From Phascolarctobacterium sp. (GTDB lineage: Bacteria > Bacillota > Negativicutes > Acidaminococcales > Acidaminococcaceae): a DNA stretch of 47,616 nt. The position numbers and the translations under genes were made by a program. The stretch is taken from contig JAFTMR010000029.1 of NCBI GenBank assembly GCA_017452325.1, forward strand, positions 1 through 47,616, in the 5' to 3' direction. This document shows positions 1 to 47,616 of the stretch, in pieces; the first letter of the stretch is position 1, and each line of letters starts with the position of its first letter. Below the pieces are notes generated by a model that was not told the DNA's origin, searched no databases, and was given only the letters and a program-made list of their open reading frames with translations.

Positions 1-1377
1 AGCTGCAGGGAGTTCCACAATGCCTGCCTCTTCTAATTGACGCATGATACTGCAAATACGGGCATGAGCATATTGGATATAGTAAACGGGGTTCTCGTTG
101 GATTTTTCAGTTGCCAAAGTCAAATCAAAATCCAATTGGCTATCGATGGAGCGCATTACAAAGAAGAAACGTGCTGCATCAGTGCCAACCTCTTCAATCA
201 ATTCGTTCAAGGTTACGCTTTGACCGGTACGCTTGGACATTTTTACCAGCTCGCCATTGCGGTACAGGCTTACCATTTGCAGAATAAGCACTTCCAATTG
301 GTCAGGATGATAACCCAAAGCACCAACTGCCGCCTTCATACGAGCAATGTAGCCATGGTGGTCTGCGCCCCACAAATTGATTACTCTATCAAAACCGCGG
401 GCATATTTATCACGATGGTAAGCGATATCTGCCGCAAAATAAGTGGGCACACCGTTATCGCGGATTACCACGCGGTCTTTGTCATCTCCATATTCAGTAG
501 CTTTCAGCCACAGCGCGCCTTCTTGCTCATACAAGTAGCCACGCTCGGTCAAAAGGTCGCAAGCACTCTTGATGGCATTGGCATCATGGAGAGTTTGCTC
601 ACTGAACCATTCATCATAGGTTACATTGAAGGCTTCCAAATCTTCCTTCAAAGCAGCCAGCTTTTCTTTCAGAGCGATGGTACGGAACTCTTGCAAGCGT
701 TCCTCCTCGCTCATATTAAGGAACTTATCACCATAAATACGCACGATGCGCTCAGCGGTTTCAATAATATCGTGACCATGGTAGCCGTTTTCCGGGAACT
801 CAACGGTTTGACCAAGCTGTTCCAGGTAACGAGCGTTAACAGAAGCTGCCAGATTGTTGATTTGGTTGCCCGCATCGTTGATGTAGTATTCGCGGCTAAC
901 ATTCATGCCGGTAGCCTTCATCAAATTAGCTAGGGCACTGCCCACTGCTGCGCCACGACCATGACCTACATGCAAAGGACCGGTGGGGTTGGCGCTAACA
1001 TATTCTAATTGGATTTTTTCCTTGCAGTCGCTTACCAGATTACCATAGTTTTCGCCCTGAGCAATAATGCCTGCCAGCATATCGTACATCCAGTCCTGCT
1101 TCAGATAAAAGTTAATGAAGCCGGGACCTGCAATCTCCATCTTTTCTACATAAGCGCAGTCCAAATTGTTTACAACTGCTTGAGCAATCATGCGCGGGTT
1201 ACATTTTAAAGCACGCGCAGACTGCATGGCAAAGTTAGTCGCAAAATCGCCAAACTCTTTTTGGGGAGGTACTTCCAACAATACCTCCGGCAACTCGCCA
1301 CCTTTAACAGTGCCATCATCAATTGCCTTTTGAGCCGCCGCTTTAATAGCCACCGCCAAAATTTGTTTAATGTCCAC
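1..1377 (-). CDS. argS: Arginyl-tRNA synthetase, C-terminal part cut by window edge
   Basis: This is a class I aminoacyl-tRNA synthetase that charges tRNA-Arg in the cytosol. Reading the minus strand from a GTG at 1375-1377 gives 459 residues before the window ends. The N-terminal Arg-tRNA-synthetase domain comes first (GDFATNFAMQSA). The HIGH signature follows as HVGHGRG, just after the family sequence EYVSANPTGPLH. The KMSKS loop appears as KMSKRTG near residue 390. The GTG overlaps the stop of the upstream DUF1934 gene by 11 bases, a common argS arrangement in Firmicutes that implies translational coupling. The reading frame is open to base 1, so the anticodon-binding C-terminus is missing here. 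The identification is very secure. Confidence 0.97.
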   Translation of the reverse strand, partial: MDIKQILAVAIKAAAQKAIDDGTVKGGELPEVLLEVPPQKEFGDFATNFAMQSARALKCNPRMIAQAVVNNLDCAYVEKMEIAGPGFINFYLKQDWMYDMLAGIIAQGENYGNLVSDCKEKIQLEYVSANPTGPLHVGHGRGAAVGSALANLMKATGMNVSREYYINDAGNQINNLAASVNARYLEQLGQTVEFPENGYHGHDIIETAERIVRIYGDKFLNMSEEERLQEFRTIALKEKLAALKEDLEAFNVTYDEWFSEQTLHDANAIKSACDLLTERGYLYEQEGALWLKATEYGDDKDRVVIRDNGVPTYFAADIAYHRDKYARGFDRVINLWGADHHGYIARMKAAVGALGYHPDQLEVLILQMVSLYRNGELVKMSKRTGQSVTLNELIEEVGTDAARFFFVMRSIDSQLDFDLTLATEKSNENPVYYIQYAHARICSIMRQLEEAGIVELPAA

Positions 1378-1801
1378 CTTTAGTGTCCTCCTCTATTTCA
1401 ATTAAAATCTTCATATCACCATAGGGTTGTCCGCCATGGGACAAGGTGTATTCTATCTCTAAATGCCATACACCCTTGTGGAAATAGGTATTAAGATACT
1501 TAGTAACCGTTTCCAAAGGTATTTTAATGTAGGGAGTTTGGTACAGGCTTTTATCCACCAGCCCCTTACAAAACTCCTGACGGTGATCCAAGGTACCATT
1601 ACGCAGAATGATGATTCTTTCCTCATCCCACTTCAAGGTTGTTCTTGTACCTTCCAAGCCGGTAACTGCGCTTTCTTCATAAAAAACGTATTGCTTACCG
1701 TTCTTTTCCGCCATGCGCCCCAAGCAGAACTGCTCCGTAGGCTGCTCCTTACCCTTTTCATCTTTCACAGTACTAAGTATGCGTATCTTTACAGGTTTCA
1801 T
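1367..1801 (-). CDS. DUF1934 (YwiB-like) beta-barrel protein
   Basis: A small cytosolic protein of 144 residues that matches the DUF1934/YwiB family, a lipocalin-like barrel of unknown function usually found just upstream of argS in Firmicutes. Family features include the opening MKPVKIRILS, a GTRTTLKW segment in the middle and a C-terminal strand pattern ending LEIEYTLSHGG. The frame extends further upstream to a TTG at 1876. I chose the ATG at 1799-1801 because it has a clear ribosome site (GGAG six bases upstream) and matches the usual family start. It is co-transcribed with argS and overlaps it. Confidence 0.85.
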   Translation of the reverse strand: MKPVKIRILSTVKDEKGKEQPTEQFCLGRMAEKNGKQYVFYEESAVTGLEGTRTTLKWDEERIIILRNGTLDHRQEFCKGLVDKSLYQTPYIKIPLETVTKYLNTYFHKGVWHLEIEYTLSHGGQPYGDMKILIEIEEDTKGGH

Positions 1802-1938
1802 CACTTTCTCCGTAAACACGTCTAGAGCCTGCCCCGTCACTGTTTCAAAAAAGCTTTTTACATTGAAAGGGTGCAAGCTCTCGTAATATTTTTTGCTGCC
1901 ATTTGCCGAGCAAAGGCAACATCCCTATATCCTACAAC

Positions 1939-1967
1939 ATTATATAACAGTCAAAAAAAGTCGTCAA
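1939..1967 (-). promoter_or_regulatory. Promoter for DUF1934-argS
   Basis: On the minus strand TTGACG (1962-1967) and TATAAT (1939-1944) are separated by 17 bases, a near-consensus sigma-70 promoter. It lies about 140 bases upstream of the chosen DUF1934 start, leaving a long leader. I did not recognise a riboswitch in the leader. Confidence 0.7.
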
Positions 1968-2001
1968 GAAATCTGGTGTGTAAGTCACAGGGATATTTAT
2001 G

Positions 2002-2058
2002 TATACTTTAATGTAAGTATAATTTCCCTTGTAATGTTTATACTTTTTTGTGTATAAT
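2002..2058 (+). promoter_or_regulatory. putP promoter with two inverted repeats
   Basis: TATAAT at 2053-2058 has a weak TTGTAA -35 box at 2029-2034 (spacing 18). Two similar inverted repeats flank and cover it: TATACTT/AAGTATA at 2002-2021 and TATAC/GTATA around 2039-2056. The repetition suggests binding of a dimeric regulator, but no regulator is identified in the window. Confidence 0.45.
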
Positions 2059-2090
2059 ATTATCATCTATCAATAATTGGAGGGATTCTT

Positions 2091-3542
2091 GTGAATATAG
2101 TTGAGGTTAGTGTATTTATAGCCTACTTAGCAGGCTTGCTAGGCGTAGGTCTATGGTACTTCATTAAAGATAAGGATGGTAGTGAAAAGGATTACTTCCT
2201 AGGCGGTCGTCAAATGGGACCATGGGTAACCGCTCTTTCCGCAGGCGCTTCCGACATGAGCGCTTGGGTTCTGATGGGCTTACCCACTTCCGTATACGCT
2301 CTTGGTCTTGGGCAGATGTGGATTGCCGTTGGTCTAGCATTGGGTTATACCATTAGCTGGATATGGCAAGCTCCCCGCCTGCGTACCTTCTCCATTGTGG
2401 CAAATGACTCCATTACCATTCCCGAATATTTAACTCATCGTTTCTTGTCTAAATCTCGTATGCTGCAAGTAGTTTGCGCTATCGTGTTCCTGGTGGCTTA
2501 TACCATCTACTCCGCATCCAGTATCAAAGCTTGCGGCACCCTGTTCAACACTGTAAGCGGGCTCGACACTGACCTCGCAATGTACTTGGCAGCATCCATC
2601 ATCATTGCCATTACCTTCTTAGGCGGCTTCAGCGCAGTTTGCTTTACTGACTTCTTGCAAGCCCTCTTAATCTTCGGCGCAATGCTCATTGCTCCCCTTT
2701 TCGCTTACGCATTTGTAGATGCCAGCAAGGCAGCTACCATCCCGACAGAGTTCTGGAACCCTGTTTCTAACTGGAAAGACATCGCTTCCGGTTTGGGCTG
2801 GGGCTTGGGCTACTTTGGTATGCCCCACATCATCGTTCGCTTCATGTCCTTGAACAAACAAAGCAACATGAAAAAATCTGCTACCATCGCAGTTACCTGG
2901 ACTACTTCTGTAGTAGTATTTGCAGGCGTAATTGGTATTGTAGGCCGTATGTTCTTAGGCTTTGACGAAACCATCAACAACAACTCCCTGGTATTCATCA
3001 CCATGGTTCGTACCATCTTCCCTGCACTTCTGTCCGGTCTCCTGCTTTCTGCAGTATTGGCTGCATCCCTCAGTACTGCTGACAGCCAGCTTTTGGCAGC
3101 AGCATCTTCCTTCGCCAGCGACGTTTACAGACCCATCATCCGTAAAAATAAAGTTTCCGATAACGAAATGCTGTGGGTTGGCCGCGCAGTTGTAATGGTT
3201 ATCTCCGTTATCTCCGTATTCATTGCGGCAAGTCCCAACTCCGGCTCCATCATGAGCCTCGTTGCCAACGCTTGGGGCGTGTTCGGCGCAGCCTTTGGTC
3301 CTTCCATCATGCTCAGCTTGTTCTGGAAACGCTTTAACTACACCGGTGCGCTGGTTGGTATCATCGTAGGTGCAGTTGTTGACATTTACTGGTTCACTAA
3401 CCTGGCTCACCTTGGTATTTACGAAATCATCCCCGGCTTCTTCGCAAGCTTGGCAGCAGCAGTGATTGCAACCCTGTGCAGCCCCGCTCCTTCCAAAGAA
3501 GTTGAAGAGCTTTTCGACAAAGCAGTTAACTACAAAGATTAA
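2091..3542 (+). CDS. putP: Sodium/proline symporter (SSS family)
   Basis: A 483-residue inner-membrane sodium:solute symporter that imports proline with Na+. The N-terminal half carries the PutP signature: DYFLGGRQMGPWVTALSAGASDMSAW written in parts as FLGGRQMGPW and SAGASDMSAW, then LMGLPTSVY. About 13 hydrophobic segments are visible, as expected for the LeuT fold. The SSS signature region with SAVLAASLSTADSQLL lies near residue 320. The start is a GTG with GGAGGG eight bases upstream. The gene stands alone, with its own promoter region and a strong terminator, so it is probably monocistronic. Proline is the most likely substrate because similarity to PutP is strong across the whole length. 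Confidence 0.93.
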   Translation: MNIVEVSVFIAYLAGLLGVGLWYFIKDKDGSEKDYFLGGRQMGPWVTALSAGASDMSAWVLMGLPTSVYALGLGQMWIAVGLALGYTISWIWQAPRLRTFSIVANDSITIPEYLTHRFLSKSRMLQVVCAIVFLVAYTIYSASSIKACGTLFNTVSGLDTDLAMYLAASIIIAITFLGGFSAVCFTDFLQALLIFGAMLIAPLFAYAFVDASKAATIPTEFWNPVSNWKDIASGLGWGLGYFGMPHIIVRFMSLNKQSNMKKSATIAVTWTTSVVVFAGVIGIVGRMFLGFDETINNNSLVFITMVRTIFPALLSGLLLSAVLAASLSTADSQLLAAASSFASDVYRPIIRKNKVSDNEMLWVGRAVVMVISVISVFIAASPNSGSIMSLVANAWGVFGAAFGPSIMLSLFWKRFNYTGALVGIIVGAVVDIYWFTNLAHLGIYEIIPGFFASLAAAVIATLCSPAPSKEVEELFDKAVNYKD

Positions 3543-3555
3543 TAAGTATATAAGC

Positions 3556-3591
3556 AAAAAAGCTGTTCTCAAAACTGAGAACAGCTTTTTT
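3556..3591 (+). terminator. Rho-independent terminator after putP
   Basis: A 16-bp perfect stem (AAAAAAGCTGTTCTCA and its complement) closes a four-base loop and ends in a T run, 14 bases after the putP stop. Confidence 0.9.
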
Positions 3592-3679
3592 GCTGTTTAG
3601 GAGATGAGTAGAGTTATGATATGTGAAAAGCTCTTGCGAGCGTTTTCCGAAAGTTGGAAGCAGGTGCTTGCTGCTTCTT

Positions 3680-3711
3680 AAAGATTAGCAAGCCTCACTT
3701 GACTAATCTTT
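3680..3711 (-). terminator. Hairpin at the end of the XRE gene
   Basis: On the minus strand AAAGATTAG pairs with CTAATCTTT and an inner CAAG pairs with CTTG, giving a 13-bp stem with one bulge. The stem overlaps the stop codon of the XRE gene. There is no long T run, so it may be a weak terminator or an mRNA 3'-end stabiliser for the operon. Confidence 0.45.
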
Positions 3712-3958
3712 TGTTGACACATATATTCACCTTTACGTCTGTTGTTTTTAGAAGCTCTATAATAGGTACGCTCATGCTTTCCGCAATGCGCAGGTACACA
3801 GATAGGGGTATATCAGCAACGTCAATCCCGCGCTCTATTCGGGAAAGCTTGCCTACACCGATGTTGACGTTCCTTGCCAGTACAACCTGTGTTAACCCAC
3901 GCAGCCTGCGGTGAAAGACTATGTTCGCACCTATGTCTTTATAAACGTTTTCGTTCAT
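3695..3958 (-). CDS. Small XRE-family helix-turn-helix regulator
   Basis: An 87-residue Cro/CI-type DNA-binding protein. The HTH occupies roughly residues 9-65: IGANIVFHRRLRGLTQVVLA, then a recognition helix around NVNIGVGKLSRIERG, then the typical SVYLRIAESM helix. There is no extra ligand domain. The start ATG follows GAGGGGGCAGC. It lies 26 bases after the Skp-like gene in the same direction, so it is probably the last gene of the autotransporter operon. It could be an autoregulator of that unit; this is inferred from position alone. Confidence 0.8.
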   Translation of the reverse strand: MNENVYKDIGANIVFHRRLRGLTQVVLARNVNIGVGKLSRIERGIDVADIPLSVYLRIAESMSVPIIELLKTTDVKVNICVNKRLVK

Positions 3959-3984
3959 GCTGCCCCCTCATTCAATAAACAGCC

Positions 3985-4404
3985 TTACTTTACGTTCAGC
4001 GCCGCAATGACCTCTTGGGTCAAGTCCTTGCCGCCGGCAATCATCACCCCTGCGTTGACAACGCTGTCAATGTTGTTGGTCTTCGCCACACGCAGGATGG
4101 TGCGTCTAATCTTCTTGTTGATGGGCTCGTACTTCGCCTGTTCAAACTTAGCCATCTGGGCGTTCAGCTTGTTGGCAAGTTCAATCTTCTCTTGGTCGGT
4201 GGCGAGAGCCTTGGCTTCCGTATTGAACTGTTCCTGCAGGCGGGTCTTTTCCGCAACAACCTCTTGGGCAACAGTTTTGATACCGGGGTAGCTTGCCACC
4301 ACTGCGTTCCAGTCCACATAGCCTACTTCCGCAGCGAGTGCACTTGCGCTAAAGCCAAGGGTCATGAGCAGGGAGCAGAGCAAGGTCATAAGTTTTTTCT
4401 TCAT
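3985..4404 (-). CDS. Periplasmic chaperone, Skp/OmpH family
   Basis: A 139-residue exported protein with a Sec signal peptide (MKKKLMTLLCSLLMTLG, cleavage likely after ALAAE near residue 25). The mature part begins GYVDWNAVVASYPG, the OmpH/Skp opening. A charged helical coiled coil follows (residues ~45-105). Skp trimers hold unfolded outer-membrane proteins in the periplasm and deliver them to the Bam complex. The usual skp locus is near bamA/lpxD; this copy instead follows a giant autotransporter and a TonB receptor, so it may be a dedicated helper for them. Start ATG follows AGGAGAATATATA. Family call is solid; the client assignment is inference. Confidence 0.85.
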   Translation of the reverse strand: MKKKLMTLLCSLLMTLGFSASALAAEVGYVDWNAVVASYPGIKTVAQEVVAEKTRLQEQFNTEAKALATDQEKIELANKLNAQMAKFEQAKYEPINKKIRRTILRVAKTNNIDSVVNAGVMIAGGKDLTQEVIAALNVK

Positions 4405-4431
4405 TATATATTCTCCTATCTTCTCCCCTGC

Positions 4432-4878
4432 TTATTCGATTTCTTTCCAAATCTTCGCCATAATGCCCGGGTATTCTGCTTCAAGGAACTTAACGGTTTC
4501 CGCAATGATGGCGTTGACCAGCGCAGGGTCAAAGTTGTCATCCTTGGAAGCCACGCATGCGTTAAGGAGCAGGTCGCCTTCCGCAGTGGTAACGAACTTG
4601 AAGATGCGGTAGTTGTTGTTCATCTCGTTGAGGAAGGGTGCAATCTTAGCAAAAGCTTCACCCTTCACGATGGCAGGAGCAAGCTGTACTTGCAGCAGGG
4701 TGTAAACACTCTTGTCAATCAGCACTGCGAAGGGCAGGGTTTGCCCCTTAACCTGCATCAGGCTGCGGAACACAGCGGTTTCGTTTTCGTCGTTGCGTTC
4801 TTCGATTTGGAAGCATTCGATTTTATTTTCTTCGAGGAAGTCTTTAAGTTTGGTAGTTTTTACGTTCACGTTTTCCAT
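4432..4878 (-). CDS. YbjN-like small cytosolic protein of unknown function
   Basis: A 148-residue acidic protein without signal peptide or membrane segment. The alternating pattern (residues ~8-20 helix, then strands ECFQIEERN, VFRSLMQVKG, LPFAVLIDKS, followed by helices and a final helix ending AKIWKEIE) resembles the YbjN / type III secretion chaperone-like fold. I base this on the layout only and cannot confirm a homologue. A ribosome site AAGGAGAACCACA precedes the ATG. It lies 27 bases upstream of the Skp-like gene and downstream of the autotransporter, separated from the latter by the palindromic element. A cytosolic chaperone for an exported partner is possible but unproven. Confidence 0.55.
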   Translation of the reverse strand: MENVNVKTTKLKDFLEENKIECFQIEERNDENETAVFRSLMQVKGQTLPFAVLIDKSVYTLLQVQLAPAIVKGEAFAKIAPFLNEMNNNYRIFKFVTTAEGDLLLNACVASKDDNFDPALVNAIIAETVKFLEAEYPGIMAKIWKEIE

Positions 4879-4895
4879 TGTGGTTCTCCTTATAA

Positions 4896-5013
4896 AACCC
4901 CCTTCAGTCGCCTACGGCGACAGCTTCCCCAAAGGGGACGCCTTAAGTGCTTTCGCAGTGTAGCTGTCCCCACCGGGGAAAGTGGCGCAACGAAGTTGCG
5001 ACGAAAGGGGGTT
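4896..5013. repeat. 118-bp palindromic element with 9-bp terminal inverted repeats
   Basis: The ends AACCCCCTT (4896-4904) and AAGGGGGTT (5005-5013) are perfect inverted repeats. Inside are four hairpins: GTCGCC/GGCGAC (4907-4921), CCCC/GGGG (4927-4937), CCCC/GGGG (around 4968-4978) and CGCAAC/GTTGCG (4986-5000). The layout resembles the non-coding, MITE-like intergenic repeats that are abundant in gut Firmicutes genomes. It lies between the autotransporter and the YbjN-like gene, where it could fold in the mRNA and uncouple downstream expression. Confidence 0.8.
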
Positions 5014-5024
5014 AGTCTTATTTA

Positions 5025-8000
5025 TCAGAAAGTTATTCTCAAGCCTGCGTCCAGACGCCATTTTTCGGTTACATCACCACCGAAGCTGCGTTCATAGGTT
5101 GCGTAAAGCAGGCTGTTATCGCTCAGCTTAGCAGTACCGCCAATTTGCATTTCGTACCAGGTATCGCCAAAGTCAATGCTGGTTCCCTTGGTTTCTTCCG
5201 CAGTGTAGCGGGTGTCGAAGCTGCCGCCAAATTCGTGCGCCAGTGCAAGCTTAGCATAGTAGCTTGCCTTATCCATTTGTTGACCAATGCCAAAACCGAT
5301 GCGACCAACAATGCTGTTGAAGCTGTCTTGTTCAACGTCCATGGTTGCGGTCTTGCCGTAAGCAGCGAGCAAGTTACTGGTTGCAGTGTAGTCCTTGCCT
5401 TGAACGTGACCGATGGTCAGCTCAACGCTGGGGTCAAAGTAGAAGCCGTTGCCCTTTTCAATACGCTTGCCGTATTCCGCACTGATGGAAGTACCCCAAG
5501 TTTTGTAGTCGCCTTCCAGTTTATAGCCATCGTTGTTGAATACTTCGTATTCGTTCTTGAGTTGGCTGCCTTTAACGATCAAGCCAAGGTAACGGCCGTC
5601 GCCATAATCCTTGTTGCCGTAAACGCTAAGACTGGTAACAGTGGTATCGCCCTTGCCGCCAAGGTCGTAATGGCTGTCGCCTTCGTTGTGGCTCACTGCC
5701 ACGCCTACGTTCCAACCATTGCCCACAGCCTTGTCATAGCCAACTTGGTATGCCTTGTAGCTGGTGGTGAAATTGGTCTTTTGAGCGTCCATTTCGTATT
5801 TACCGCCGTAGTATTTAGCCCAAACGCCGCTATCTTCCGTTGCCAGGCGCAGGTCGCCCATGCGTTGGAGAATGTCGTTGCTTTCGCTACGCCACATCAT
5901 AACGGTGGAAGCCATTGCAGATTTAGCGCCTTTCATCATAGCGGTTTCGCTATCGCCGTAGATGTAACCACTGTCAGGATATCTTGCAGTGATACTTTCA
6001 ACATCAAGCTCGCCAGTACCATTATTGGTAAAGTTAATGTTGCCAACCTTCAATGCACTTGCAGATGTTACGATACCTTCTGCAATTTGAGCCTCGCCAG
6101 AAAGCTTATCAGTATTAGTAAGTGCTTTACCATCTTCATCTTGAGCAATCATCTTGGCTGCCAAAGCTTGCAATACCTTAGTAACTTCTTCTTTATCGCT
6201 AGTGCCAATGCTGTTAGTTCTTACGTTAACGACGGAACCATCAGCAGCTTTGTTAATGGTAACATTACCACCTTGAATATTATTATCAGCATCGTGGTTG
6301 TAGATAAAGGTAGTTTCACCACTGTAATCTTTAACGGTCAAACCAACATCAGCATTTTCACTCATACGGATGTAACCAGATTGTTCACCCTCACCCGCAC
6401 CTTGCAAGCTGGTAACAGTGGTTGCCGCAGTTGCAGTTTGGTTATCCCATTGCGCACCATTAGCAATAGTCATATTAAGAGCAGAATTATCATTAGCACC
6501 CTCTTCGTGATAACCTTGCCATACGCCACCATCGTTCAGTACAACAGACAAGTCCACACCGCCAAGGCTATTGCCGTTCCACTTAGCACCGTTAGAGATA
6601 TTAACCTCGAAATCGTTAGCACCGCTGCCTTCGTATTGCAGGTCGTTGTTCCAGCTGGAACCAGCAGTTGCCAAGGTGATAGAGCGAGATTCTCCGCCAG
6701 CTGCGCTATCTGTACTATTAGCAACAGGCATAGCTCTCAGGCTTCTTAAACTCCAAACTGCAGCTTGTTCAACGGGTTGTTCTTGGTGCTTAACGCCAAA
6801 CAAGATCTTACCGTCAATTACAACATCACGTTTCTTGCCGTCTTTGTTAATCTTGATAGCGCCACCTTCAGTAACTTTGATTGCTACCTTATCTTTATCC
6901 GCACCAAATTTACCGCCACCAAGTTCAACCTTGGAATCCTTACCAACGTTGATGGCAGTATTACCATTGGTCTTGGTGATATCTACTAAGCCGTCAATTT
7001 TAACGCTTGCACCTTCGGTTGCGTAGAGTACGCCTTCGCCCTTGACATTGTTCGCATTTGCTTCCAATGTAACTACGCCACCAAGTTCTGCGTTTTCAAT
7101 AATAATGTTGGTATTAGCACCTTCCGCACGAATGGCAGTTGCAGTACCTTTTTCTGCATTGGTAACGATGTTGATATTACCAGCTTGTTTGATTTCTACC
7201 GTACCACCGTTGCTTGCAGAAATACCATCAGCCTTTGTGCCTTCGCCAGTAGTAGTACCGGAAACAGTAAGCTCCTTACCACCCATATCAATAACAACAT
7301 TTGCATCACTAGAATTACTGGAAATTACTACATTGTCAGCTTCTGTTTCTGCAACTTCAATCTTGACAGAACCAACTGCTTCGCCGTTGTCGCCTTCCAA
7401 GCTGCCAAGGTCAAGGGTACCTTCTTCCGTTACATACTCTTTATAATTATCATCCTCTGTCAAGCTGCCACCAGTAATACCAGTGTTAAAGCCTACCTCT
7501 ACTTCTTCCGGTTCTTCCGGCACAACAGGAGTTTCCGGAGTAACGGTGCCTTCACCATCACCGCCACCAGTAGTACCACCTTGGTTATTATCGCCAGTGT
7601 TATCGCCACCGCCTTGGGTGTTATCATCTCCACCACCAGTGGAACCGCCGTTCAGAACAAGGCTACCCTCTTTCAAGCTACCTTGACCGCTTGCACTACT
7701 AAATGCAATAGAGCCAACGTGCTTGCCAACACTTGCAGTGGTCAAGCCTTCCGCAATTTGCACATAACCTTTCAGGTTATTTTCACCTTGGATGTAGTTG
7801 GTGTAATACAGTTTTTCCGCAAGGTTATCCAGAGTTTCAGCAACTTGGCTATTAGTCAAAACATTGTAACCGTCAGTGCTCAAAGTAATCTTAGAGCCTT
7901 TTTCCGCATGTTCAATGGTGGTAGTACCACCCAAAACTTGGGTTACATTATTAACATCACGTCTATAAATTACAGTGGTATTACCGCTGTAATTGGTAAT

Positions 8001-11000
8001 CTTCATATTACCGGTTTCTTGTTGCCCCTTTTCTTCAATACTGGTATTTTGATGGCTTACACCATTACTACTTTCACCATGGCTTGCGTCATTGTGACCA
8101 ATAAAGGTTTTTTCACCAGTCATATCAATAAAGCCAGCGTTGCCAACAAAGTTATAAACCTTACTATCAGTGCCTTGGTCTTTGGTGATTGCGTTTTGCC
8201 ACAGCGCGCCATCAGTCAAGGTCAGGTTCAAACCACCATTAACTTCGCCCATTGCGTCAGGCTCGCGTTCCGCAATGTTAAATCCGTACCAAGTAGTGCC
8301 ATCACCTTCCATAGTAACGTTCATTTCGCCGTCACTAAAGCCTGTCCACTTCGCACCATCTTTCATATATAAGGTAACATTGCCTTCTTGACCTTGGGTT
8401 ACGCCATAACCGCGGTTATCACCGTAGTTGCCTGTCCAGTAGCTACCCTCGCCATTCAAGCCAACGGTAATATAACCTAAAGTACCCATACCACCATTGG
8501 TTACAAAGTCACCTTTAATGGTAGTAGTTCGTTCGCCTGCACCGGTAATGTTGCCAGCTTCGTCTTTAGTTACGTTAACATTTACGATTGCTGCGTTATC
8601 AGAAACGAATTCGCCATAAGCGCGAATAGCAGCCCAAGCACCGTTTATAGCTTGAATGTTGCCACCACCAATTTCAATGGTAGATGCTACTGCACTCAAC
8701 GCTTCGTTATTGCAATATTTCAAATCAGCAACTATATCTACTAAGCCCTCGATAATAACTTTAGAACGCAATCCTTCAACACCGTTCATAGTCTTAATGC
8801 CAGCACCAGCAGTTCCATAAGAAGTAATATTGTTAGAGCTGCCACCTGCTTTAGTTGTTATTTTAACGACACCACCATCACTATTTTTGATATGTACCAA
8901 ACCACCACTATTGGCAAAGATGCCAGCTGTGGGACCTTGACCATTTTCAGTAATAGTAATATTACCAGGGCTATTGATTTCAACAACGCCACCATCTACA
9001 GCACTAATAGATGCACCGCTACCAGTAGTTCGAGAGTTATTAGTTATAGTAAGATTATTATCATTTAAGTTGATGATAGTCTTATAAACCTTATCACTTA
9101 AATCACCAGTTGCACTAATCGCAGTAGATATATCCTTGTGCCAAGCACCACCAGGAATAGCTATATTATTTATAGTAAATTTAACATCTGGTTTGGTAAA
9201 GTCATAAACATTATAACCATCTTTCCCATCAACTCTTTTAAGAATACCTATCTGACTATTAACAAATTGTTTGTCTTTATACACATCACCATAAATAGGT
9301 ACTTTGATAGTATATTGGCTCATTGATGGAGTACCATAAAAGTTTTGTAAAGTAGCAGACGGCGGATTGTCAAAAATTTCTTTACCATAATAGTAGTCGC
9401 TATCTTCACTACCACCTTGGTCAGGTGTGGTGCTGCCATCATCAACCTTTAAAGACCCCAAACTACCTTTACCACTATTAGTATCAAACTGAATATTACC
9501 ATTCAATGTACCGCTATCTTTGTCAAAAGCAACTTTATCTTCCAAAGTGCTATCAACATTGCCTACGCTGTCAATGATTTCTTTAGCCAGTAATTCTGTG
9601 GTAATAGAAGAAGCCGTTAAACCTTCGCCAATCTTAACCTGGGCAGACAGATTATTTTCTCCAGTAGTATAGCCCGTATAAGTAAGCATTCCTGCAAGGC
9701 TGTTCATTACGTCATCCACATTACCTACAGTAATTGCGTCAGAATAATTAGTTTGCAGTGTAAGTTTGCTATTATCAGCAGCATTTATAATAGTTACGGT
9801 ACCACCTAAGAACGTTGTGGGATTGCTTTCGTCATAAGCATAAATTACAGTTGCGTTATTATGGAACTTATCAATTAAGATATCACCACTATCTTTTGTT
9901 TGGATAATTTTCGCATCTGCATAATTAGTTGATGTTCCACTACCAACACTTAAATCAGTGCCGCGGAAGTTTGTAAGATGACTTGTAACCCCTGTTTCAC
10001 CATTAGTAGAAACGTTAGTCCAAGTTGCACCATCAACCATGTAAAGGTTTGCAGTACCGCCATTATTATCAACGATACCATTAAAATATGCCTCATTACC
10101 CTTGAACCTTGTATCGATAAGACCATTATCACCAACGTACCAATCACCATCAATCATTCCACCATACGGTACTGTATTGTGGGCATAATGTGTTGGTGTC
10201 GTATCTATATAATTGAAATTACCGTTCATCTCATTATCAAAATAAATATTGCCTTCATAGGCTGCCAAAGAGTAATATTTATGGTTACTATCACCACGAG
10301 GCACAAGTATTTGACTACCTTGATACGGATTATAAAGTGTATTATTATTCCCAATAATTGCACCTGTTTTAACCAATGCCCTAGCGGCATCTACAGTAAT
10401 GCCATTACCACAAACATCCAAATAAACACTACCATTTACTTGCACATAAGTATGTTCACTAGCCCACTCTTTGTTACTTTGCTTGCCGTCTACTTCTACG
10501 AGGATACCAGAATTGTTATAACGCGCATCAGTATTTTCAGGATTGTTACCAATACCCCATTGCTTACCTTCTGTACCTTTAATTCTTAAATCACCATCAA
10601 TTAAGATTTGACCATAATTTTGTGATGTTTCTGCACCACCACTTGCGGTAATCGCCACGCCATTGCCGCCATTGCCACCAAGCATAGAAATATTAAGCCC
10701 CTTGGTTTCCAAACGTACACGTTTATTATTTGGCTCACCAGCAACGGTCTCAATCCAAACTGCATTTGTTCGTTCCTTACTGTCATCAGCCAACTTAGTT
10801 ACTATGTCTATAGGTTCTCCATTTTTATTATAACTAGAATGTCTGCTTACATTTACATAGCTATCAATTCCGTCTACATAAATACCAACAGGTCTATATT
10901 CATCATTGCCTTCTACTTGAATACGATTAATATATTTGTACAAAGTATACCCAGTTGTATCTTTATCACCATCTTTAATGTGAATGCCTGTTACAACTCG

Positions 11001-13994
11001 CTTACCATCAGGCCTAATGGCTTCGGTAGTATCAATTACGTTATCAGGTGTTGCATCAACAAATATATCGTTATCATACAGGGGGTCTTCATGATATTTT
11101 ACATCTGGAAAAGCAGGAACAGTGGGGTCTTGCACAATGTCGTCGCCACCAGTTCCACCGCCAGTGCTACCACCAACGCTATTATCTTCGCCAGTAATTT
11201 CACCAGTTATGCTACCTTGACCGGTTGCTTTATCAAACTTAATATTGGTTTGCTTGGTAACACTGGATGCGGTCAAGCCTTCGCTCAAGCCAAGGGCAAC
11301 TGCGGTAAGATTATTTTCACCAGTCTTGTAGCCAGTATAGTATAGCTTGTTGGCAATGGCTTCCAATACCTTTTCAACTTCCGCTGTGTCACTAGTCTTG
11401 ATACCTGCGTTGTTGGAGCTAATCATAGAAACAATACTGCCAACCGCCGCACTGCCAATGGTTACGTCACCGCCAAGAATGTTGTTGTTACCTTTGTCAT
11501 CTAAACCTTGGGCAGTATAGTTAATCTTTACTGCGCCTTTTAAGTTATCAATTTGCAAAAGGTCACTGTTAGCCTCTTGAATGATAACGCCGGCGTCATT
11601 AAGGCTTGCACCACCAGTAAGGGTAGTTACCCTGCTCTTTTCGCCATTGCCAACATCTTCGTTATCCTGTTCGTAACGAGTGTTGTTAGCTACGTTTGTC
11701 CAAGTCGCACCATTCTTTAAAGTAAGGTTTACGGTACCGCCATTATCAATAATGCCGTTAAGGTGGGACGCACCAGTTGCCAAGCCTAAGTTGATAGTTG
11801 CACCCTTAATTGCGAAGATGTCACCATTCAACTTAACATCATTATTGCCTGCACTCTTGTTCATATTGATGGTGCCATCGTAAGCGGCAAGTGCGTAGTA
11901 ACCATAATCAGTACCGGTGGGTACGGTAATAGTTCCTCCTTTAGCAAGGGTAACAGTTGCGTTCTTGCCATTGACGGTTACGCCGTTACCGTACACGTCC
12001 ATATCCACATTGCCTTTGACTTCAACGCTGCTGTTGTTCACGTCAACAAAAATACCTGCATTGTTAAAGCGGCTAAGTACGTTACTAGGATTGGCACCAA
12101 TGCCCCACTGGTCGCTATATTGACCTTTAATATTTAAATCGCCTTTGATAGTGATATCGCCACCCAAGGCGGAATCCTTACTGTTTTCACCCCAACGGTC
12201 GGTCTTTTGGATTGCGACACCGTTACCGCCGTAGCCACCTTCCATAGTGATGTTGGTAGCCTTGGCATCAATGGTAATGCTTTCGCCGCCAACAATAGTG
12301 GGGTCAAGCCAAACAGCATTGGTCAAGGTGTTGCCACCGTCCATAGTTTTAGTAAGGATATTTACATTACCATTGGTAGCGTTAACTTTAAGACTGCCAT
12401 CCTCACCAGTGTAAATGCCTACGGGAGAAGCAATGTTATTTTCTACTTGAATTTGTACGCCATTTTTAGCATTGACGGTGGAAGAAGTGCCTTCTGCATA
12501 AATGCCTGCAAGGACGTTGTTTTCCAAATTGCCTTCATCTGCAGTGGTAAGGTCAATTACAGGGTTGGCACCACTGATGTTAGCAATAATTTGATTTTTG
12601 ATAGCAGTAATGTTGGTGCCATCTTCTTTTTTAAGAACTGCGTTGGCGTTTTGCTCTGCAAGAGTGCCTTCGGGAAGCTTCAATTTTACCAGGTTGCCTT
12701 CGGGAATAACGTCAGTTCCGATGATATCCCAAGTATAGAGCTCATTATACAAGGTGCTAGTCGCAAAATCGGAAGTCCCATAACTTATAGGAGTGGTGGC
12801 ACCATCAGTGTAGATGTTCAACTTGTTGCCCACTTGTACCCACAGGCGCTTGGTATTGTATTCCGCATCCAAGCGACCAAACCAGCCAGGAGCGCCTTTT
12901 TGAGAATAAACTTCCTTCCAGTTTTGCGGATTGCTGGAAAGCAAGTTGCTTACAGTAGTTTGGTAAACGGTAACGTCAACATTATCGCCGCCAGTACCAA
13001 TGTTATAGGTCATAACGTAGGCGGTACCGTTGGGCATAACCTTTAAGCTACGGAACTCACTCTTGGGAATGGTCTGCCCATCACGCACTTGCAAGAGGTT
13101 TTCCGGCAGGGTGATGGCGCTGCTTTTTTGCAGGTAGTTGTAATCAGGGTGGATAGTTGCCACGTTCAGGCTGGTTTCCGCATTAGAGTTGGCAGCACCG
13201 TAGTTTTGGTAGCCGCCGATGGCGGTGGTAAGGATGTAGTTGTTGTACACGTTCAGCGCTACGCTATCAGTGTTCTTACCCATAGTTGCGTAGCCATCGT
13301 ATTTTAAACTACCATCCTTTTGGATAACGTACTTCATCAGATAGCTGTCGTTGTAAGGCTTGTAACCACCCTCCGGATTAACGTTGGCAATAACGTACAG
13401 GTTACCATCAACGATAACAACGCCTTCACCATGAAGCTGCGCCTTGCTGCTAAAAGTCTTGCCTGCATAGTCAATAAGGTCTTGTTTAAGGTTAACAGCC
13501 AAAGTAGGTAAATCTAAGATGTTTTTATCAGTACCATTATCATCTTGGACTACCTGTGCAATACCAACAGTACCCTCGTCATAGCTGGCAACGTAAACGT
13601 AATTGTTGTAGCGTACTACGTCATGGGCGTTAACTGCTTTACTAGTGTTGCCTGCTGCACGATTGTTCCAGTCTCCCTGTGCGTCGAAGGCATAGCTGTT
13701 CTGCAGGTTGGTAGTGCTGTAGTTATATTGACGGATATACAGGGAGCTTTTGCCTGTAACCGGGTCAATGGTGTTGTAAACCGCAGGATCGCGGTTCAAA
13801 TCCGTAATGACGGATTTAACAACGGTAATATCATCAGAATTTATATAGGAGCCTTGCACCGCGCCCATGTGGCTGGTTGCGTAGTCAGATGCAGTTACCA
13901 CACCAAGGTTGGCTGCTTCCGCACTGTGTCCCAAAACGAAGCCGCCCAGTACCGTAGCAAGGATGGCTGCTTTTTTAGTAGAGCTTATCTTCAT
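5025..13994 (-). CDS. Giant type Va autotransporter with N-terminal propeller-like domain
   Basis: A 2989-residue outer-membrane autotransporter. Residues 1-27 are a Sec signal ending HSAEA. Residues ~45-445 show recurring short strand repeats of the kind NNYVYVASYD, DGNLYVIANV, NNYILTTAIG, GTAYVMTYN and KRLWVQVGN, which look like beta-propeller blades. Residues ~450-2650 are four related beta-helical modules, each ending in a (L/Q)GG-V-TI segment (near 841, 1395, 2021, 2575) followed by a YTGY-GENNL-type motif and EGLTASS. Gly/Thr/Asp-rich linkers separate them (near 941, 1521, 2131). Residues ~2720-2989 form the translocator barrel, starting SGVWAKYYGGKYEMD and ending in phenylalanine (RITF), as the BAM signal requires. 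The ATG follows AAAGGATAAAAG and lies 16 bases after the TonB receptor stop, so both are in one transcript behind the cobalamin riboswitch. The barrel call is secure; a role in B12 capture is inference. Confidence 0.93.
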   Translation of the reverse strand: MKISSTKKAAILATVLGGFVLGHSAEAANLGVVTASDYATSHMGAVQGSYINSDDITVVKSVITDLNRDPAVYNTIDPVTGKSSLYIRQYNYSTTNLQNSYAFDAQGDWNNRAAGNTSKAVNAHDVVRYNNYVYVASYDEGTVGIAQVVQDDNGTDKNILDLPTLAVNLKQDLIDYAGKTFSSKAQLHGEGVVIVDGNLYVIANVNPEGGYKPYNDSYLMKYVIQKDGSLKYDGYATMGKNTDSVALNVYNNYILTTAIGGYQNYGAANSNAETSLNVATIHPDYNYLQKSSAITLPENLLQVRDGQTIPKSEFRSLKVMPNGTAYVMTYNIGTGGDNVDVTVYQTTVSNLLSSNPQNWKEVYSQKGAPGWFGRLDAEYNTKRLWVQVGNKLNIYTDGATTPISYGTSDFATSTLYNELYTWDIIGTDVIPEGNLVKLKLPEGTLAEQNANAVLKKEDGTNITAIKNQIIANISGANPVIDLTTADEGNLENNVLAGIYAEGTSSTVNAKNGVQIQVENNIASPVGIYTGEDGSLKVNATNGNVNILTKTMDGGNTLTNAVWLDPTIVGGESITIDAKATNITMEGGYGGNGVAIQKTDRWGENSKDSALGGDITIKGDLNIKGQYSDQWGIGANPSNVLSRFNNAGIFVDVNNSSVEVKGNVDMDVYGNGVTVNGKNATVTLAKGGTITVPTGTDYGYYALAAYDGTINMNKSAGNNDVKLNGDIFAIKGATINLGLATGASHLNGIIDNGGTVNLTLKNGATWTNVANNTRYEQDNEDVGNGEKSRVTTLTGGASLNDAGVIIQEANSDLLQIDNLKGAVKINYTAQGLDDKGNNNILGGDVTIGSAAVGSIVSMISSNNAGIKTSDTAEVEKVLEAIANKLYYTGYKTGENNLTAVALGLSEGLTASSVTKQTNIKFDKATGQGSITGEITGEDNSVGGSTGGGTGGDDIVQDPTVPAFPDVKYHEDPLYDNDIFVDATPDNVIDTTEAIRPDGKRVVTGIHIKDGDKDTTGYTLYKYINRIQVEGNDEYRPVGIYVDGIDSYVNVSRHSSYNKNGEPIDIVTKLADDSKERTNAVWIETVAGEPNNKRVRLETKGLNISMLGGNGGNGVAITASGGAETSQNYGQILIDGDLRIKGTEGKQWGIGNNPENTDARYNNSGILVEVDGKQSNKEWASEHTYVQVNGSVYLDVCGNGITVDAARALVKTGAIIGNNNTLYNPYQGSQILVPRGDSNHKYYSLAAYEGNIYFDNEMNGNFNYIDTTPTHYAHNTVPYGGMIDGDWYVGDNGLIDTRFKGNEAYFNGIVDNNGGTANLYMVDGATWTNVSTNGETGVTSHLTNFRGTDLSVGSGTSTNYADAKIIQTKDSGDILIDKFHNNATVIYAYDESNPTTFLGGTVTIINAADNSKLTLQTNYSDAITVGNVDDVMNSLAGMLTYTGYTTGENNLSAQVKIGEGLTASSITTELLAKEIIDSVGNVDSTLEDKVAFDKDSGTLNGNIQFDTNSGKGSLGSLKVDDGSTTPDQGGSEDSDYYYGKEIFDNPPSATLQNFYGTPSMSQYTIKVPIYGDVYKDKQFVNSQIGILKRVDGKDGYNVYDFTKPDVKFTINNIAIPGGAWHKDISTAISATGDLSDKVYKTIINLNDNNLTITNNSRTTGSGASISAVDGGVVEINSPGNITITENGQGPTAGIFANSGGLVHIKNSDGGVVKITTKAGGSSNNITSYGTAGAGIKTMNGVEGLRSKVIIEGLVDIVADLKYCNNEALSAVASTIEIGGGNIQAINGAWAAIRAYGEFVSDNAAIVNVNVTKDEAGNITGAGERTTTIKGDFVTNGGMGTLGYITVGLNGEGSYWTGNYGDNRGYGVTQGQEGNVTLYMKDGAKWTGFSDGEMNVTMEGDGTTWYGFNIAEREPDAMGEVNGGLNLTLTDGALWQNAITKDQGTDSKVYNFVGNAGFIDMTGEKTFIGHNDASHGESSNGVSHQNTSIEEKGQQETGNMKITNYSGNTTVIYRRDVNNVTQVLGGTTTIEHAEKGSKITLSTDGYNVLTNSQVAETLDNLAEKLYYTNYIQGENNLKGYVQIAEGLTTASVGKHVGSIAFSSASGQGSLKEGSLVLNGGSTGGGDDNTQGGGDNTGDNNQGGTTGGGDGEGTVTPETPVVPEEPEEVEVGFNTGITGGSLTEDDNYKEYVTEEGTLDLGSLEGDNGEAVGSVKIEVAETEADNVVISSNSSDANVVIDMGGKELTVSGTTTGEGTKADGISASNGGTVEIKQAGNINIVTNAEKGTATAIRAEGANTNIIIENAELGGVVTLEANANNVKGEGVLYATEGASVKIDGLVDITKTNGNTAINVGKDSKVELGGGKFGADKDKVAIKVTEGGAIKINKDGKKRDVVIDGKILFGVKHQEQPVEQAAVWSLRSLRAMPVANSTDSAAGGESRSITLATAGSSWNNDLQYEGSGANDFEVNISNGAKWNGNSLGGVDLSVVLNDGGVWQGYHEEGANDNSALNMTIANGAQWDNQTATAATTVTSLQGAGEGEQSGYIRMSENADVGLTVKDYSGETTFIYNHDADNNIQGGNVTINKAADGSVVNVRTNSIGTSDKEEVTKVLQALAAKMIAQDEDGKALTNTDKLSGEAQIAEGIVTSASALKVGNINFTNNGTGELDVESITARYPDSGYIYGDSETAMMKGAKSAMASTVMMWRSESNDILQRMGDLRLATEDSGVWAKYYGGKYEMDAQKTNFTTSYKAYQVGYDKAVGNGWNVGVAVSHNEGDSHYDLGGKGDTTVTSLSVYGNKDYGDGRYLGLIVKGSQLKNEYEVFNNDGYKLEGDYKTWGTSISAEYGKRIEKGNGFYFDPSVELTIGHVQGKDYTATSNLLAAYGKTATMDVEQDSFNSIVGRIGFGIGQQMDKASYYAKLALAHEFGGSFDTRYTAEETKGTSIDFGDTWYEMQIGGTAKLSDNSLLYATYERSFGGDVTEKWRLDAGLRITF

Positions 13995-14010
13995 CTTTTA
14001 TCCTTCTTTC

Positions 14011-16695
14011 TTAGAAATCACATTTCAAGGTTGCGTAGTAGGTTCTACCCTGAATGGGGAACTCCGGATTGATGTAGTAACCATTGTAGTTAATCTTTTG
14101 TTCCGGCCCCTTATCAAAGACGTCGTTACAGCCAACGGTCAACTGCCATCTATCTTTAATTTTCCACTTCAAACCAGTGTTGAACACTAACAGCTCGTCC
14201 GTAGGCATACCACTCAGATAAGCTTCTTCGCCGCCGCGGCTGTCTTTATTCCTGTTGGTGTAGTACATATCGGTGTAGTGAGCTTCGGCAAAAATATCAA
14301 GATTACTTTCCGGACGATAAGTAAGGCGTACGTTGCCCTCCCACTCCGGCTGATAAGTTGCCCATACATCCGTCCAGCCAAATCCACCGGCAGCAGTACT
14401 ATTCCTGCTTTCGGCATCCGTCTTGGTATAGGTCGCCTGCAGGTCTAAATCAAACTTGTTCCAGTTAAAGCTGGTCTGCAGCTCGATGCCCTTGGAGGTA
14501 CCGCGGTTATCATTCATGTAGCACCAGTAGTCCTTGCCATAGCGTTGCAGTTGCAGCATATTTTCAGAATCACGCCAGAAGTAGGTCAAGGTTGTCTTAT
14601 TGAAACCACCCAAGGCGTTGCCGTTCCACAGGGCGCTAATGTCAAACTGCTTGCCTTCTTCCGGATACGGGAAGGATGATTCACGTCCGTTAACGTTAGG
14701 AGCCGGTAGGATGCCTGCACCGTCACCGGCAATCTCGTACATATTGAGCAAGCGGTAGTAGGTACCACCGGTCATGCGCATGGTAAAATTACTATCGAAT
14801 TCCTTTTTCAGCGCAACTTGCCAAGTCACTTTATCATCCGTCTGTTCATCCTTGGGATGAATCCAGCTAAAGGCAGTTTCCGCACCTTCTTGGAAGCGGT
14901 TACCGTTACTGTAACCAGTAATCTTGGAGCGATTATACCTTACTGCGGGTGTCAGGAACCAGGATGATTTATCGTCTAAAGTAATGGTATCTTGAATTTG
15001 TACGTTCAACAAATCCTGTTCATATTCATCACGAATCTGACCCATAATAGAGTTAACATTTTCACCAGTGAGAATCTCATCCATATTGGAACCATCTACA
15101 TTCAGCTTTTCGTGAGAATAGTTCACCTGGAAGTCCAGCATATTGTTCTCACCCAGCTTATAGGTACCGTCAATCTGACCGTTGTACTTGTCTGATTTAT
15201 ACTCACTAAACCTGCGCAAAGGTATATTGGAAGCTTCAAAGTCCGTTATATCATTATCCATAATATGTTCAGCACGATATTCCTTGTCGGACTTGGTGTA
15301 GTCCAACATCCAACCCCATTCTAGTTTGCCCACGTTATTACGATTTTGGAGCATCAATTCTTTAGTATCTATCTTTTGACGACGACTATCGTAGAAATAG
15401 GTATCTTCAACGTCTACCATATAGGAAGGCAGTGCGTCTGCTGCGGAGCCGTTCCACAGGCTGTCCGGCAGATGGCGGTCAATTTTGTTCCAAGCAGCCT
15501 TCGCCATCCAGTTTTCGTTCTGCCATTTCAAAATGGTGTTGATGTTTTCGTAATCATTGTAGTCGCGCCAACGCTTAGCATTCTTGGCGTACTGCAGCTT
15601 GCGCTGATTTTCTTTAATGGTTTCTTTATGACTCTTGTTGATTTCGTTGCTTTCAATGTCAACATCAGCAAGCTTTTGGGCTACAAGGTAGTCGGTAACC
15701 TTGTTCATTACTTCTTGATTGATGTTACCTGCACTTTGCTCATCGCGAAATTTTTGCTCCCAATTTTCTCCATATAATTGAGAAGCTTCAGATTTCACCA
15801 TATCAGTTATAGTAATATCGCTGGCGGTAATGGTACCTCTAATATCTGTTTCAAAACCACCTTCGCTTACATAAGCTTGCCAAGCTTCAGCACTCATATC
15901 AGCACCGCCGGCAGCTTCAAAATTTTCAGTACCATCTAAACCACCGGCATACTTGCTTATGCTGGTAGCGTAAAAATTTTTCAGCGCTGCTTGTGATTCA
16001 GCAATCTGGCTGTTCAGCAGGTTGATATTATTTTTAGCAGCGTAGTTCTCATAGGTAAAGTCACCATCACTGCTTTCGTAACTGGTGCCAAACATCAAGC
16101 TGCCACTTCCGAGTGGAGCAGTTACTTCTACAGCACCTTTTTTACCACCGTAACTACTGGTACCAAGTTCAACGCTAACATCTGCCTTATCGGGACGTTT
16201 GGTTACGATGTTGATTACACCACCAATAAAGGTACCTGCGAAACGGGCAGGAATATAACCACGATAAACTTCAATGCGTTCTACATTGGCAACGGGAATG
16301 GTGGAAAGGTCCACTGCGCTGTCGCCGCCAAGGTTACTAAGCACGCCGTCAATAAATACGCCAACCTGCGCCGCAGTGGAACCGCGGACGGTTACAGTGG
16401 TGTATTGACCCTTGCCGTTTACCTCGCGCACGTGTACGCCGGGCACTTTGCGCATAAGGTCAGGTAAGGTCTTTTGTTCGCCCTTGTAGTCATCCGGGCG
16501 GATTACGGTAACGCTACCGGGGGATAGCTTGCTTTCCCAGTCGGGGCGTGCCGCTTCTACGGTAATGCCTTCAAGGTCAAAAGCCATTTGCGCCTGTACT
16601 TCCTGGGCTTGGGTACTAGTAGCTCCAAACACGCAGCAGCCTAGGACAAAGGCGATTGCCAAGGTTAATTGCTTGTTGTTTTTTTGCTTTTCCAT
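14011..16695 (-). CDS. TonB-dependent outer-membrane receptor, BtuB-like
   Basis: An 894-residue TonB-dependent receptor that probably imports cobalamin using energy from TonB-ExbBD. After the signal peptide (residues ~8-35, ending STQAQ) comes a TonB-box-like GITVEAAR. The plug domain has PDLMRKVPGV, RGSTAAQVGVFIDG, RIEVYRGYIPARF and GGVINIVTK. A 22-strand barrel follows and ends in the aromatic KCDF. Between early barrel strands there is an extra ~150-residue, mostly helical acidic stretch (residues ~220-370) that ordinary BtuB lacks. I prefer the ATG at 16693-16695 (GGAG nine bases upstream) over an ATG five codons earlier that has no ribosome site. The cobalamin riboswitch upstream supports the substrate. 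I give no symbol because substrate is inferred from context. Confidence 0.92.
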   Translation of the reverse strand: MEKQKNNKQLTLAIAFVLGCCVFGATSTQAQEVQAQMAFDLEGITVEAARPDWESKLSPGSVTVIRPDDYKGEQKTLPDLMRKVPGVHVREVNGKGQYTTVTVRGSTAAQVGVFIDGVLSNLGGDSAVDLSTIPVANVERIEVYRGYIPARFAGTFIGGVINIVTKRPDKADVSVELGTSSYGGKKGAVEVTAPLGSGSLMFGTSYESSDGDFTYENYAAKNNINLLNSQIAESQAALKNFYATSISKYAGGLDGTENFEAAGGADMSAEAWQAYVSEGGFETDIRGTITASDITITDMVKSEASQLYGENWEQKFRDEQSAGNINQEVMNKVTDYLVAQKLADVDIESNEINKSHKETIKENQRKLQYAKNAKRWRDYNDYENINTILKWQNENWMAKAAWNKIDRHLPDSLWNGSAADALPSYMVDVEDTYFYDSRRQKIDTKELMLQNRNNVGKLEWGWMLDYTKSDKEYRAEHIMDNDITDFEASNIPLRRFSEYKSDKYNGQIDGTYKLGENNMLDFQVNYSHEKLNVDGSNMDEILTGENVNSIMGQIRDEYEQDLLNVQIQDTITLDDKSSWFLTPAVRYNRSKITGYSNGNRFQEGAETAFSWIHPKDEQTDDKVTWQVALKKEFDSNFTMRMTGGTYYRLLNMYEIAGDGAGILPAPNVNGRESSFPYPEEGKQFDISALWNGNALGGFNKTTLTYFWRDSENMLQLQRYGKDYWCYMNDNRGTSKGIELQTSFNWNKFDLDLQATYTKTDAESRNSTAAGGFGWTDVWATYQPEWEGNVRLTYRPESNLDIFAEAHYTDMYYTNRNKDSRGGEEAYLSGMPTDELLVFNTGLKWKIKDRWQLTVGCNDVFDKGPEQKINYNGYYINPEFPIQGRTYYATLKCDF

Positions 16696-16773
16696 CAACA
16701 ACATCTCCATTCATATATCAGTGAGAGTTTTCCAAGTGAGAGTTAAAATAAAAAAGAACCTGAATGTATCCGG

Positions 16774-16944
16774 TTACAGCCTGCTTAACATACGAACATC
16801 CATTTCTTCAAAGGGTTGTTCACAGTAGGTTAAGACTTCGTTGGCGAGTGACAGCAGGAGTTTTTTATCAACCGTTATGGTTTCCTCCTCTGAGTTTTGC
16901 CAAAGCTCCAGATAATATTCAAGTTCTTCATCGGTATAGTTCAT
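16774..16944 (-). CDS. 56-residue small acidic protein, unknown
   Basis: A short open frame from ATG 16942-16944 to TAA 16774-16776, preceded by an excellent ribosome site (GGGGGAGGTG, eight bases from ATG). The protein starts MNYTDEELEYYLELWQ and contains the helical stretch KKLLLSLANEVLTYCEQPF; it is acidic and predicted helical, with one cysteine and no signal peptide or membrane segment. It is the first gene after the cobalamin riboswitch, so its translation or transcription should be controlled by B12. It ends about 80 bases before the receptor start. I do not recognise a family. It could be a leader gene coupling riboswitch control to the receptor, or a regulatory microprotein. Confidence 0.7.
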   Translation of the reverse strand: MNYTDEELEYYLELWQNSEEETITVDKKLLLSLANEVLTYCEQPFEEMDVRMLSRL

Positions 16945-16985
16945 TTTGCACACACCTCCCCCAAGACAGACTAAACCCTTGGATT

Positions 16986-17165
16986 GGTACGCCTTCCCAT
17001 ACGACGCAGGAGGAGTATGTGCAAATAACAGCGCCCTGACTTAGTTCATCACCACTTCATCCCGTGCGATAGGTTATGACGGAGCGGCTCCCATTACAGC
17101 TGCGGTACAGTGCCAGATTCTCACTAGGCTTTCCTGTTTAAACCTTGGGCTTACGCCCAAGTACC
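16986..17165 (-). ncRNA. Cobalamin riboswitch (Rfam Cobalamin type)
   Basis: On the minus strand the closing stem is GGTAC (17161-17165) with GTACC (16986-16990). Inside are the conserved core elements TTTAAACAGGAAAGCC, GTGAGAATCTGGCACTGTACCGC in two parts (GTGAGAATC then CACTGTACCGC), GCTGTAATGGGAGC and, near the 3' end, GGGAAGGC. A CCAAG/CTTGG stem follows directly and borders the GGGGGAGG ribosome site of the small protein, consistent with control of translation. Cobalamin binding normally represses such operons. The element therefore assigns the small protein, receptor and autotransporter to a B12-repressed unit. Confidence 0.92.
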
Positions 17166-17459
17166 ATTTGCAAAAATATTAATTTTTATTTTTGATAAAA
17201 TTTTTAGTGAGCAAGAATTCTCTCTTATTCCGCTATCACTTTATTTTGAGAACACTTCTCATTAAGGCTATTATAGCACCTTTGCCCCCCCCCGCAAGAC
17301 CCCTTACTGCGAAAAATATCTTTCTTTCGACCTTGTCTTGCGCCGCCTTTCGTAAGGGTATCGTACTTTCTCAGCCGCGGCAGAATTTTTTAGCAAAAAT
17401 TTGCTTGGGAGAGACGAGGTCGAACTCGTTGGGCAGAACTAATATTTAAAGGCATAATA

Positions 17460-17489
17460 AAAGCCCCGCTCGGTTACGAGCGAGGCTTA
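17460..17489 (-). terminator. Terminator-like hairpin
   Basis: On the minus strand AAGCC-x-CGCTCG pairs with CGAGCG-x-GGCTT with one C/A mismatch, followed by TTTTATTATG. No minus-strand gene ends here, so it may be a remnant or may end antisense transcripts from the toxin locus. Confidence 0.45.
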
Positions 17490-17553
17490 GTGCTTTGTGG
17501 AGGGACAACAACCACTCTTTAATACGAAAGCAAGCACATTATATAAAATTATG

Positions 17554-17582
17554 TTTGTTTTTATGTTAATGTATGATATAAT
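17554..17582 (+). promoter_or_regulatory. Promoter of Hol-Tox toxin copy A
   Basis: TATAAT at 17577-17582 lies 17 bases after a weak TTTGTT. The transcript would start near 17589 and carry the CCTCC (17614-17618) that can pair with the GGGGG ribosome site (17625-17629). Confidence 0.55.
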
Positions 17583-17637
17583 TTCCACAAGAGAGATTCT
17601 TGATTAGTCGGTTCCTCCTTTACAGGGGGTGATAGCA

Positions 17638-17715
17638 ATGACTGTCTACGAAGCGTTGTCTTTAATGATTACCTTTGGTATTCTCGTTGCTACCATTATT
17701 CTTGGATGTAAGTAA
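17638..17715 (+). CDS. Hol-Tox type I toxin peptide, copy A
   Basis: A 25-residue membrane peptide, MTVYEALSLM followed by a hydrophobic segment ITFGILVATIIL and the end GCK. This is the putative holin-like toxin family (Hol-Tox, related to TxpA/BrnT-type small toxins of Firmicutes), which inserts into the membrane when its mRNA is not silenced. The ribosome site GGGGGTGATAGC is partly hidden by an upstream CCTCC. Downstream, the 3' untranslated region is overlapped by a convergent antisense RNA. Two closely similar copies occur at 44841 and 45276. It is too short for ordinary gene callers. Confidence 0.85.
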   Translation: MTVYEALSLMITFGILVATIILGCK

Positions 17716-17724
17716 TTAGCTTAT

Positions 17725-17820
17725 AAAAAAGAAAAAGACCGTTACGGTCGTAACAGCCTCTTCTCTGACTTAAAATCAAACCAAGGAGAGAGCTGACACG
17801 CCAATATCAGGAATCTCTCT
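17725..17820 (-). ncRNA. Antitoxin antisense RNA for toxin copy A
   Basis: A minus-strand promoter (TTGTCA at 17849-17854, 16-base spacer, TATAAT at 17827-17832) would start an RNA near 17820. The RNA begins with a hairpin (AGAGAG..CTGATA/TGTCAG..CTCTCT) and ends at GACCGTAACGGTC followed by TTTTTC. It is complementary to the 3' untranslated part of the toxin mRNA. Read on the plus strand, the same 5' hairpin followed by GTTTTT is the toxin terminator. This is the RatA/SR4-like layout. Confidence 0.8.
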
Positions 17821-17872
17821 GTTTTTATTATAACACATTAACAGCTTTTGACAAGCGTTGCATAACTCTAAA

Positions 17873-18544
17873 TTACCTTACTGCTTCACCGTACAAAAAG
17901 CGGTCTACGATAATCTTAGCCATGGCATTGTAGCTCATGGTCTTTTCTAATCTGTGGATGTGGTGGAAGATGCCCATGGCAACGCCAAAGAATAAATGGC
18001 TGGCAGATACACGAGGATTCCCCTGTTTCAGCTCCTTGCTTTCCATACCCTCTACCACAATATTTTTGAGAATCTCAAACTCTGAAATAATCAGGCTGTG
18101 ATAACGCAGGTAGCGCTCCTTGGCTTCATCAGTGAGTAAGTCCTCGCTATAACGGGATACAACCATGGGATTATCATTCTCGTCAAAGACTAATCTACAA
18201 TAGCTGTCGTTAAGCATCTCAAAATAAATTATCTGCCACAAGGCGCTGTTCTTGTGGTAAAACTCCACCAGTTCTGTAAAATAGGCAATTAGCTTGCTTT
18301 CCAACACACTCTTGCCTTCAACAGCCTGTTGCAGGCTTTCCACAAAGGGTGCGTTCTTTTCTGAAACCAGCTTGTAAAAGAGCTGTTCCTTGTTGCCAAA
18401 ATATTTATAAACGGTTCCCTTGCCCACATCTGCCAAAGCGATGATGGAATCAAGCGTTGCCTTCTCGTATCCGTATTTAGAAAAAATCTCTTCTGCCGCC
18501 AGCTTTATTCTTTCTGCTTTAGGCAGCTTAGCATTAATCTGCAC
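17873..18544 (-). CDS. TetR-family transcriptional regulator
   Basis: A 223-residue regulator. The N-terminal HTH (residues ~10-55) reads AERIKLAAEEIFSKYGYEKA, TLDSIIALADVGKGTVYKYF, then GNKEQLFYKLV, a textbook TetR domain. The rest is an all-helical ligand/dimer domain without a recognisable ligand. I chose the GTG at 18542-18544 because AGGAGGTAAGGGC lies just upstream; an ATG eleven codons earlier has no ribosome site and gives a cysteine-rich tail unlike the family. It is transcribed divergently from korDABC across a 201-bp gap, so it may control that operon as well as itself. Confidence 0.9.
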   Translation of the reverse strand: MQINAKLPKAERIKLAAEEIFSKYGYEKATLDSIIALADVGKGTVYKYFGNKEQLFYKLVSEKNAPFVESLQQAVEGKSVLESKLIAYFTELVEFYHKNSALWQIIYFEMLNDSYCRLVFDENDNPMVVSRYSEDLLTDEAKERYLRYHSLIISEFEILKNIVVEGMESKELKQGNPRVSASHLFFGVAMGIFHHIHRLEKTMSYNAMAKIIVDRFLYGEAVR

Positions 18545-18585
18545 GCCCTTACCTCCTGTAAAGCTACACATACACATCTAGCTTT

Positions 18586-18616
18586 ATTATAACCAGTCTA
18601 AAGATAGATTACCAGT
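18586..18616. promoter_or_regulatory. tetR promoter and candidate operator
   Basis: A minus-strand TATAAT (18586-18591) for tetR is followed by the direct repeats ACCAGT (18592-18597 and 18611-18616) enclosing TCTAAAGATAGA, itself an inverted repeat. This sits where a TetR dimer would block its own promoter. The kor promoter side has TATAAT at 18679-18684 on the plus strand. Confidence 0.45.
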
Positions 18617-18745
18617 TTTAGTAAAAATTTTCTTCATAAAATCTTTTCCACATACTTTAATATGTTAACAATTTTTCATATAATATACATAAGGTGAAAT
18701 GCTTAACGGGCAAATTTTAGGTTTTCTATGAGGAGGAGGACTATT

Positions 18746-18928
18746 ATGAGTTTAAAAATTATCACCGAACGTTGTAAAGGCTGTGGCATTTGTGCTGCCT
18801 TTTGTCCTAAACAAGTTCTTGCTTTAAGCGAGATTGAAAAAATTGAAGCTGTACATGAAGAAAACTGCATTAAATGTGGTCAATGTGAAATGCGTTGCCC
18901 TGACTATGCTATTTTTGTAGAAAAATAA
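18746..18928 (+). CDS. korD: 2-oxoglutarate:ferredoxin oxidoreductase, delta (ferredoxin) subunit
   Basis: A 60-residue 2[4Fe-4S] ferredoxin-like subunit. Two CxxCxxCxxxCP motifs are visible: CKGCGICAAFCPK and CIKCGQCEMRCPD. It relays electrons from the KorAB active site to soluble ferredoxin. I start at the ATG 18746-18748, which has GAGGAGGAC upstream, instead of an in-frame ATG whose own codons form that ribosome site. It is first in korDABC, with an 18-base gap to korA. Confidence 0.92.
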   Translation: MSLKIITERCKGCGICAAFCPKQVLALSEIEKIEAVHEENCIKCGQCEMRCPDYAIFVEK

Positions 18929-18946
18929 GCCAAAGGAGTGAACCAA

Positions 18947-20086
18947 ATGTCCAGAATTTTACTGCTCCAAGGTAACCAAGCAGTTGTTGAAGGCGCTATT
19001 GCCGCAGGCGTTAAATTTTTCGGCGGCTATCCCATTACCCCTTCCACTGAGGTTGCTGAATCCCTAGCAGAAAGACTGCCTCTTGTTGGCGGTAAATTTA
19101 TTCAAATGGAAGATGAGATTGCTTCCATGGGCGCAATCATCGGCGCGTCCTTAACCGGCAAAAAAGTTATGACCGCAACCAGCGGCCCTGGCTTTTCTTT
19201 AAAACAAGAATTGATTGGCTATGCCTGCATGGCAGAGGTTCCCATGGTAATTGTTAACGTACAACGTGTGGGCCCTTCCACCGGTCAACCCACCTCTCCG
19301 TCCCAAGGCGATATTATGCAAGCCCGTTGGGGTACCCATGGCGACCACTGGCTGATTGCCCTTACTCCGGCAAGCGTTCCTGAATGCTTTGACCTGACCC
19401 TGCGTGCTTATGCGCTTAGCGAAAAATATCGCGTTCCCGTTATCCTTTTGATGGACGAAGTTATCGGTCACATGCGCGAAAGAATTGAACTTCCTGATAA
19501 CTATGATGAAATTCCCCAAGCAGAACGTAAACAACCTACTTGCCCGCCGGAAGAATTCAAAGCTTACGCAACTGATGAAAGCTTAGTGCCCGCAATGCCT
19601 GCTTTTGGTAGCGGTTATCGTTGGCATGTAACCGGTCTTGTGCATGATGAAACCGGCTTCCCCAAAGGTACCCCCGCTGCAACTAAGGAAGCTGCTGACC
19701 GTCAATACCACAAGCTGTACGATAATTTGGAAGACATCGTTCAAGTTGAAAACTATCGCATGGAAGATGCTGAATACGCTGTTGTAGCTTTCGGTGGCGG
19801 CGCTCGCACTGCTTATGAAGCTGTTGACCGCGCTCGCAAGGAAGGCTTGAAGGTTGGCTTGGTTCGCCCCATCACTATCTGGCCCTTCGCTGAAAAACAA
19901 ATGAAGGAACTGGCTGATAAGGTTAAAGGCATTATGGTTCACGAGCTGAACTGCGGTCAATACGTTTTAGAAGTTGAACGTGCGGTAGCAGGCAAGATGC
20001 CTGTAACCAGCTATGCTAAATACGACAATGAACCGGCAACTCCTGCGCAGCTGCTGGCAGAAATTAAGAAAGCCATGGCACTGTAA
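18947..20086 (+). CDS. korA: 2-oxoglutarate:ferredoxin oxidoreductase, alpha subunit
   Basis: A 379-residue alpha subunit of the CoA-dependent 2-oxoacid:ferredoxin oxidoreductase, which interconverts 2-oxoglutarate and succinyl-CoA with reduced ferredoxin. The family opening QGNQAVVEGAIAAG and the GGYPITPSTEVAE segment are characteristic of KorA. MEDEIASMGAIIGAS and TATSGPGFSL are conserved domain I pieces, and SPSQGDIMQARWG follows. The C-terminal domain includes VVAFGGGARTAYEAVD. ATG 18947-18949 has AAAGGAG upstream; an in-frame GTG at 18938 overlaps that site and is less likely. In anaerobic Negativicutes the enzyme probably runs reductively for biosynthesis of 2-oxoglutarate. Confidence 0.93.
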   Translation: MSRILLLQGNQAVVEGAIAAGVKFFGGYPITPSTEVAESLAERLPLVGGKFIQMEDEIASMGAIIGASLTGKKVMTATSGPGFSLKQELIGYACMAEVPMVIVNVQRVGPSTGQPTSPSQGDIMQARWGTHGDHWLIALTPASVPECFDLTLRAYALSEKYRVPVILLMDEVIGHMRERIELPDNYDEIPQAERKQPTCPPEEFKAYATDESLVPAMPAFGSGYRWHVTGLVHDETGFPKGTPAATKEAADRQYHKLYDNLEDIVQVENYRMEDAEYAVVAFGGGARTAYEAVDRARKEGLKVGLVRPITIWPFAEKQMKELADKVKGIMVHELNCGQYVLEVERAVAGKMPVTSYAKYDNEPATPAQLLAEIKKAMAL

Positions 20087-20103
20087 GAGAGGAGAGAAGA
20101 ACT

Positions 20104-20934
20104 ATGAGTATGGAAAACTTGATTAATAAATATTTCCGTCCCGGCCGTCTGCCTCACATCTGGTGTCCGGGCTGTGGCAACGGCGTTGTTACCGGAACCA
20201 TCGTAAAAGCAATTGATAAGCTGGGTTTGGAGAAAGACAATGTTGCTGTTATCTCCGGCATTGGCTGCAGCAGTCGTGCTTCCGGTTATTTGGATTTTAA
20301 CACTGTTCACTCTGCTCATGGCAGAGCGCTCCCCGTAGCAACCGGTGTAAAATTGGCTGACCCGTCCTTGAAGGTAATTGTTGTTACCGGCGACGGCGAC
20401 GCTACTGCTATTGGCGGTAACCATTTGATTCACGCTGCCCGCCGCAATATTGATATGACTGTTATCCTTTATAATAACAGCATCTATGGTATGACCGGTG
20501 GTCAATATTCCCCCATGACCCCCCAAGGCAGCAAGGCTACTACCGCCCCCTACGCTACCATTGAACCTTCCTTTGATATTACCGAACTGGTTAAAGCAGC
20601 AGGCGCTACCTTCGTTGCTCGCGGTACTACCTTCCACGCACAAATCCTTGCTGATTTGATTGCTAAAGGTATTGAGCATAAGGGCTTTAGTCTTATCGAA
20701 GCAGTATCCGGCTGCCCCATCTCCTTCGGTCGTCAAAACAAGATTGGCGGCCCTGCTGATATGATGAAGTGGCAAAGAGACCACGCAGTAATGCTGGCTG
20801 CCTGGAATAAAATGACTGATGAACAACGCGCAGGCAAATTCCCCATTGGCGTATTGTATGAAAACAATGACCGTAAGGAATACACCGAAGCTTATGACGA
20901 ACTTATCGCTCGTGCACAGGGAGGTAATAAATAA
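20104..20934 (+). CDS. korB: 2-oxoglutarate:ferredoxin oxidoreductase, beta subunit
   Basis: A 276-residue thiamine-diphosphate-binding subunit. It shows HIWCPGCGNGVV near residue 20 (cluster-ligand and TPP region), GIGCSSRASGYLDFNTVHS, and the TPP/Mg motif GDGDATAIGGNHL followed by NNSIYGMTGGQYSP. These match KorB of the small four-subunit type. ATG follows GAGGAGAGAAGAACT. The stop TAA overlaps the korC ATG by one base, implying coupled translation. Confidence 0.94.
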   Translation: MSMENLINKYFRPGRLPHIWCPGCGNGVVTGTIVKAIDKLGLEKDNVAVISGIGCSSRASGYLDFNTVHSAHGRALPVATGVKLADPSLKVIVVTGDGDATAIGGNHLIHAARRNIDMTVILYNNSIYGMTGGQYSPMTPQGSKATTAPYATIEPSFDITELVKAAGATFVARGTTFHAQILADLIAKGIEHKGFSLIEAVSGCPISFGRQNKIGGPADMMKWQRDHAVMLAAWNKMTDEQRAGKFPIGVLYENNDRKEYTEAYDELIARAQGGNK

Positions 20935-21464
20935 TGAAACAAGAATTACGTTTATCCGGCACTGGCGGTCAAGGCTTGATTCTTGCCGGCATCATCCTAG
21001 CAGAAGCTGCACTCTTAGATGGCAAGCTTGCCATTCAATCCCAATCCTATGGTCCAGAAGCACGCGGCGGCTCCTCCAAATCCGAAGTAATGATTAGCGA
21101 CGAAGCCATCCACTTCCCCAAGGTAACTGAACCTAATCTGCTCCTTGCCATGAGCCAAGAAGCTGCTAACAAATACAGCGCTGATCTTTCTCCGGAAAGC
21201 ATCCTTGTTACTGACAGCCTTTTCGTAAGCAAATTACCTGCTCACAGCGGCAAGGTTTATGAGCTGCCCATTACCCATTCTGCTAAAGAAGTTTTGGGCA
21301 AGGCGCTGTTTGCTAACATCATTGCACTGGGCGCATTGGTTAAGATTACCAATATCGTTTCCGAAGAATCCTTGGTTAAAGCTGTACTGAACCGCGTTCC
21401 CAAGGGAACTGAGGACATCAATAAAAAAGCTTTGCAAATTGGTATGGACTTAGTAAAATTATAA
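20934..21464 (+). CDS. korC: 2-oxoglutarate:ferredoxin oxidoreductase, gamma subunit
   Basis: A 176-residue gamma subunit with the family opening LRLSGTGGQGLILAGIILAE and the QSYGPEARGGSSKSEVMIS segment. The C-terminal half has IIALGALVKITNIV, as usual. It completes the KorDABC complex. The 3' end lies inside one arm of an inverted repeat (21452-21578), and a bidirectional terminator shared with ftsH follows. Confidence 0.94.
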   Translation: MKQELRLSGTGGQGLILAGIILAEAALLDGKLAIQSQSYGPEARGGSSKSEVMISDEAIHFPKVTEPNLLLAMSQEAANKYSADLSPESILVTDSLFVSKLPAHSGKVYELPITHSAKEVLGKALFANIIALGALVKITNIVSEESLVKAVLNRVPKGTEDINKKALQIGMDLVKL

Positions 21465-21578
21465 TAAGCGCAGTCTAACTTTGTTGGAACTACAATTGCT
21501 TGCTCGACGTACCTCAAGTACGCCTTCGCGGCACAATTTTGTTCCGCCTCGTTATCCAGCACTTCTTAAAATTTTACT
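21452..21578. repeat. 3'-end palindromic repeat, copy 1
   Basis: Arms AGTAAAATTATAA (21452-21464, including the korC stop) and TTAAAATTTTACT (21566-21578) can pair. The middle contains a core at 21498-21529 (GCTTGCTCGACGTACCTCAA then GTACGCCTTCGC) that holds a CGTAC/GTACG hairpin. A closely similar core in the opposite orientation occurs at 25372-25403, again just after a stop codon. Confidence 0.6.
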
Positions 21579-21593
21579 TGTTATTACTTAACG

Positions 21594-21625
21594 AAAAAGG
21601 CTCCGCAACTTTGCGGAGCCTTTTA
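21594..21625. terminator. Bidirectional terminator between korC and ftsH
   Basis: AAAAAGGCTCCGCA pairs with TGCGGAGCCTTTT around an ACTT loop, with T runs on either strand. It ends korDABC from the left and ftsH from the right. Confidence 0.9.
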
Positions 21626-21627
21626 TT

Positions 21628-23478
21628 TTATGCTTCTTGTTCTTCTACTTTCGCAAGCTCTTCTTCGTCACCATTCAAAATTGACATAAACTCTTCGCCG
21701 GTGATGGTCTCTTTCTCTAAGAGGTAGGCAGCCAGTTCGTCCAGCTTCTCCCTGTTCTCACTCAAGATTACCCTTGCCTTAGCGTGGGCATCCTTGATGA
21801 TTTCTAAAACCTTGGCATCAATCTTGCCTGCGGTTTCTGCACTGCATTGGAGGGAAGCATCACCGCCAAGATACATATTGTGGACAACTTCCGTTGCCAT
21901 CATGTCGAACTCTTCCGTCATACCAAGACGTGTTACCATTGCCCGGGCAATACGGGTTGCCTGCTCAATATCGTTAGCAGCGCCGGAGGTAATGCTACCA
22001 AAAACAATTTCTTCGGCACTACGGCCACCAGTGATGGTAACAATCTTGTTGAAAAGCTCTTCCTTCTTCATCAGTACGGAATCATTTTCGCTAATCTGCA
22101 TGGTATAACCCAAGGCACCATTGGTACGAGGAATAATGGTAATCTTATGGACGGGCGCAGAATGCTTTTGCATTGCTGCAACCAGGGCATGACCAATTTC
22201 GTGATAAGCGATAACCTTCTTTTCTTCCGGAGAGATTACCGCTCCCTTACGTTGGTAGCCTGCAATAACAACTTCAATGGATTCTTCCAAGTCGGATTGC
22301 TCCACAACCTTACGCTGCATCTTTACCGCACGCAGGGCAGCTTCGTTAACAATATTGGCAAGCTCCGCACCGGAGGCACCGGCAGTTGCCCTTGCCAGTT
22401 CGCGGAAATCAACATCATCTGCAATCTTAATATTTTTAGCGTGTACCTTGAGGATTGCCTCACGACCTTGTAAGTCGGGAAGCTCTACCGGAATGCGTCT
22501 GTCGAAACGTCCGGGGCGGAGCAGGGCTTTATCCAGGGTTTCCGGACGGTTGGTCGCCGCCAAGATTACAACGCCCTTGCTACCGTCAAAGCCATCCATC
22601 TCGGACAACAGCTGGTTCAAGGTTTGCTCACGCTCGTCATTGCCACCAAACTGTCCGCTATCGCGACGCTTGCCGATGGCGTCAATTTCGTCGATGAAAA
22701 CGATGCAGGGAGCTTTCTCTTCCGCTTGCTTAAACAAATCGCGAACACGAGCAGCACCCATGCCTACGAACATTTCAATAAATTCACTACCGCTAATGGA
22801 GAAGAAGGGAACCTTGGCTTCGCCGGCAACAGCCTTTGCCAACAAGGTTTTACCAGTTCCCGGAGGGCCTACCAACAGCGCACCCTTGGGCATATTAGCG
22901 CCAATCTCTTTATACTTAGCAGGATTATGGAGAAAATCTACCATTTCCATAAGCGCTTCCTTGGCTTCGTCCTGCCCCGCTACGTCAGCAAAGCTTTTGC
23001 CGGTTTGCGCCTCAACGTACACTTTAGCATTGCTTTTGCCAAAGGTCATAGCATTGCCGCCCATGCGGTTACCCATATAACGCATAAAGAGCTGTCCCAA
23101 ACCAAAGAAGAGTAAAATTGGGAACACCCAATTTTTAAAGAAGCTTACAATGAAGCTGTCTTCCTTGGGAACAACTTGGCTAAACTCTACCTTACTCTTC
23201 ATCAGGCGGTCAACCAGCTGAGGGTCATCCACGCGACCGGTAACATAAATTTGTTCCTGCTCGCCACCCTTGCCTAAGGCAGCAATACGCTTGTCAGTGA
23301 TTTCTACCTTAGAAAATTTATCTTCGTCCACCATTTGGATGAATGTGCCGTAAGGAAGCTCGTGTACCTTGGGGCTAAAGAAGGTAGGGATTACATAGGT
23401 GTTGATGACCATTAGAATCAACATCGTCATAAGATAGTAATATAGCATTGATTTTTTAGGTTTATTTTCCATTCCCAT
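21628..23478 (-). CDS. ftsH: ATP-dependent zinc metalloprotease FtsH
   Basis: A 616-residue membrane-anchored AAA+ protease that degrades membrane and short-lived cytosolic proteins as a hexamer. Two N-terminal membrane segments (residues ~10-32 and ~105-125) flank an exposed domain. The AAA module has Walker A GPPGTGKT, Walker B IVFIDEIDAIG and the SRH region ATNRPETLDKALLRPGRFD. The zinc site HEIGHA lies near residue 412 and the third ligand region is in the M41 domain. I start at the ATG 23476-23478 with AAGGAG upstream, six codons inside the longest frame. An operator-like inverted repeat covers its promoter. Isolated here from the usual hpt/tilS neighbours. Confidence 0.97.
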   Translation of the reverse strand: MGMENKPKKSMLYYYLMTMLILMVINTYVIPTFFSPKVHELPYGTFIQMVDEDKFSKVEITDKRIAALGKGGEQEQIYVTGRVDDPQLVDRLMKSKVEFSQVVPKEDSFIVSFFKNWVFPILLFFGLGQLFMRYMGNRMGGNAMTFGKSNAKVYVEAQTGKSFADVAGQDEAKEALMEMVDFLHNPAKYKEIGANMPKGALLVGPPGTGKTLLAKAVAGEAKVPFFSISGSEFIEMFVGMGAARVRDLFKQAEEKAPCIVFIDEIDAIGKRRDSGQFGGNDEREQTLNQLLSEMDGFDGSKGVVILAATNRPETLDKALLRPGRFDRRIPVELPDLQGREAILKVHAKNIKIADDVDFRELARATAGASGAELANIVNEAALRAVKMQRKVVEQSDLEESIEVVIAGYQRKGAVISPEEKKVIAYHEIGHALVAAMQKHSAPVHKITIIPRTNGALGYTMQISENDSVLMKKEELFNKIVTITGGRSAEEIVFGSITSGAANDIEQATRIARAMVTRLGMTEEFDMMATEVVHNMYLGGDASLQCSAETAGKIDAKVLEIIKDAHAKARVILSENREKLDELAAYLLEKETITGEEFMSILNGDEEELAKVEEQEA

Positions 23479-23532
23479 ACTGTCATCTCCTTGCATAAAT
23501 TCTAGTTTATATGTATATAATAACCTTTCTCC

Positions 23533-23567
23533 AAGAAGTTCACAAACGAAAATATTGTGAACTTCTT
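23533..23567. promoter_or_regulatory. 13-bp perfect inverted repeat over the ftsH promoter
   Basis: AAGAAGTTCACAA (23533-23545) and TTGTGAACTTCTT (23555-23567) are perfect inverted repeats with a nine-base spacer. On the minus strand TTGTGA inside the proximal arm could be a -35 box with TATTAT 17 bases on, so a protein bound here would block ftsH. The nine-base spacing recalls CIRCE, but the arm sequence differs from the HrcA consensus. Confidence 0.6.
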
Positions 23568-23663
23568 GTCTGCTCTAGTTTAAGAAAATTATTTGCTTAC
23601 TGCAACATGAAAAACCTAACGCTCCTTTTAGATGAAAACAATTTAATATCTACTCCAACAAAA

Positions 23664-23679
23664 TGTTTCACGTGAAACA
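23664..23679. other. parS chromosome-partitioning site
   Basis: TGTTTCACGTGAAACA is a perfect 16-bp palindrome identical to a canonical ParB/Spo0J-binding parS sequence; flanking A and T extend the palindrome to 18 bp. ParB loads here and spreads as a CTP-dependent clamp, and SMC is recruited. Such sites cluster near oriC. The site lies 15 bases before the TATAAT of the next gene, so ParB may also influence that promoter. Confidence 0.92.
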
Positions 23680-23693
23680 TTGGCAGATTATGT

Positions 23694-23699
23694 TATAAT
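23694..23699 (+). promoter_or_regulatory. -10 box of the 508-residue gene
   Basis: TATAAT at 23694-23699, 33 bases before the ATG. A -35 box would fall on the right half of parS, where no good match to TTGACA exists. Confidence 0.5.
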
Positions 23700-23731
23700 A
23701 TAGAAGTTATTATCTTGAAAAGGAAGATTGT

Positions 23732-25258
23732 ATGAATCCGCAAAGTATTTTTGAATATGTAAAGAATAATATAGATGAAGAAGGTCGTTTTATTGGCGAG
23801 GTTTTGCCAGACGACCCCATGCCCACTGTTCCCAGACCCCTTGGCGCCGAAGACGCTTACTACTACACAACGGAAGTTCCTCCTGATACGGAAGGAGCGG
23901 AGCAGGCAGCAAAGCTTTTAAAACAGCACATCGCCATCCCCTGCTTGGAAAGCAAGCGTCGCCTGTACGACCACCTGTGCAAAATTGTAGTAGCAGGTAT
24001 CTGCGATCCCTTCTTAGAAAAATTTACTGCTGATGATTTAGCCCCAGAGTCTATGGAGCTGGCAGAAGAATATTTTTACAACTGCCCCCACCGCGAACCC
24101 ATTAAGTTCAGCTTGCTCATCTTTGGCTTGTACGGAATGGAGAACATTAAAGAAAAGCATCCTGACTTGTGGCAGGATTTACTTACCCTCGCACGCTGCG
24201 AAGAATTTACCTTCTTCTTCCTGTACGCCTGCCGCATTACTAATTACGCTCCTCAAGAAGAGGTTTGGCAGCTGCTTCACTGCACCAATAGCTGGGGCAA
24301 GGTGTACGCCATCAATTCCGCAGAGTTCAATACTCCCGGCAAGCAGCAATGGCTTGTCGAAAACGGATACGATCTTACCATTGAGTACCCGCCCCTATCC
24401 GTAAAGATGATTACGGAAGGCAAGCTGGCGGAAGTTTTGCAGGCTGATAACATTGACTACCCCACCTACAAAGGGGCAGCCGCAATTTTAAACAACTTCC
24501 TGCTCTTGCTCAACAATTTCGCTCCCGCTGTGATAGAGCAAAACTTTAACACCACTTCCATCAATCTGGAACAGCTTTTAAATGACTTTCTGCGTCACGC
24601 CAAGATGTACGCAACCAAGCCGGAAGAGATTTTGGATATCGTTGCCCTATGTATAGGCTTGAACACTTTGGTTGATACACAAAACTGGTACAAGCTTTCT
24701 GCGAACCAATGTCATACCATCATTGCAGCTTGCGATAAGATTATCTACCAAAGAGATTGGCAGGAAGAAATTGACGCCACCCTCATTACGGAAGAGGGAG
24801 TGAACTATCCCCTGTGTGATTTCGCTTACGAGCTAGATATTGATATTTGGCCACGCCTTTTCTCCTACTTTAGCGAGCATCCTACAGAAATACAGCTGCT
24901 TCCCTATCTGCTTGCCTTTACTGGCGATGACCGTTCCAGACAGGTTCTGGATGTTGTTGAAAAAAATATCTACCAATATTTAATAGATCAGAACGCGCTT
25001 CTGGTACCCTTGCGTTTTTTGCGCAACCATCCGGGCGAAGGAATAGGTATTATTATTGCAGCACTTACTTCTCTCTACGACTGGCCTCGTGGCATTGCTT
25101 GTATGATTCTTGACGAATGGGGTCCGGAGCATTTGACTCCAGCACTTCGTCACGCACTGCACACTGCCCAAGGTTTAAGTAATCATCCCGTTGTCAACAC
25201 CCGTATCGAATGCTTACTGACCGGTAAAAAATATAAGGTCGAAGACGTAGTGGAATAA
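23732..25258 (+). CDS. Hypothetical protein, 508 residues, mostly helical
   Basis: I do not recognise this protein. It starts at an ATG with AAAAGGAAGATTGT upstream. There is no signal peptide and no convincing membrane segment. The sequence is acidic and rich in aromatic and leucine residues. A proline-rich stretch (DDPMPTVPRPLGAEDAYYY) lies near residue 30. From ~residue 60 on it reads as successive helix pairs (for example LLTLARCEEFTFFFLYACR and LLPYLLAFTGDDRSRQVLDV), which suggests an alpha-solenoid or HEAT-like scaffold. It stands alone between parS and a strong terminator. Codon use looks like its neighbours, and nothing suggests recent transfer. Confidence 0.75.
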   Translation: MNPQSIFEYVKNNIDEEGRFIGEVLPDDPMPTVPRPLGAEDAYYYTTEVPPDTEGAEQAAKLLKQHIAIPCLESKRRLYDHLCKIVVAGICDPFLEKFTADDLAPESMELAEEYFYNCPHREPIKFSLLIFGLYGMENIKEKHPDLWQDLLTLARCEEFTFFFLYACRITNYAPQEEVWQLLHCTNSWGKVYAINSAEFNTPGKQQWLVENGYDLTIEYPPLSVKMITEGKLAEVLQADNIDYPTYKGAAAILNNFLLLLNNFAPAVIEQNFNTTSINLEQLLNDFLRHAKMYATKPEEILDIVALCIGLNTLVDTQNWYKLSANQCHTIIAACDKIIYQRDWQEEIDATLITEEGVNYPLCDFAYELDIDIWPRLFSYFSEHPTEIQLLPYLLAFTGDDRSRQVLDVVEKNIYQYLIDQNALLVPLRFLRNHPGEGIGIIIAALTSLYDWPRGIACMILDEWGPEHLTPALRHALHTAQGLSNHPVVNTRIECLLTGKKYKVEDVVE

Positions 25259-25277
25259 AATAGTCCTACCAATAGCG

Positions 25278-25308
25278 AAGCTCTCCGCAAAAAGCGGAGA
25301 GCTTTTTT
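25278..25308 (+). terminator. Terminator after the 508-residue gene
   Basis: AAGCTCTCCGC pairs with GCGGAGAGCTT around an AAAAA loop, followed by TTTTTATT. Confidence 0.9.
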
Positions 25309-25325
25309 ATTATCTCCTAACCATT

Positions 25326-25446
25326 AAACCAGTTATAAGTACCAGAAGGCACGAAGCAGTGAAATTCGTAAAGCGATGGCGTACTTGAGGTACGTAGAGC
25401 AAGCGAATGAGCTGCGACAAAGCAGAACGGTACTTATAGCTGGTTT
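25326..25446. repeat. 3'-end palindromic repeat, copy 2
   Basis: Arms AAACCAGTTATAAGTACC (25326-25343) and GGTACTTATAGCTGGTTT (25429-25446) are inverted with one mismatch. The core at 25372-25403 is the reverse complement of the copy-1 core with a few changes. The element lies directly after the stop codon of the transporter gene and its arm touches that stop, the same placement as copy 1 after korC. Confidence 0.65.
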
Positions 25447-26132
25447 TACTTATGTAGGTAGCGGGCAAGATATACAAAGGGCGTATCCAACAAGCTCGTA
25501 ATAAAAAAGATAATGTAGCTAAAGAGTACGATATCCAGCAAGGTAGAACCATCATATACTCCGTAAAAGGCACCCAAGGTGAAAAGAATAGTATTTAAGA
25601 GCTGGGATATCATAGTAGAACCATTATTACGTACCCATAAATATTTTCTGCTACTCCCAAATCTTTTGCTGGTAAAGGACCACCACCAGTGATAAAGCCA
25701 TACATCTATTTTTTGTACAACGGCGTAAACCAAAAGCCCCATAATCATAATGCGGGGAGTGTTACTAAAGACGGCAACTATGTTCGGGAACACAACGTCC
25801 TCCGCCGCAGGAGTGTAGCACAACCAAAACTGGGACAGCACTACAAAGCTTACGGAAGTCATAATACCAATATTAACTGCGGTATTCGCCTGCTTCTTGC
25901 CATACAGCTCACTCAAAATATCTGTCACCAAAAAGGTAGAAGCAAATAAAATATTCCCCAAGGTCTGCTGCATCCCAAAAGCATCCACCAAAATCATAAC
26001 CTCTATATTAGCGGCAACAGTAGCAAGCACCGTCCAGCAGTACAGTCCCTTCTCCTTCAAGAAGTAGTACCACAGGATAACACTGCCATAAACAAATATT
26101 AAGTTTAAAATCAACAGAATTTCATTGCTCAT
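25446..26132 (-). CDS. Queuosine-precursor transporter, QPTR/YhhQ (VUT) family
   Basis: A 228-residue inner-membrane protein with about six hydrophobic segments. It has the family pieces ANIEVMILVDAFG, FLVTDILSELYGKKQAN, and near the C-terminus WVRNNGSTMISQLLNT and SLLDTPFVYL. YhhQ/QPTR proteins import preQ0, preQ1 or queuine for tRNA wobble modification. It overlaps the preceding radical SAM gene by one base (TAATG), and both are behind a preQ1 riboswitch, which supports this role. Which precursor it carries cannot be told from sequence; with a QueL partner, queuosine or queuine is plausible. Confidence 0.9.
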   Translation of the reverse strand: MSNEILLILNLIFVYGSVILWYYFLKEKGLYCWTVLATVAANIEVMILVDAFGMQQTLGNILFASTFLVTDILSELYGKKQANTAVNIGIMTSVSFVVLSQFWLCYTPAAEDVVFPNIVAVFSNTPRIMIMGLLVYAVVQKIDVWLYHWWWSFTSKRFGSSRKYLWVRNNGSTMISQLLNTILFTLGAFYGVYDGSTLLDIVLFSYIIFFITSLLDTPFVYLARYLHK

Positions 26133-26851
26133 TAAACACCTACTCCAAAATCCGTATTGTTTAACAAAATATCTATCCTCTCGTCATCTTTATATAGGGG
26201 ATAAATTTCTTCCAGGAAAATTTTTATAACCTGAGGGTCAGGCAAAATTGATTTTGTGTTAGGAACCATGATGTTCACGCACACACGCACAAAATATTTT
26301 AAACCAAGCTCAATGTCTTTCAACATACTTTCCCTATTTTGTCCGGGAAGTCCTTGTAATAAACAAACCTGATCAAAATATTGGGCAATGTCTTCTGCCG
26401 TAGCCATACCCATCCCTTTATCAAGATAGCTTTCTCGAAACAGACTATCAAAAGTTTCTACACCAATCTTCATTTGCACCCTTACTCCTATTTCTGCAAA
26501 GCGTTCTCGCCAAGCAGCAATTAGTTCCCTGTGCATCCAATGGCTCTCAAAATAGATGGTATGAATCTTTTTGGTCTGACATATTTCTAAAAGCATTGCT
26601 ACAGTCCCTGCATCCAAATCACAGAAGCTACCGGAATTTATTACTTCCAATCTTTCAAATTCCCCGGTAACTTGGGCAAGCACCTTACTATTCAGCTCAA
26701 AATTTGCTTTTTCGTCTAGAGAAAAGTCAGTGTGATAATCGCAGAAGCGACAGCGTCGCCATTTACAGCCATTACCACGCAACAATACAATCTCACGCGG
26801 GTTCTTCTCTATTAACTTGGAATATCTAAATTCAAATGGAACCTGAGCCAT
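26132..26851 (-). CDS. Radical SAM protein, probable queuosine lyase (QueL-like)
   Basis: A 239-residue protein with a cluster motif near the N-terminus, GNGCKWRRCRFCDYH. The spacing is CX4CX2C, one residue longer than the standard CX3CX2C. The partial TIM barrel shows EVINSGSFCDL, YFESHWMHR, KIGVETFDS and QGLPGQNRES, all radical SAM-like. In Clostridioides difficile a radical SAM enzyme, QueL, releases queuine from queuosine derivatives and is genetically linked to a QPTR transporter. Here the gene overlaps such a transporter and is under a preQ1-I riboswitch, so the same role is likely. Start ATG 26849-26851 has AGGAGATGTGGAA; an in-frame GTG two codons earlier is too close. Function is inferred from context and fold. 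Confidence 0.75.
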   Translation of the reverse strand: MAQVPFEFRYSKLIEKNPREIVLLRGNGCKWRRCRFCDYHTDFSLDEKANFELNSKVLAQVTGEFERLEVINSGSFCDLDAGTVAMLLEICQTKKIHTIYFESHWMHRELIAAWRERFAEIGVRVQMKIGVETFDSLFRESYLDKGMGMATAEDIAQYFDQVCLLQGLPGQNRESMLKDIELGLKYFVRVCVNIMVPNTKSILPDPQVIKIFLEEIYPLYKDDERIDILLNNTDFGVGV

Positions 26852-26900
26852 TTCCACATCTCCTAATAATTGTAAGAAGTACTTATGACCAGTTTAAAAT

Positions 26901-26924
26901 AAAAAAGGACGCACTACGGCGTCT
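26901..26924 (-). terminator. Terminator of the preQ1 riboswitch
   Basis: On the minus strand GACGC-CGTAGT-GCGTC is followed by C and TTTTTT. The CCGTAGT part (26913-26919) is the complement of ACTACGG in the riboswitch tail (26954-26960), so an alternative antiterminator stem can form. Confidence 0.85.
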
Positions 26925-26952
26925 CTAATAGACTGAAATATTTTCAGCAAGG

Positions 26953-26994
26953 CTCCGTAGTTTTGTTTATAGACAGGATGGTTACGAACTGTCT
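26953..26994 (-). ncRNA. preQ1 class I riboswitch
   Basis: On the minus strand P1 is AGACAG/CTGTCT (six perfect pairs) closing a loop TTCGTAACCATC. The A-rich tail ATAAACAAAACTACGGAG follows, and TACGGA in the tail pairs with TTCGTA of the loop as pseudoknot P2. This is the compact preQ1-I H-type pseudoknot. With ligand, P2 occupies TACGGA and leaves the terminator free to form; without it, ACTACGG pairs with CCGTAGT and lets transcription proceed into queL and the transporter. Confidence 0.88.
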
Positions 26995-27044
26995 GTTATT
27001 AAATTGCAATGCTATTATAACTGCAAAACTAGAAGTGTGCAAGA

Positions 27045-27072
27045 AAAAATTACACCCGCACTTTCGTGCGGG
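27045..27072 (-). terminator. Terminator after tRNA-Thr
   Basis: On the minus strand CCCGCAC pairs with GTGCGGG around GAAA, followed by TGTAATTTTTT. It ends the XRE/tRNA transcript. Confidence 0.88.
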
Positions 27073-27085
27073 CGTTTCTCTTTCT

Positions 27086-27161
27086 TGGAGCTACTAACAG
27101 GGTTCGAACCTGCGACCCTCTCATTACGAATGAGATGCTCTACCAGCTGAGCTATAGTAGC
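27086..27161 (-). tRNA. tRNA-Thr (anticodon CGU)
   Basis: The minus-strand cloverleaf is complete: acceptor GCTACTA/TAGTAGC, anticodon stem TCTCA/TGAGA with loop TTCGTAA (anticodon CGT, reading ACG), T arm GCAGG-TTCGAAC-CTGT, discriminator T and a genome-encoded CCA. Only nine bases separate it from the stop codon of the XRE gene upstream. Confidence 0.95.
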
Positions 27162-27170
27162 AATCAAATA

Positions 27171-27557
27171 TTATTCAGCCAAAGCCTTTTTGCTTTTACG
27201 ACCTCTTGCCTTTTTTACGCTGTTAATACCAGATTTTTTGATTACCTTCGCTAATTCTGCAATAATATGCAGTTCATCAACACTGCAATCTTGCAACAGC
27301 TCAGACAATTCGTTATGGAAGATTCTTTCGCTGCGATGAATATTATCGCACAGCAATTCATCCACAGAAACATCCAGTACATTAGCTAAATGGATGATAG
27401 TCGGCAAACCTAACTTAGTGTTGCCAGTTTCAATGTTGCTAATGTGAGGAGTAGATAAACCAGTAACCTTTGCAATGTTACCTTGAGTTACACCTTTACG
27501 CACACGAGCAGCCTTAATTCTCACACCAATAGCTTTATAATCTATATCCATTTTCAA
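27171..27557 (-). CDS. XRE-family regulator with basic C-terminal tail
   Basis: A 128-residue helix-turn-helix protein. The HTH (residues ~8-62) reads IGVRIKAARVRKGVTQGNIA, then the recognition part GLSTPHISNIETGNTKLGLP and TIIHLANVLDVSVDELL. The last 20 residues are very basic (KKARGRKSKKALAE), perhaps a nucleic-acid-binding tail. The start is a TTG at 27555-27557 with GGAG nine bases upstream; an ATG two codons later (27549-27551) is the alternative. It has its own promoter and is directly followed by tRNA-Thr on the same strand. No target is evident. Confidence 0.82.
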   Translation of the reverse strand: MKMDIDYKAIGVRIKAARVRKGVTQGNIAKVTGLSTPHISNIETGNTKLGLPTIIHLANVLDVSVDELLCDNIHRSERIFHNELSELLQDCSVDELHIIAELAKVIKKSGINSVKKARGRKSKKALAE

Positions 27558-27627
27558 TAAAACCCTCTCCTTTAAATCTATATATCATAATGTCTTCATA
27601 GTGCTTCCCGCACCGTCAACATAACAT

Positions 27628-27656
27628 ATTATAGACCAAAAGAAACTTTATGGCAA
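27628..27656 (-). promoter_or_regulatory. Promoter of the XRE gene and probably tRNA-Thr
   Basis: TTGCCA (27651-27656) and TATAAT (27628-27633) on the minus strand with a 17-base spacer. No separate tRNA promoter was found in the nine-base gap before the tRNA. Confidence 0.65.
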
Positions 27657-27693
27657 GGAAAAAACCGCGTATTTAAGCCATTTTTCGGCATTT

Positions 27694-28974
27694 TTAAACT
27701 TTTTTTAGCAGGGGAACAGTCAGGCTTCCTTGGGGCATTAACACTACTTTATAGTCAGTTCCAACTTGTGCTTCTGCTAATTTAATTGCCTCATCAACAC
27801 TATCAACTGCTTCAAAAAGTAAATCTTTAGCAATCTTTTTATCCAGTGCAGATACAAGAATAAATTTTGCTTTCTTCATCAAACGGGTGATAGCAAAAGC
27901 CTTGTGAGCACCAATAACAAAGTTCTTTTCCAATTGAGCTTTGATTGCATCAGGAGACGGATTTTCTTGCAGAGCTTTTTCCAAAGCGGCACTGCCACTA
28001 CCCTCTTCACATTCACCGATGATGATTACAACGCCACCTTCTTTAACTGCGCACCAAGCGTTGTCCATGGTTTTTTGCAATTGGTATACATTGATATCCT
28101 TCGGATAACCACCGCAGGAAGCAATAACTACATCTGCCGGCTCGTCAATTTCTACGCCGTAAACCTTGTCTACAAATTTGCAGGCTTCAAGGTGAGCAGT
28201 ATCCCAGTCACCAGCAAAGATTTTTACAAATTCCTTCTTCGCATCCAAAATTGCGTTGAACAGGAAAAGCTTATGTTCTTTCGCAAAAAGGCGCACACCT
28301 TCCATTTGGTCATCGTAAACAGGGTTGCCATGTAATTTACCCAGCTGGGAATTAGGACTCATCATCAGGCTGTGGTTCCTGCGCACAGTTTCCATTGCAG
28401 ATACGCCGGGCAAAATTGCCTTGCGACCGCCGCCAAAGCCAGCAAAGAAGTGATGCACAATGGTACCGGTCATAATAACAAGGTCCACATCACAGATTAA
28501 TTTATTAATCCATACAGGAGTACCAAAGGAGGTTTCACCAAAATATTCAAAGTCATCTGCCGCGTTGCAGTCGCTATTGTACATGGGTAAACGTTTGGCA
28601 ACATCTTCACCAACAGCTTCCACCATTTCTTCATCAGTCATTTTGCGGTGAGTCCCCAGAGCAAATACGATACGCATATCCTCATCTTTAATACCAAGCT
28701 TGTTCATTTCATTGACAAGTACAGGCATAAAGTCAAAGCTATTAGCAACACGAGTGGGGTCGTTACAAATGAAGGCTACCTTTTGTCCGGGTTTTACTAA
28801 TTCGTTTATGGGAGCACTACCGATGGGGTGATAGATAGCATCCAAGATTGCAGCCTTGAGATTTTCCACAGGGGGCATCTCGGCTACTTTGATTTCTGCA
28901 ATGACACGGTCTTGTTCCAAGGCAAACTCCTTGTAGCCATGTCCATACTTATAGGAATAATTAGCTAAGGTCAT
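27694..28974 (-). CDS. Nickel-dependent lactate racemase family protein (LarA-like)
   Basis: A 426-residue LarA-superfamily protein. In Lactobacillus LarA a nickel pincer cofactor (NPN) made by LarB, LarC and LarE is attached to a lysine, and two histidines act in catalysis. Matching pieces are seen: CNDPTRVAN in the N-terminal domain, ALGTHRKMTDEEM with the first histidine, GTIVHHFFAGFGGGRKAILPG with the second histidine and the lysine, and ASCGGYPKDINVYQLQK later. ATG 28972-28974 follows GGAGGTGCCGTA and is preferred over an ATG six codons upstream. No larB/C/E lies in the window. The family racemises various 2-hydroxy acids, so lactate is only one possible substrate. Confidence 0.85.
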   Translation of the reverse strand: MTLANYSYKYGHGYKEFALEQDRVIAEIKVAEMPPVENLKAAILDAIYHPIGSAPINELVKPGQKVAFICNDPTRVANSFDFMPVLVNEMNKLGIKDEDMRIVFALGTHRKMTDEEMVEAVGEDVAKRLPMYNSDCNAADDFEYFGETSFGTPVWINKLICDVDLVIMTGTIVHHFFAGFGGGRKAILPGVSAMETVRRNHSLMMSPNSQLGKLHGNPVYDDQMEGVRLFAKEHKLFLFNAILDAKKEFVKIFAGDWDTAHLEACKFVDKVYGVEIDEPADVVIASCGGYPKDINVYQLQKTMDNAWCAVKEGGVVIIIGECEEGSGSAALEKALQENPSPDAIKAQLEKNFVIGAHKAFAITRLMKKAKFILVSALDKKIAKDLLFEAVDSVDEAIKLAEAQVGTDYKVVLMPQGSLTVPLLKKV

Positions 28975-29054
28975 TACGGCACCTCCATACAAAATATATC
29001 TGCTTTCATTTTATCATAATGAACTAACATAAGACAAAACTTTTTTCATAAAAG

Positions 29055-29078
29055 AAGCGACGCCGTAAAGCGTCGCTT
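29055..29078 (-). terminator. Terminator at the end of the Mrp operon
   Basis: AAGCGACGC pairs with GCGTCGCTT around a CGTAAA-type loop, followed on the minus strand by CTTTTAT. Confidence 0.85.
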
Positions 29079-29084
29079 TCGAAC

Positions 29085-30836
29085 TTAAATAGCAGTTACC
29101 AGATAACCAATTACACATCCTAAAACGGTCAATGTTATCATCATTGGGTCAGCAATGGAAGTACGATAGTTTTCCGGATTATATCTCTTTCTCTGACGGA
29201 AGGGACGTGCATCCAAAAATTCCATCGGATTCGCAGTAAGTTCCATAAATTTTTCATATACCACTTGCCAAGCGTTACCAAGACCACTACATAATGCACA
29301 GAAAATCATACTAGTTTCTTTTACCACTACAACAAAAGGTTTGCGGTAGAACCAGTCAGTATCCAAGCTAATAGCAGTGTGAGGTTCCATGTGGGACAGG
29401 TACATCATAAAGGGAACCATAGCCATGCCTAACATTTGCACATATTGCAGGATATGTTCTGGCAGGAAAGGATGATAAGCAGGAGCGTCAAAGGGCAGAT
29501 ACTGATAGAGCAGTCCGGGGCAAACACCATACAAGAAGCAGAGGAATGCGCCCATACCCATTGCCACTTTCATATTAATAGGTAGCGGAGTATTGATTTC
29601 CACACCCTTATCGTCCTTGCGCAAGAAGATGAAGTACCCCATCTTCAAGGGGATGGACAAGAAGGTACCGATACTGGCGATTTCCAACAGGGTGTAAACA
29701 GTTCCTTGCCCTGCTGCGTATGCTGCGTTAACGGTGATAGCCTTACTAATAAAGCCGTTGAACAAAGGAATACCGGAAATGGAGAAAGCTGCAGCAAAGA
29801 AGCAGATGCAAACGAAAGGCATCTTCTTTGCCATATTACCAAGCTTATTAATGTGACCAACACCAGTTGCATACATAATTGCACCAGCGCACATAAAGAG
29901 CAGCGATTTAAAGAGAATATCGCAGAAAGCATGGGCAGTAGCACCGTTCATTGCAAGACCGGTACCAATACCTGCGCCTGCTACCATGAAGCCGGTTTGA
30001 CTAATAATATGGTGAGCAAGCAATCTACGCATATCATTTTCCATAATAGCATAGCAAGCACCATAAAGTGCCATCAGCACGCCGCCCCACATAATCAGTT
30101 CACTGCCGGCAAATACTCTCAGCAATGCATAAACTGCAACCTTAGTAGTCAGGCAGCTCATGAATACACCGCCGGTGATAGTGGAATTTGCATACGCGTC
30201 TACCAGCCAAGCATTTACAGGAGGCATTGCCACGTTTACACAAATACCAACCAACATCAGCCAGTATGCATAGTTATGAGGACCATTAACTAAATTGGCG
30301 ATATTCGGGTCCCCACCATGACCAAGATGCAAGAAAATACCTGCCAAAAGCAGATTGCCACCAAGCATATGTACCAAGAGGTAACGGAAGCCCGCACGAC
30401 GAGAGACTTTACTATTACGACACCAAACCAAGAACACAGAGGTCACAGCCATAGCTTCCCAGAAGAAAATCAAGGTCAGCCAGTCTTTGGCAAGGGTTAC
30501 GCCAATAGCACAGCCTGCATAAGCCATAGCGCACAACGCTTCCATACGGTTTTCATTATGGCAAGCATAGATACCGCTAATGAGTGCTAATATAGAAAAG
30601 ATAAAGGTGAAAATCCAACTAAGCTTATCTACATGGATAACGCCCAGTTTATAGCCTCGTACGAAATCAATTGTTACATCTGTACCAAGCTGCAGGTTAA
30701 AGGCAACATAGAGCGCCGCCAAAGGCCCTACTGCTAACAATACTTTGCGTACACATTTAGGTGCGACCATGGCAAGCAGACCTACCAGGACAAGAATAAT
30801 GCCCGGATGCATCAACATCTCACTCATCATCATCAC
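29085..30836 (-). CDS. Mrp antiporter, third NuoL/M/N-like subunit (583 residues)
   Basis: A large membrane protein of the proton-conducting NuoL/M/N and MrpA/D family. It has ~14 or more membrane segments. Key charged positions are present: glutamate in FFWEAMAVTS, lysine in CLTTKVAVYALLR, the histidines in LLAHHIISQTG and lysine in FNGFISKAI. The C-terminal 100 residues carry a charged loop (DARPFRQRKRYNPENYR) and a final membrane helix, like NuoL/MrpA C-terminal extensions. The reading frame opens with several Met codons (GTG then ATGs) that overlap the upstream small gene, so the exact start is uncertain. It is the last gene of the operon. Confidence 0.85.
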   Translation of the reverse strand: MMMMSEMLMHPGIILVLVGLLAMVAPKCVRKVLLAVGPLAALYVAFNLQLGTDVTIDFVRGYKLGVIHVDKLSWIFTFIFSILALISGIYACHNENRMEALCAMAYAGCAIGVTLAKDWLTLIFFWEAMAVTSVFLVWCRNSKVSRRAGFRYLLVHMLGGNLLLAGIFLHLGHGGDPNIANLVNGPHNYAYWLMLVGICVNVAMPPVNAWLVDAYANSTITGGVFMSCLTTKVAVYALLRVFAGSELIMWGGVLMALYGACYAIMENDMRRLLAHHIISQTGFMVAGAGIGTGLAMNGATAHAFCDILFKSLLFMCAGAIMYATGVGHINKLGNMAKKMPFVCICFFAAAFSISGIPLFNGFISKAITVNAAYAAGQGTVYTLLEIASIGTFLSIPLKMGYFIFLRKDDKGVEINTPLPINMKVAMGMGAFLCFLYGVCPGLLYQYLPFDAPAYHPFLPEHILQYVQMLGMAMVPFMMYLSHMEPHTAISLDTDWFYRKPFVVVVKETSMIFCALCSGLGNAWQVVYEKFMELTANPMEFLDARPFRQRKRYNPENYRTSIADPMMITLTVLGCVIGYLVTAI

Positions 30837-31056
30837 CTACACTTTCATAATAATCTTCATCACGCTGTAAGAGGGGCGCCATAATCATCTTAGATACGAT
30901 AATCAGTGCCCAGCATCCAACAAAACCGAAGAAAATATTGTAACCAAAGGGTAACGGCCACCAATGCGCACCATGCATATGGATACCGCACATCTCTGCT
31001 ACTGCGGATAGTACCAAAACTACAGCAACAAGCATGTAAACTGTCTTTTTAGTCAT
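30820..31056 (-). CDS. Small two-helix membrane protein in the Mrp operon
   Basis: A 78-residue protein with two membrane helices (residues ~5-22 and ~38-58). A His-rich linker between them contains GIHMHGAHWWPLPFGYN, and the tail is strongly acidic (DEDYYESVGDDDE). Its ATG overlaps the stop of the preceding antiporter subunit as TAATG, and its own end overlaps the next gene. I do not know a named family, but similar small proteins occur between antiporter-like subunits in MBH/Mrp-type operons. It is probably a structural subunit of this complex. Confidence 0.75.
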   Translation of the reverse strand: MTKKTVYMLVAVVLVLSAVAEMCGIHMHGAHWWPLPFGYNIFFGFVGCWALIIVSKMIMAPLLQRDEDYYESVGDDDE

Positions 31057-32561
31057 TACATCCACCCCCCGTTCCAGCCTGCGGTAATGGCATTGGCTGC
31101 CATTGTAGCTAACTTATAGAAGTGAGGATAGAAATTAGGAACAACACCTAAAATTACAGCCATAATAGTGGTTGCACAAATGGGAACCAGCATACGATAG
31201 CTGATTTCGCCATACTCACGGAATTGTTCTTGAGGGTCTTTACGGAAATACGCCATTTGACAGATAGGCAACAAATAGGCAGCTGCCAAGAGAGCAGAGG
31301 CAACCCAAACCAGAATGTACAAAGGCTTGCCCGCTTGTAAAGCGCCAAGAGCCAGATTCCACTTACTGATAAAGCCTACCAGGAAGGGCATACCCGCAAT
31401 ACCCAACGAAGCTATGGTAAAGCATGCCATAGTAACCGGTAATTTTTTAGAAATACCATATAATTCGCTGATATACTCGCGATGAGTACGCGCAATAATA
31501 AGACCAGCACACATAAAGAGGGTAATCTTCATAACCGCATGAGCAACAAGATGAAGATAAGCACCCTTAATGCTTAACGGGGAAAGCAACGCCGCACCTA
31601 AAACTATGTAGGAAAGTTGCCCAATGGTAGAGAAGGCCAACCTACGTTTCAAGTGATCCTGACGTAGCGCAATCAAAGAAGAAACCAAGATACTAGTCGC
31701 TGCTGCCCAAGCCAATACATCAATGATACCCAATTGGGAAAGCAGTTGAGGTCCGAATACAAAACCTATAATACGCAATACGCAGAACACACCGGTCTTA
31801 ACTACCGCTACGGCGTGAAGCAATGCACTAACAGGAGTAGGCGCTACCATCGCTGCAGGCAACCAGCCGTGTAAGGGCATAACCGCAGCTTTTACGGAAC
31901 CTGCCAGAATCATAATTACGAAAGCAAGCTGTAATGCCCAACGGGGAGCGGATTCATAAGTCAGGAACCCACCTGCAGTAAAGCTCATGGTGCCAGTAAT
32001 GCAGTACACCATAACTACACCAGCCAAGAATAATTGACCGGAAATCAAAGTATAAATCAAGTATTTACGACTTGCCATCAAAGCCTCAGCATTACGTTTG
32101 TGCAACACTAACGGGTAGCTTGCTAAGGTTAACATTTCATAGAACAAGAAGAAGGTCAACAGGTTTTCTGCCATAGCAATACCCATTACAGAGCTCATGC
32201 AGATTGCAAAAGCTGCGAAGTAACCGGTTTGCTCTTTTTCATTATGGCAACGCATATAACCTATAGAATAAAAATTAATAGGAACCCAGAGCATAGATGC
32301 CAGTACGGCAAAGACCATACCTGCAGGGTCAGTACGTAAAGTCCAGCCAACAGTATCAGTCAACTGACATAGAGTCCATTCATAGTAATTGCCATCTAAA
32401 ACAGCAGGTAACATGGAGGCAACAATACCAAACATAATAACAGAAGCAATTACACTCCATGTTTCACGAATGTTAGGCCATCTTCTGCTGAAGGCAATAA
32501 GAATTGCCGCAAAGAAAGGTACAGCTACTGCCAGAAAGGGTCTGCAATCCATAATTGTCAT
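31056..32561 (-). CDS. Mrp antiporter, second MrpD/NuoM-like subunit
   Basis: A 501-residue polytopic proton-conducting subunit. Functional residues: glutamate in FFLFYEMLTLASYP, lysine in HAVAVVKTGVFCVLR, the LAFSTIGQLSYIVLG segment and lysine in FISKWNLALGA. Family length is about 490-510, so it is full length. The start ATG overlaps the mnhD stop as ATGA, with GGAGGTG upstream. It is a paralogue of the neighbouring mnhD product, so the complex should hold at least three such channels. Confidence 0.85.
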   Translation of the reverse strand: MTIMDCRPFLAVAVPFFAAILIAFSRRWPNIRETWSVIASVIMFGIVASMLPAVLDGNYYEWTLCQLTDTVGWTLRTDPAGMVFAVLASMLWVPINFYSIGYMRCHNEKEQTGYFAAFAICMSSVMGIAMAENLLTFFLFYEMLTLASYPLVLHKRNAEALMASRKYLIYTLISGQLFLAGVVMVYCITGTMSFTAGGFLTYESAPRWALQLAFVIMILAGSVKAAVMPLHGWLPAAMVAPTPVSALLHAVAVVKTGVFCVLRIIGFVFGPQLLSQLGIIDVLAWAAATSILVSSLIALRQDHLKRRLAFSTIGQLSYIVLGAALLSPLSIKGAYLHLVAHAVMKITLFMCAGLIIARTHREYISELYGISKKLPVTMACFTIASLGIAGMPFLVGFISKWNLALGALQAGKPLYILVWVASALLAAAYLLPICQMAYFRKDPQEQFREYGEISYRMLVPICATTIMAVILGVVPNFYPHFYKLATMAANAITAGWNGGWM

Positions 32562-34051
32562 CTCAGCAACACCTCCGGCAATCCTAATTTAATAATATCA
32601 GTGACAATGTCTACACTGTAAAATCCTAAAGCAACGATACCGATACCGGTAATTGCAATGGGAAGAGCCATAGCAAACGGCAAGCCCAATTTACCTTTGT
32701 GACGATGAACCTCAGGCAAAGAAGCTTCACGCTGAATAAACATTTGCTCCAAGATGCGGAAGAAATAGATTGCATTGAGTAAGCTACTTACAACCAATAC
32801 CCCAATGTAAAAATACTCCGCTCCAGTATAAGCACCTAAAAGCAGATACCATTTGCTGAAGAACCCACCAGTAGGCGGAATACCAATCATGGACAGTGCC
32901 GCAAAGGTAACGGTAATGGAACTGATAGCCATTTTCTTATTCATACCGCCTAAACGATAAATATTTACTTCGCCAAAGCGATATTGAATACCACCGATTA
33001 CAAAGAACAGTGCGCTCTTCATAAATGCATGGTTGATAATATGCAAAACCGCACCAATGAATCCATACATATTACCCATTGCCAAACCGATAGCGATGTA
33101 GCCAATTTGAGCAACACTGGAATATGCCAACATACGACGGAAGTCGTATTGAGCCAGAGCCATAACAGAACCAAGAAGGATACCTGCTACGCCGAGAATA
33201 CCCAACACATCCAAAGCCGCGCGTACAACAGGAGTATCCACACCGAACATATAGAACAAGAAACGGATCATCGCATAAGCCGGAACCTTACTCATGCAGC
33301 CTGCGATAAAAGCTGCGGAACCGGGATGGGCATAGTTATATGCATCGGGTTGCCAACCATGCAAGGGGAACAGAGCCATCTTGATACCAAAGCCAATTAC
33401 AAAGCAAGCAACCGCCAAGGCAAAGAGGGGATAGTTCAGGAACTCAGCCGCACGCACTGCCATATCTGCCATATTCAAGGTGCCGGTCAACGCATACATA
33501 TAGCCAACGCCGAGCAAGTACAAGGATGCACCAATAGTACCTATGAGCAGATATCTAAACGCAGCCAGCATGGACTTTTTGCCACCAATAGCAATCAAGC
33601 CATAACCGGATAAAGACATAACCTCGAGGAAAACGTACAAGTTAAATACGTCACCGGTAATAACCATACCGCACATACCAACAGTCATTAAACCGTACAA
33701 AGTATAATAACCACCAATATGTAACCAACCTTCTTCTTTTAAGAAAGGCAAACTATAAAGGGAGCCTAGCAAAGCAATAAAGGTAATAAGTACGGCAAGA
33801 ACACCACTAATAGGGTCAATAACAAATTCAATACCAATAGGTGGCTGCCAGTTACCCATCCAATAATGAATAGGTCTTCCACCATCAGCAATAACCTGTT
33901 GCAACACAGTTACTGCGCTCATAAAGGCCGCTGCAATAGAACCAATTACCAACCAAGAGCCTAAGTTCTTTTGCAAACGACTAAAGAACATACACAAAAG
34001 CGCTGCGGAAACAGGAAGCAATACGATAAAAAGCGGAGCATGCTGCATCAT
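32558..34051 (-). CDS. mnhD: Mrp/Mnh Na+/H+ antiporter subunit D
   Basis: A 497-residue MrpD. It has ~14 membrane helices with the family residues: glutamate in NLYVFLEVMSLSGYG, lysine in GCMSKVPAYAMIRFLFYMFG, LAYSSVAQIGYIAIG and lysine in FFSKWYLLLGAY. MrpD is essential for cation/proton exchange in Mrp complexes. It follows mnhC with a four-base ATGA overlap, the standard B-C-D order. Confidence 0.92.
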   Translation of the reverse strand: MMQHAPLFIVLLPVSAALLCMFFSRLQKNLGSWLVIGSIAAAFMSAVTVLQQVIADGGRPIHYWMGNWQPPIGIEFVIDPISGVLAVLITFIALLGSLYSLPFLKEEGWLHIGGYYTLYGLMTVGMCGMVITGDVFNLYVFLEVMSLSGYGLIAIGGKKSMLAAFRYLLIGTIGASLYLLGVGYMYALTGTLNMADMAVRAAEFLNYPLFALAVACFVIGFGIKMALFPLHGWQPDAYNYAHPGSAAFIAGCMSKVPAYAMIRFLFYMFGVDTPVVRAALDVLGILGVAGILLGSVMALAQYDFRRMLAYSSVAQIGYIAIGLAMGNMYGFIGAVLHIINHAFMKSALFFVIGGIQYRFGEVNIYRLGGMNKKMAISSITVTFAALSMIGIPPTGGFFSKWYLLLGAYTGAEYFYIGVLVVSSLLNAIYFFRILEQMFIQREASLPEVHRHKGKLGLPFAMALPIAITGIGIVALGFYSVDIVTDIIKLGLPEVLLR

Positions 34052-34425
34052 TTGCTAGCCCTCCTCAGAACCTCTACCTCTTCTACAGAGCCGTAGATTT
34101 CTTTGATTCGCATTAACAGCGCCAAAGCTACGCCTGTAGTACCAAGACTTACTACGATTGCAGTAAGCATCAGCCCGTGAGGCAAGGGGTTAATGTAAGC
34201 ATTAGGGTTGTTGGTAATGCCATCAAGTACAGGAATCATACCACCATCTTTTTGTGCAAAGCACAAGTAGAAGTAGATTACTGCAACTTGCATAACGTTC
34301 ATAGCCATCAATTTTTTCATATAGTTTTTAGCTAATACCATGCCATAAATGCCTAAGAAGAATAAAATCATAACAAGGGAGTAGATGCCTTTAGTTCTTA
34401 AAAATTCATTCAATACTTCCATCAT
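34048..34425 (-). CDS. mnhC: Mrp/Mnh Na+/H+ antiporter subunit C (NuoK-like)
   Basis: A 125-residue NuoK-type subunit with three membrane helices: GIYSLVMILFFLGIYGMVL, LMAMNVMQVAVIYFYLCF and LMLTAIVVSLGTTGVALALL. The loop NPLPHGLMLTAIV is typical of MrpC. Start: AAGGGG lies five bases before the ATG at 34423-34425, which I use; an upstream GTG is within the ribosome site. It overlaps mnhB by about 20 bases. Confidence 0.9.
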   Translation of the reverse strand: MMEVLNEFLRTKGIYSLVMILFFLGIYGMVLAKNYMKKLMAMNVMQVAVIYFYLCFAQKDGGMIPVLDGITNNPNAYINPLPHGLMLTAIVVSLGTTGVALALLMRIKEIYGSVEEVEVLRRASK

Positions 34426-34855
34426 CGTCACCCCTTTTTATAATAGAATCCATCAAATTGATAATTGTCATCATAACGCAGATGGTAACACCAATTTCAA
34501 TGATAAAAATTGCCATAGCATGCATCTCATGCATGGGCTCCATTTTGATAGGCATAAAGTCGTATTCCAAGAACAGACCCCCACCAAAGAGAGTTACCCA
34601 ACCCACAAAAGTGTAGAGAAAAGTACCAACGCCCGCCATTACAACGGAGGTCTTGCCATCAATGTTAAATCTTGCGTTTTCTCCCAAAATCATACGGGAA
34701 AGCAGTACGCCTACTGCTAACAAAGCACCTGCTTGGAAGCCACCGCCCGGAGAATATTCACCGAAGCAAAGGATGTACACACCGTAGATGATGCTAAAGG
34801 GCACCAACAGTCTAAACGCAGTGCTTAAAACAATACCGCCAAAAGGTTCTCTCAT
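34406..34855 (-). CDS. mnhB: Mrp/Mnh Na+/H+ antiporter subunit B
   Basis: A 149-residue MrpB-domain protein with four hydrophobic segments. The hallmark PGGGFQAGALLAVGVLLSR lies near residue 32, preceded by PFSIIYGVYILCFGEYS. The C-terminal tail is acidic. It overlaps the MbhE-like gene by four bases (ATGA). Confidence 0.9.
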   Translation of the reverse strand: MREPFGGIVLSTAFRLLVPFSIIYGVYILCFGEYSPGGGFQAGALLAVGVLLSRMILGENARFNIDGKTSVVMAGVGTFLYTFVGWVTLFGGGLFLEYDFMPIKMEPMHEMHAMAIFIIEIGVTICVMMTIINLMDSIIKRGDDDGSIE

Positions 34856-35178
34856 TTAACTACATCCCCTTCCTCCGGATCTTCCGGTTCTTCTTCGGGA
34901 CGTCTGCCAACCTTGTTACTCGTCAAGAGCAGCACCGTAGTCAACCCAGCCAAGAACATTACGCTTGTTTCCCACATGGTATCGAACCCTCTATAGTCGA
35001 TGATGACACCGGTTACTACGTTAGGAGAACCGGTATCTTCCACACTGCGGGAAATATAGGTAGGAGTAACATGCTGGTTAGGTGCAGTGTTGACATCACC
35101 AATTTCCGGCAGATAGGTTACAAAAGAACAGAACATACCTGTTATAACCGCCAGTAATACAGCTACTAAACCACGCAT
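34852..35178 (-). CDS. MbhE/MrpA-C-terminal-like subunit
   Basis: A 108-residue protein with membrane helices at ~3-22 and ~70-86. The middle piece PNVVTGVIIDYRGFDTMWET is the strongly conserved segment of the region that in Bacillus is fused into the C-terminus of MrpA and in archaeal membrane-bound hydrogenases is MbhE. Here it is a separate gene. The tail is acidic. It overlaps its neighbours by one and four bases. Confidence 0.85.
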   Translation of the reverse strand: MRGLVAVLLAVITGMFCSFVTYLPEIGDVNTAPNQHVTPTYISRSVEDTGSPNVVTGVIIDYRGFDTMWETSVMFLAGLTTVLLLTSNKVGRRPEEEPEDPEEGDVVK

Positions 35179-35420
35179 TATTTACACCACCTATCAATTT
35201 TCTTCAAGGAAGCTACAAAGAAGATTGTAGAAATTGTACCAATAACAGCTTCTGTAAAAGCTACGTCAGGAGAGCCCATCATAAAGTAAAGCAGCACTGC
35301 AGTGAAGCTAAAGCCGCTATAAATTACAGCTGCACTCAACAAATCCTTACAAAAAATTACCGCACAGGTAATGAGGATTAAGAAAACTAGCAAAACAGCC
35401 TCAATGATGTATATTTGCAT
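35178..35420 (-). CDS. MbhD-like subunit (DUF4040, MrpA C-terminal part)
   Basis: An 80-residue protein with three helices, and the conserved GSPDVAFTEAVIGTIS motif of the DUF4040/MbhD domain. In classical Mrp this is part of MrpA; here it stands alone, as in archaeal and Thermotoga-type systems. ATG follows GGGGAGGAAGACGAAG and overlaps mnhG by 20 bases. Confidence 0.87.
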   Translation of the reverse strand: MQIYIIEAVLLVFLILITCAVIFCKDLLSAAVIYSGFSFTAVLLYFMMGSPDVAFTEAVIGTISTIFFVASLKKIDRWCK

Positions 35421-35757
35421 CTTCGTCTTCCTCCCCTACTAAATCTTTTGCCGTCAAAACCCTATGCCCAGATTTATAAGCAGCCTTGCTCAAAATGTGA
35501 GAGCCTATAGGATTCGCCAAGAACACAACGATGAATACCATTGCCATCTTTAAAGCAGTGATTGTAAATCCTTCATAAATAATCAAACCAATGAAGGAGA
35601 GCATACAACCCAAAGTTTCACTATTACCGGAAGCATGAATTCTTGTATAGAAATCCGGCAACCGCAACATACCTATGGCAGAACCAACAAAGAATACGGA
35701 ACCACCCAAAATAAACAATGTTGCGAGAATCTCTCTGATGGTAAAATCACAAATCAT
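35401..35757 (-). CDS. mnhG: Mrp/Mnh Na+/H+ antiporter subunit G
   Basis: A 118-residue MrpG with three membrane helices and the signature AIGMLRLPDFYTRIHASGNSE, followed by VFLANPIGSHILSKAAY. The hydrophilic C-terminus ends with EDEDANIHH. It overlaps mnhF by four bases. Confidence 0.92.
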   Translation of the reverse strand: MICDFTIREILATLFILGGSVFFVGSAIGMLRLPDFYTRIHASGNSETLGCMLSFIGLIIYEGFTITALKMAMVFIVVFLANPIGSHILSKAAYKSGHRVLTAKDLVGEEDEDANIHH

Positions 35758-36017
35758 ATGTTTTTACCTCCCAGGAATTTAGCAATAATTACGGAACCCA
35801 CAAATCCCAACAATGCGTATGAAAGAGCAATATCCACATACATATCGGGACGATTATCAATATAACCGAACAATACCAAAAGTAAAATGGTATCTGCACC
35901 AATTACACCTAAGCCGTTCATACGGTCATAAACTGTAGGTCCTTGGAAAACACGCTGCAGCATCATGGCAATTACGAAAATGATGGAAACCATGAGGATA
36001 ATAAAAATAATATTCAT
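35754..36017 (-). CDS. mnhF: Mrp/Mnh Na+/H+ antiporter subunit F
   Basis: An 87-residue MrpF with three helices. The family piece GPTVYDRMNGLGVIGADTIL lies near residue 27 and DIALSYALLGFVGSVI near 62. ATG follows GAGGAGGAATAGTCT. Confidence 0.92.
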   Translation of the reverse strand: MNIIFIILMVSIIFVIAMMLQRVFQGPTVYDRMNGLGVIGADTILLLVLFGYIDNRPDMYVDIALSYALLGFVGSVIIAKFLGGKNI

Positions 36018-36020
36018 AGA

Positions 36021-36596
36021 CTATTCCTCCTCTTCCACCACAGCAAATTCATAATCTTCGCCGTACAAATCTGCAACTTTTTTCTGGAAGCTGCCATCCA
36101 GCACACCTTCTGCCGCACCAACAGTTAAGGCATGAATTTCAAATAAGCCATCATCATCTACATTAAGAGTTACAGTACCGGGAGTAAGGGTAATAGAATT
36201 AGCTAGCACAACATACGCCATAGGATTATCAACCTTAAAATAGAAGCGCACAACCTTAGGATCAATATCCAGATTCTGACTAGTAGTTGCCTTCAATACA
36301 TCAATATTTGCTAACACCAATTGCCACATCAGCCACACCGAATAGCTGATAAATTTAAAAATAGATACTCCGAACACAAAATACTTTTTGCTACCATCCC
36401 TATTAGGAACCAGCAACAACGGATAACATAACCACACTGTAGTTGCCGCCGTAATAAGTCCATAAACTATAAACTTAGTTTTCAGCGAACCAGTCAATGC
36501 CATCCAGAATGCAAAAAGCAATAGGAATAAGCACACATTATGTACTATCGGTGAACCGACAATCTTTGCATTATCTACGCTTTCTTGTTTAATCAC
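36021..36596 (-). CDS. mnhE: Mrp/Mnh Na+/H+ antiporter subunit E
   Basis: A 191-residue MrpE, first gene of the operon. Two or three N-terminal helices (FLLLFAFWMALTGSLKTKF) are followed by a helix with WLMWQLVLANIDVLKAT and the conserved VLANSITLTPGTVTLNVDDD. I use the GTG at 36594-36596 with AGGTGG five bases upstream; another GTG three codons earlier is too close to the ribosome site. The 164-bp gap to murI holds the operon promoter, but no clean -35/-10 pair stood out. Confidence 0.9.
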   Translation of the reverse strand: MIKQESVDNAKIVGSPIVHNVCLFLLLFAFWMALTGSLKTKFIVYGLITAATTVWLCYPLLLVPNRDGSKKYFVFGVSIFKFISYSVWLMWQLVLANIDVLKATTSQNLDIDPKVVRFYFKVDNPMAYVVLANSITLTPGTVTLNVDDDGLFEIHALTVGAAEGVLDGSFQKKVADLYGEDYEFAVVEEEE

Positions 36597-36760
36597 GGTT
36601 ACCACCTTTCTTCATTTATGATTCTTCGCCGTCTTCGTCCAAAACAGCATAAAAAACAAAATAAGGCTACTCCACCCAATTTCTTTAATTCTTTACATAA
36701 TTCGACAAAAAGACATAAATTCCTGTCCGTCCAATAGGTTTTCAAAAAAATTGTGAAAGG

Positions 36761-37561
36761 TTACGGAACTAAAGAAATCTCTCTGAATTCGCAGCATGCA
36801 GCAGGTAACATCCGCCCCGCCAAACGCTTCACACGTTCCAAATCTGCAGTGCAGCAAATAGCAACACTTCCCTCTCCATCAGTGCTTAGTAAATTATTCA
36901 CTTCCAGAGAGGCTTTAGCAGTTTGGGCAGTAGCTTCTGCCGGGTCAATAACCGTAACACCAGCCCCAAACTCTGCTTCCACAATATCTTTAATGAAGGG
37001 ATAGTGGGTACAGGACAAAATCAAAGCATCAATGCCTGCTTCCTTTAAGGGAGCCGCATATTCCGCTACAGCTTCTGCAATTTGTGAGCTGTCAAACTGT
37101 TCCCCTTCAATTAAAGGTACAAATTTCGGACAAGCCATAGGATAAACTTCTGCACTGTCATCCACTGCCAAAATAGCCTTCTTATGAGCTTCCGTACTGA
37201 TAGTAAACTGAGTAGCAAAAACTCCAATCTTCTTTTTCCTGCTAGCCACAAGCAAAAGCTGCTCTCCCTTAGACATACCAACTAATTCAAAGGGATGTTC
37301 CTTTTGCAAACTGTCGATTCCAAGCATGGTCAAAGTATTGCAAGCAATAATCACTTGCTTTACCCCCTGCCCTTCTAGCCAAGAAATTATCTCTTCCACA
37401 AACTGGCGAATCTCTGTCTCACTACGACTACCATAAGGAGTTCGCGCCGTATCACCAACATATATAAATTTTTCCTGTGGCAACATCTGATGCAGAACCT
37501 TCAGCACCGAAAGGCCACCAACACCGGAATCTAAAACACCAATGGGTGCACTGCTTTGCAT
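36761..37561 (-). CDS. murI: Glutamate racemase
   Basis: A 266-residue cofactor-independent racemase making D-glutamate for peptidoglycan. It has PIGVLDSGVGGLSVLK at the start, the first catalytic cysteine in IIACNTLTML (residue 74) and the second in LILSCTHYPFI near residue 185. YVGDTARTPYGSRS is also conserved. ATG 37559-37561 follows GGAGGTGCTTTCT and is preferred over a Met three codons upstream. It is not in an operon with its neighbours. Confidence 0.96.
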   Translation of the reverse strand: MQSSAPIGVLDSGVGGLSVLKVLHQMLPQEKFIYVGDTARTPYGSRSETEIRQFVEEIISWLEGQGVKQVIIACNTLTMLGIDSLQKEHPFELVGMSKGEQLLLVASRKKKIGVFATQFTISTEAHKKAILAVDDSAEVYPMACPKFVPLIEGEQFDSSQIAEAVAEYAAPLKEAGIDALILSCTHYPFIKDIVEAEFGAGVTVIDPAEATAQTAKASLEVNNLLSTDGEGSVAICCTADLERVKRLAGRMLPAACCEFREISLVP

Positions 37562-37633
37562 AGAAAGCACCTCCTAATTTTGGACACTAATCTGTCACAT
37601 TAAATTATAGCACTTTTGGATTAGAATACCAAC

Positions 37634-37668
37634 CAAAAAACAGGTATAAGTTTTCACTCATACCTGTT
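37634..37668 (-). terminator. Terminator after the two-component/SDR operon
   Basis: On the minus strand AACAGGTATGAGT pairs with ACTTATACCTGTT (one mismatch) around GAAA and is followed by TTTTTGG. Confidence 0.88.
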
Positions 37669-37689
37669 AGTCAAAGCGCTTATGATAAT

Positions 37690-38442
37690 TTACTTGGCGG
37701 TTAAGCCGCCGTCAACAGGAATGACACTTCCTGTCATAAACGAATTATGCGGACTTGCCACACTGCAAATAACATGGGCAATCTCCTCTGCCCTACCAAT
37801 TCTCTGTAACGGATAAGCGTCTGCCATATCTGCCATGGTGTAGCCCCCGTTACTATCTTCTAACTGTTTTCTAAGAAGCGGAGTATCAACATCCGCAGGG
37901 CACACGCAGTTCACCCTAATACGAGGAGCATAGTCAAGAGCCAAAGCCTTAGTTAAAGCGACAACCGCACCCTTGGAAGCACAATACAAGGGGCAACCAT
38001 AATTACCACTAATGCCTGCATCAGAGGCGATGTTTATAATACTTCCCCCCTCATACATCAATGGTAGAGCAGCCTGTGTAAGCAGCATAGTTCCTTTCAG
38101 ATTGGTATCAATAATGTAAGAAAAATCTTCTTCCGTTAAATTTTCCAGACGTCGCTCCAGATATACTCCTGCAGCATTGACTAGAACATGTATGGATTCG
38201 CCAATGCTTTGCATAACTCTCCGGCAATCCTCTGCACTGGTAACATCGCAAGGAATATAGAAAACCTTTTCCCCCGTCATTGCCTGCAGCTTTTGTACAG
38301 CCATTGCTCCACGCAGAACACTGCGTCCTAAAATATACACGTTAGCTCCGTCAGCCAAAAACTTTTCTGCAGCCGCCAGTCCTATTCCCGAAGTGCCACC
38401 GCTAATTACAACGTTCAGTCCTTCGCAACCATAATTCATCAT
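37690..38442 (-). CDS. Short-chain dehydrogenase/reductase (SDR family)
   Basis: A 250-residue classical SDR with a Rossmann fold. It shows the nucleotide motif SGGTSGIGLAAAEKF (residues ~14-28), NAAGVYLERRL, the catalytic serine in INIASDAGISG, and the YCASKGAVVALTKAL motif with catalytic Tyr and Lys. The C-terminus ends MTGSVIPVDGG, as is usual. The substrate cannot be deduced. The ATG has GGAG seven bases upstream and lies only ten bases after the histidine kinase stop, so it is co-transcribed with the two-component system, an unusual pairing. Confidence 0.9.
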   Translation of the reverse strand: MMNYGCEGLNVVISGGTSGIGLAAAEKFLADGANVYILGRSVLRGAMAVQKLQAMTGEKVFYIPCDVTSAEDCRRVMQSIGESIHVLVNAAGVYLERRLENLTEEDFSYIIDTNLKGTMLLTQAALPLMYEGGSIINIASDAGISGNYGCPLYCASKGAVVALTKALALDYAPRIRVNCVCPADVDTPLLRKQLEDSNGGYTMADMADAYPLQRIGRAEEIAHVICSVASPHNSFMTGSVIPVDGGLTAK

Positions 38443-38452
38443 CTTTAAACTC

Positions 38453-39979
38453 CTATTCCACCTTTTCCTTAGGCGGTAAATTTACAGTAATCCTAGTGTA
38501 TCTGCCAAGCTCGCTGTCCAACTCCAAGGTCATATCATGACGCAGGGCAATTTGCTTGGCAATGGCAAGACCCAAACCGCTACCGGATTTATTTTTTTCG
38601 TTACGAGCTTTGTAAAACCTGTCGAAAGCGTGAGGAATATCCTCCGCCTTAATGCCACAGCCATGGTCAGTAACGGTAAGCTTGCTGCCGCACAGAGAAA
38701 CTTCGATTTTGCCACCTTCACCGGAAAATTTGATGCTGTTATGTAAAAATACTAATAGCATCTGACGTAGGCGACCATAATCTCCGTTTAATACATAAAC
38801 CTCTGTATCGGAATTCAAATCAATATCGATATTCTTCTCCAAGCCTAAGCGTCTACTGCTACGTACCGCGTCCTGCACCACGTCGCACAAATTCAGCGGC
38901 TCCTTCTCAATGGGGAAATCCATATTCTGCAAGCGGGACAGGTCTAACAAATCATTGATCAAGCGCTGTAGGAAAACACTTTCTGCCAACATTTGATCGT
39001 GATATTCCTCCACCTCTTCCGGCTCCGTAATCACCCCATCACGCAAAGCTTCCAAGCTGCCGCGGATAACCGTCACCGGCGTACGCAGCTCGTGAGAAAT
39101 ATTGGCAATAAATTCCTGACGCAACTTCTCCAGCTTTTGGCTCTCTTCATCTGCCAGCTGCAAGCGCTCACTTAAAACATCCAAAGTATTTGCCAGCTCG
39201 CCAATCTCATCGTTTTGCGTAATATTACAACGGGCTTTATAATCCTTATCAGCCAAACGCATTGCTATTTCCTTCATGGTATTCAATGGTTTTGTGAACC
39301 TCCAGGAAAGCACGATACTCAAAACAAATACTAAGGCTAAAGCCGCTAAAACACTGTAGAACAAAATGCGTAAGCCTGCCCAAACAGCGTCTTTCATTCC
39401 TTGCACAGGAGAATGCAGCATCACTACAGCCTTTACTACATTATTCTTATCGTACACAGGCACGCCAACGGTAAGCATAGTGTCATCCAAAAAGGAGTTA
39501 TACTCTTCCAAGGTAAAGCTTTCTCCCAAAAAAGCTTTTTGCACATTAGCCTTAATATTCTTGGGTAACTTTTCGTAGGCATCCTTGGGACTCTTGGGTA
39601 GATACCGATGTACATTTTCGTGATGCCTTTTGCCACCACGAGTATGAATCTTCCGCACCATATCCAAGTTCATATTCAGATTATATTCGCTATCAACAAC
39701 CCAGACTATTTCCTGCATGGCGTTGTCCAGACTATTTACGAAACGGCTTTGGGAAATGCGGTCACCATAACGTCCCTGCAGCCAATCCAAATCTTTACTG
39801 ATTACCTCCGCAATCTTCACAGCACGCAGATTCATTTCCTTCTTCGTAACATCAATATTATGCTGCTTAAAATATTGATAGAACATCAAGCCCATCAATA
39901 GGGAAAAGGTCAACAGCACTGCTGCAAAATACATGGTCAGCTTGACAGCGATTTTATTGCTGAATTTATTTCTCATCAT
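38453..39979 (-). CDS. Sensor histidine kinase
   Basis: A 508-residue membrane kinase. Helix one (~11-35) and helix two (~205-228) enclose a ~170-residue extracytoplasmic sensor domain with basic stretches such as HTRGGKRHHENVHR. A HAMP domain follows (~228-280, RFTKPLNTMKEIAMRL). The HisKA box FIANISHELRTPVTV carries the phosphorylated His near 295. ATPase motifs are the N box HNSIKFS, VTDHGCGIK and the G box GSGLGLAIAK. It is nine bases after its response regulator. The divergent Spy/CpxP-like gene suggests envelope-stress sensing. Confidence 0.93.
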   Translation of the reverse strand: MMRNKFSNKIAVKLTMYFAAVLLTFSLLMGLMFYQYFKQHNIDVTKKEMNLRAVKIAEVISKDLDWLQGRYGDRISQSRFVNSLDNAMQEIVWVVDSEYNLNMNLDMVRKIHTRGGKRHHENVHRYLPKSPKDAYEKLPKNIKANVQKAFLGESFTLEEYNSFLDDTMLTVGVPVYDKNNVVKAVVMLHSPVQGMKDAVWAGLRILFYSVLAALALVFVLSIVLSWRFTKPLNTMKEIAMRLADKDYKARCNITQNDEIGELANTLDVLSERLQLADEESQKLEKLRQEFIANISHELRTPVTVIRGSLEALRDGVITEPEEVEEYHDQMLAESVFLQRLINDLLDLSRLQNMDFPIEKEPLNLCDVVQDAVRSSRRLGLEKNIDIDLNSDTEVYVLNGDYGRLRQMLLVFLHNSIKFSGEGGKIEVSLCGSKLTVTDHGCGIKAEDIPHAFDRFYKARNEKNKSGSGLGLAIAKQIALRHDMTLELDSELGRYTRITVNLPPKEKVE

Positions 39980-39988
39980 CTTGCTCCA

Positions 39989-40678
39989 TTATTTTACTTC
40001 AAAGCGATAGCCTACACCCCAAATGGTTTTGATATCCCAGCCCGTATGCTCGTATTTGTCCAATTTTGCACGCAAACGTTTAATATGACTATCAACAGTA
40101 CGACTATCACCAAAATAATCATATCCCCAAATGCTGTCCAATAAATTTTCACGACTGAAAACCTTGGTGCTGTTTTTAGCCAGGGTCCACAGCAGTTCAA
40201 TTTCTTTTTTAGTCAAGGGGACTTCTTCTCCACCAATTTCCACAACATATTTGTCCAAATCAATTTTAAGATTGCTTACTTCGTAAACATTTTGTTTTTG
40301 CTGTTCCTGTACTTGGATGCGGCGCAGAACGGCACGCACTCTCGCCATAACCTCGTTAGCAGAAAAAGGTTTGATAACATAATCATCAGCACCAATATCA
40401 AGCCCCATGATTTTGTCGTAGTCCTCGCCGCGAGCAGTAATCATAATGATGGGAACCATGCTTTCCTTACGCAGGCGTCGGCAAACTTCAAAACCATCTA
40501 CCTCAGGCATCATCACATCCAAAAGTATCATAACAATTTCTTCCTGATAACGGGCAAAGGCATCCAAAGCCTCTGCACCATCGAGAGCTATTACAGGCTC
40601 CAAGCCCTCCTTGCGGGCGTAGCTTGCTAAGATGGAAGTTATTTGTTTATTGTCATCAGCGATTAAGATTTTATTCAT
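39989..40678 (-). CDS. Response regulator, OmpR/PhoB family
   Basis: A 229-residue regulator. The receiver domain has IADDN at the start, the phosphoacceptor Asp54 in MILLDVMMPEVDG, and the conserved Lys in DYVIKPFS. The C-terminal winged helix shows EVPLTKKEIELLWTLAKN, FSRENLLDSIWGYDYFGDSR and VDSHIKRLRAKLDK, with GVGYRF near the end. It is first in the RR-HK-SDR operon. The four phased repeats upstream (40831-40873) are its most likely binding site. Confidence 0.95.
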   Translation of the reverse strand: MNKILIADDNKQITSILASYARKEGLEPVIALDGAEALDAFARYQEEIVMILLDVMMPEVDGFEVCRRLRKESMVPIIMITARGEDYDKIMGLDIGADDYVIKPFSANEVMARVRAVLRRIQVQEQQKQNVYEVSNLKIDLDKYVVEIGGEEVPLTKKEIELLWTLAKNSTKVFSRENLLDSIWGYDYFGDSRTVDSHIKRLRAKLDKYEHTGWDIKTIWGVGYRFEVK

Positions 40679-40830
40679 AAGGCACCTCGCTTCGTGTTCT
40701 ACTTTTTATGTCTACGGATTAGTTTCTACCTATTTATTATAATATAAAACTTACTTATGACAAAATTATGTTTTTACCATTTACTAAAGAAAATTACAAT
40801 GTTCCGCAGATTTGCATTACAAAATTTATA

Positions 40831-40873
40831 AAAACATAAAAAAGACATACTATAAACATTTTTAAAACATAAA
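40831..40873. promoter_or_regulatory. Four 11-bp-phased ACAT repeats, probable response-regulator site
   Basis: ACAT occurs at 40834, 40845, 40856 and 40867, each preceded mostly by AA, so the period is exactly 11 bp, one helix turn. OmpR/PhoB-family regulators bind tandem direct repeats with this period. The block sits upstream of a TATTAT (about 40881) in the position of an activator site for the Spy-like gene, within the 291-bp divergent region. Confidence 0.6.
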
Positions 40874-40969
40874 CCCCTGTTATTATGAACACAACAAAGG
40901 AACCCCAACAACCCCCTACAAAATAACAACCTAACCAACAAACAGATTGAAAGTAAGGAGTGAACGATT

Positions 40970-41584
40970 ATGTTGAAAATGAACTACAAAAAAGCTTTAC
41001 TGGCAGCTACCGTATTAACCGCCTTCTGTGCAAACGCAGCCTTCGCAGGCGATGCTCCTGATAAGCCTTCCATGCGTGACCGCGTTGACCAAATCCTTCA
41101 CTGCGAAGAGAGGGCTGACCATCCGGAATTCCGCCACTGCGATGAACGTTTCCGCCATCGTCATCATAGAGGTGACAAACACCATCACCCCAAACTGACT
41201 GAAGAGCAAAAACAAGAACGCGAGGCTCGTCGCGAAGCTTGGAATAAAATGACTCCCGATGAACGTAAGGAAGCAGCTGCTAAATGGCGCACCGAACGTT
41301 GGGAGGCTCACAAAAAATATGTTGATGAAAAAATGGACAAGCTTACCCCTGAACAACGTCAACAAGTAGAAGACTTCATCAAAAAAGATAGAGCCTTCCA
41401 CAAAGAACAACGTGAGGAAATGAAAAAGCATCACGAAGCCCAACGCGAGGAAATGCGTGACATGACCAAGGAACAACGTGAAGCCATCAAGGCTCAGCAA
41501 CCGCCCAGATTTGGCAAACATCACAAAGCTACTCATCACAGAGGTCCCCATCACATACCGTTTATGGAAGATGTAGATAAATAA
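40970..41584 (+). CDS. His-rich periplasmic Spy/CpxP-like (LTXXQ) protein
   Basis: A 204-residue exported protein. The signal peptide runs to ANAAFAG near residue 25. The mature part is helical and very rich in His, Arg, Glu and Lys. Four LTXXQ-type motifs are present: LTEEQKQE, MTPDERKE, LTPEQRQQ and MTKEQREA. CpxP and Spy share such motifs and act as stress-induced chaperones or modulators of the sensor. Histidine-rich ends (RHRHHRGDKHHHP and KHHKATHHRGPHH) suggest metal binding. ATG follows AAGGAGTGAACGATT. Divergent transcription from the two-component operon fits a CpxP-like feedback role; this is inference. Confidence 0.85.
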   Translation: MLKMNYKKALLAATVLTAFCANAAFAGDAPDKPSMRDRVDQILHCEERADHPEFRHCDERFRHRHHRGDKHHHPKLTEEQKQEREARREAWNKMTPDERKEAAAKWRTERWEAHKKYVDEKMDKLTPEQRQQVEDFIKKDRAFHKEQREEMKKHHEAQREEMRDMTKEQREAIKAQQPPRFGKHHKATHHRGPHHIPFMEDVDK

Positions 41585-41617
41585 CTACCTTCCAACTTCA
41601 TACCTCCCATCTAAATC

Positions 41618-41655
41618 CAAAACGCTGTACTGCGAACTGGCAGTACAGCGTTTTT
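41618..41655 (+). terminator. Terminator after the Spy-like gene
   Basis: AAAACGCTGTACTG pairs with CAGTACAGCGTTTT around CGAACTGG, followed by TTTCG. Confidence 0.9.
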
Positions 41656-41668
41656 CGTTAATCATCAT

Positions 41669-42346
41669 TTAAAGATTTTGTATGGAATTAATCCAGAACG
41701 GATAGGTGCTTAAAACAACAACCAAGAGCAGAACTAAATAATCTGCCAATCCCAAGGGTTCAGAGGGCATATTCTTATAAGTGTTACCGCCAAAGCCTTT
41801 CAGCTCCATACTTAAAGCAAGGGTCTCGGATTTAGCAACGGCACGCATTACCAAGGGACGAATAACCACCAGATATGCCAAGAAGCGCTTAATAATATTG
41901 CCACGATTAGAATAACCACGACAGCTTTGAGCATCCAGGGTAATTTCACTGTCAGTCAGAAAGTTTGGCACAAAACGCAAGGCAGTGGTCAACATAAAGG
42001 CATATTCACAAGGCAAGCAAAACCTATCCACCAAGGCCTTAGCAATATCTTGAATCCTTGTTGCCGCCAGCATGCACAAAAATGCCATGGTCATTACCAG
42101 CATTCTTAGACCACCAATGAGCGCCAAGCTAAGACTGGTTCCGAAAAGCAGCTGCAAAAGCACCATCATTCCCGTAAACACAGCCAAGCCGCCAATGGCA
42201 GCCATGGTCATTTTGTCATGCTTAATATAAAGGAGAAGAGCCAACTCTAAAACAAGAATAGTAGCCACTGCTTCTACAGGCAGAATGAAAACCCAAGCAG
42301 TTACAGCTATGGTTACTATAATCTGGGTAAAAGCGGTCAACTTCAT
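41669..42346 (-). CDS. ECF transporter T component (EcfT/CbiQ family)
   Basis: A 225-residue membrane scaffold with about five helices and the two ATPase-coupling motifs of EcfT: AQSCRGYSNRG, close to the usual A-R-G coupling helix, and ALSMELKGFGG. It links the two ATPases to the substrate-binding S component. It is last in the S-A'-A-T operon and starts with a TAATG overlap. Confidence 0.9.
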   Translation of the reverse strand: MKLTAFTQIIVTIAVTAWVFILPVEAVATILVLELALLLYIKHDKMTMAAIGGLAVFTGMMVLLQLLFGTSLSLALIGGLRMLVMTMAFLCMLAATRIQDIAKALVDRFCLPCEYAFMLTTALRFVPNFLTDSEITLDAQSCRGYSNRGNIIKRFLAYLVVIRPLVMRAVAKSETLALSMELKGFGGNTYKNMPSEPLGLADYLVLLLVVVLSTYPFWINSIQNL

Positions 42347-43152
42347 TACTGCTCACCACCCTTTCGGGTAAGAGCTTTGCAGAACTCTTCCGCTGTTGCA
42401 GCCTCAACGCCCAAGCTTGCCGCCAAGTACGCAACCACAGGAGCACGCAACCCCCAAGCTTCTACAGGTTCACTACCATCAAACAAAGTTTTAGGAGCAC
42501 CATCATAAACCTTTCTTCCCTGATGCAACACAATAGCTCTATCTGCGTACCGACGCACAATATCCATATCGTGGGAAATAAGAACGATGGTAATACCCTT
42601 CTTTTCATTAATAGCCTTCAGGTATTCCATCATCCGCACTTTTTCTAAAGCATCCTGTCCATTGGTAATCTCGTCCAGAATCAAGGTGCGTGGGTTCAAA
42701 GCCAAAGCCGCAGCCACACCCAACCGTCTCTTTTGACCAAAAGAAAGCAGACGCGGATACTCCTTGCGTAATTCCCACAGCCCCATGGCTTCCAATGCAT
42801 CTGTCACTTGGCGGTTGATAGTTTCCTCTGTCAGCTTTTTAGCGCGAGGGCCATAAGCAACCTCATCAAAAACAGTATCTTCTAAAATTTGTAAATCAGG
42901 ATTTTGGAAAACATAACCAATCTTATCTGCCAAATCAGCAGGCTCTTTCTTTACAATATCCTCACCATCAACTAAAACCTGCCCACTGCGCGGATGACAC
43001 AAGGCCATGAACAAACGGCTCAAGGTAGTTTTACCGCTGCCATTGTGTCCCAAAAGAGCAACAAACTCACCATCATCAATAGTGCAATCCATATCAAAAA
43101 TTACAGGCTGCCCACGCAAGTAGGCAAAATTGACCTCTTTAGCCTCTAACAT
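42346..43152 (-). CDS. ECF transporter ATP-binding protein (second ATPase)
   Basis: A 268-residue ABC ATPase. Walker A GHNGSGKTTLSRLF (residues ~35-48), Q-loop YVFQNPDLQ, signature LLSFGQKRRLGVAAAL (an LSFGQ variant), Walker B LILDEITNG and the H-loop ISHDMD are all present. Note an Asn-Gly after the Walker B Glu. It pairs with the neighbouring ATPase in a heterodimer. Confidence 0.92.
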   Translation of the reverse strand: MLEAKEVNFAYLRGQPVIFDMDCTIDDGEFVALLGHNGSGKTTLSRLFMALCHPRSGQVLVDGEDIVKKEPADLADKIGYVFQNPDLQILEDTVFDEVAYGPRAKKLTEETINRQVTDALEAMGLWELRKEYPRLLSFGQKRRLGVAAALALNPRTLILDEITNGQDALEKVRMMEYLKAINEKKGITIVLISHDMDIVRRYADRAIVLHQGRKVYDGAPKTLFDGSEPVEAWGLRAPVVAYLAASLGVEAATAEEFCKALTRKGGEQ

Positions 43153-44012
43153 TAGTCAGCCCTCCTTTCAAAGCCCTGCGCCTTTAAATCTGCCAAGGCA
43201 TCCTTTTCATTACGCCAATCTCCTAGCTTCACGCCAAACCTTTCTTCTAATCCAAGCTTGACTTGCCATAAGGACGGAAGCAAGGGACGCAACACTTCAT
43301 CGGCATACATAGCAGGCGCCGCCAACTCAAATTTATCCGCAGCCACAACTGCTCCCTCTTTCAAAACAATCATGTCGGTTGCGTAGGGTAATAAATAATC
43401 TGTACGATGCTCTACCACAACGATAGTTGTCCCATAGCGTCTGTGAATATCATATACTAATTTGTACAAAGAAATTGCGCCATCAGGATCCATTGCAGAA
43501 ACGGGTTCGTCCAAAACTATAATCTCCGGATGCACTGCAAGAACAGAAGCCAGCAACAAACGTTGGCGCTGACCACCGCTCAACTCATCCAGCTGATAGC
43601 TTTCACGACCAGGCAATCCTACATCTTCCAATGCCTTACGAGTACGCTCCGCAACTTCCGCAGGAGCAAAGCCATGATTCAAAAGGCTAAAGGCAACCTC
43701 TTCGCCAGCAGTCAGGGAAACCAATTGGCTTTCGTAATCTTCCATAATAAAGCCAACCCTCATGGCTATATCAGAAACCTTCTTGCCTTTAGTGCTTTCG
43801 CCCAAAACTTTTACGTCACCACTGTAACGTCCACCCATATAATAAGGAACGATACCGGTCATAGCCTTGCACAAAGTAGTCTTGCCTGCACCGCTTGGTC
43901 CGGCTATTACAGTAAAGCTACCCTTCTTGATATTCAAATCAATGTCTCGCAATACCAAATCAGAACGTTTATATGCAAAATAAAAATTTTCCAGTTGAAT
44001 AACATTTTCCAT
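43152..44012 (-). CDS. ECF transporter ATP-binding protein (first ATPase)
   Basis: A 286-residue ABC ATPase with Walker A GPSGAGKTTLCKAM, Q-loop region GFIMEDYESQLVSLTAGEEVAF, signature ELSGGQRQRLLLA, Walker B IIVLDEPVSAMDP and H-loop VVEHRTDYL. Gene ends overlap by one base on each side, typical of a tightly coupled ECF operon. Confidence 0.92.
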   Translation of the reverse strand: MENVIQLENFYFAYKRSDLVLRDIDLNIKKGSFTVIAGPSGAGKTTLCKAMTGIVPYYMGGRYSGDVKVLGESTKGKKVSDIAMRVGFIMEDYESQLVSLTAGEEVAFSLLNHGFAPAEVAERTRKALEDVGLPGRESYQLDELSGGQRQRLLLASVLAVHPEIIVLDEPVSAMDPDGAISLYKLVYDIHRRYGTTIVVVEHRTDYLLPYATDMIVLKEGAVVAADKFELAAPAMYADEVLRPLLPSLWQVKLGLEERFGVKLGDWRNEKDALADLKAQGFERRAD

Positions 44013-44584
44013 CAGTCTTTATCCTCCTGTACATAGAACAATTTACGCACAGGCGCATACATCAAATAAGTAATCAGACCATTGAGCACACCAACGGTAG
44101 CAACCACAGGAAGCATTGCGTAAATCCATACGCTTAAAGGTAAATTCAAAACTATCTTCAAAATAAAGGTGAACACACCGCCACTTGCCATAGTAGCCAT
44201 AAGACCTGTTACAAAGGGGCGCAGCTTCCAGTTTTCTAAGCCAACACTAAGCATTGCCTTCACCAAAACACAGCACACAGTTGCACCTGTCAACTCGCTG
44301 GCAATATTACCCAAGGGGAAAGCAGATTTAGACGAAGGCACCAAGGTTAGACCCGCAATAAAGCCAATACCTATAGCTTGGCTTAACTTGGGGTTCGTCA
44401 AATTGATAACAATGGAATACATGGCGATGGTCCAGTTAGGAGTAACGCCACCTACGTTGGGGCTAACTGTATGTAAAATAATACCAATCGCCAAAAGCAT
44501 GGCAGTAATGGCAACCCAACGGTAACCGTCCTGCATGGGTTCTATCTCTATCAATTGAGGAATATTCTTTTGTTTATCGTCCAT
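44012..44584 (-). CDS. ECF transporter substrate-binding S component, substrate unknown
   Basis: A 190-residue membrane protein with about six helices, first in the operon. It carries the helix-1 Ala-rich segment WVAITAMLLAIGIILH that docks on EcfT, and GIGFIAGLTLVPSSKSAFPLG in the middle. I cannot assign the ligand; no thiamine, cobalamin or preQ1 riboswitch is recognised upstream. ATG follows AAGTGAGGCGTTATT. The dedicated A-A'-T set means a group I ECF transporter. Confidence 0.85.
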   Translation of the reverse strand: MDDKQKNIPQLIEIEPMQDGYRWVAITAMLLAIGIILHTVSPNVGGVTPNWTIAMYSIVINLTNPKLSQAIGIGFIAGLTLVPSSKSAFPLGNIASELTGATVCCVLVKAMLSVGLENWKLRPFVTGLMATMASGGVFTFILKIVLNLPLSVWIYAMLPVVATVGVLNGLITYLMYAPVRKLFYVQEDKD

Positions 44585-44734
44585 AATAACGCCTCACTTT
44601 ATCTTTAAAACTGCCTTAAAGTATATCATTTTTCTCAGCTTCAAGCAAACCCATCATCTTCGTTACCATATTATAGTATACTACCTTTTTGAGACAGTAC
44701 TTGTAAAATTTTAATAATATGTTATAATATAGCA

Positions 44735-44829
44735 AGAGAGATTCCTGATATGTGGTGTGTCAGCTCTCTCCGTACTTGTTAAAAACTTGAAGAAGAGGCT
44801 GTTACAACCGTAACGGTCTTTTTCTTTTT
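44735..44829 (+). ncRNA. Antitoxin antisense RNA for toxin copy B
   Basis: Promoter TTGTAA (44701-44706), 16-base spacer and TATAAT (44723-44728). The RNA would begin with the AGAGAG..CTCTCT hairpin and end at ACCGTAACGGT plus TTTTTC. It is complementary to the 3' untranslated region of the convergent toxin mRNA. Confidence 0.8.
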
Positions 44830-44840
44830 AGTAAATCAAA

Positions 44841-44918
44841 TTATTTACGTCCAAGAATAATGGTAGCAACAAGAATTCCGAAACTAATCATTAAAGACAG
44901 TGCTTCGTAAATAGTCAT
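44841..44918 (-). CDS. Hol-Tox type I toxin peptide, copy B
   Basis: A 25-residue peptide, MTIYEALSLM followed by ISFGILVATIIL and GRK. Membrane helix with a short charged end, as in copy A. The ribosome site GGGGG (44927-44931) can pair with CCTCC (44938-44942) upstream. A minus-strand TATAAT lies at 44983-44988. Confidence 0.85.
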   Translation of the reverse strand: MTIYEALSLMISFGILVATIILGRK

Positions 44919-44993
44919 TGCTATCACCCCCAATCAAGGAGGAACCGACTATCAAGAATCTCTGTGTTAGTATTCCACAAAAATTATAAACCA

Positions 44994-45032
44994 CCCCTAT
45001 TTTTTTCGGATAGTTGTGAAATCCATGTGAAC
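44994..45032. repeat. Conserved block upstream of toxin B (copy 1 of 3)
   Basis: CCCCTATTTTTTTCGGATAG followed by TTGTGAAATCCATGTGAA. Near-identical blocks occur at 45430-45468 (upstream of toxin C) and 46267-46304 (without a toxin). Confidence 0.75.
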
Positions 45033-45164
45033 TTAGGTAGGCGTACAAAAACGGTGAGCCGTAGCCCGCCGTTTTATTTGTTCTTTATGAAATTAGAAGC
45101 TCTATCATACACCCAAGTTACATATGGTACTTGTAAAAATAGAGTAATGTGTTATAATATAGCA

Positions 45165-45258
45165 AGAGAGATTCCTGATATTGGTGTGTCAGCTCTCTCC
45201 TTGTTTATCTAGAATTTGAAAGAAAGGCTGTTCACAACCGTTGTGGACGGTCTTATTT
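45165..45258 (+). ncRNA. Antitoxin antisense RNA for toxin copy C
   Basis: Promoter TTGTAA (45131-45136), 16-base spacer and TATAAT (45153-45158), the same as copy B. The RNA has the 5' AGAGAG..CTCTCT hairpin and ends near a CACAACCGTTGTG hairpin that differs from copies A and B. Confidence 0.78.
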
Positions 45259-45275
45259 CATTTTACAGGCAAAAA

Positions 45276-45353
45276 TTACTTACATATAGAAATAATGGTA
45301 GCAACAAGAAGTCCGAACCCAATCATTAAAGACAGTGCTTCGTAGGTAGTCAT
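45276..45353 (-). CDS. Hol-Tox type I toxin peptide, copy C
   Basis: A 25-residue peptide, MTTYEALSLM followed by IGFGLLVATIIS and ICK. The ribosome site GGAGG (45362-45366) is perfectly complementary to CCTCC (45374-45378). Promoter TATAAT at 45419-45424 on the minus strand. It is a tandem duplicate of copy B, about 430 bp away. Confidence 0.85.
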   Translation of the reverse strand: MTTYEALSLMIGFGLLVATIISICK

Positions 45354-45429
45354 TGCTATCACCTCCCCGCCAAGGAGGAACCGACTATCAAGAATCTCTG
45401 TGTTAGTATTCTACAAAAATTATAAACCA

Positions 45430-45468
45430 CCCCTATTTTTTTCGCATAGTTGTGAAATCCACGTGAAT
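45430..45468. repeat. Conserved block upstream of toxin C (copy 2 of 3)
   Basis: CCCCTATTTTTTTCGCATAG followed by TTGTGAAATCCACGTGAA; differs from the copy at 44994 at two positions. Confidence 0.75.
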
Positions 45469-45492
45469 TTTAAAAGACTGTTACTTATGACA

Positions 45493-45525
45493 AAAGGCTC
45501 TCGCCCAAAACGAGCGAGAGCCTTT
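45493..45525 (-). terminator. Terminator after the HigBA pair
   Basis: AAAGGCTCTCGC pairs with GCGAGAGCCTTT around CCAAAACGA, followed on the minus strand by TTGTC. Confidence 0.85.
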
Positions 45526-45534
45526 AAATCCATC

Positions 45535-45825
45535 TCAAATCTTTACCAAAGGAACAAACTTAATATCTAATGTCATATTCATAGCAAGAGCCAATTTTTT
45601 CAATGTACGGATAGAAGGATTTGCATTCCCATTTTCCAACCTGCTAATATCTGCTTGGGTAATACCGCTAAGCTCTGCCAAATCCTTTTGGGTTAAATTC
45701 AACTTATCTCTAGCTTCAAGCATCGCTCTGATTATTTGAAACTCTGGCTCAAGCGCCTCATATTCTTTCTTAAATTCGGGGTCCTTAAGTTGTTCATTTA
45801 GTGATTCTCTAAAATCTTTGTTCAT
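45535..45825 (-). CDS. HigA-type XRE antitoxin
   Basis: A 96-residue antitoxin with an HTH in the second half: LNLTQKDLAELSGITQADIS, then RLENGNANPSIRTLKKLALAMN. The N-terminal third is acidic and probably neutralises the toxin. ATG 45823-45825 follows AGGAGTGATATC; the frame reaches eight codons further but lacks a ribosome site there. Toxin-first order is the HigBA arrangement. Confidence 0.88.
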   Translation of the reverse strand: MNKDFRESLNEQLKDPEFKKEYEALEPEFQIIRAMLEARDKLNLTQKDLAELSGITQADISRLENGNANPSIRTLKKLALAMNMTLDIKFVPLVKI

Positions 45826-45829
45826 GATA

Positions 45830-46180
45830 TCACTCCTGTCTTCTCTCATAATCAGCCCTATACTTCTTAGCTAATTCTATCTGGTCATTTGGTGTCTTAG
45901 GCGCCTTTTTAATGAACCCATTTGTCAAAATAACCTTACGCCCTACAACAAAAAAGTACAACACTCTAGCCATATCATTTCCCTGTTGCGTTCTTAATTC
46001 AAAAATTCCATCCCTTAAATATTTTGAATACGGTTCTCTTAATTCATTACCTTTTATTTCTAAAAACCTAATATACTGATAAATTCGCGCCCGCATTTTA
46101 GGGGGCTGTTTCAAAATAAAATCTTCTGCCGGAAAAGTTCCATCTTCCTTTCCGTAAAACTCTACTTTAAAGTTAGGCAT
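45830..46180 (-). CDS. HigB/RelE-type (Gp49-like) toxin
   Basis: A 116-residue RelE-superfamily toxin, probably a ribosome-dependent mRNA interferase. Family pieces are FILKQPPKMRARIYQYIRFL, ELREPYSKYLRDGIFELRTQ, RVLYFFVVGRKVILTNGFIKKAPKTP and a C-terminal helix with YRADYERR. ATG follows AGAAAGGAAGATTAT. It lies four bases upstream of the antitoxin gene. Confidence 0.9.
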   Translation of the reverse strand: MPNFKVEFYGKEDGTFPAEDFILKQPPKMRARIYQYIRFLEIKGNELREPYSKYLRDGIFELRTQQGNDMARVLYFFVVGRKVILTNGFIKKAPKTPNDQIELAKKYRADYERRQE

Positions 46181-46198
46181 ATAATCTTCCTTTCTTAT

Positions 46199-46243
46199 AT
46201 TTTATGTTCTTTATCACATATCGTCAAGTGACTTGTTCTTTAT
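46199..46243 (-). promoter_or_regulatory. higBA promoter with direct-repeat operator
   Basis: On the minus strand TTGACG (46222-46227) and TAAAAT (46199-46204) are 17 bases apart. TGTTCTTTAT occurs twice on the plus strand (46205-46214 and 46234-46243), flanking the -35 box, in the position expected for the toxin-antitoxin repressor. Confidence 0.6.
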
Positions 46244-46266
46244 AATTCAAGAAAGAAATATTATTA

Positions 46267-46304
46267 CCCCTATTTTTTTCGGATAGTTGTGAAATCCACG
46301 TGAA
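46267..46304. repeat. Orphan copy of the Hol-Tox upstream block (copy 3 of 3)
   Basis: CCCCTATTTTTTTCGGATAG followed by TTGTGAAATCCACGTGAA, but with no toxin gene or antisense RNA beside it. The flank after it, TATGGAATTAGAAGCT near 46363, also resembles 45088. It appears to be a relic of a further duplication. Confidence 0.7.
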
Positions 46305-46320
46305 TTTTCGTCTGAACAGC

Positions 46321-46350
46321 AAAAAAGGCTCCGCCTTGCGGAGTCTTTTT
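46321..46350 (-). terminator. Terminator after the DUF3887-like gene
   Basis: On the minus strand AGACTCCGC pairs with GCGGAGCCT (one G-T pair), followed by TTTTTT. Confidence 0.85.
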
Positions 46351-46393
46351 GTTTATGTATTTTATGGAATTAGAAGCTATGGCGCACTTCTAT

Positions 46394-46816
46394 CTATTTA
46401 CCTTCCGCTTGTTGCACTGGAGTAAAAGCAAAATCCACAAGCTTATTTTGTTTATCAAAAGCAAAAGTCATGCTTACAAGCTTTTCCTTGCTGAAAGACG
46501 CAACATAAGTTACGCGATCAACTTGGTCAAAACGTTGGTAAGTAAAAAACTTCGCTTCCTTCATAGTACCTAATTTAGTGCGCACTTGTTTTTGCAGTTC
46601 GCCAAGAGCCTTTTCAGTTACTGCCTTCTTCAAGTTTGCAGAAAAACCTGCGGTTACTTGTGCGAACATAGGCACAGGTTCACCATCAAATACATCCATG
46701 AATCTTTCTGCTACTTGTTGTTGTTTTGCTAAATCCTTATGGTCATTAGTTGCCAACCCCACAGAGCAAACCATCATAAGACAGCTTACCACTAAAAGTA
46801 TTAAAAGTTTCTTCAT
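46394..46816 (-). CDS. Secreted DUF3887-like protein
   Basis: A 140-residue exported protein with signal peptide MKKLLILLVVSCLMMVCSVG. A cysteine at residue ~17 (VCSV) could be a lipobox but the match is weak. The mature domain matches the NTF2-like DUF3887 pattern: AERFMDVFDGEPV, LGTMKEAKFFTYQ, VDRVTYVASFSKEKLVSMTFAFD. Function is unknown. ATG 46814-46816 follows GAGGTATATACA; the longer frame puts eleven unlikely residues before the signal peptide. Confidence 0.78.
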   Translation of the reverse strand: MKKLLILLVVSCLMMVCSVGLATNDHKDLAKQQQVAERFMDVFDGEPVPMFAQVTAGFSANLKKAVTEKALGELQKQVRTKLGTMKEAKFFTYQRFDQVDRVTYVASFSKEKLVSMTFAFDKQNKLVDFAFTPVQQAEGK

Positions 46817-46849
46817 TGTATATACCTCTTCCATCACTTTACTTAACAC

Positions 46850-46882
46850 AAATAACGACAGGCAAAATGCCTGCCGTTATTT
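46850..46882 (-). terminator. Terminator after the trimeric autotransporter gene
   Basis: AAATAACGACAGGC pairs with GCCTGCCGTTATTT (one G-T pair) around AAAAT. It separates the two minus-strand genes. Confidence 0.88.
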
Positions 46883-46894
46883 GCTATTTAGAAA

Positions 46895-47616
46895 TTATTT
46901 TTCAGCCAATTTAGCTACGAGAGCTTCAAGTTTAGCAACTCTTTCTTCAAGTGCTTCGTTTTCAGCTTTAATAGCTTGGTTTTCAGCTTCCATAGTGCTT
47001 ACTTTTTGAACAAGCTCTTTCTTGCTCAGTTTAGGAGTGCCTTTTGCACCGTCCAAGCCAATGGATACACCCAGGTTAACCATGTTTTCACCATTACCCA
47101 TGGTACCACCCAAGCTGAACATCAATTTTTCGTCAGGACGATAGAACGCACCAAGAGCCATTGCATTTTCACCTGCATAATTACCTACACCAGCAGAGAA
47201 AGTCAGTTTGTCATCCGGATCATAATCCAGCGGATGGAGAGCTGCCAGAGCTGCTGCGCCAGCACCAACTTTGTTAATCTTACCGTTCATTTTGCCAAGA
47301 CGTTGGTTCAAGCCGCTGATAGCTTCTGCATTATTGGATATAGCGGTGCTGTTAGCTTCGATTGCTTTTGCATTAGCTTCATCACCCGCAATACGTGCTT
47401 CTTCTTCAGTAGCAATAGCCTTCTTGTTAGCAGCAATGTTCTCTGCATTAGCAACAACCTGTTGATTAGTTTTACCAAGTTCAGCATTGAAATGTTCATT
47501 AGTCTTCACGAGTTCATCGTTAAGAGCAGATACATTTGCATTAGTCTTTTGCAGTTCTTCATTGGTTTTCACAACTTCATTATTCAAATTGCTCAAATCA
47601 GTTTGAATAGTATCTG
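46895..47616 (-). CDS. Trimeric autotransporter adhesin, C-terminal part (YadA-type)
   Basis: The frame is open at the window end, so only the last ~240 residues are seen. Residues up to ~105 are a stalk coiled coil with recurring Asn in heptads (NNEVVKTNEELQKTN, AIEANSTAISNN). The YadA anchor follows: GKINKVGAGAAALAALHPL, DKLTFSAGVGNYAGENAMALG, FYRPDEKLMFSLGG and NMVNLGVSIGLDG, which make the four strands of the trimeric barrel. Instead of ending there, as in YadA, the protein continues with ~55 residues of charged heptads (VSTMEAENQAIKAENEALEE) that would lie in the periplasm. The protein is an adhesin of the type Vc secretion class. Confidence 0.92.
   Translation of the reverse strand, partial: DTIQTDLSNLNNEVVKTNEELQKTNANVSALNDELVKTNEHFNAELGKTNQQVVANAENIAANKKAIATEEEARIAGDEANAKAIEANSTAISNNAEAISGLNQRLGKMNGKINKVGAGAAALAALHPLDYDPDDKLTFSAGVGNYAGENAMALGAFYRPDEKLMFSLGGTMGNGENMVNLGVSIGLDGAKGTPKLSKKELVQKVSTMEAENQAIKAENEALEERVAKLEALVAKLAEK

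Follow-up and report, generated by a model that had tools for sequence, protein, structure and literature searches.

In E. coli, a cobalamin riboswitch precedes the transport gene btuB, and to our knowledge BtuB has neither a propeller nor an autotransporter as a partner. The Phascolarctobacterium locus described here encodes a receptor of the same family with a riboswitch in front, and a short open reading frame (ORF) lies between the two. Its giant autotransporter shares with classical type Va autotransporters a C-terminal PF03797 barrel, an N-terminal export signal (judged by eye) and a long passenger, and differs from them in that the passenger is headed by a propeller and encoded beside a TonB receptor.

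The closest described arrangement is BtuB–BtuG of Bacteroides (PMC10404256 and PMC6143338), with which the locus shares a predicted BtuG-like propeller and a gene position next to a btuB-type receptor. Unlike BtuG, the protein lacks a lipobox and bears its propeller on an autotransporter, not on a lipid anchor, and no sequence similarity to BtuG was detected: the propeller profile (A4) returned no BtuG chain and no meaningful match among PDB sequences at E ≤ 10. BtuG is reported from Bacteroidetes alone in PMC6143338, and PMC10404256 describes lipoprotein-capped TonB transporters as seemingly exclusive to Bacteroidetes, whereas the present unit occurs in Negativicutes and has standalone relatives in Fusobacterium. 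XusA–XusB of Bacteroides, according to PMC13142918, combines a TonB receptor with a propeller lid, as is predicted for the present unit, but differs in its siderophore ligand and lipoprotein anchor. A literature search, with subscription papers mostly outside its scope, returned no described autotransporter in partnership with a cobalamin riboswitch or a TonB importer.

Layout of the unit and its autotransporter

The window, the whole 47,616-nt stretch of DNA analyzed, carries the unit on its minus strand in the order cobalamin riboswitch (17010..17183), short ORF of 56 codons (16774..16944), BtuB-like TonB-dependent receptor of 899 aa (14011..16710; Pfam Plug, 7e-19) and autotransporter of 2,989 aa (5025..13994), confirming the layout given in the original prediction. 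The 16-nt gap between receptor and autotransporter, said there to hold no terminator, was empty in a terminator scan and folded no better than shuffled sequences (z 0.39). Upstream of the riboswitch, a strong intrinsic terminator on the same strand (17461..17488; 12 pairs followed by a T-tract; −21.1 kcal/mol, z −5.6) likely ends the preceding transcript. The same assembly contains a second, diverged copy of the whole unit, on contig C118. Searching plasmids with the 12-kb unit as the query gave no match. Downstream of the autotransporter on the minus strand lies a YbjN-like gene of 148 aa (4432..4878; Pfam YbjN, 0.0013, below cut-off), which is 84% identical in C118 and also follows the autotransporter at loci L041, L042, L044 and L045.

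The autotransporter comprises an N-terminal β-propeller with a predicted BtuG-like fold (residues 28–430; 12705..13913), a passenger stalk (residues 431–2680; 5955..12704) and a C-terminal β-barrel (residues 2681–2989 plus stop; 5025..5954) that is 91% identical to the C118 copy. PF03797 matched residues 2724–2968 with 123.3 bits (1.9e-35; cut-off of 26). The only cysteines are at positions 1195 and 1761, leaving no lipobox. Identity by segment to 12 relatives showed the propeller to be more conserved than most of the stalk, which is well conserved up to residue ~920 and most variable at 921–1500 and 2101–2680. An AlphaFold model of residues 1–925, computed for the stalk, was discarded (pLDDT 63). 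The assembly contains 13 autotransporter barrels, and the two with a propeller are the two on contigs with a cobalamin riboswitch. The Pfam barrel model missed two Sporomusa autotransporters and protein P0064. A profile built from the barrels of 13 relatives found a barrel in all of the best 120 of 218 matched proteins (among them all 13 members of the profile, one being the window's protein), as well as in both Sporomusa proteins and the copies from C118, G020 and G049.

We regard the locus as probably an operon for cobamide (B12) uptake. From what is known of autotransporter biology, the giant protein would display its propeller, predicted to be BtuG-like in fold, at the cell surface, where it would capture cobamides and pass them to the BtuB-like TonB receptor, whose gene ends 16 bases before that of the autotransporter. 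Neither the stalk, which is long and variable, nor the standalone orthologs, which have no signal, fit a simple lid.

Recurrence of propeller and receptor in Negativicutes

The propeller domain was found in 38 of the 380 genomes and 21 of the 102 genera searched in the class, either fused to an autotransporter or standalone; its relatives in Fusobacterium are standalone. The 54 units analyzed are the window plus 53 of the other 55 hits, L138 and L140 having been dropped because the profile failed to match their ORFs at E ≤ 1e-3. Units were called fused when the propeller lay in a long open frame (970–4,723 aa). Ten of the 22 fused units could be read to a barrel (the window, L019, L041–L045, L107, and G298 and G300, the last two via the Sporomusa loci L090/L089); in the remaining 12, the gene runs past the end of the retrieved sequence.

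An adjacent TonB receptor accompanies 47 of the 54 units: 28 of the 32 standalone units have one, as do 19 of the 22 fused units. In those 19 fused units the receptor is directly upstream, with a gap of −11 to 33 nt, and the remaining three come after an ORF with an autotransporter barrel. A cobalamin riboswitch on the same strand within 1.6 kb upstream was detected in 40 of 49 testable units (L042, L044, L120, L142 and L143 have no or almost no upstream sequence), compared to ~0.003 expected per interval at random positions, an estimate based on at least 509 riboswitches (up to 50 candidates scored per genome) and rounded genome sizes. Three of the 40 matches were below the gathering score in the unit scan: C118 (27.3 bits, and 33.1 in the genome search), G024 (AdoCbl family, 32.4; cut-off of 50) and G023:C40 (28.3). 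The G023:C40 unit lies downstream of genes for cobyric acid synthase, a corrinoid adenosyltransferase and CbiC on the same strand, with the riboswitch in between. In the Phascolarctobacterium genome G025, neither riboswitch nor propeller was found. The search across Negativicutes that the original prediction had called for returned a recurring set of propeller, receptor and riboswitch. That prediction's claim of an autotransporter belonging to a B12-linked uptake unit stands in part: the arrangement with riboswitch and TonB receptor recurs in Phascolarctobacterium, Selenomonas and Sporomusa, but the conserved element is the N-terminal propeller, which also occurs standalone beside the same kind of receptor, and not autotransporters generally.

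Propeller and receptor trees were compared for 43 units, those in which the partner receptor has at least 650 aa and the propeller match spans at least ~250 residues. The two trees were correlated at r = 0.90 (43 pairs; permutation maximum of 0.26). Fused units formed a single clade with support of 1.0 in both trees, and the four genomes with both fused and standalone kinds sorted correctly. We lean toward the view that diderm Firmicutes have a BtuB–BtuG-type system of their own in which a giant autotransporter takes the place of the lipid anchor and bears the cobamide-catching propeller as a tethered 'fishing rod', the system having arisen once in Negativicutes and been inherited together with the receptor.

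The same data bear on the alternative that the autotransporter is an adhesin or surface-remodeling protein merely sharing B12 regulation, its propeller binding a host or cell-surface ligand. Autotransporters are often adhesins (as also stated in PMC5491611), the assembly has 13 of their barrels, a YadA anchor is also present in the window and parts of the stalk are variable in an adhesin-like manner. However, propellers without an autotransporter adjoin the same kind of receptor in the 28 standalone units, the propeller and receptor trees match and conservation is higher in the propeller than across most of the stalk; we therefore consider an adhesin unlikely.

Riboswitch and transcription signals

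The divergent aptamer of the window exceeds the RF00174 gathering score by cmscan (33.7 versus 31.5 bits; E 5e-7 in the genome search), a weak value among such units: of the 40 that have a riboswitch upstream, 35 have a best match of 58.5–118.4 bits. The match is unlikely to have arisen by chance because its stem covaries across four Phascolarctobacterium copies. This 10-pair stem, placed by eye, keeps 92.5% pairing, and five of the ten pairs are changed on both sides. The percentage paired and the covariation score were attained by none of 500 shuffles, the count of doubly changed pairs by 18 and the number of pair types by 347. An extended −10 element (TGCTATAAT) was noted by eye before the aptamer, at 17278–17270.

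Just 3′ of the aptamer, a stretch is predicted by minimum free energy folding to pair with the Shine–Dalgarno sequence of the short ORF (minus strand, 16948..17027). Folding gave −32.1 kcal/mol (z −1.9) for the copy in the window, −29.8 (z −3.3) for that in C118 and −30.7 (z −2.4) for that in G024. On this model, the direct target of the riboswitch looks like the ribosome-binding site of the short ORF: B12 would repress its translation through the helix hiding that site. Since the platform covers only this site, control of the receptor and autotransporter by B12 would be indirect, possibly through loss of transcription–translation coupling. The short ORF matched no Pfam family; tblastn found it in C118 (68% identity over 53 aa) and G024 (42% over 55 aa) and, where contig G023:C77 breaks off, as a fragment of 25 aa.

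If the riboswitch governed the short ORF alone, an internal promoter responding to another signal would drive the receptor and autotransporter genes. The reach of the predicted helix is compatible with this, as are a U-tract 3′ of the short ORF in three copies and one weak promoter-like site (9/12 matches) inside the receptor gene at 14589–14560. An intrinsic terminator between the short ORF and the receptor was considered and rejected, as the hairpin before the U-tract is weak and no better than shuffles (z +1.1). The minus-strand promoter scan gave no site from the aptamer to 14589, and promoter-like sites in the region numbered 41 versus 29 expected by chance. In eight Selenomonas-type units (L153–L156 and L158–L161), the riboswitch ends ~160–260 nt ahead of the receptor ORF. 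These observations make separate control of the short ORF distinctly unlikely. With regard to independent signals between receptor and autotransporter, which the original prediction had named as evidence against a shared unit, the scan detected no terminator in the gap, and the weak promoter-like site, of a kind that chance yields in number, lies within the receptor gene.

Propeller fold and receptor relatives

The N-terminal ~400 residues of the autotransporter were predicted to form a β-propeller (AlphaFold pLDDT 87), the greater part of which could be aligned to BtuG. The best structural matches included BtuG1–3, which act as B12-binding lids in Bacteroides, tied with gluconolactonase-type propellers (3scy, 6igb and 4qrj). 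BtuG structures made up 11 of the 18 top rows of this comparison, drawn from Foldseek's 1,000 best chains; in Foldseek's own ranking, none of the best 50 rows was titled BtuG, and these included 3fgb (with no function in its title), as well as a gluconolactonase-type propeller, LRP and sialidases. The matched BtuG chains are seven-bladed, according to PMC10404256. The domain in the window matched no Pfam or NCBIfam family, and source names of the propeller family among the matches listed were only 'hypothetical' or 'uncharacterized'. The structural tie would suit a displayed corrinoid-processing enzyme of the lactonase or hydrolase type, converting a corrinoid form before uptake. We hold such an enzyme to be very unlikely, as BtuG-type binding accounts for the pairing with a receptor and requires no catalysis.

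A receptor alignment scan of genome contigs gave 22 loci. Comparison of the receptor profile with the PDB placed BtuB first (8.5e-22, plug region only). Among 14 NCBIfam models listed, TonB-B12 (TIGR01779) was the best match of the window's receptor (2.2e-28), its 99.2 bits being under the curated cut-off of 599.7. Least probable of all is that the propeller serves another TonB ligand (siderophore or haem) with the riboswitch as cross-regulation only: XusB is a siderophore propeller lid in Bacteroides (PMC13142918), its receptor chain 9gbc (XusA) is among the profile's PDB matches and several siderophore-receptor models match the receptor, but the riboswitch count, BtuB as the best relative and the corrinoid genes adjoining the unit in G023 argue against it.

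Returning to cobamide uptake, a propeller tip predicted to fold like BtuG, a riboswitch and a BtuB-like channel together suggest that the autotransporter is likely a tethered, B12-catching partner. If so, this would be, as far as searched, the first case described in which type V secretion presents the substrate-capturing partner of a TonB-dependent importer, and a second solution to the propeller-partner problem, in a diderm lineage unrelated to Bacteroidetes. Autotransporters would gain a role in nutrient capture, and a propeller family without a Pfam or NCBIfam model would be assigned a function. The system would also bear on gut competition for cobamides; PMC7568257 describes Phascolarctobacterium and Bacteroides as interacting in the gut. 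Close relatives of the source bacterium come from animal guts.

Organization and predicted control of the unit

As the original prediction described, a cobalamin riboswitch, a small gene, a TonB receptor and a 2989-residue autotransporter are all present, in that order, on the minus strand. The riboswitch (17183–17010; RF00174, 33.7 bits against a gathering score of 31.5) precedes a short ORF of 56 codons (16944–16774), an 899-aa TonB-dependent receptor (16710–14011; Plug, 7e-19) and the autotransporter (13994–5025; PF03797, 1.9e-35). A YbjN-like gene (4878–4432, minus strand; E = 0.0013, under the family cut-off) follows, and a strong terminator (17488–17461) lies upstream of the riboswitch. 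The predicted lack of a terminator between receptor and autotransporter also held: the terminator scan of the window gave no terminator-like site in the 16-nt gap, and folding of this region was not above that of shuffled sequences.

Among solved structures, the best relative of the receptor profile was E. coli BtuB (8.5e-22, plug region only), and the best NCBIfam model was that for a TonB B12 receptor (2.2e-28), whose score of 99 bits is under the cut-off of 600. Judged by sequence, the description BtuB-like is right, while the name BtuB is not established.

The riboswitch in the window scores low, yet a 10-pair stem, placed by eye on an alignment of four copies, is preserved across them, and 5 of its pairs differ at both positions. 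Just 3′ of the aptamer, a predicted helix of about −30 kcal/mol takes in the Shine–Dalgarno sequence of the short ORF; it is found in the window, in the unit's other copy in this assembly (contig C118) and in genome G024. Control is likely translational in this folding model, exerted at the short ORF. No stable terminator was found between short ORF and receptor by folding against shuffles, and receptor and autotransporter would follow the control of the short ORF through coupling. A riboswitch acting first on the short ORF, as modeled, does not fit a simple B12-lid reading well.

Just upstream of the riboswitch, a putative holin-like toxin of 25 aa (17638–17715, plus strand; Hol_Tox, 4.5e-10) is opposed by a near-consensus promoter (17854–17827, minus strand) and a terminator (17763–17732, minus strand) from the respective scans, an arrangement that likely represents a type I toxin–antitoxin pair. 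At the edge of the window (46895–47596, minus strand) is the terminal part of a YadA-anchor gene, of the trimeric autotransporter type.

Distribution and apparent co-inheritance of propeller and receptor

Of the 380 genomes (102 genera) in a class-wide search, 38 (21 genera) carry the predicted N-terminal propeller domain of the autotransporter, with 56 hits: 22 in open frames of 970–4723 aa, classed as fused, and the remainder in frames of 220–507 aa, classed as standalone. Two hits were dropped, leaving 54 units for analysis. The co-occurrence of riboswitch, receptor and autotransporter that the original prediction proposed checking in Negativicutes was borne out for the fused units. A TonB receptor lies directly upstream on the same strand in 19 of 22 fused units (gaps of −11 to 33 nt), and 40 of the 49 testable units have a riboswitch in sense orientation no more than 1.6 kb upstream (first fused, 16/17; standalone, 24/29; tandem, 0/3). 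The 38 propeller genomes contain no fewer than 509 riboswitches in ~130.5 Mb, so ~0.003 would be expected per upstream interval of this kind placed at random. The other three fused units come after an ORF with an autotransporter barrel at its end and look like tandem second autotransporters; propeller proteins after barrel-ended ORFs were seen at L107/L109 (G132), L110 (G129) and L111 (G131). Standalone units have a same-strand neighboring receptor in 28 of 32 cases.

The sole first fused unit without a sense riboswitch (G049) carries a riboswitch in the opposite orientation, ahead of a divergent MerR-type regulator gene adjoining the receptor–autotransporter unit (L043, 3974–4600 (−) and 4862–4696 (−)); this regulator may relay the B12 signal. 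In G023, the unit on contig C40 lies downstream of same-strand genes for cobyric acid synthase, corrinoid adenosyltransferase and CbiC, and a riboswitch match below threshold (28.3 bits) sits in between. Genome G025, of the same genus as the window, had neither the propeller domain nor any riboswitch match. Outside the class, the Pelosinus standalone form matched at least 107 proteins in a protein search, Fusobacterium included. The domain also occurs in standalone form on a contig titled Deltaproteobacteria (L098) and in fused form on one titled Prevotellaceae (L080); this second contig, 6.6 kb long and from a MAG, may be misbinned. In a divergent subgroup (L132, L134, L136, L137, L139, L144 and L145), the propeller gene comes before rather than after the receptor, which measures ~1350–1470 aa versus 750–1000 aa in most others.

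Propeller and partner-receptor trees (43 pairs) gave a distance correlation of 0.90 against a permutation maximum of 0.26, with permutations that leave species relatedness in; the values were 0.85 (0.42) for fused and 0.92 (0.46) for standalone pairs alone. The fused units, all 18 that entered the trees, fall into a single clade supported at 1.0 in both, and in the four genomes holding both kinds the fused-unit receptor groups with other fused receptors, not with its own genome's standalone one. From these phylogenies, the pair therefore looks to be inherited as a unit, and fusion to the autotransporter seems to have happened once.

The assembly (1.8 Mb, 119 contigs, 89.7% complete, 4.55% contamination) holds five riboswitch matches and 13 autotransporter barrels, and the two of its autotransporters that sit on riboswitch-bearing contigs are also the two with this propeller. 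On C118, riboswitch, short ORF, receptor, autotransporter and YbjN-like gene are all repeated, with identities to the window of 70% for the receptor, 64% for the autotransporter (barrel ~90%) and 84% for the YbjN-like gene. Because its propeller groups in the tree with that of G024, a copy from another species, the C118 unit may be a paralogue or may sit on a contaminating contig; whichever its origin, it is an independent, diverged instance. Named relatives, which come from roe deer gut, place the genus as Phascolarctobacterium (Acidaminococcaceae, Negativicutes).

Relation to BtuB–BtuG

In Bacteroides, the lipoprotein BtuG, a propeller of seven blades, caps BtuB and holds cobamides in its central cavity (PMC10404256); it was reported from Bacteroidetes only (PMC6143338). 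Lipoprotein-capped TonB transporters are described as seemingly exclusive to that phylum (PMC10404256), and XusB is a siderophore propeller lid (PMC13142918). A study of the Veillonella outer-membrane proteome presents classical autotransporters either as adhesins or as proteins that carry enzyme domains and, in the passages considered, ties none to a B12 system (PMC5491611). No description of an autotransporter partner of a TonB importer was found in searches of open-licence papers. Two Phascolarctobacterium species were predicted to make their own B12 (PMC7568257), so the unit would salvage cobamides where the organism may also make them.

The unit likely works like BtuB–BtuG; its propeller would bind cobamides at the cell surface, and its expression would respond to B12. 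BtuG lipoproteins carry a lipobox, whereas the propeller-autotransporter of the window lacks one; for this reason, and as sequence homology is not established, it is set apart from that family.

Across 12 relatives, the conserved parts of the autotransporter are the propeller (43–83% identity), residues 431–920 (47–67%) and the barrel (44–91%). Residues 1501–2100 are intermediate (33–70%), and the most variable and gapped segments are 921–1500 (24–48%) and 2101–2680 (25–57%). By a general rule for beta-helices, the stalk of ~2250 residues would reach some tens of nanometres. Its length and variability favor a tether over a tight lid.

By eye, some standalone propellers (L087, L082, L093, L112, L117, L099, L125 and L120 were compared with L083, L084 and L118) have a signal peptide, and others begin right at the propeller without one. 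Several such signal-less orthologues do not fit the BtuG-like reading well. In the first eight of these loci, the ~90–110 nt that separate the receptor's stop codon from the start of the standalone propeller contain an extended Shine–Dalgarno sequence and, after it, an ORF of 1–5 codons (for example, ATG-TAG), resembling a ribosome-parking or mRNA-stabilizing site.
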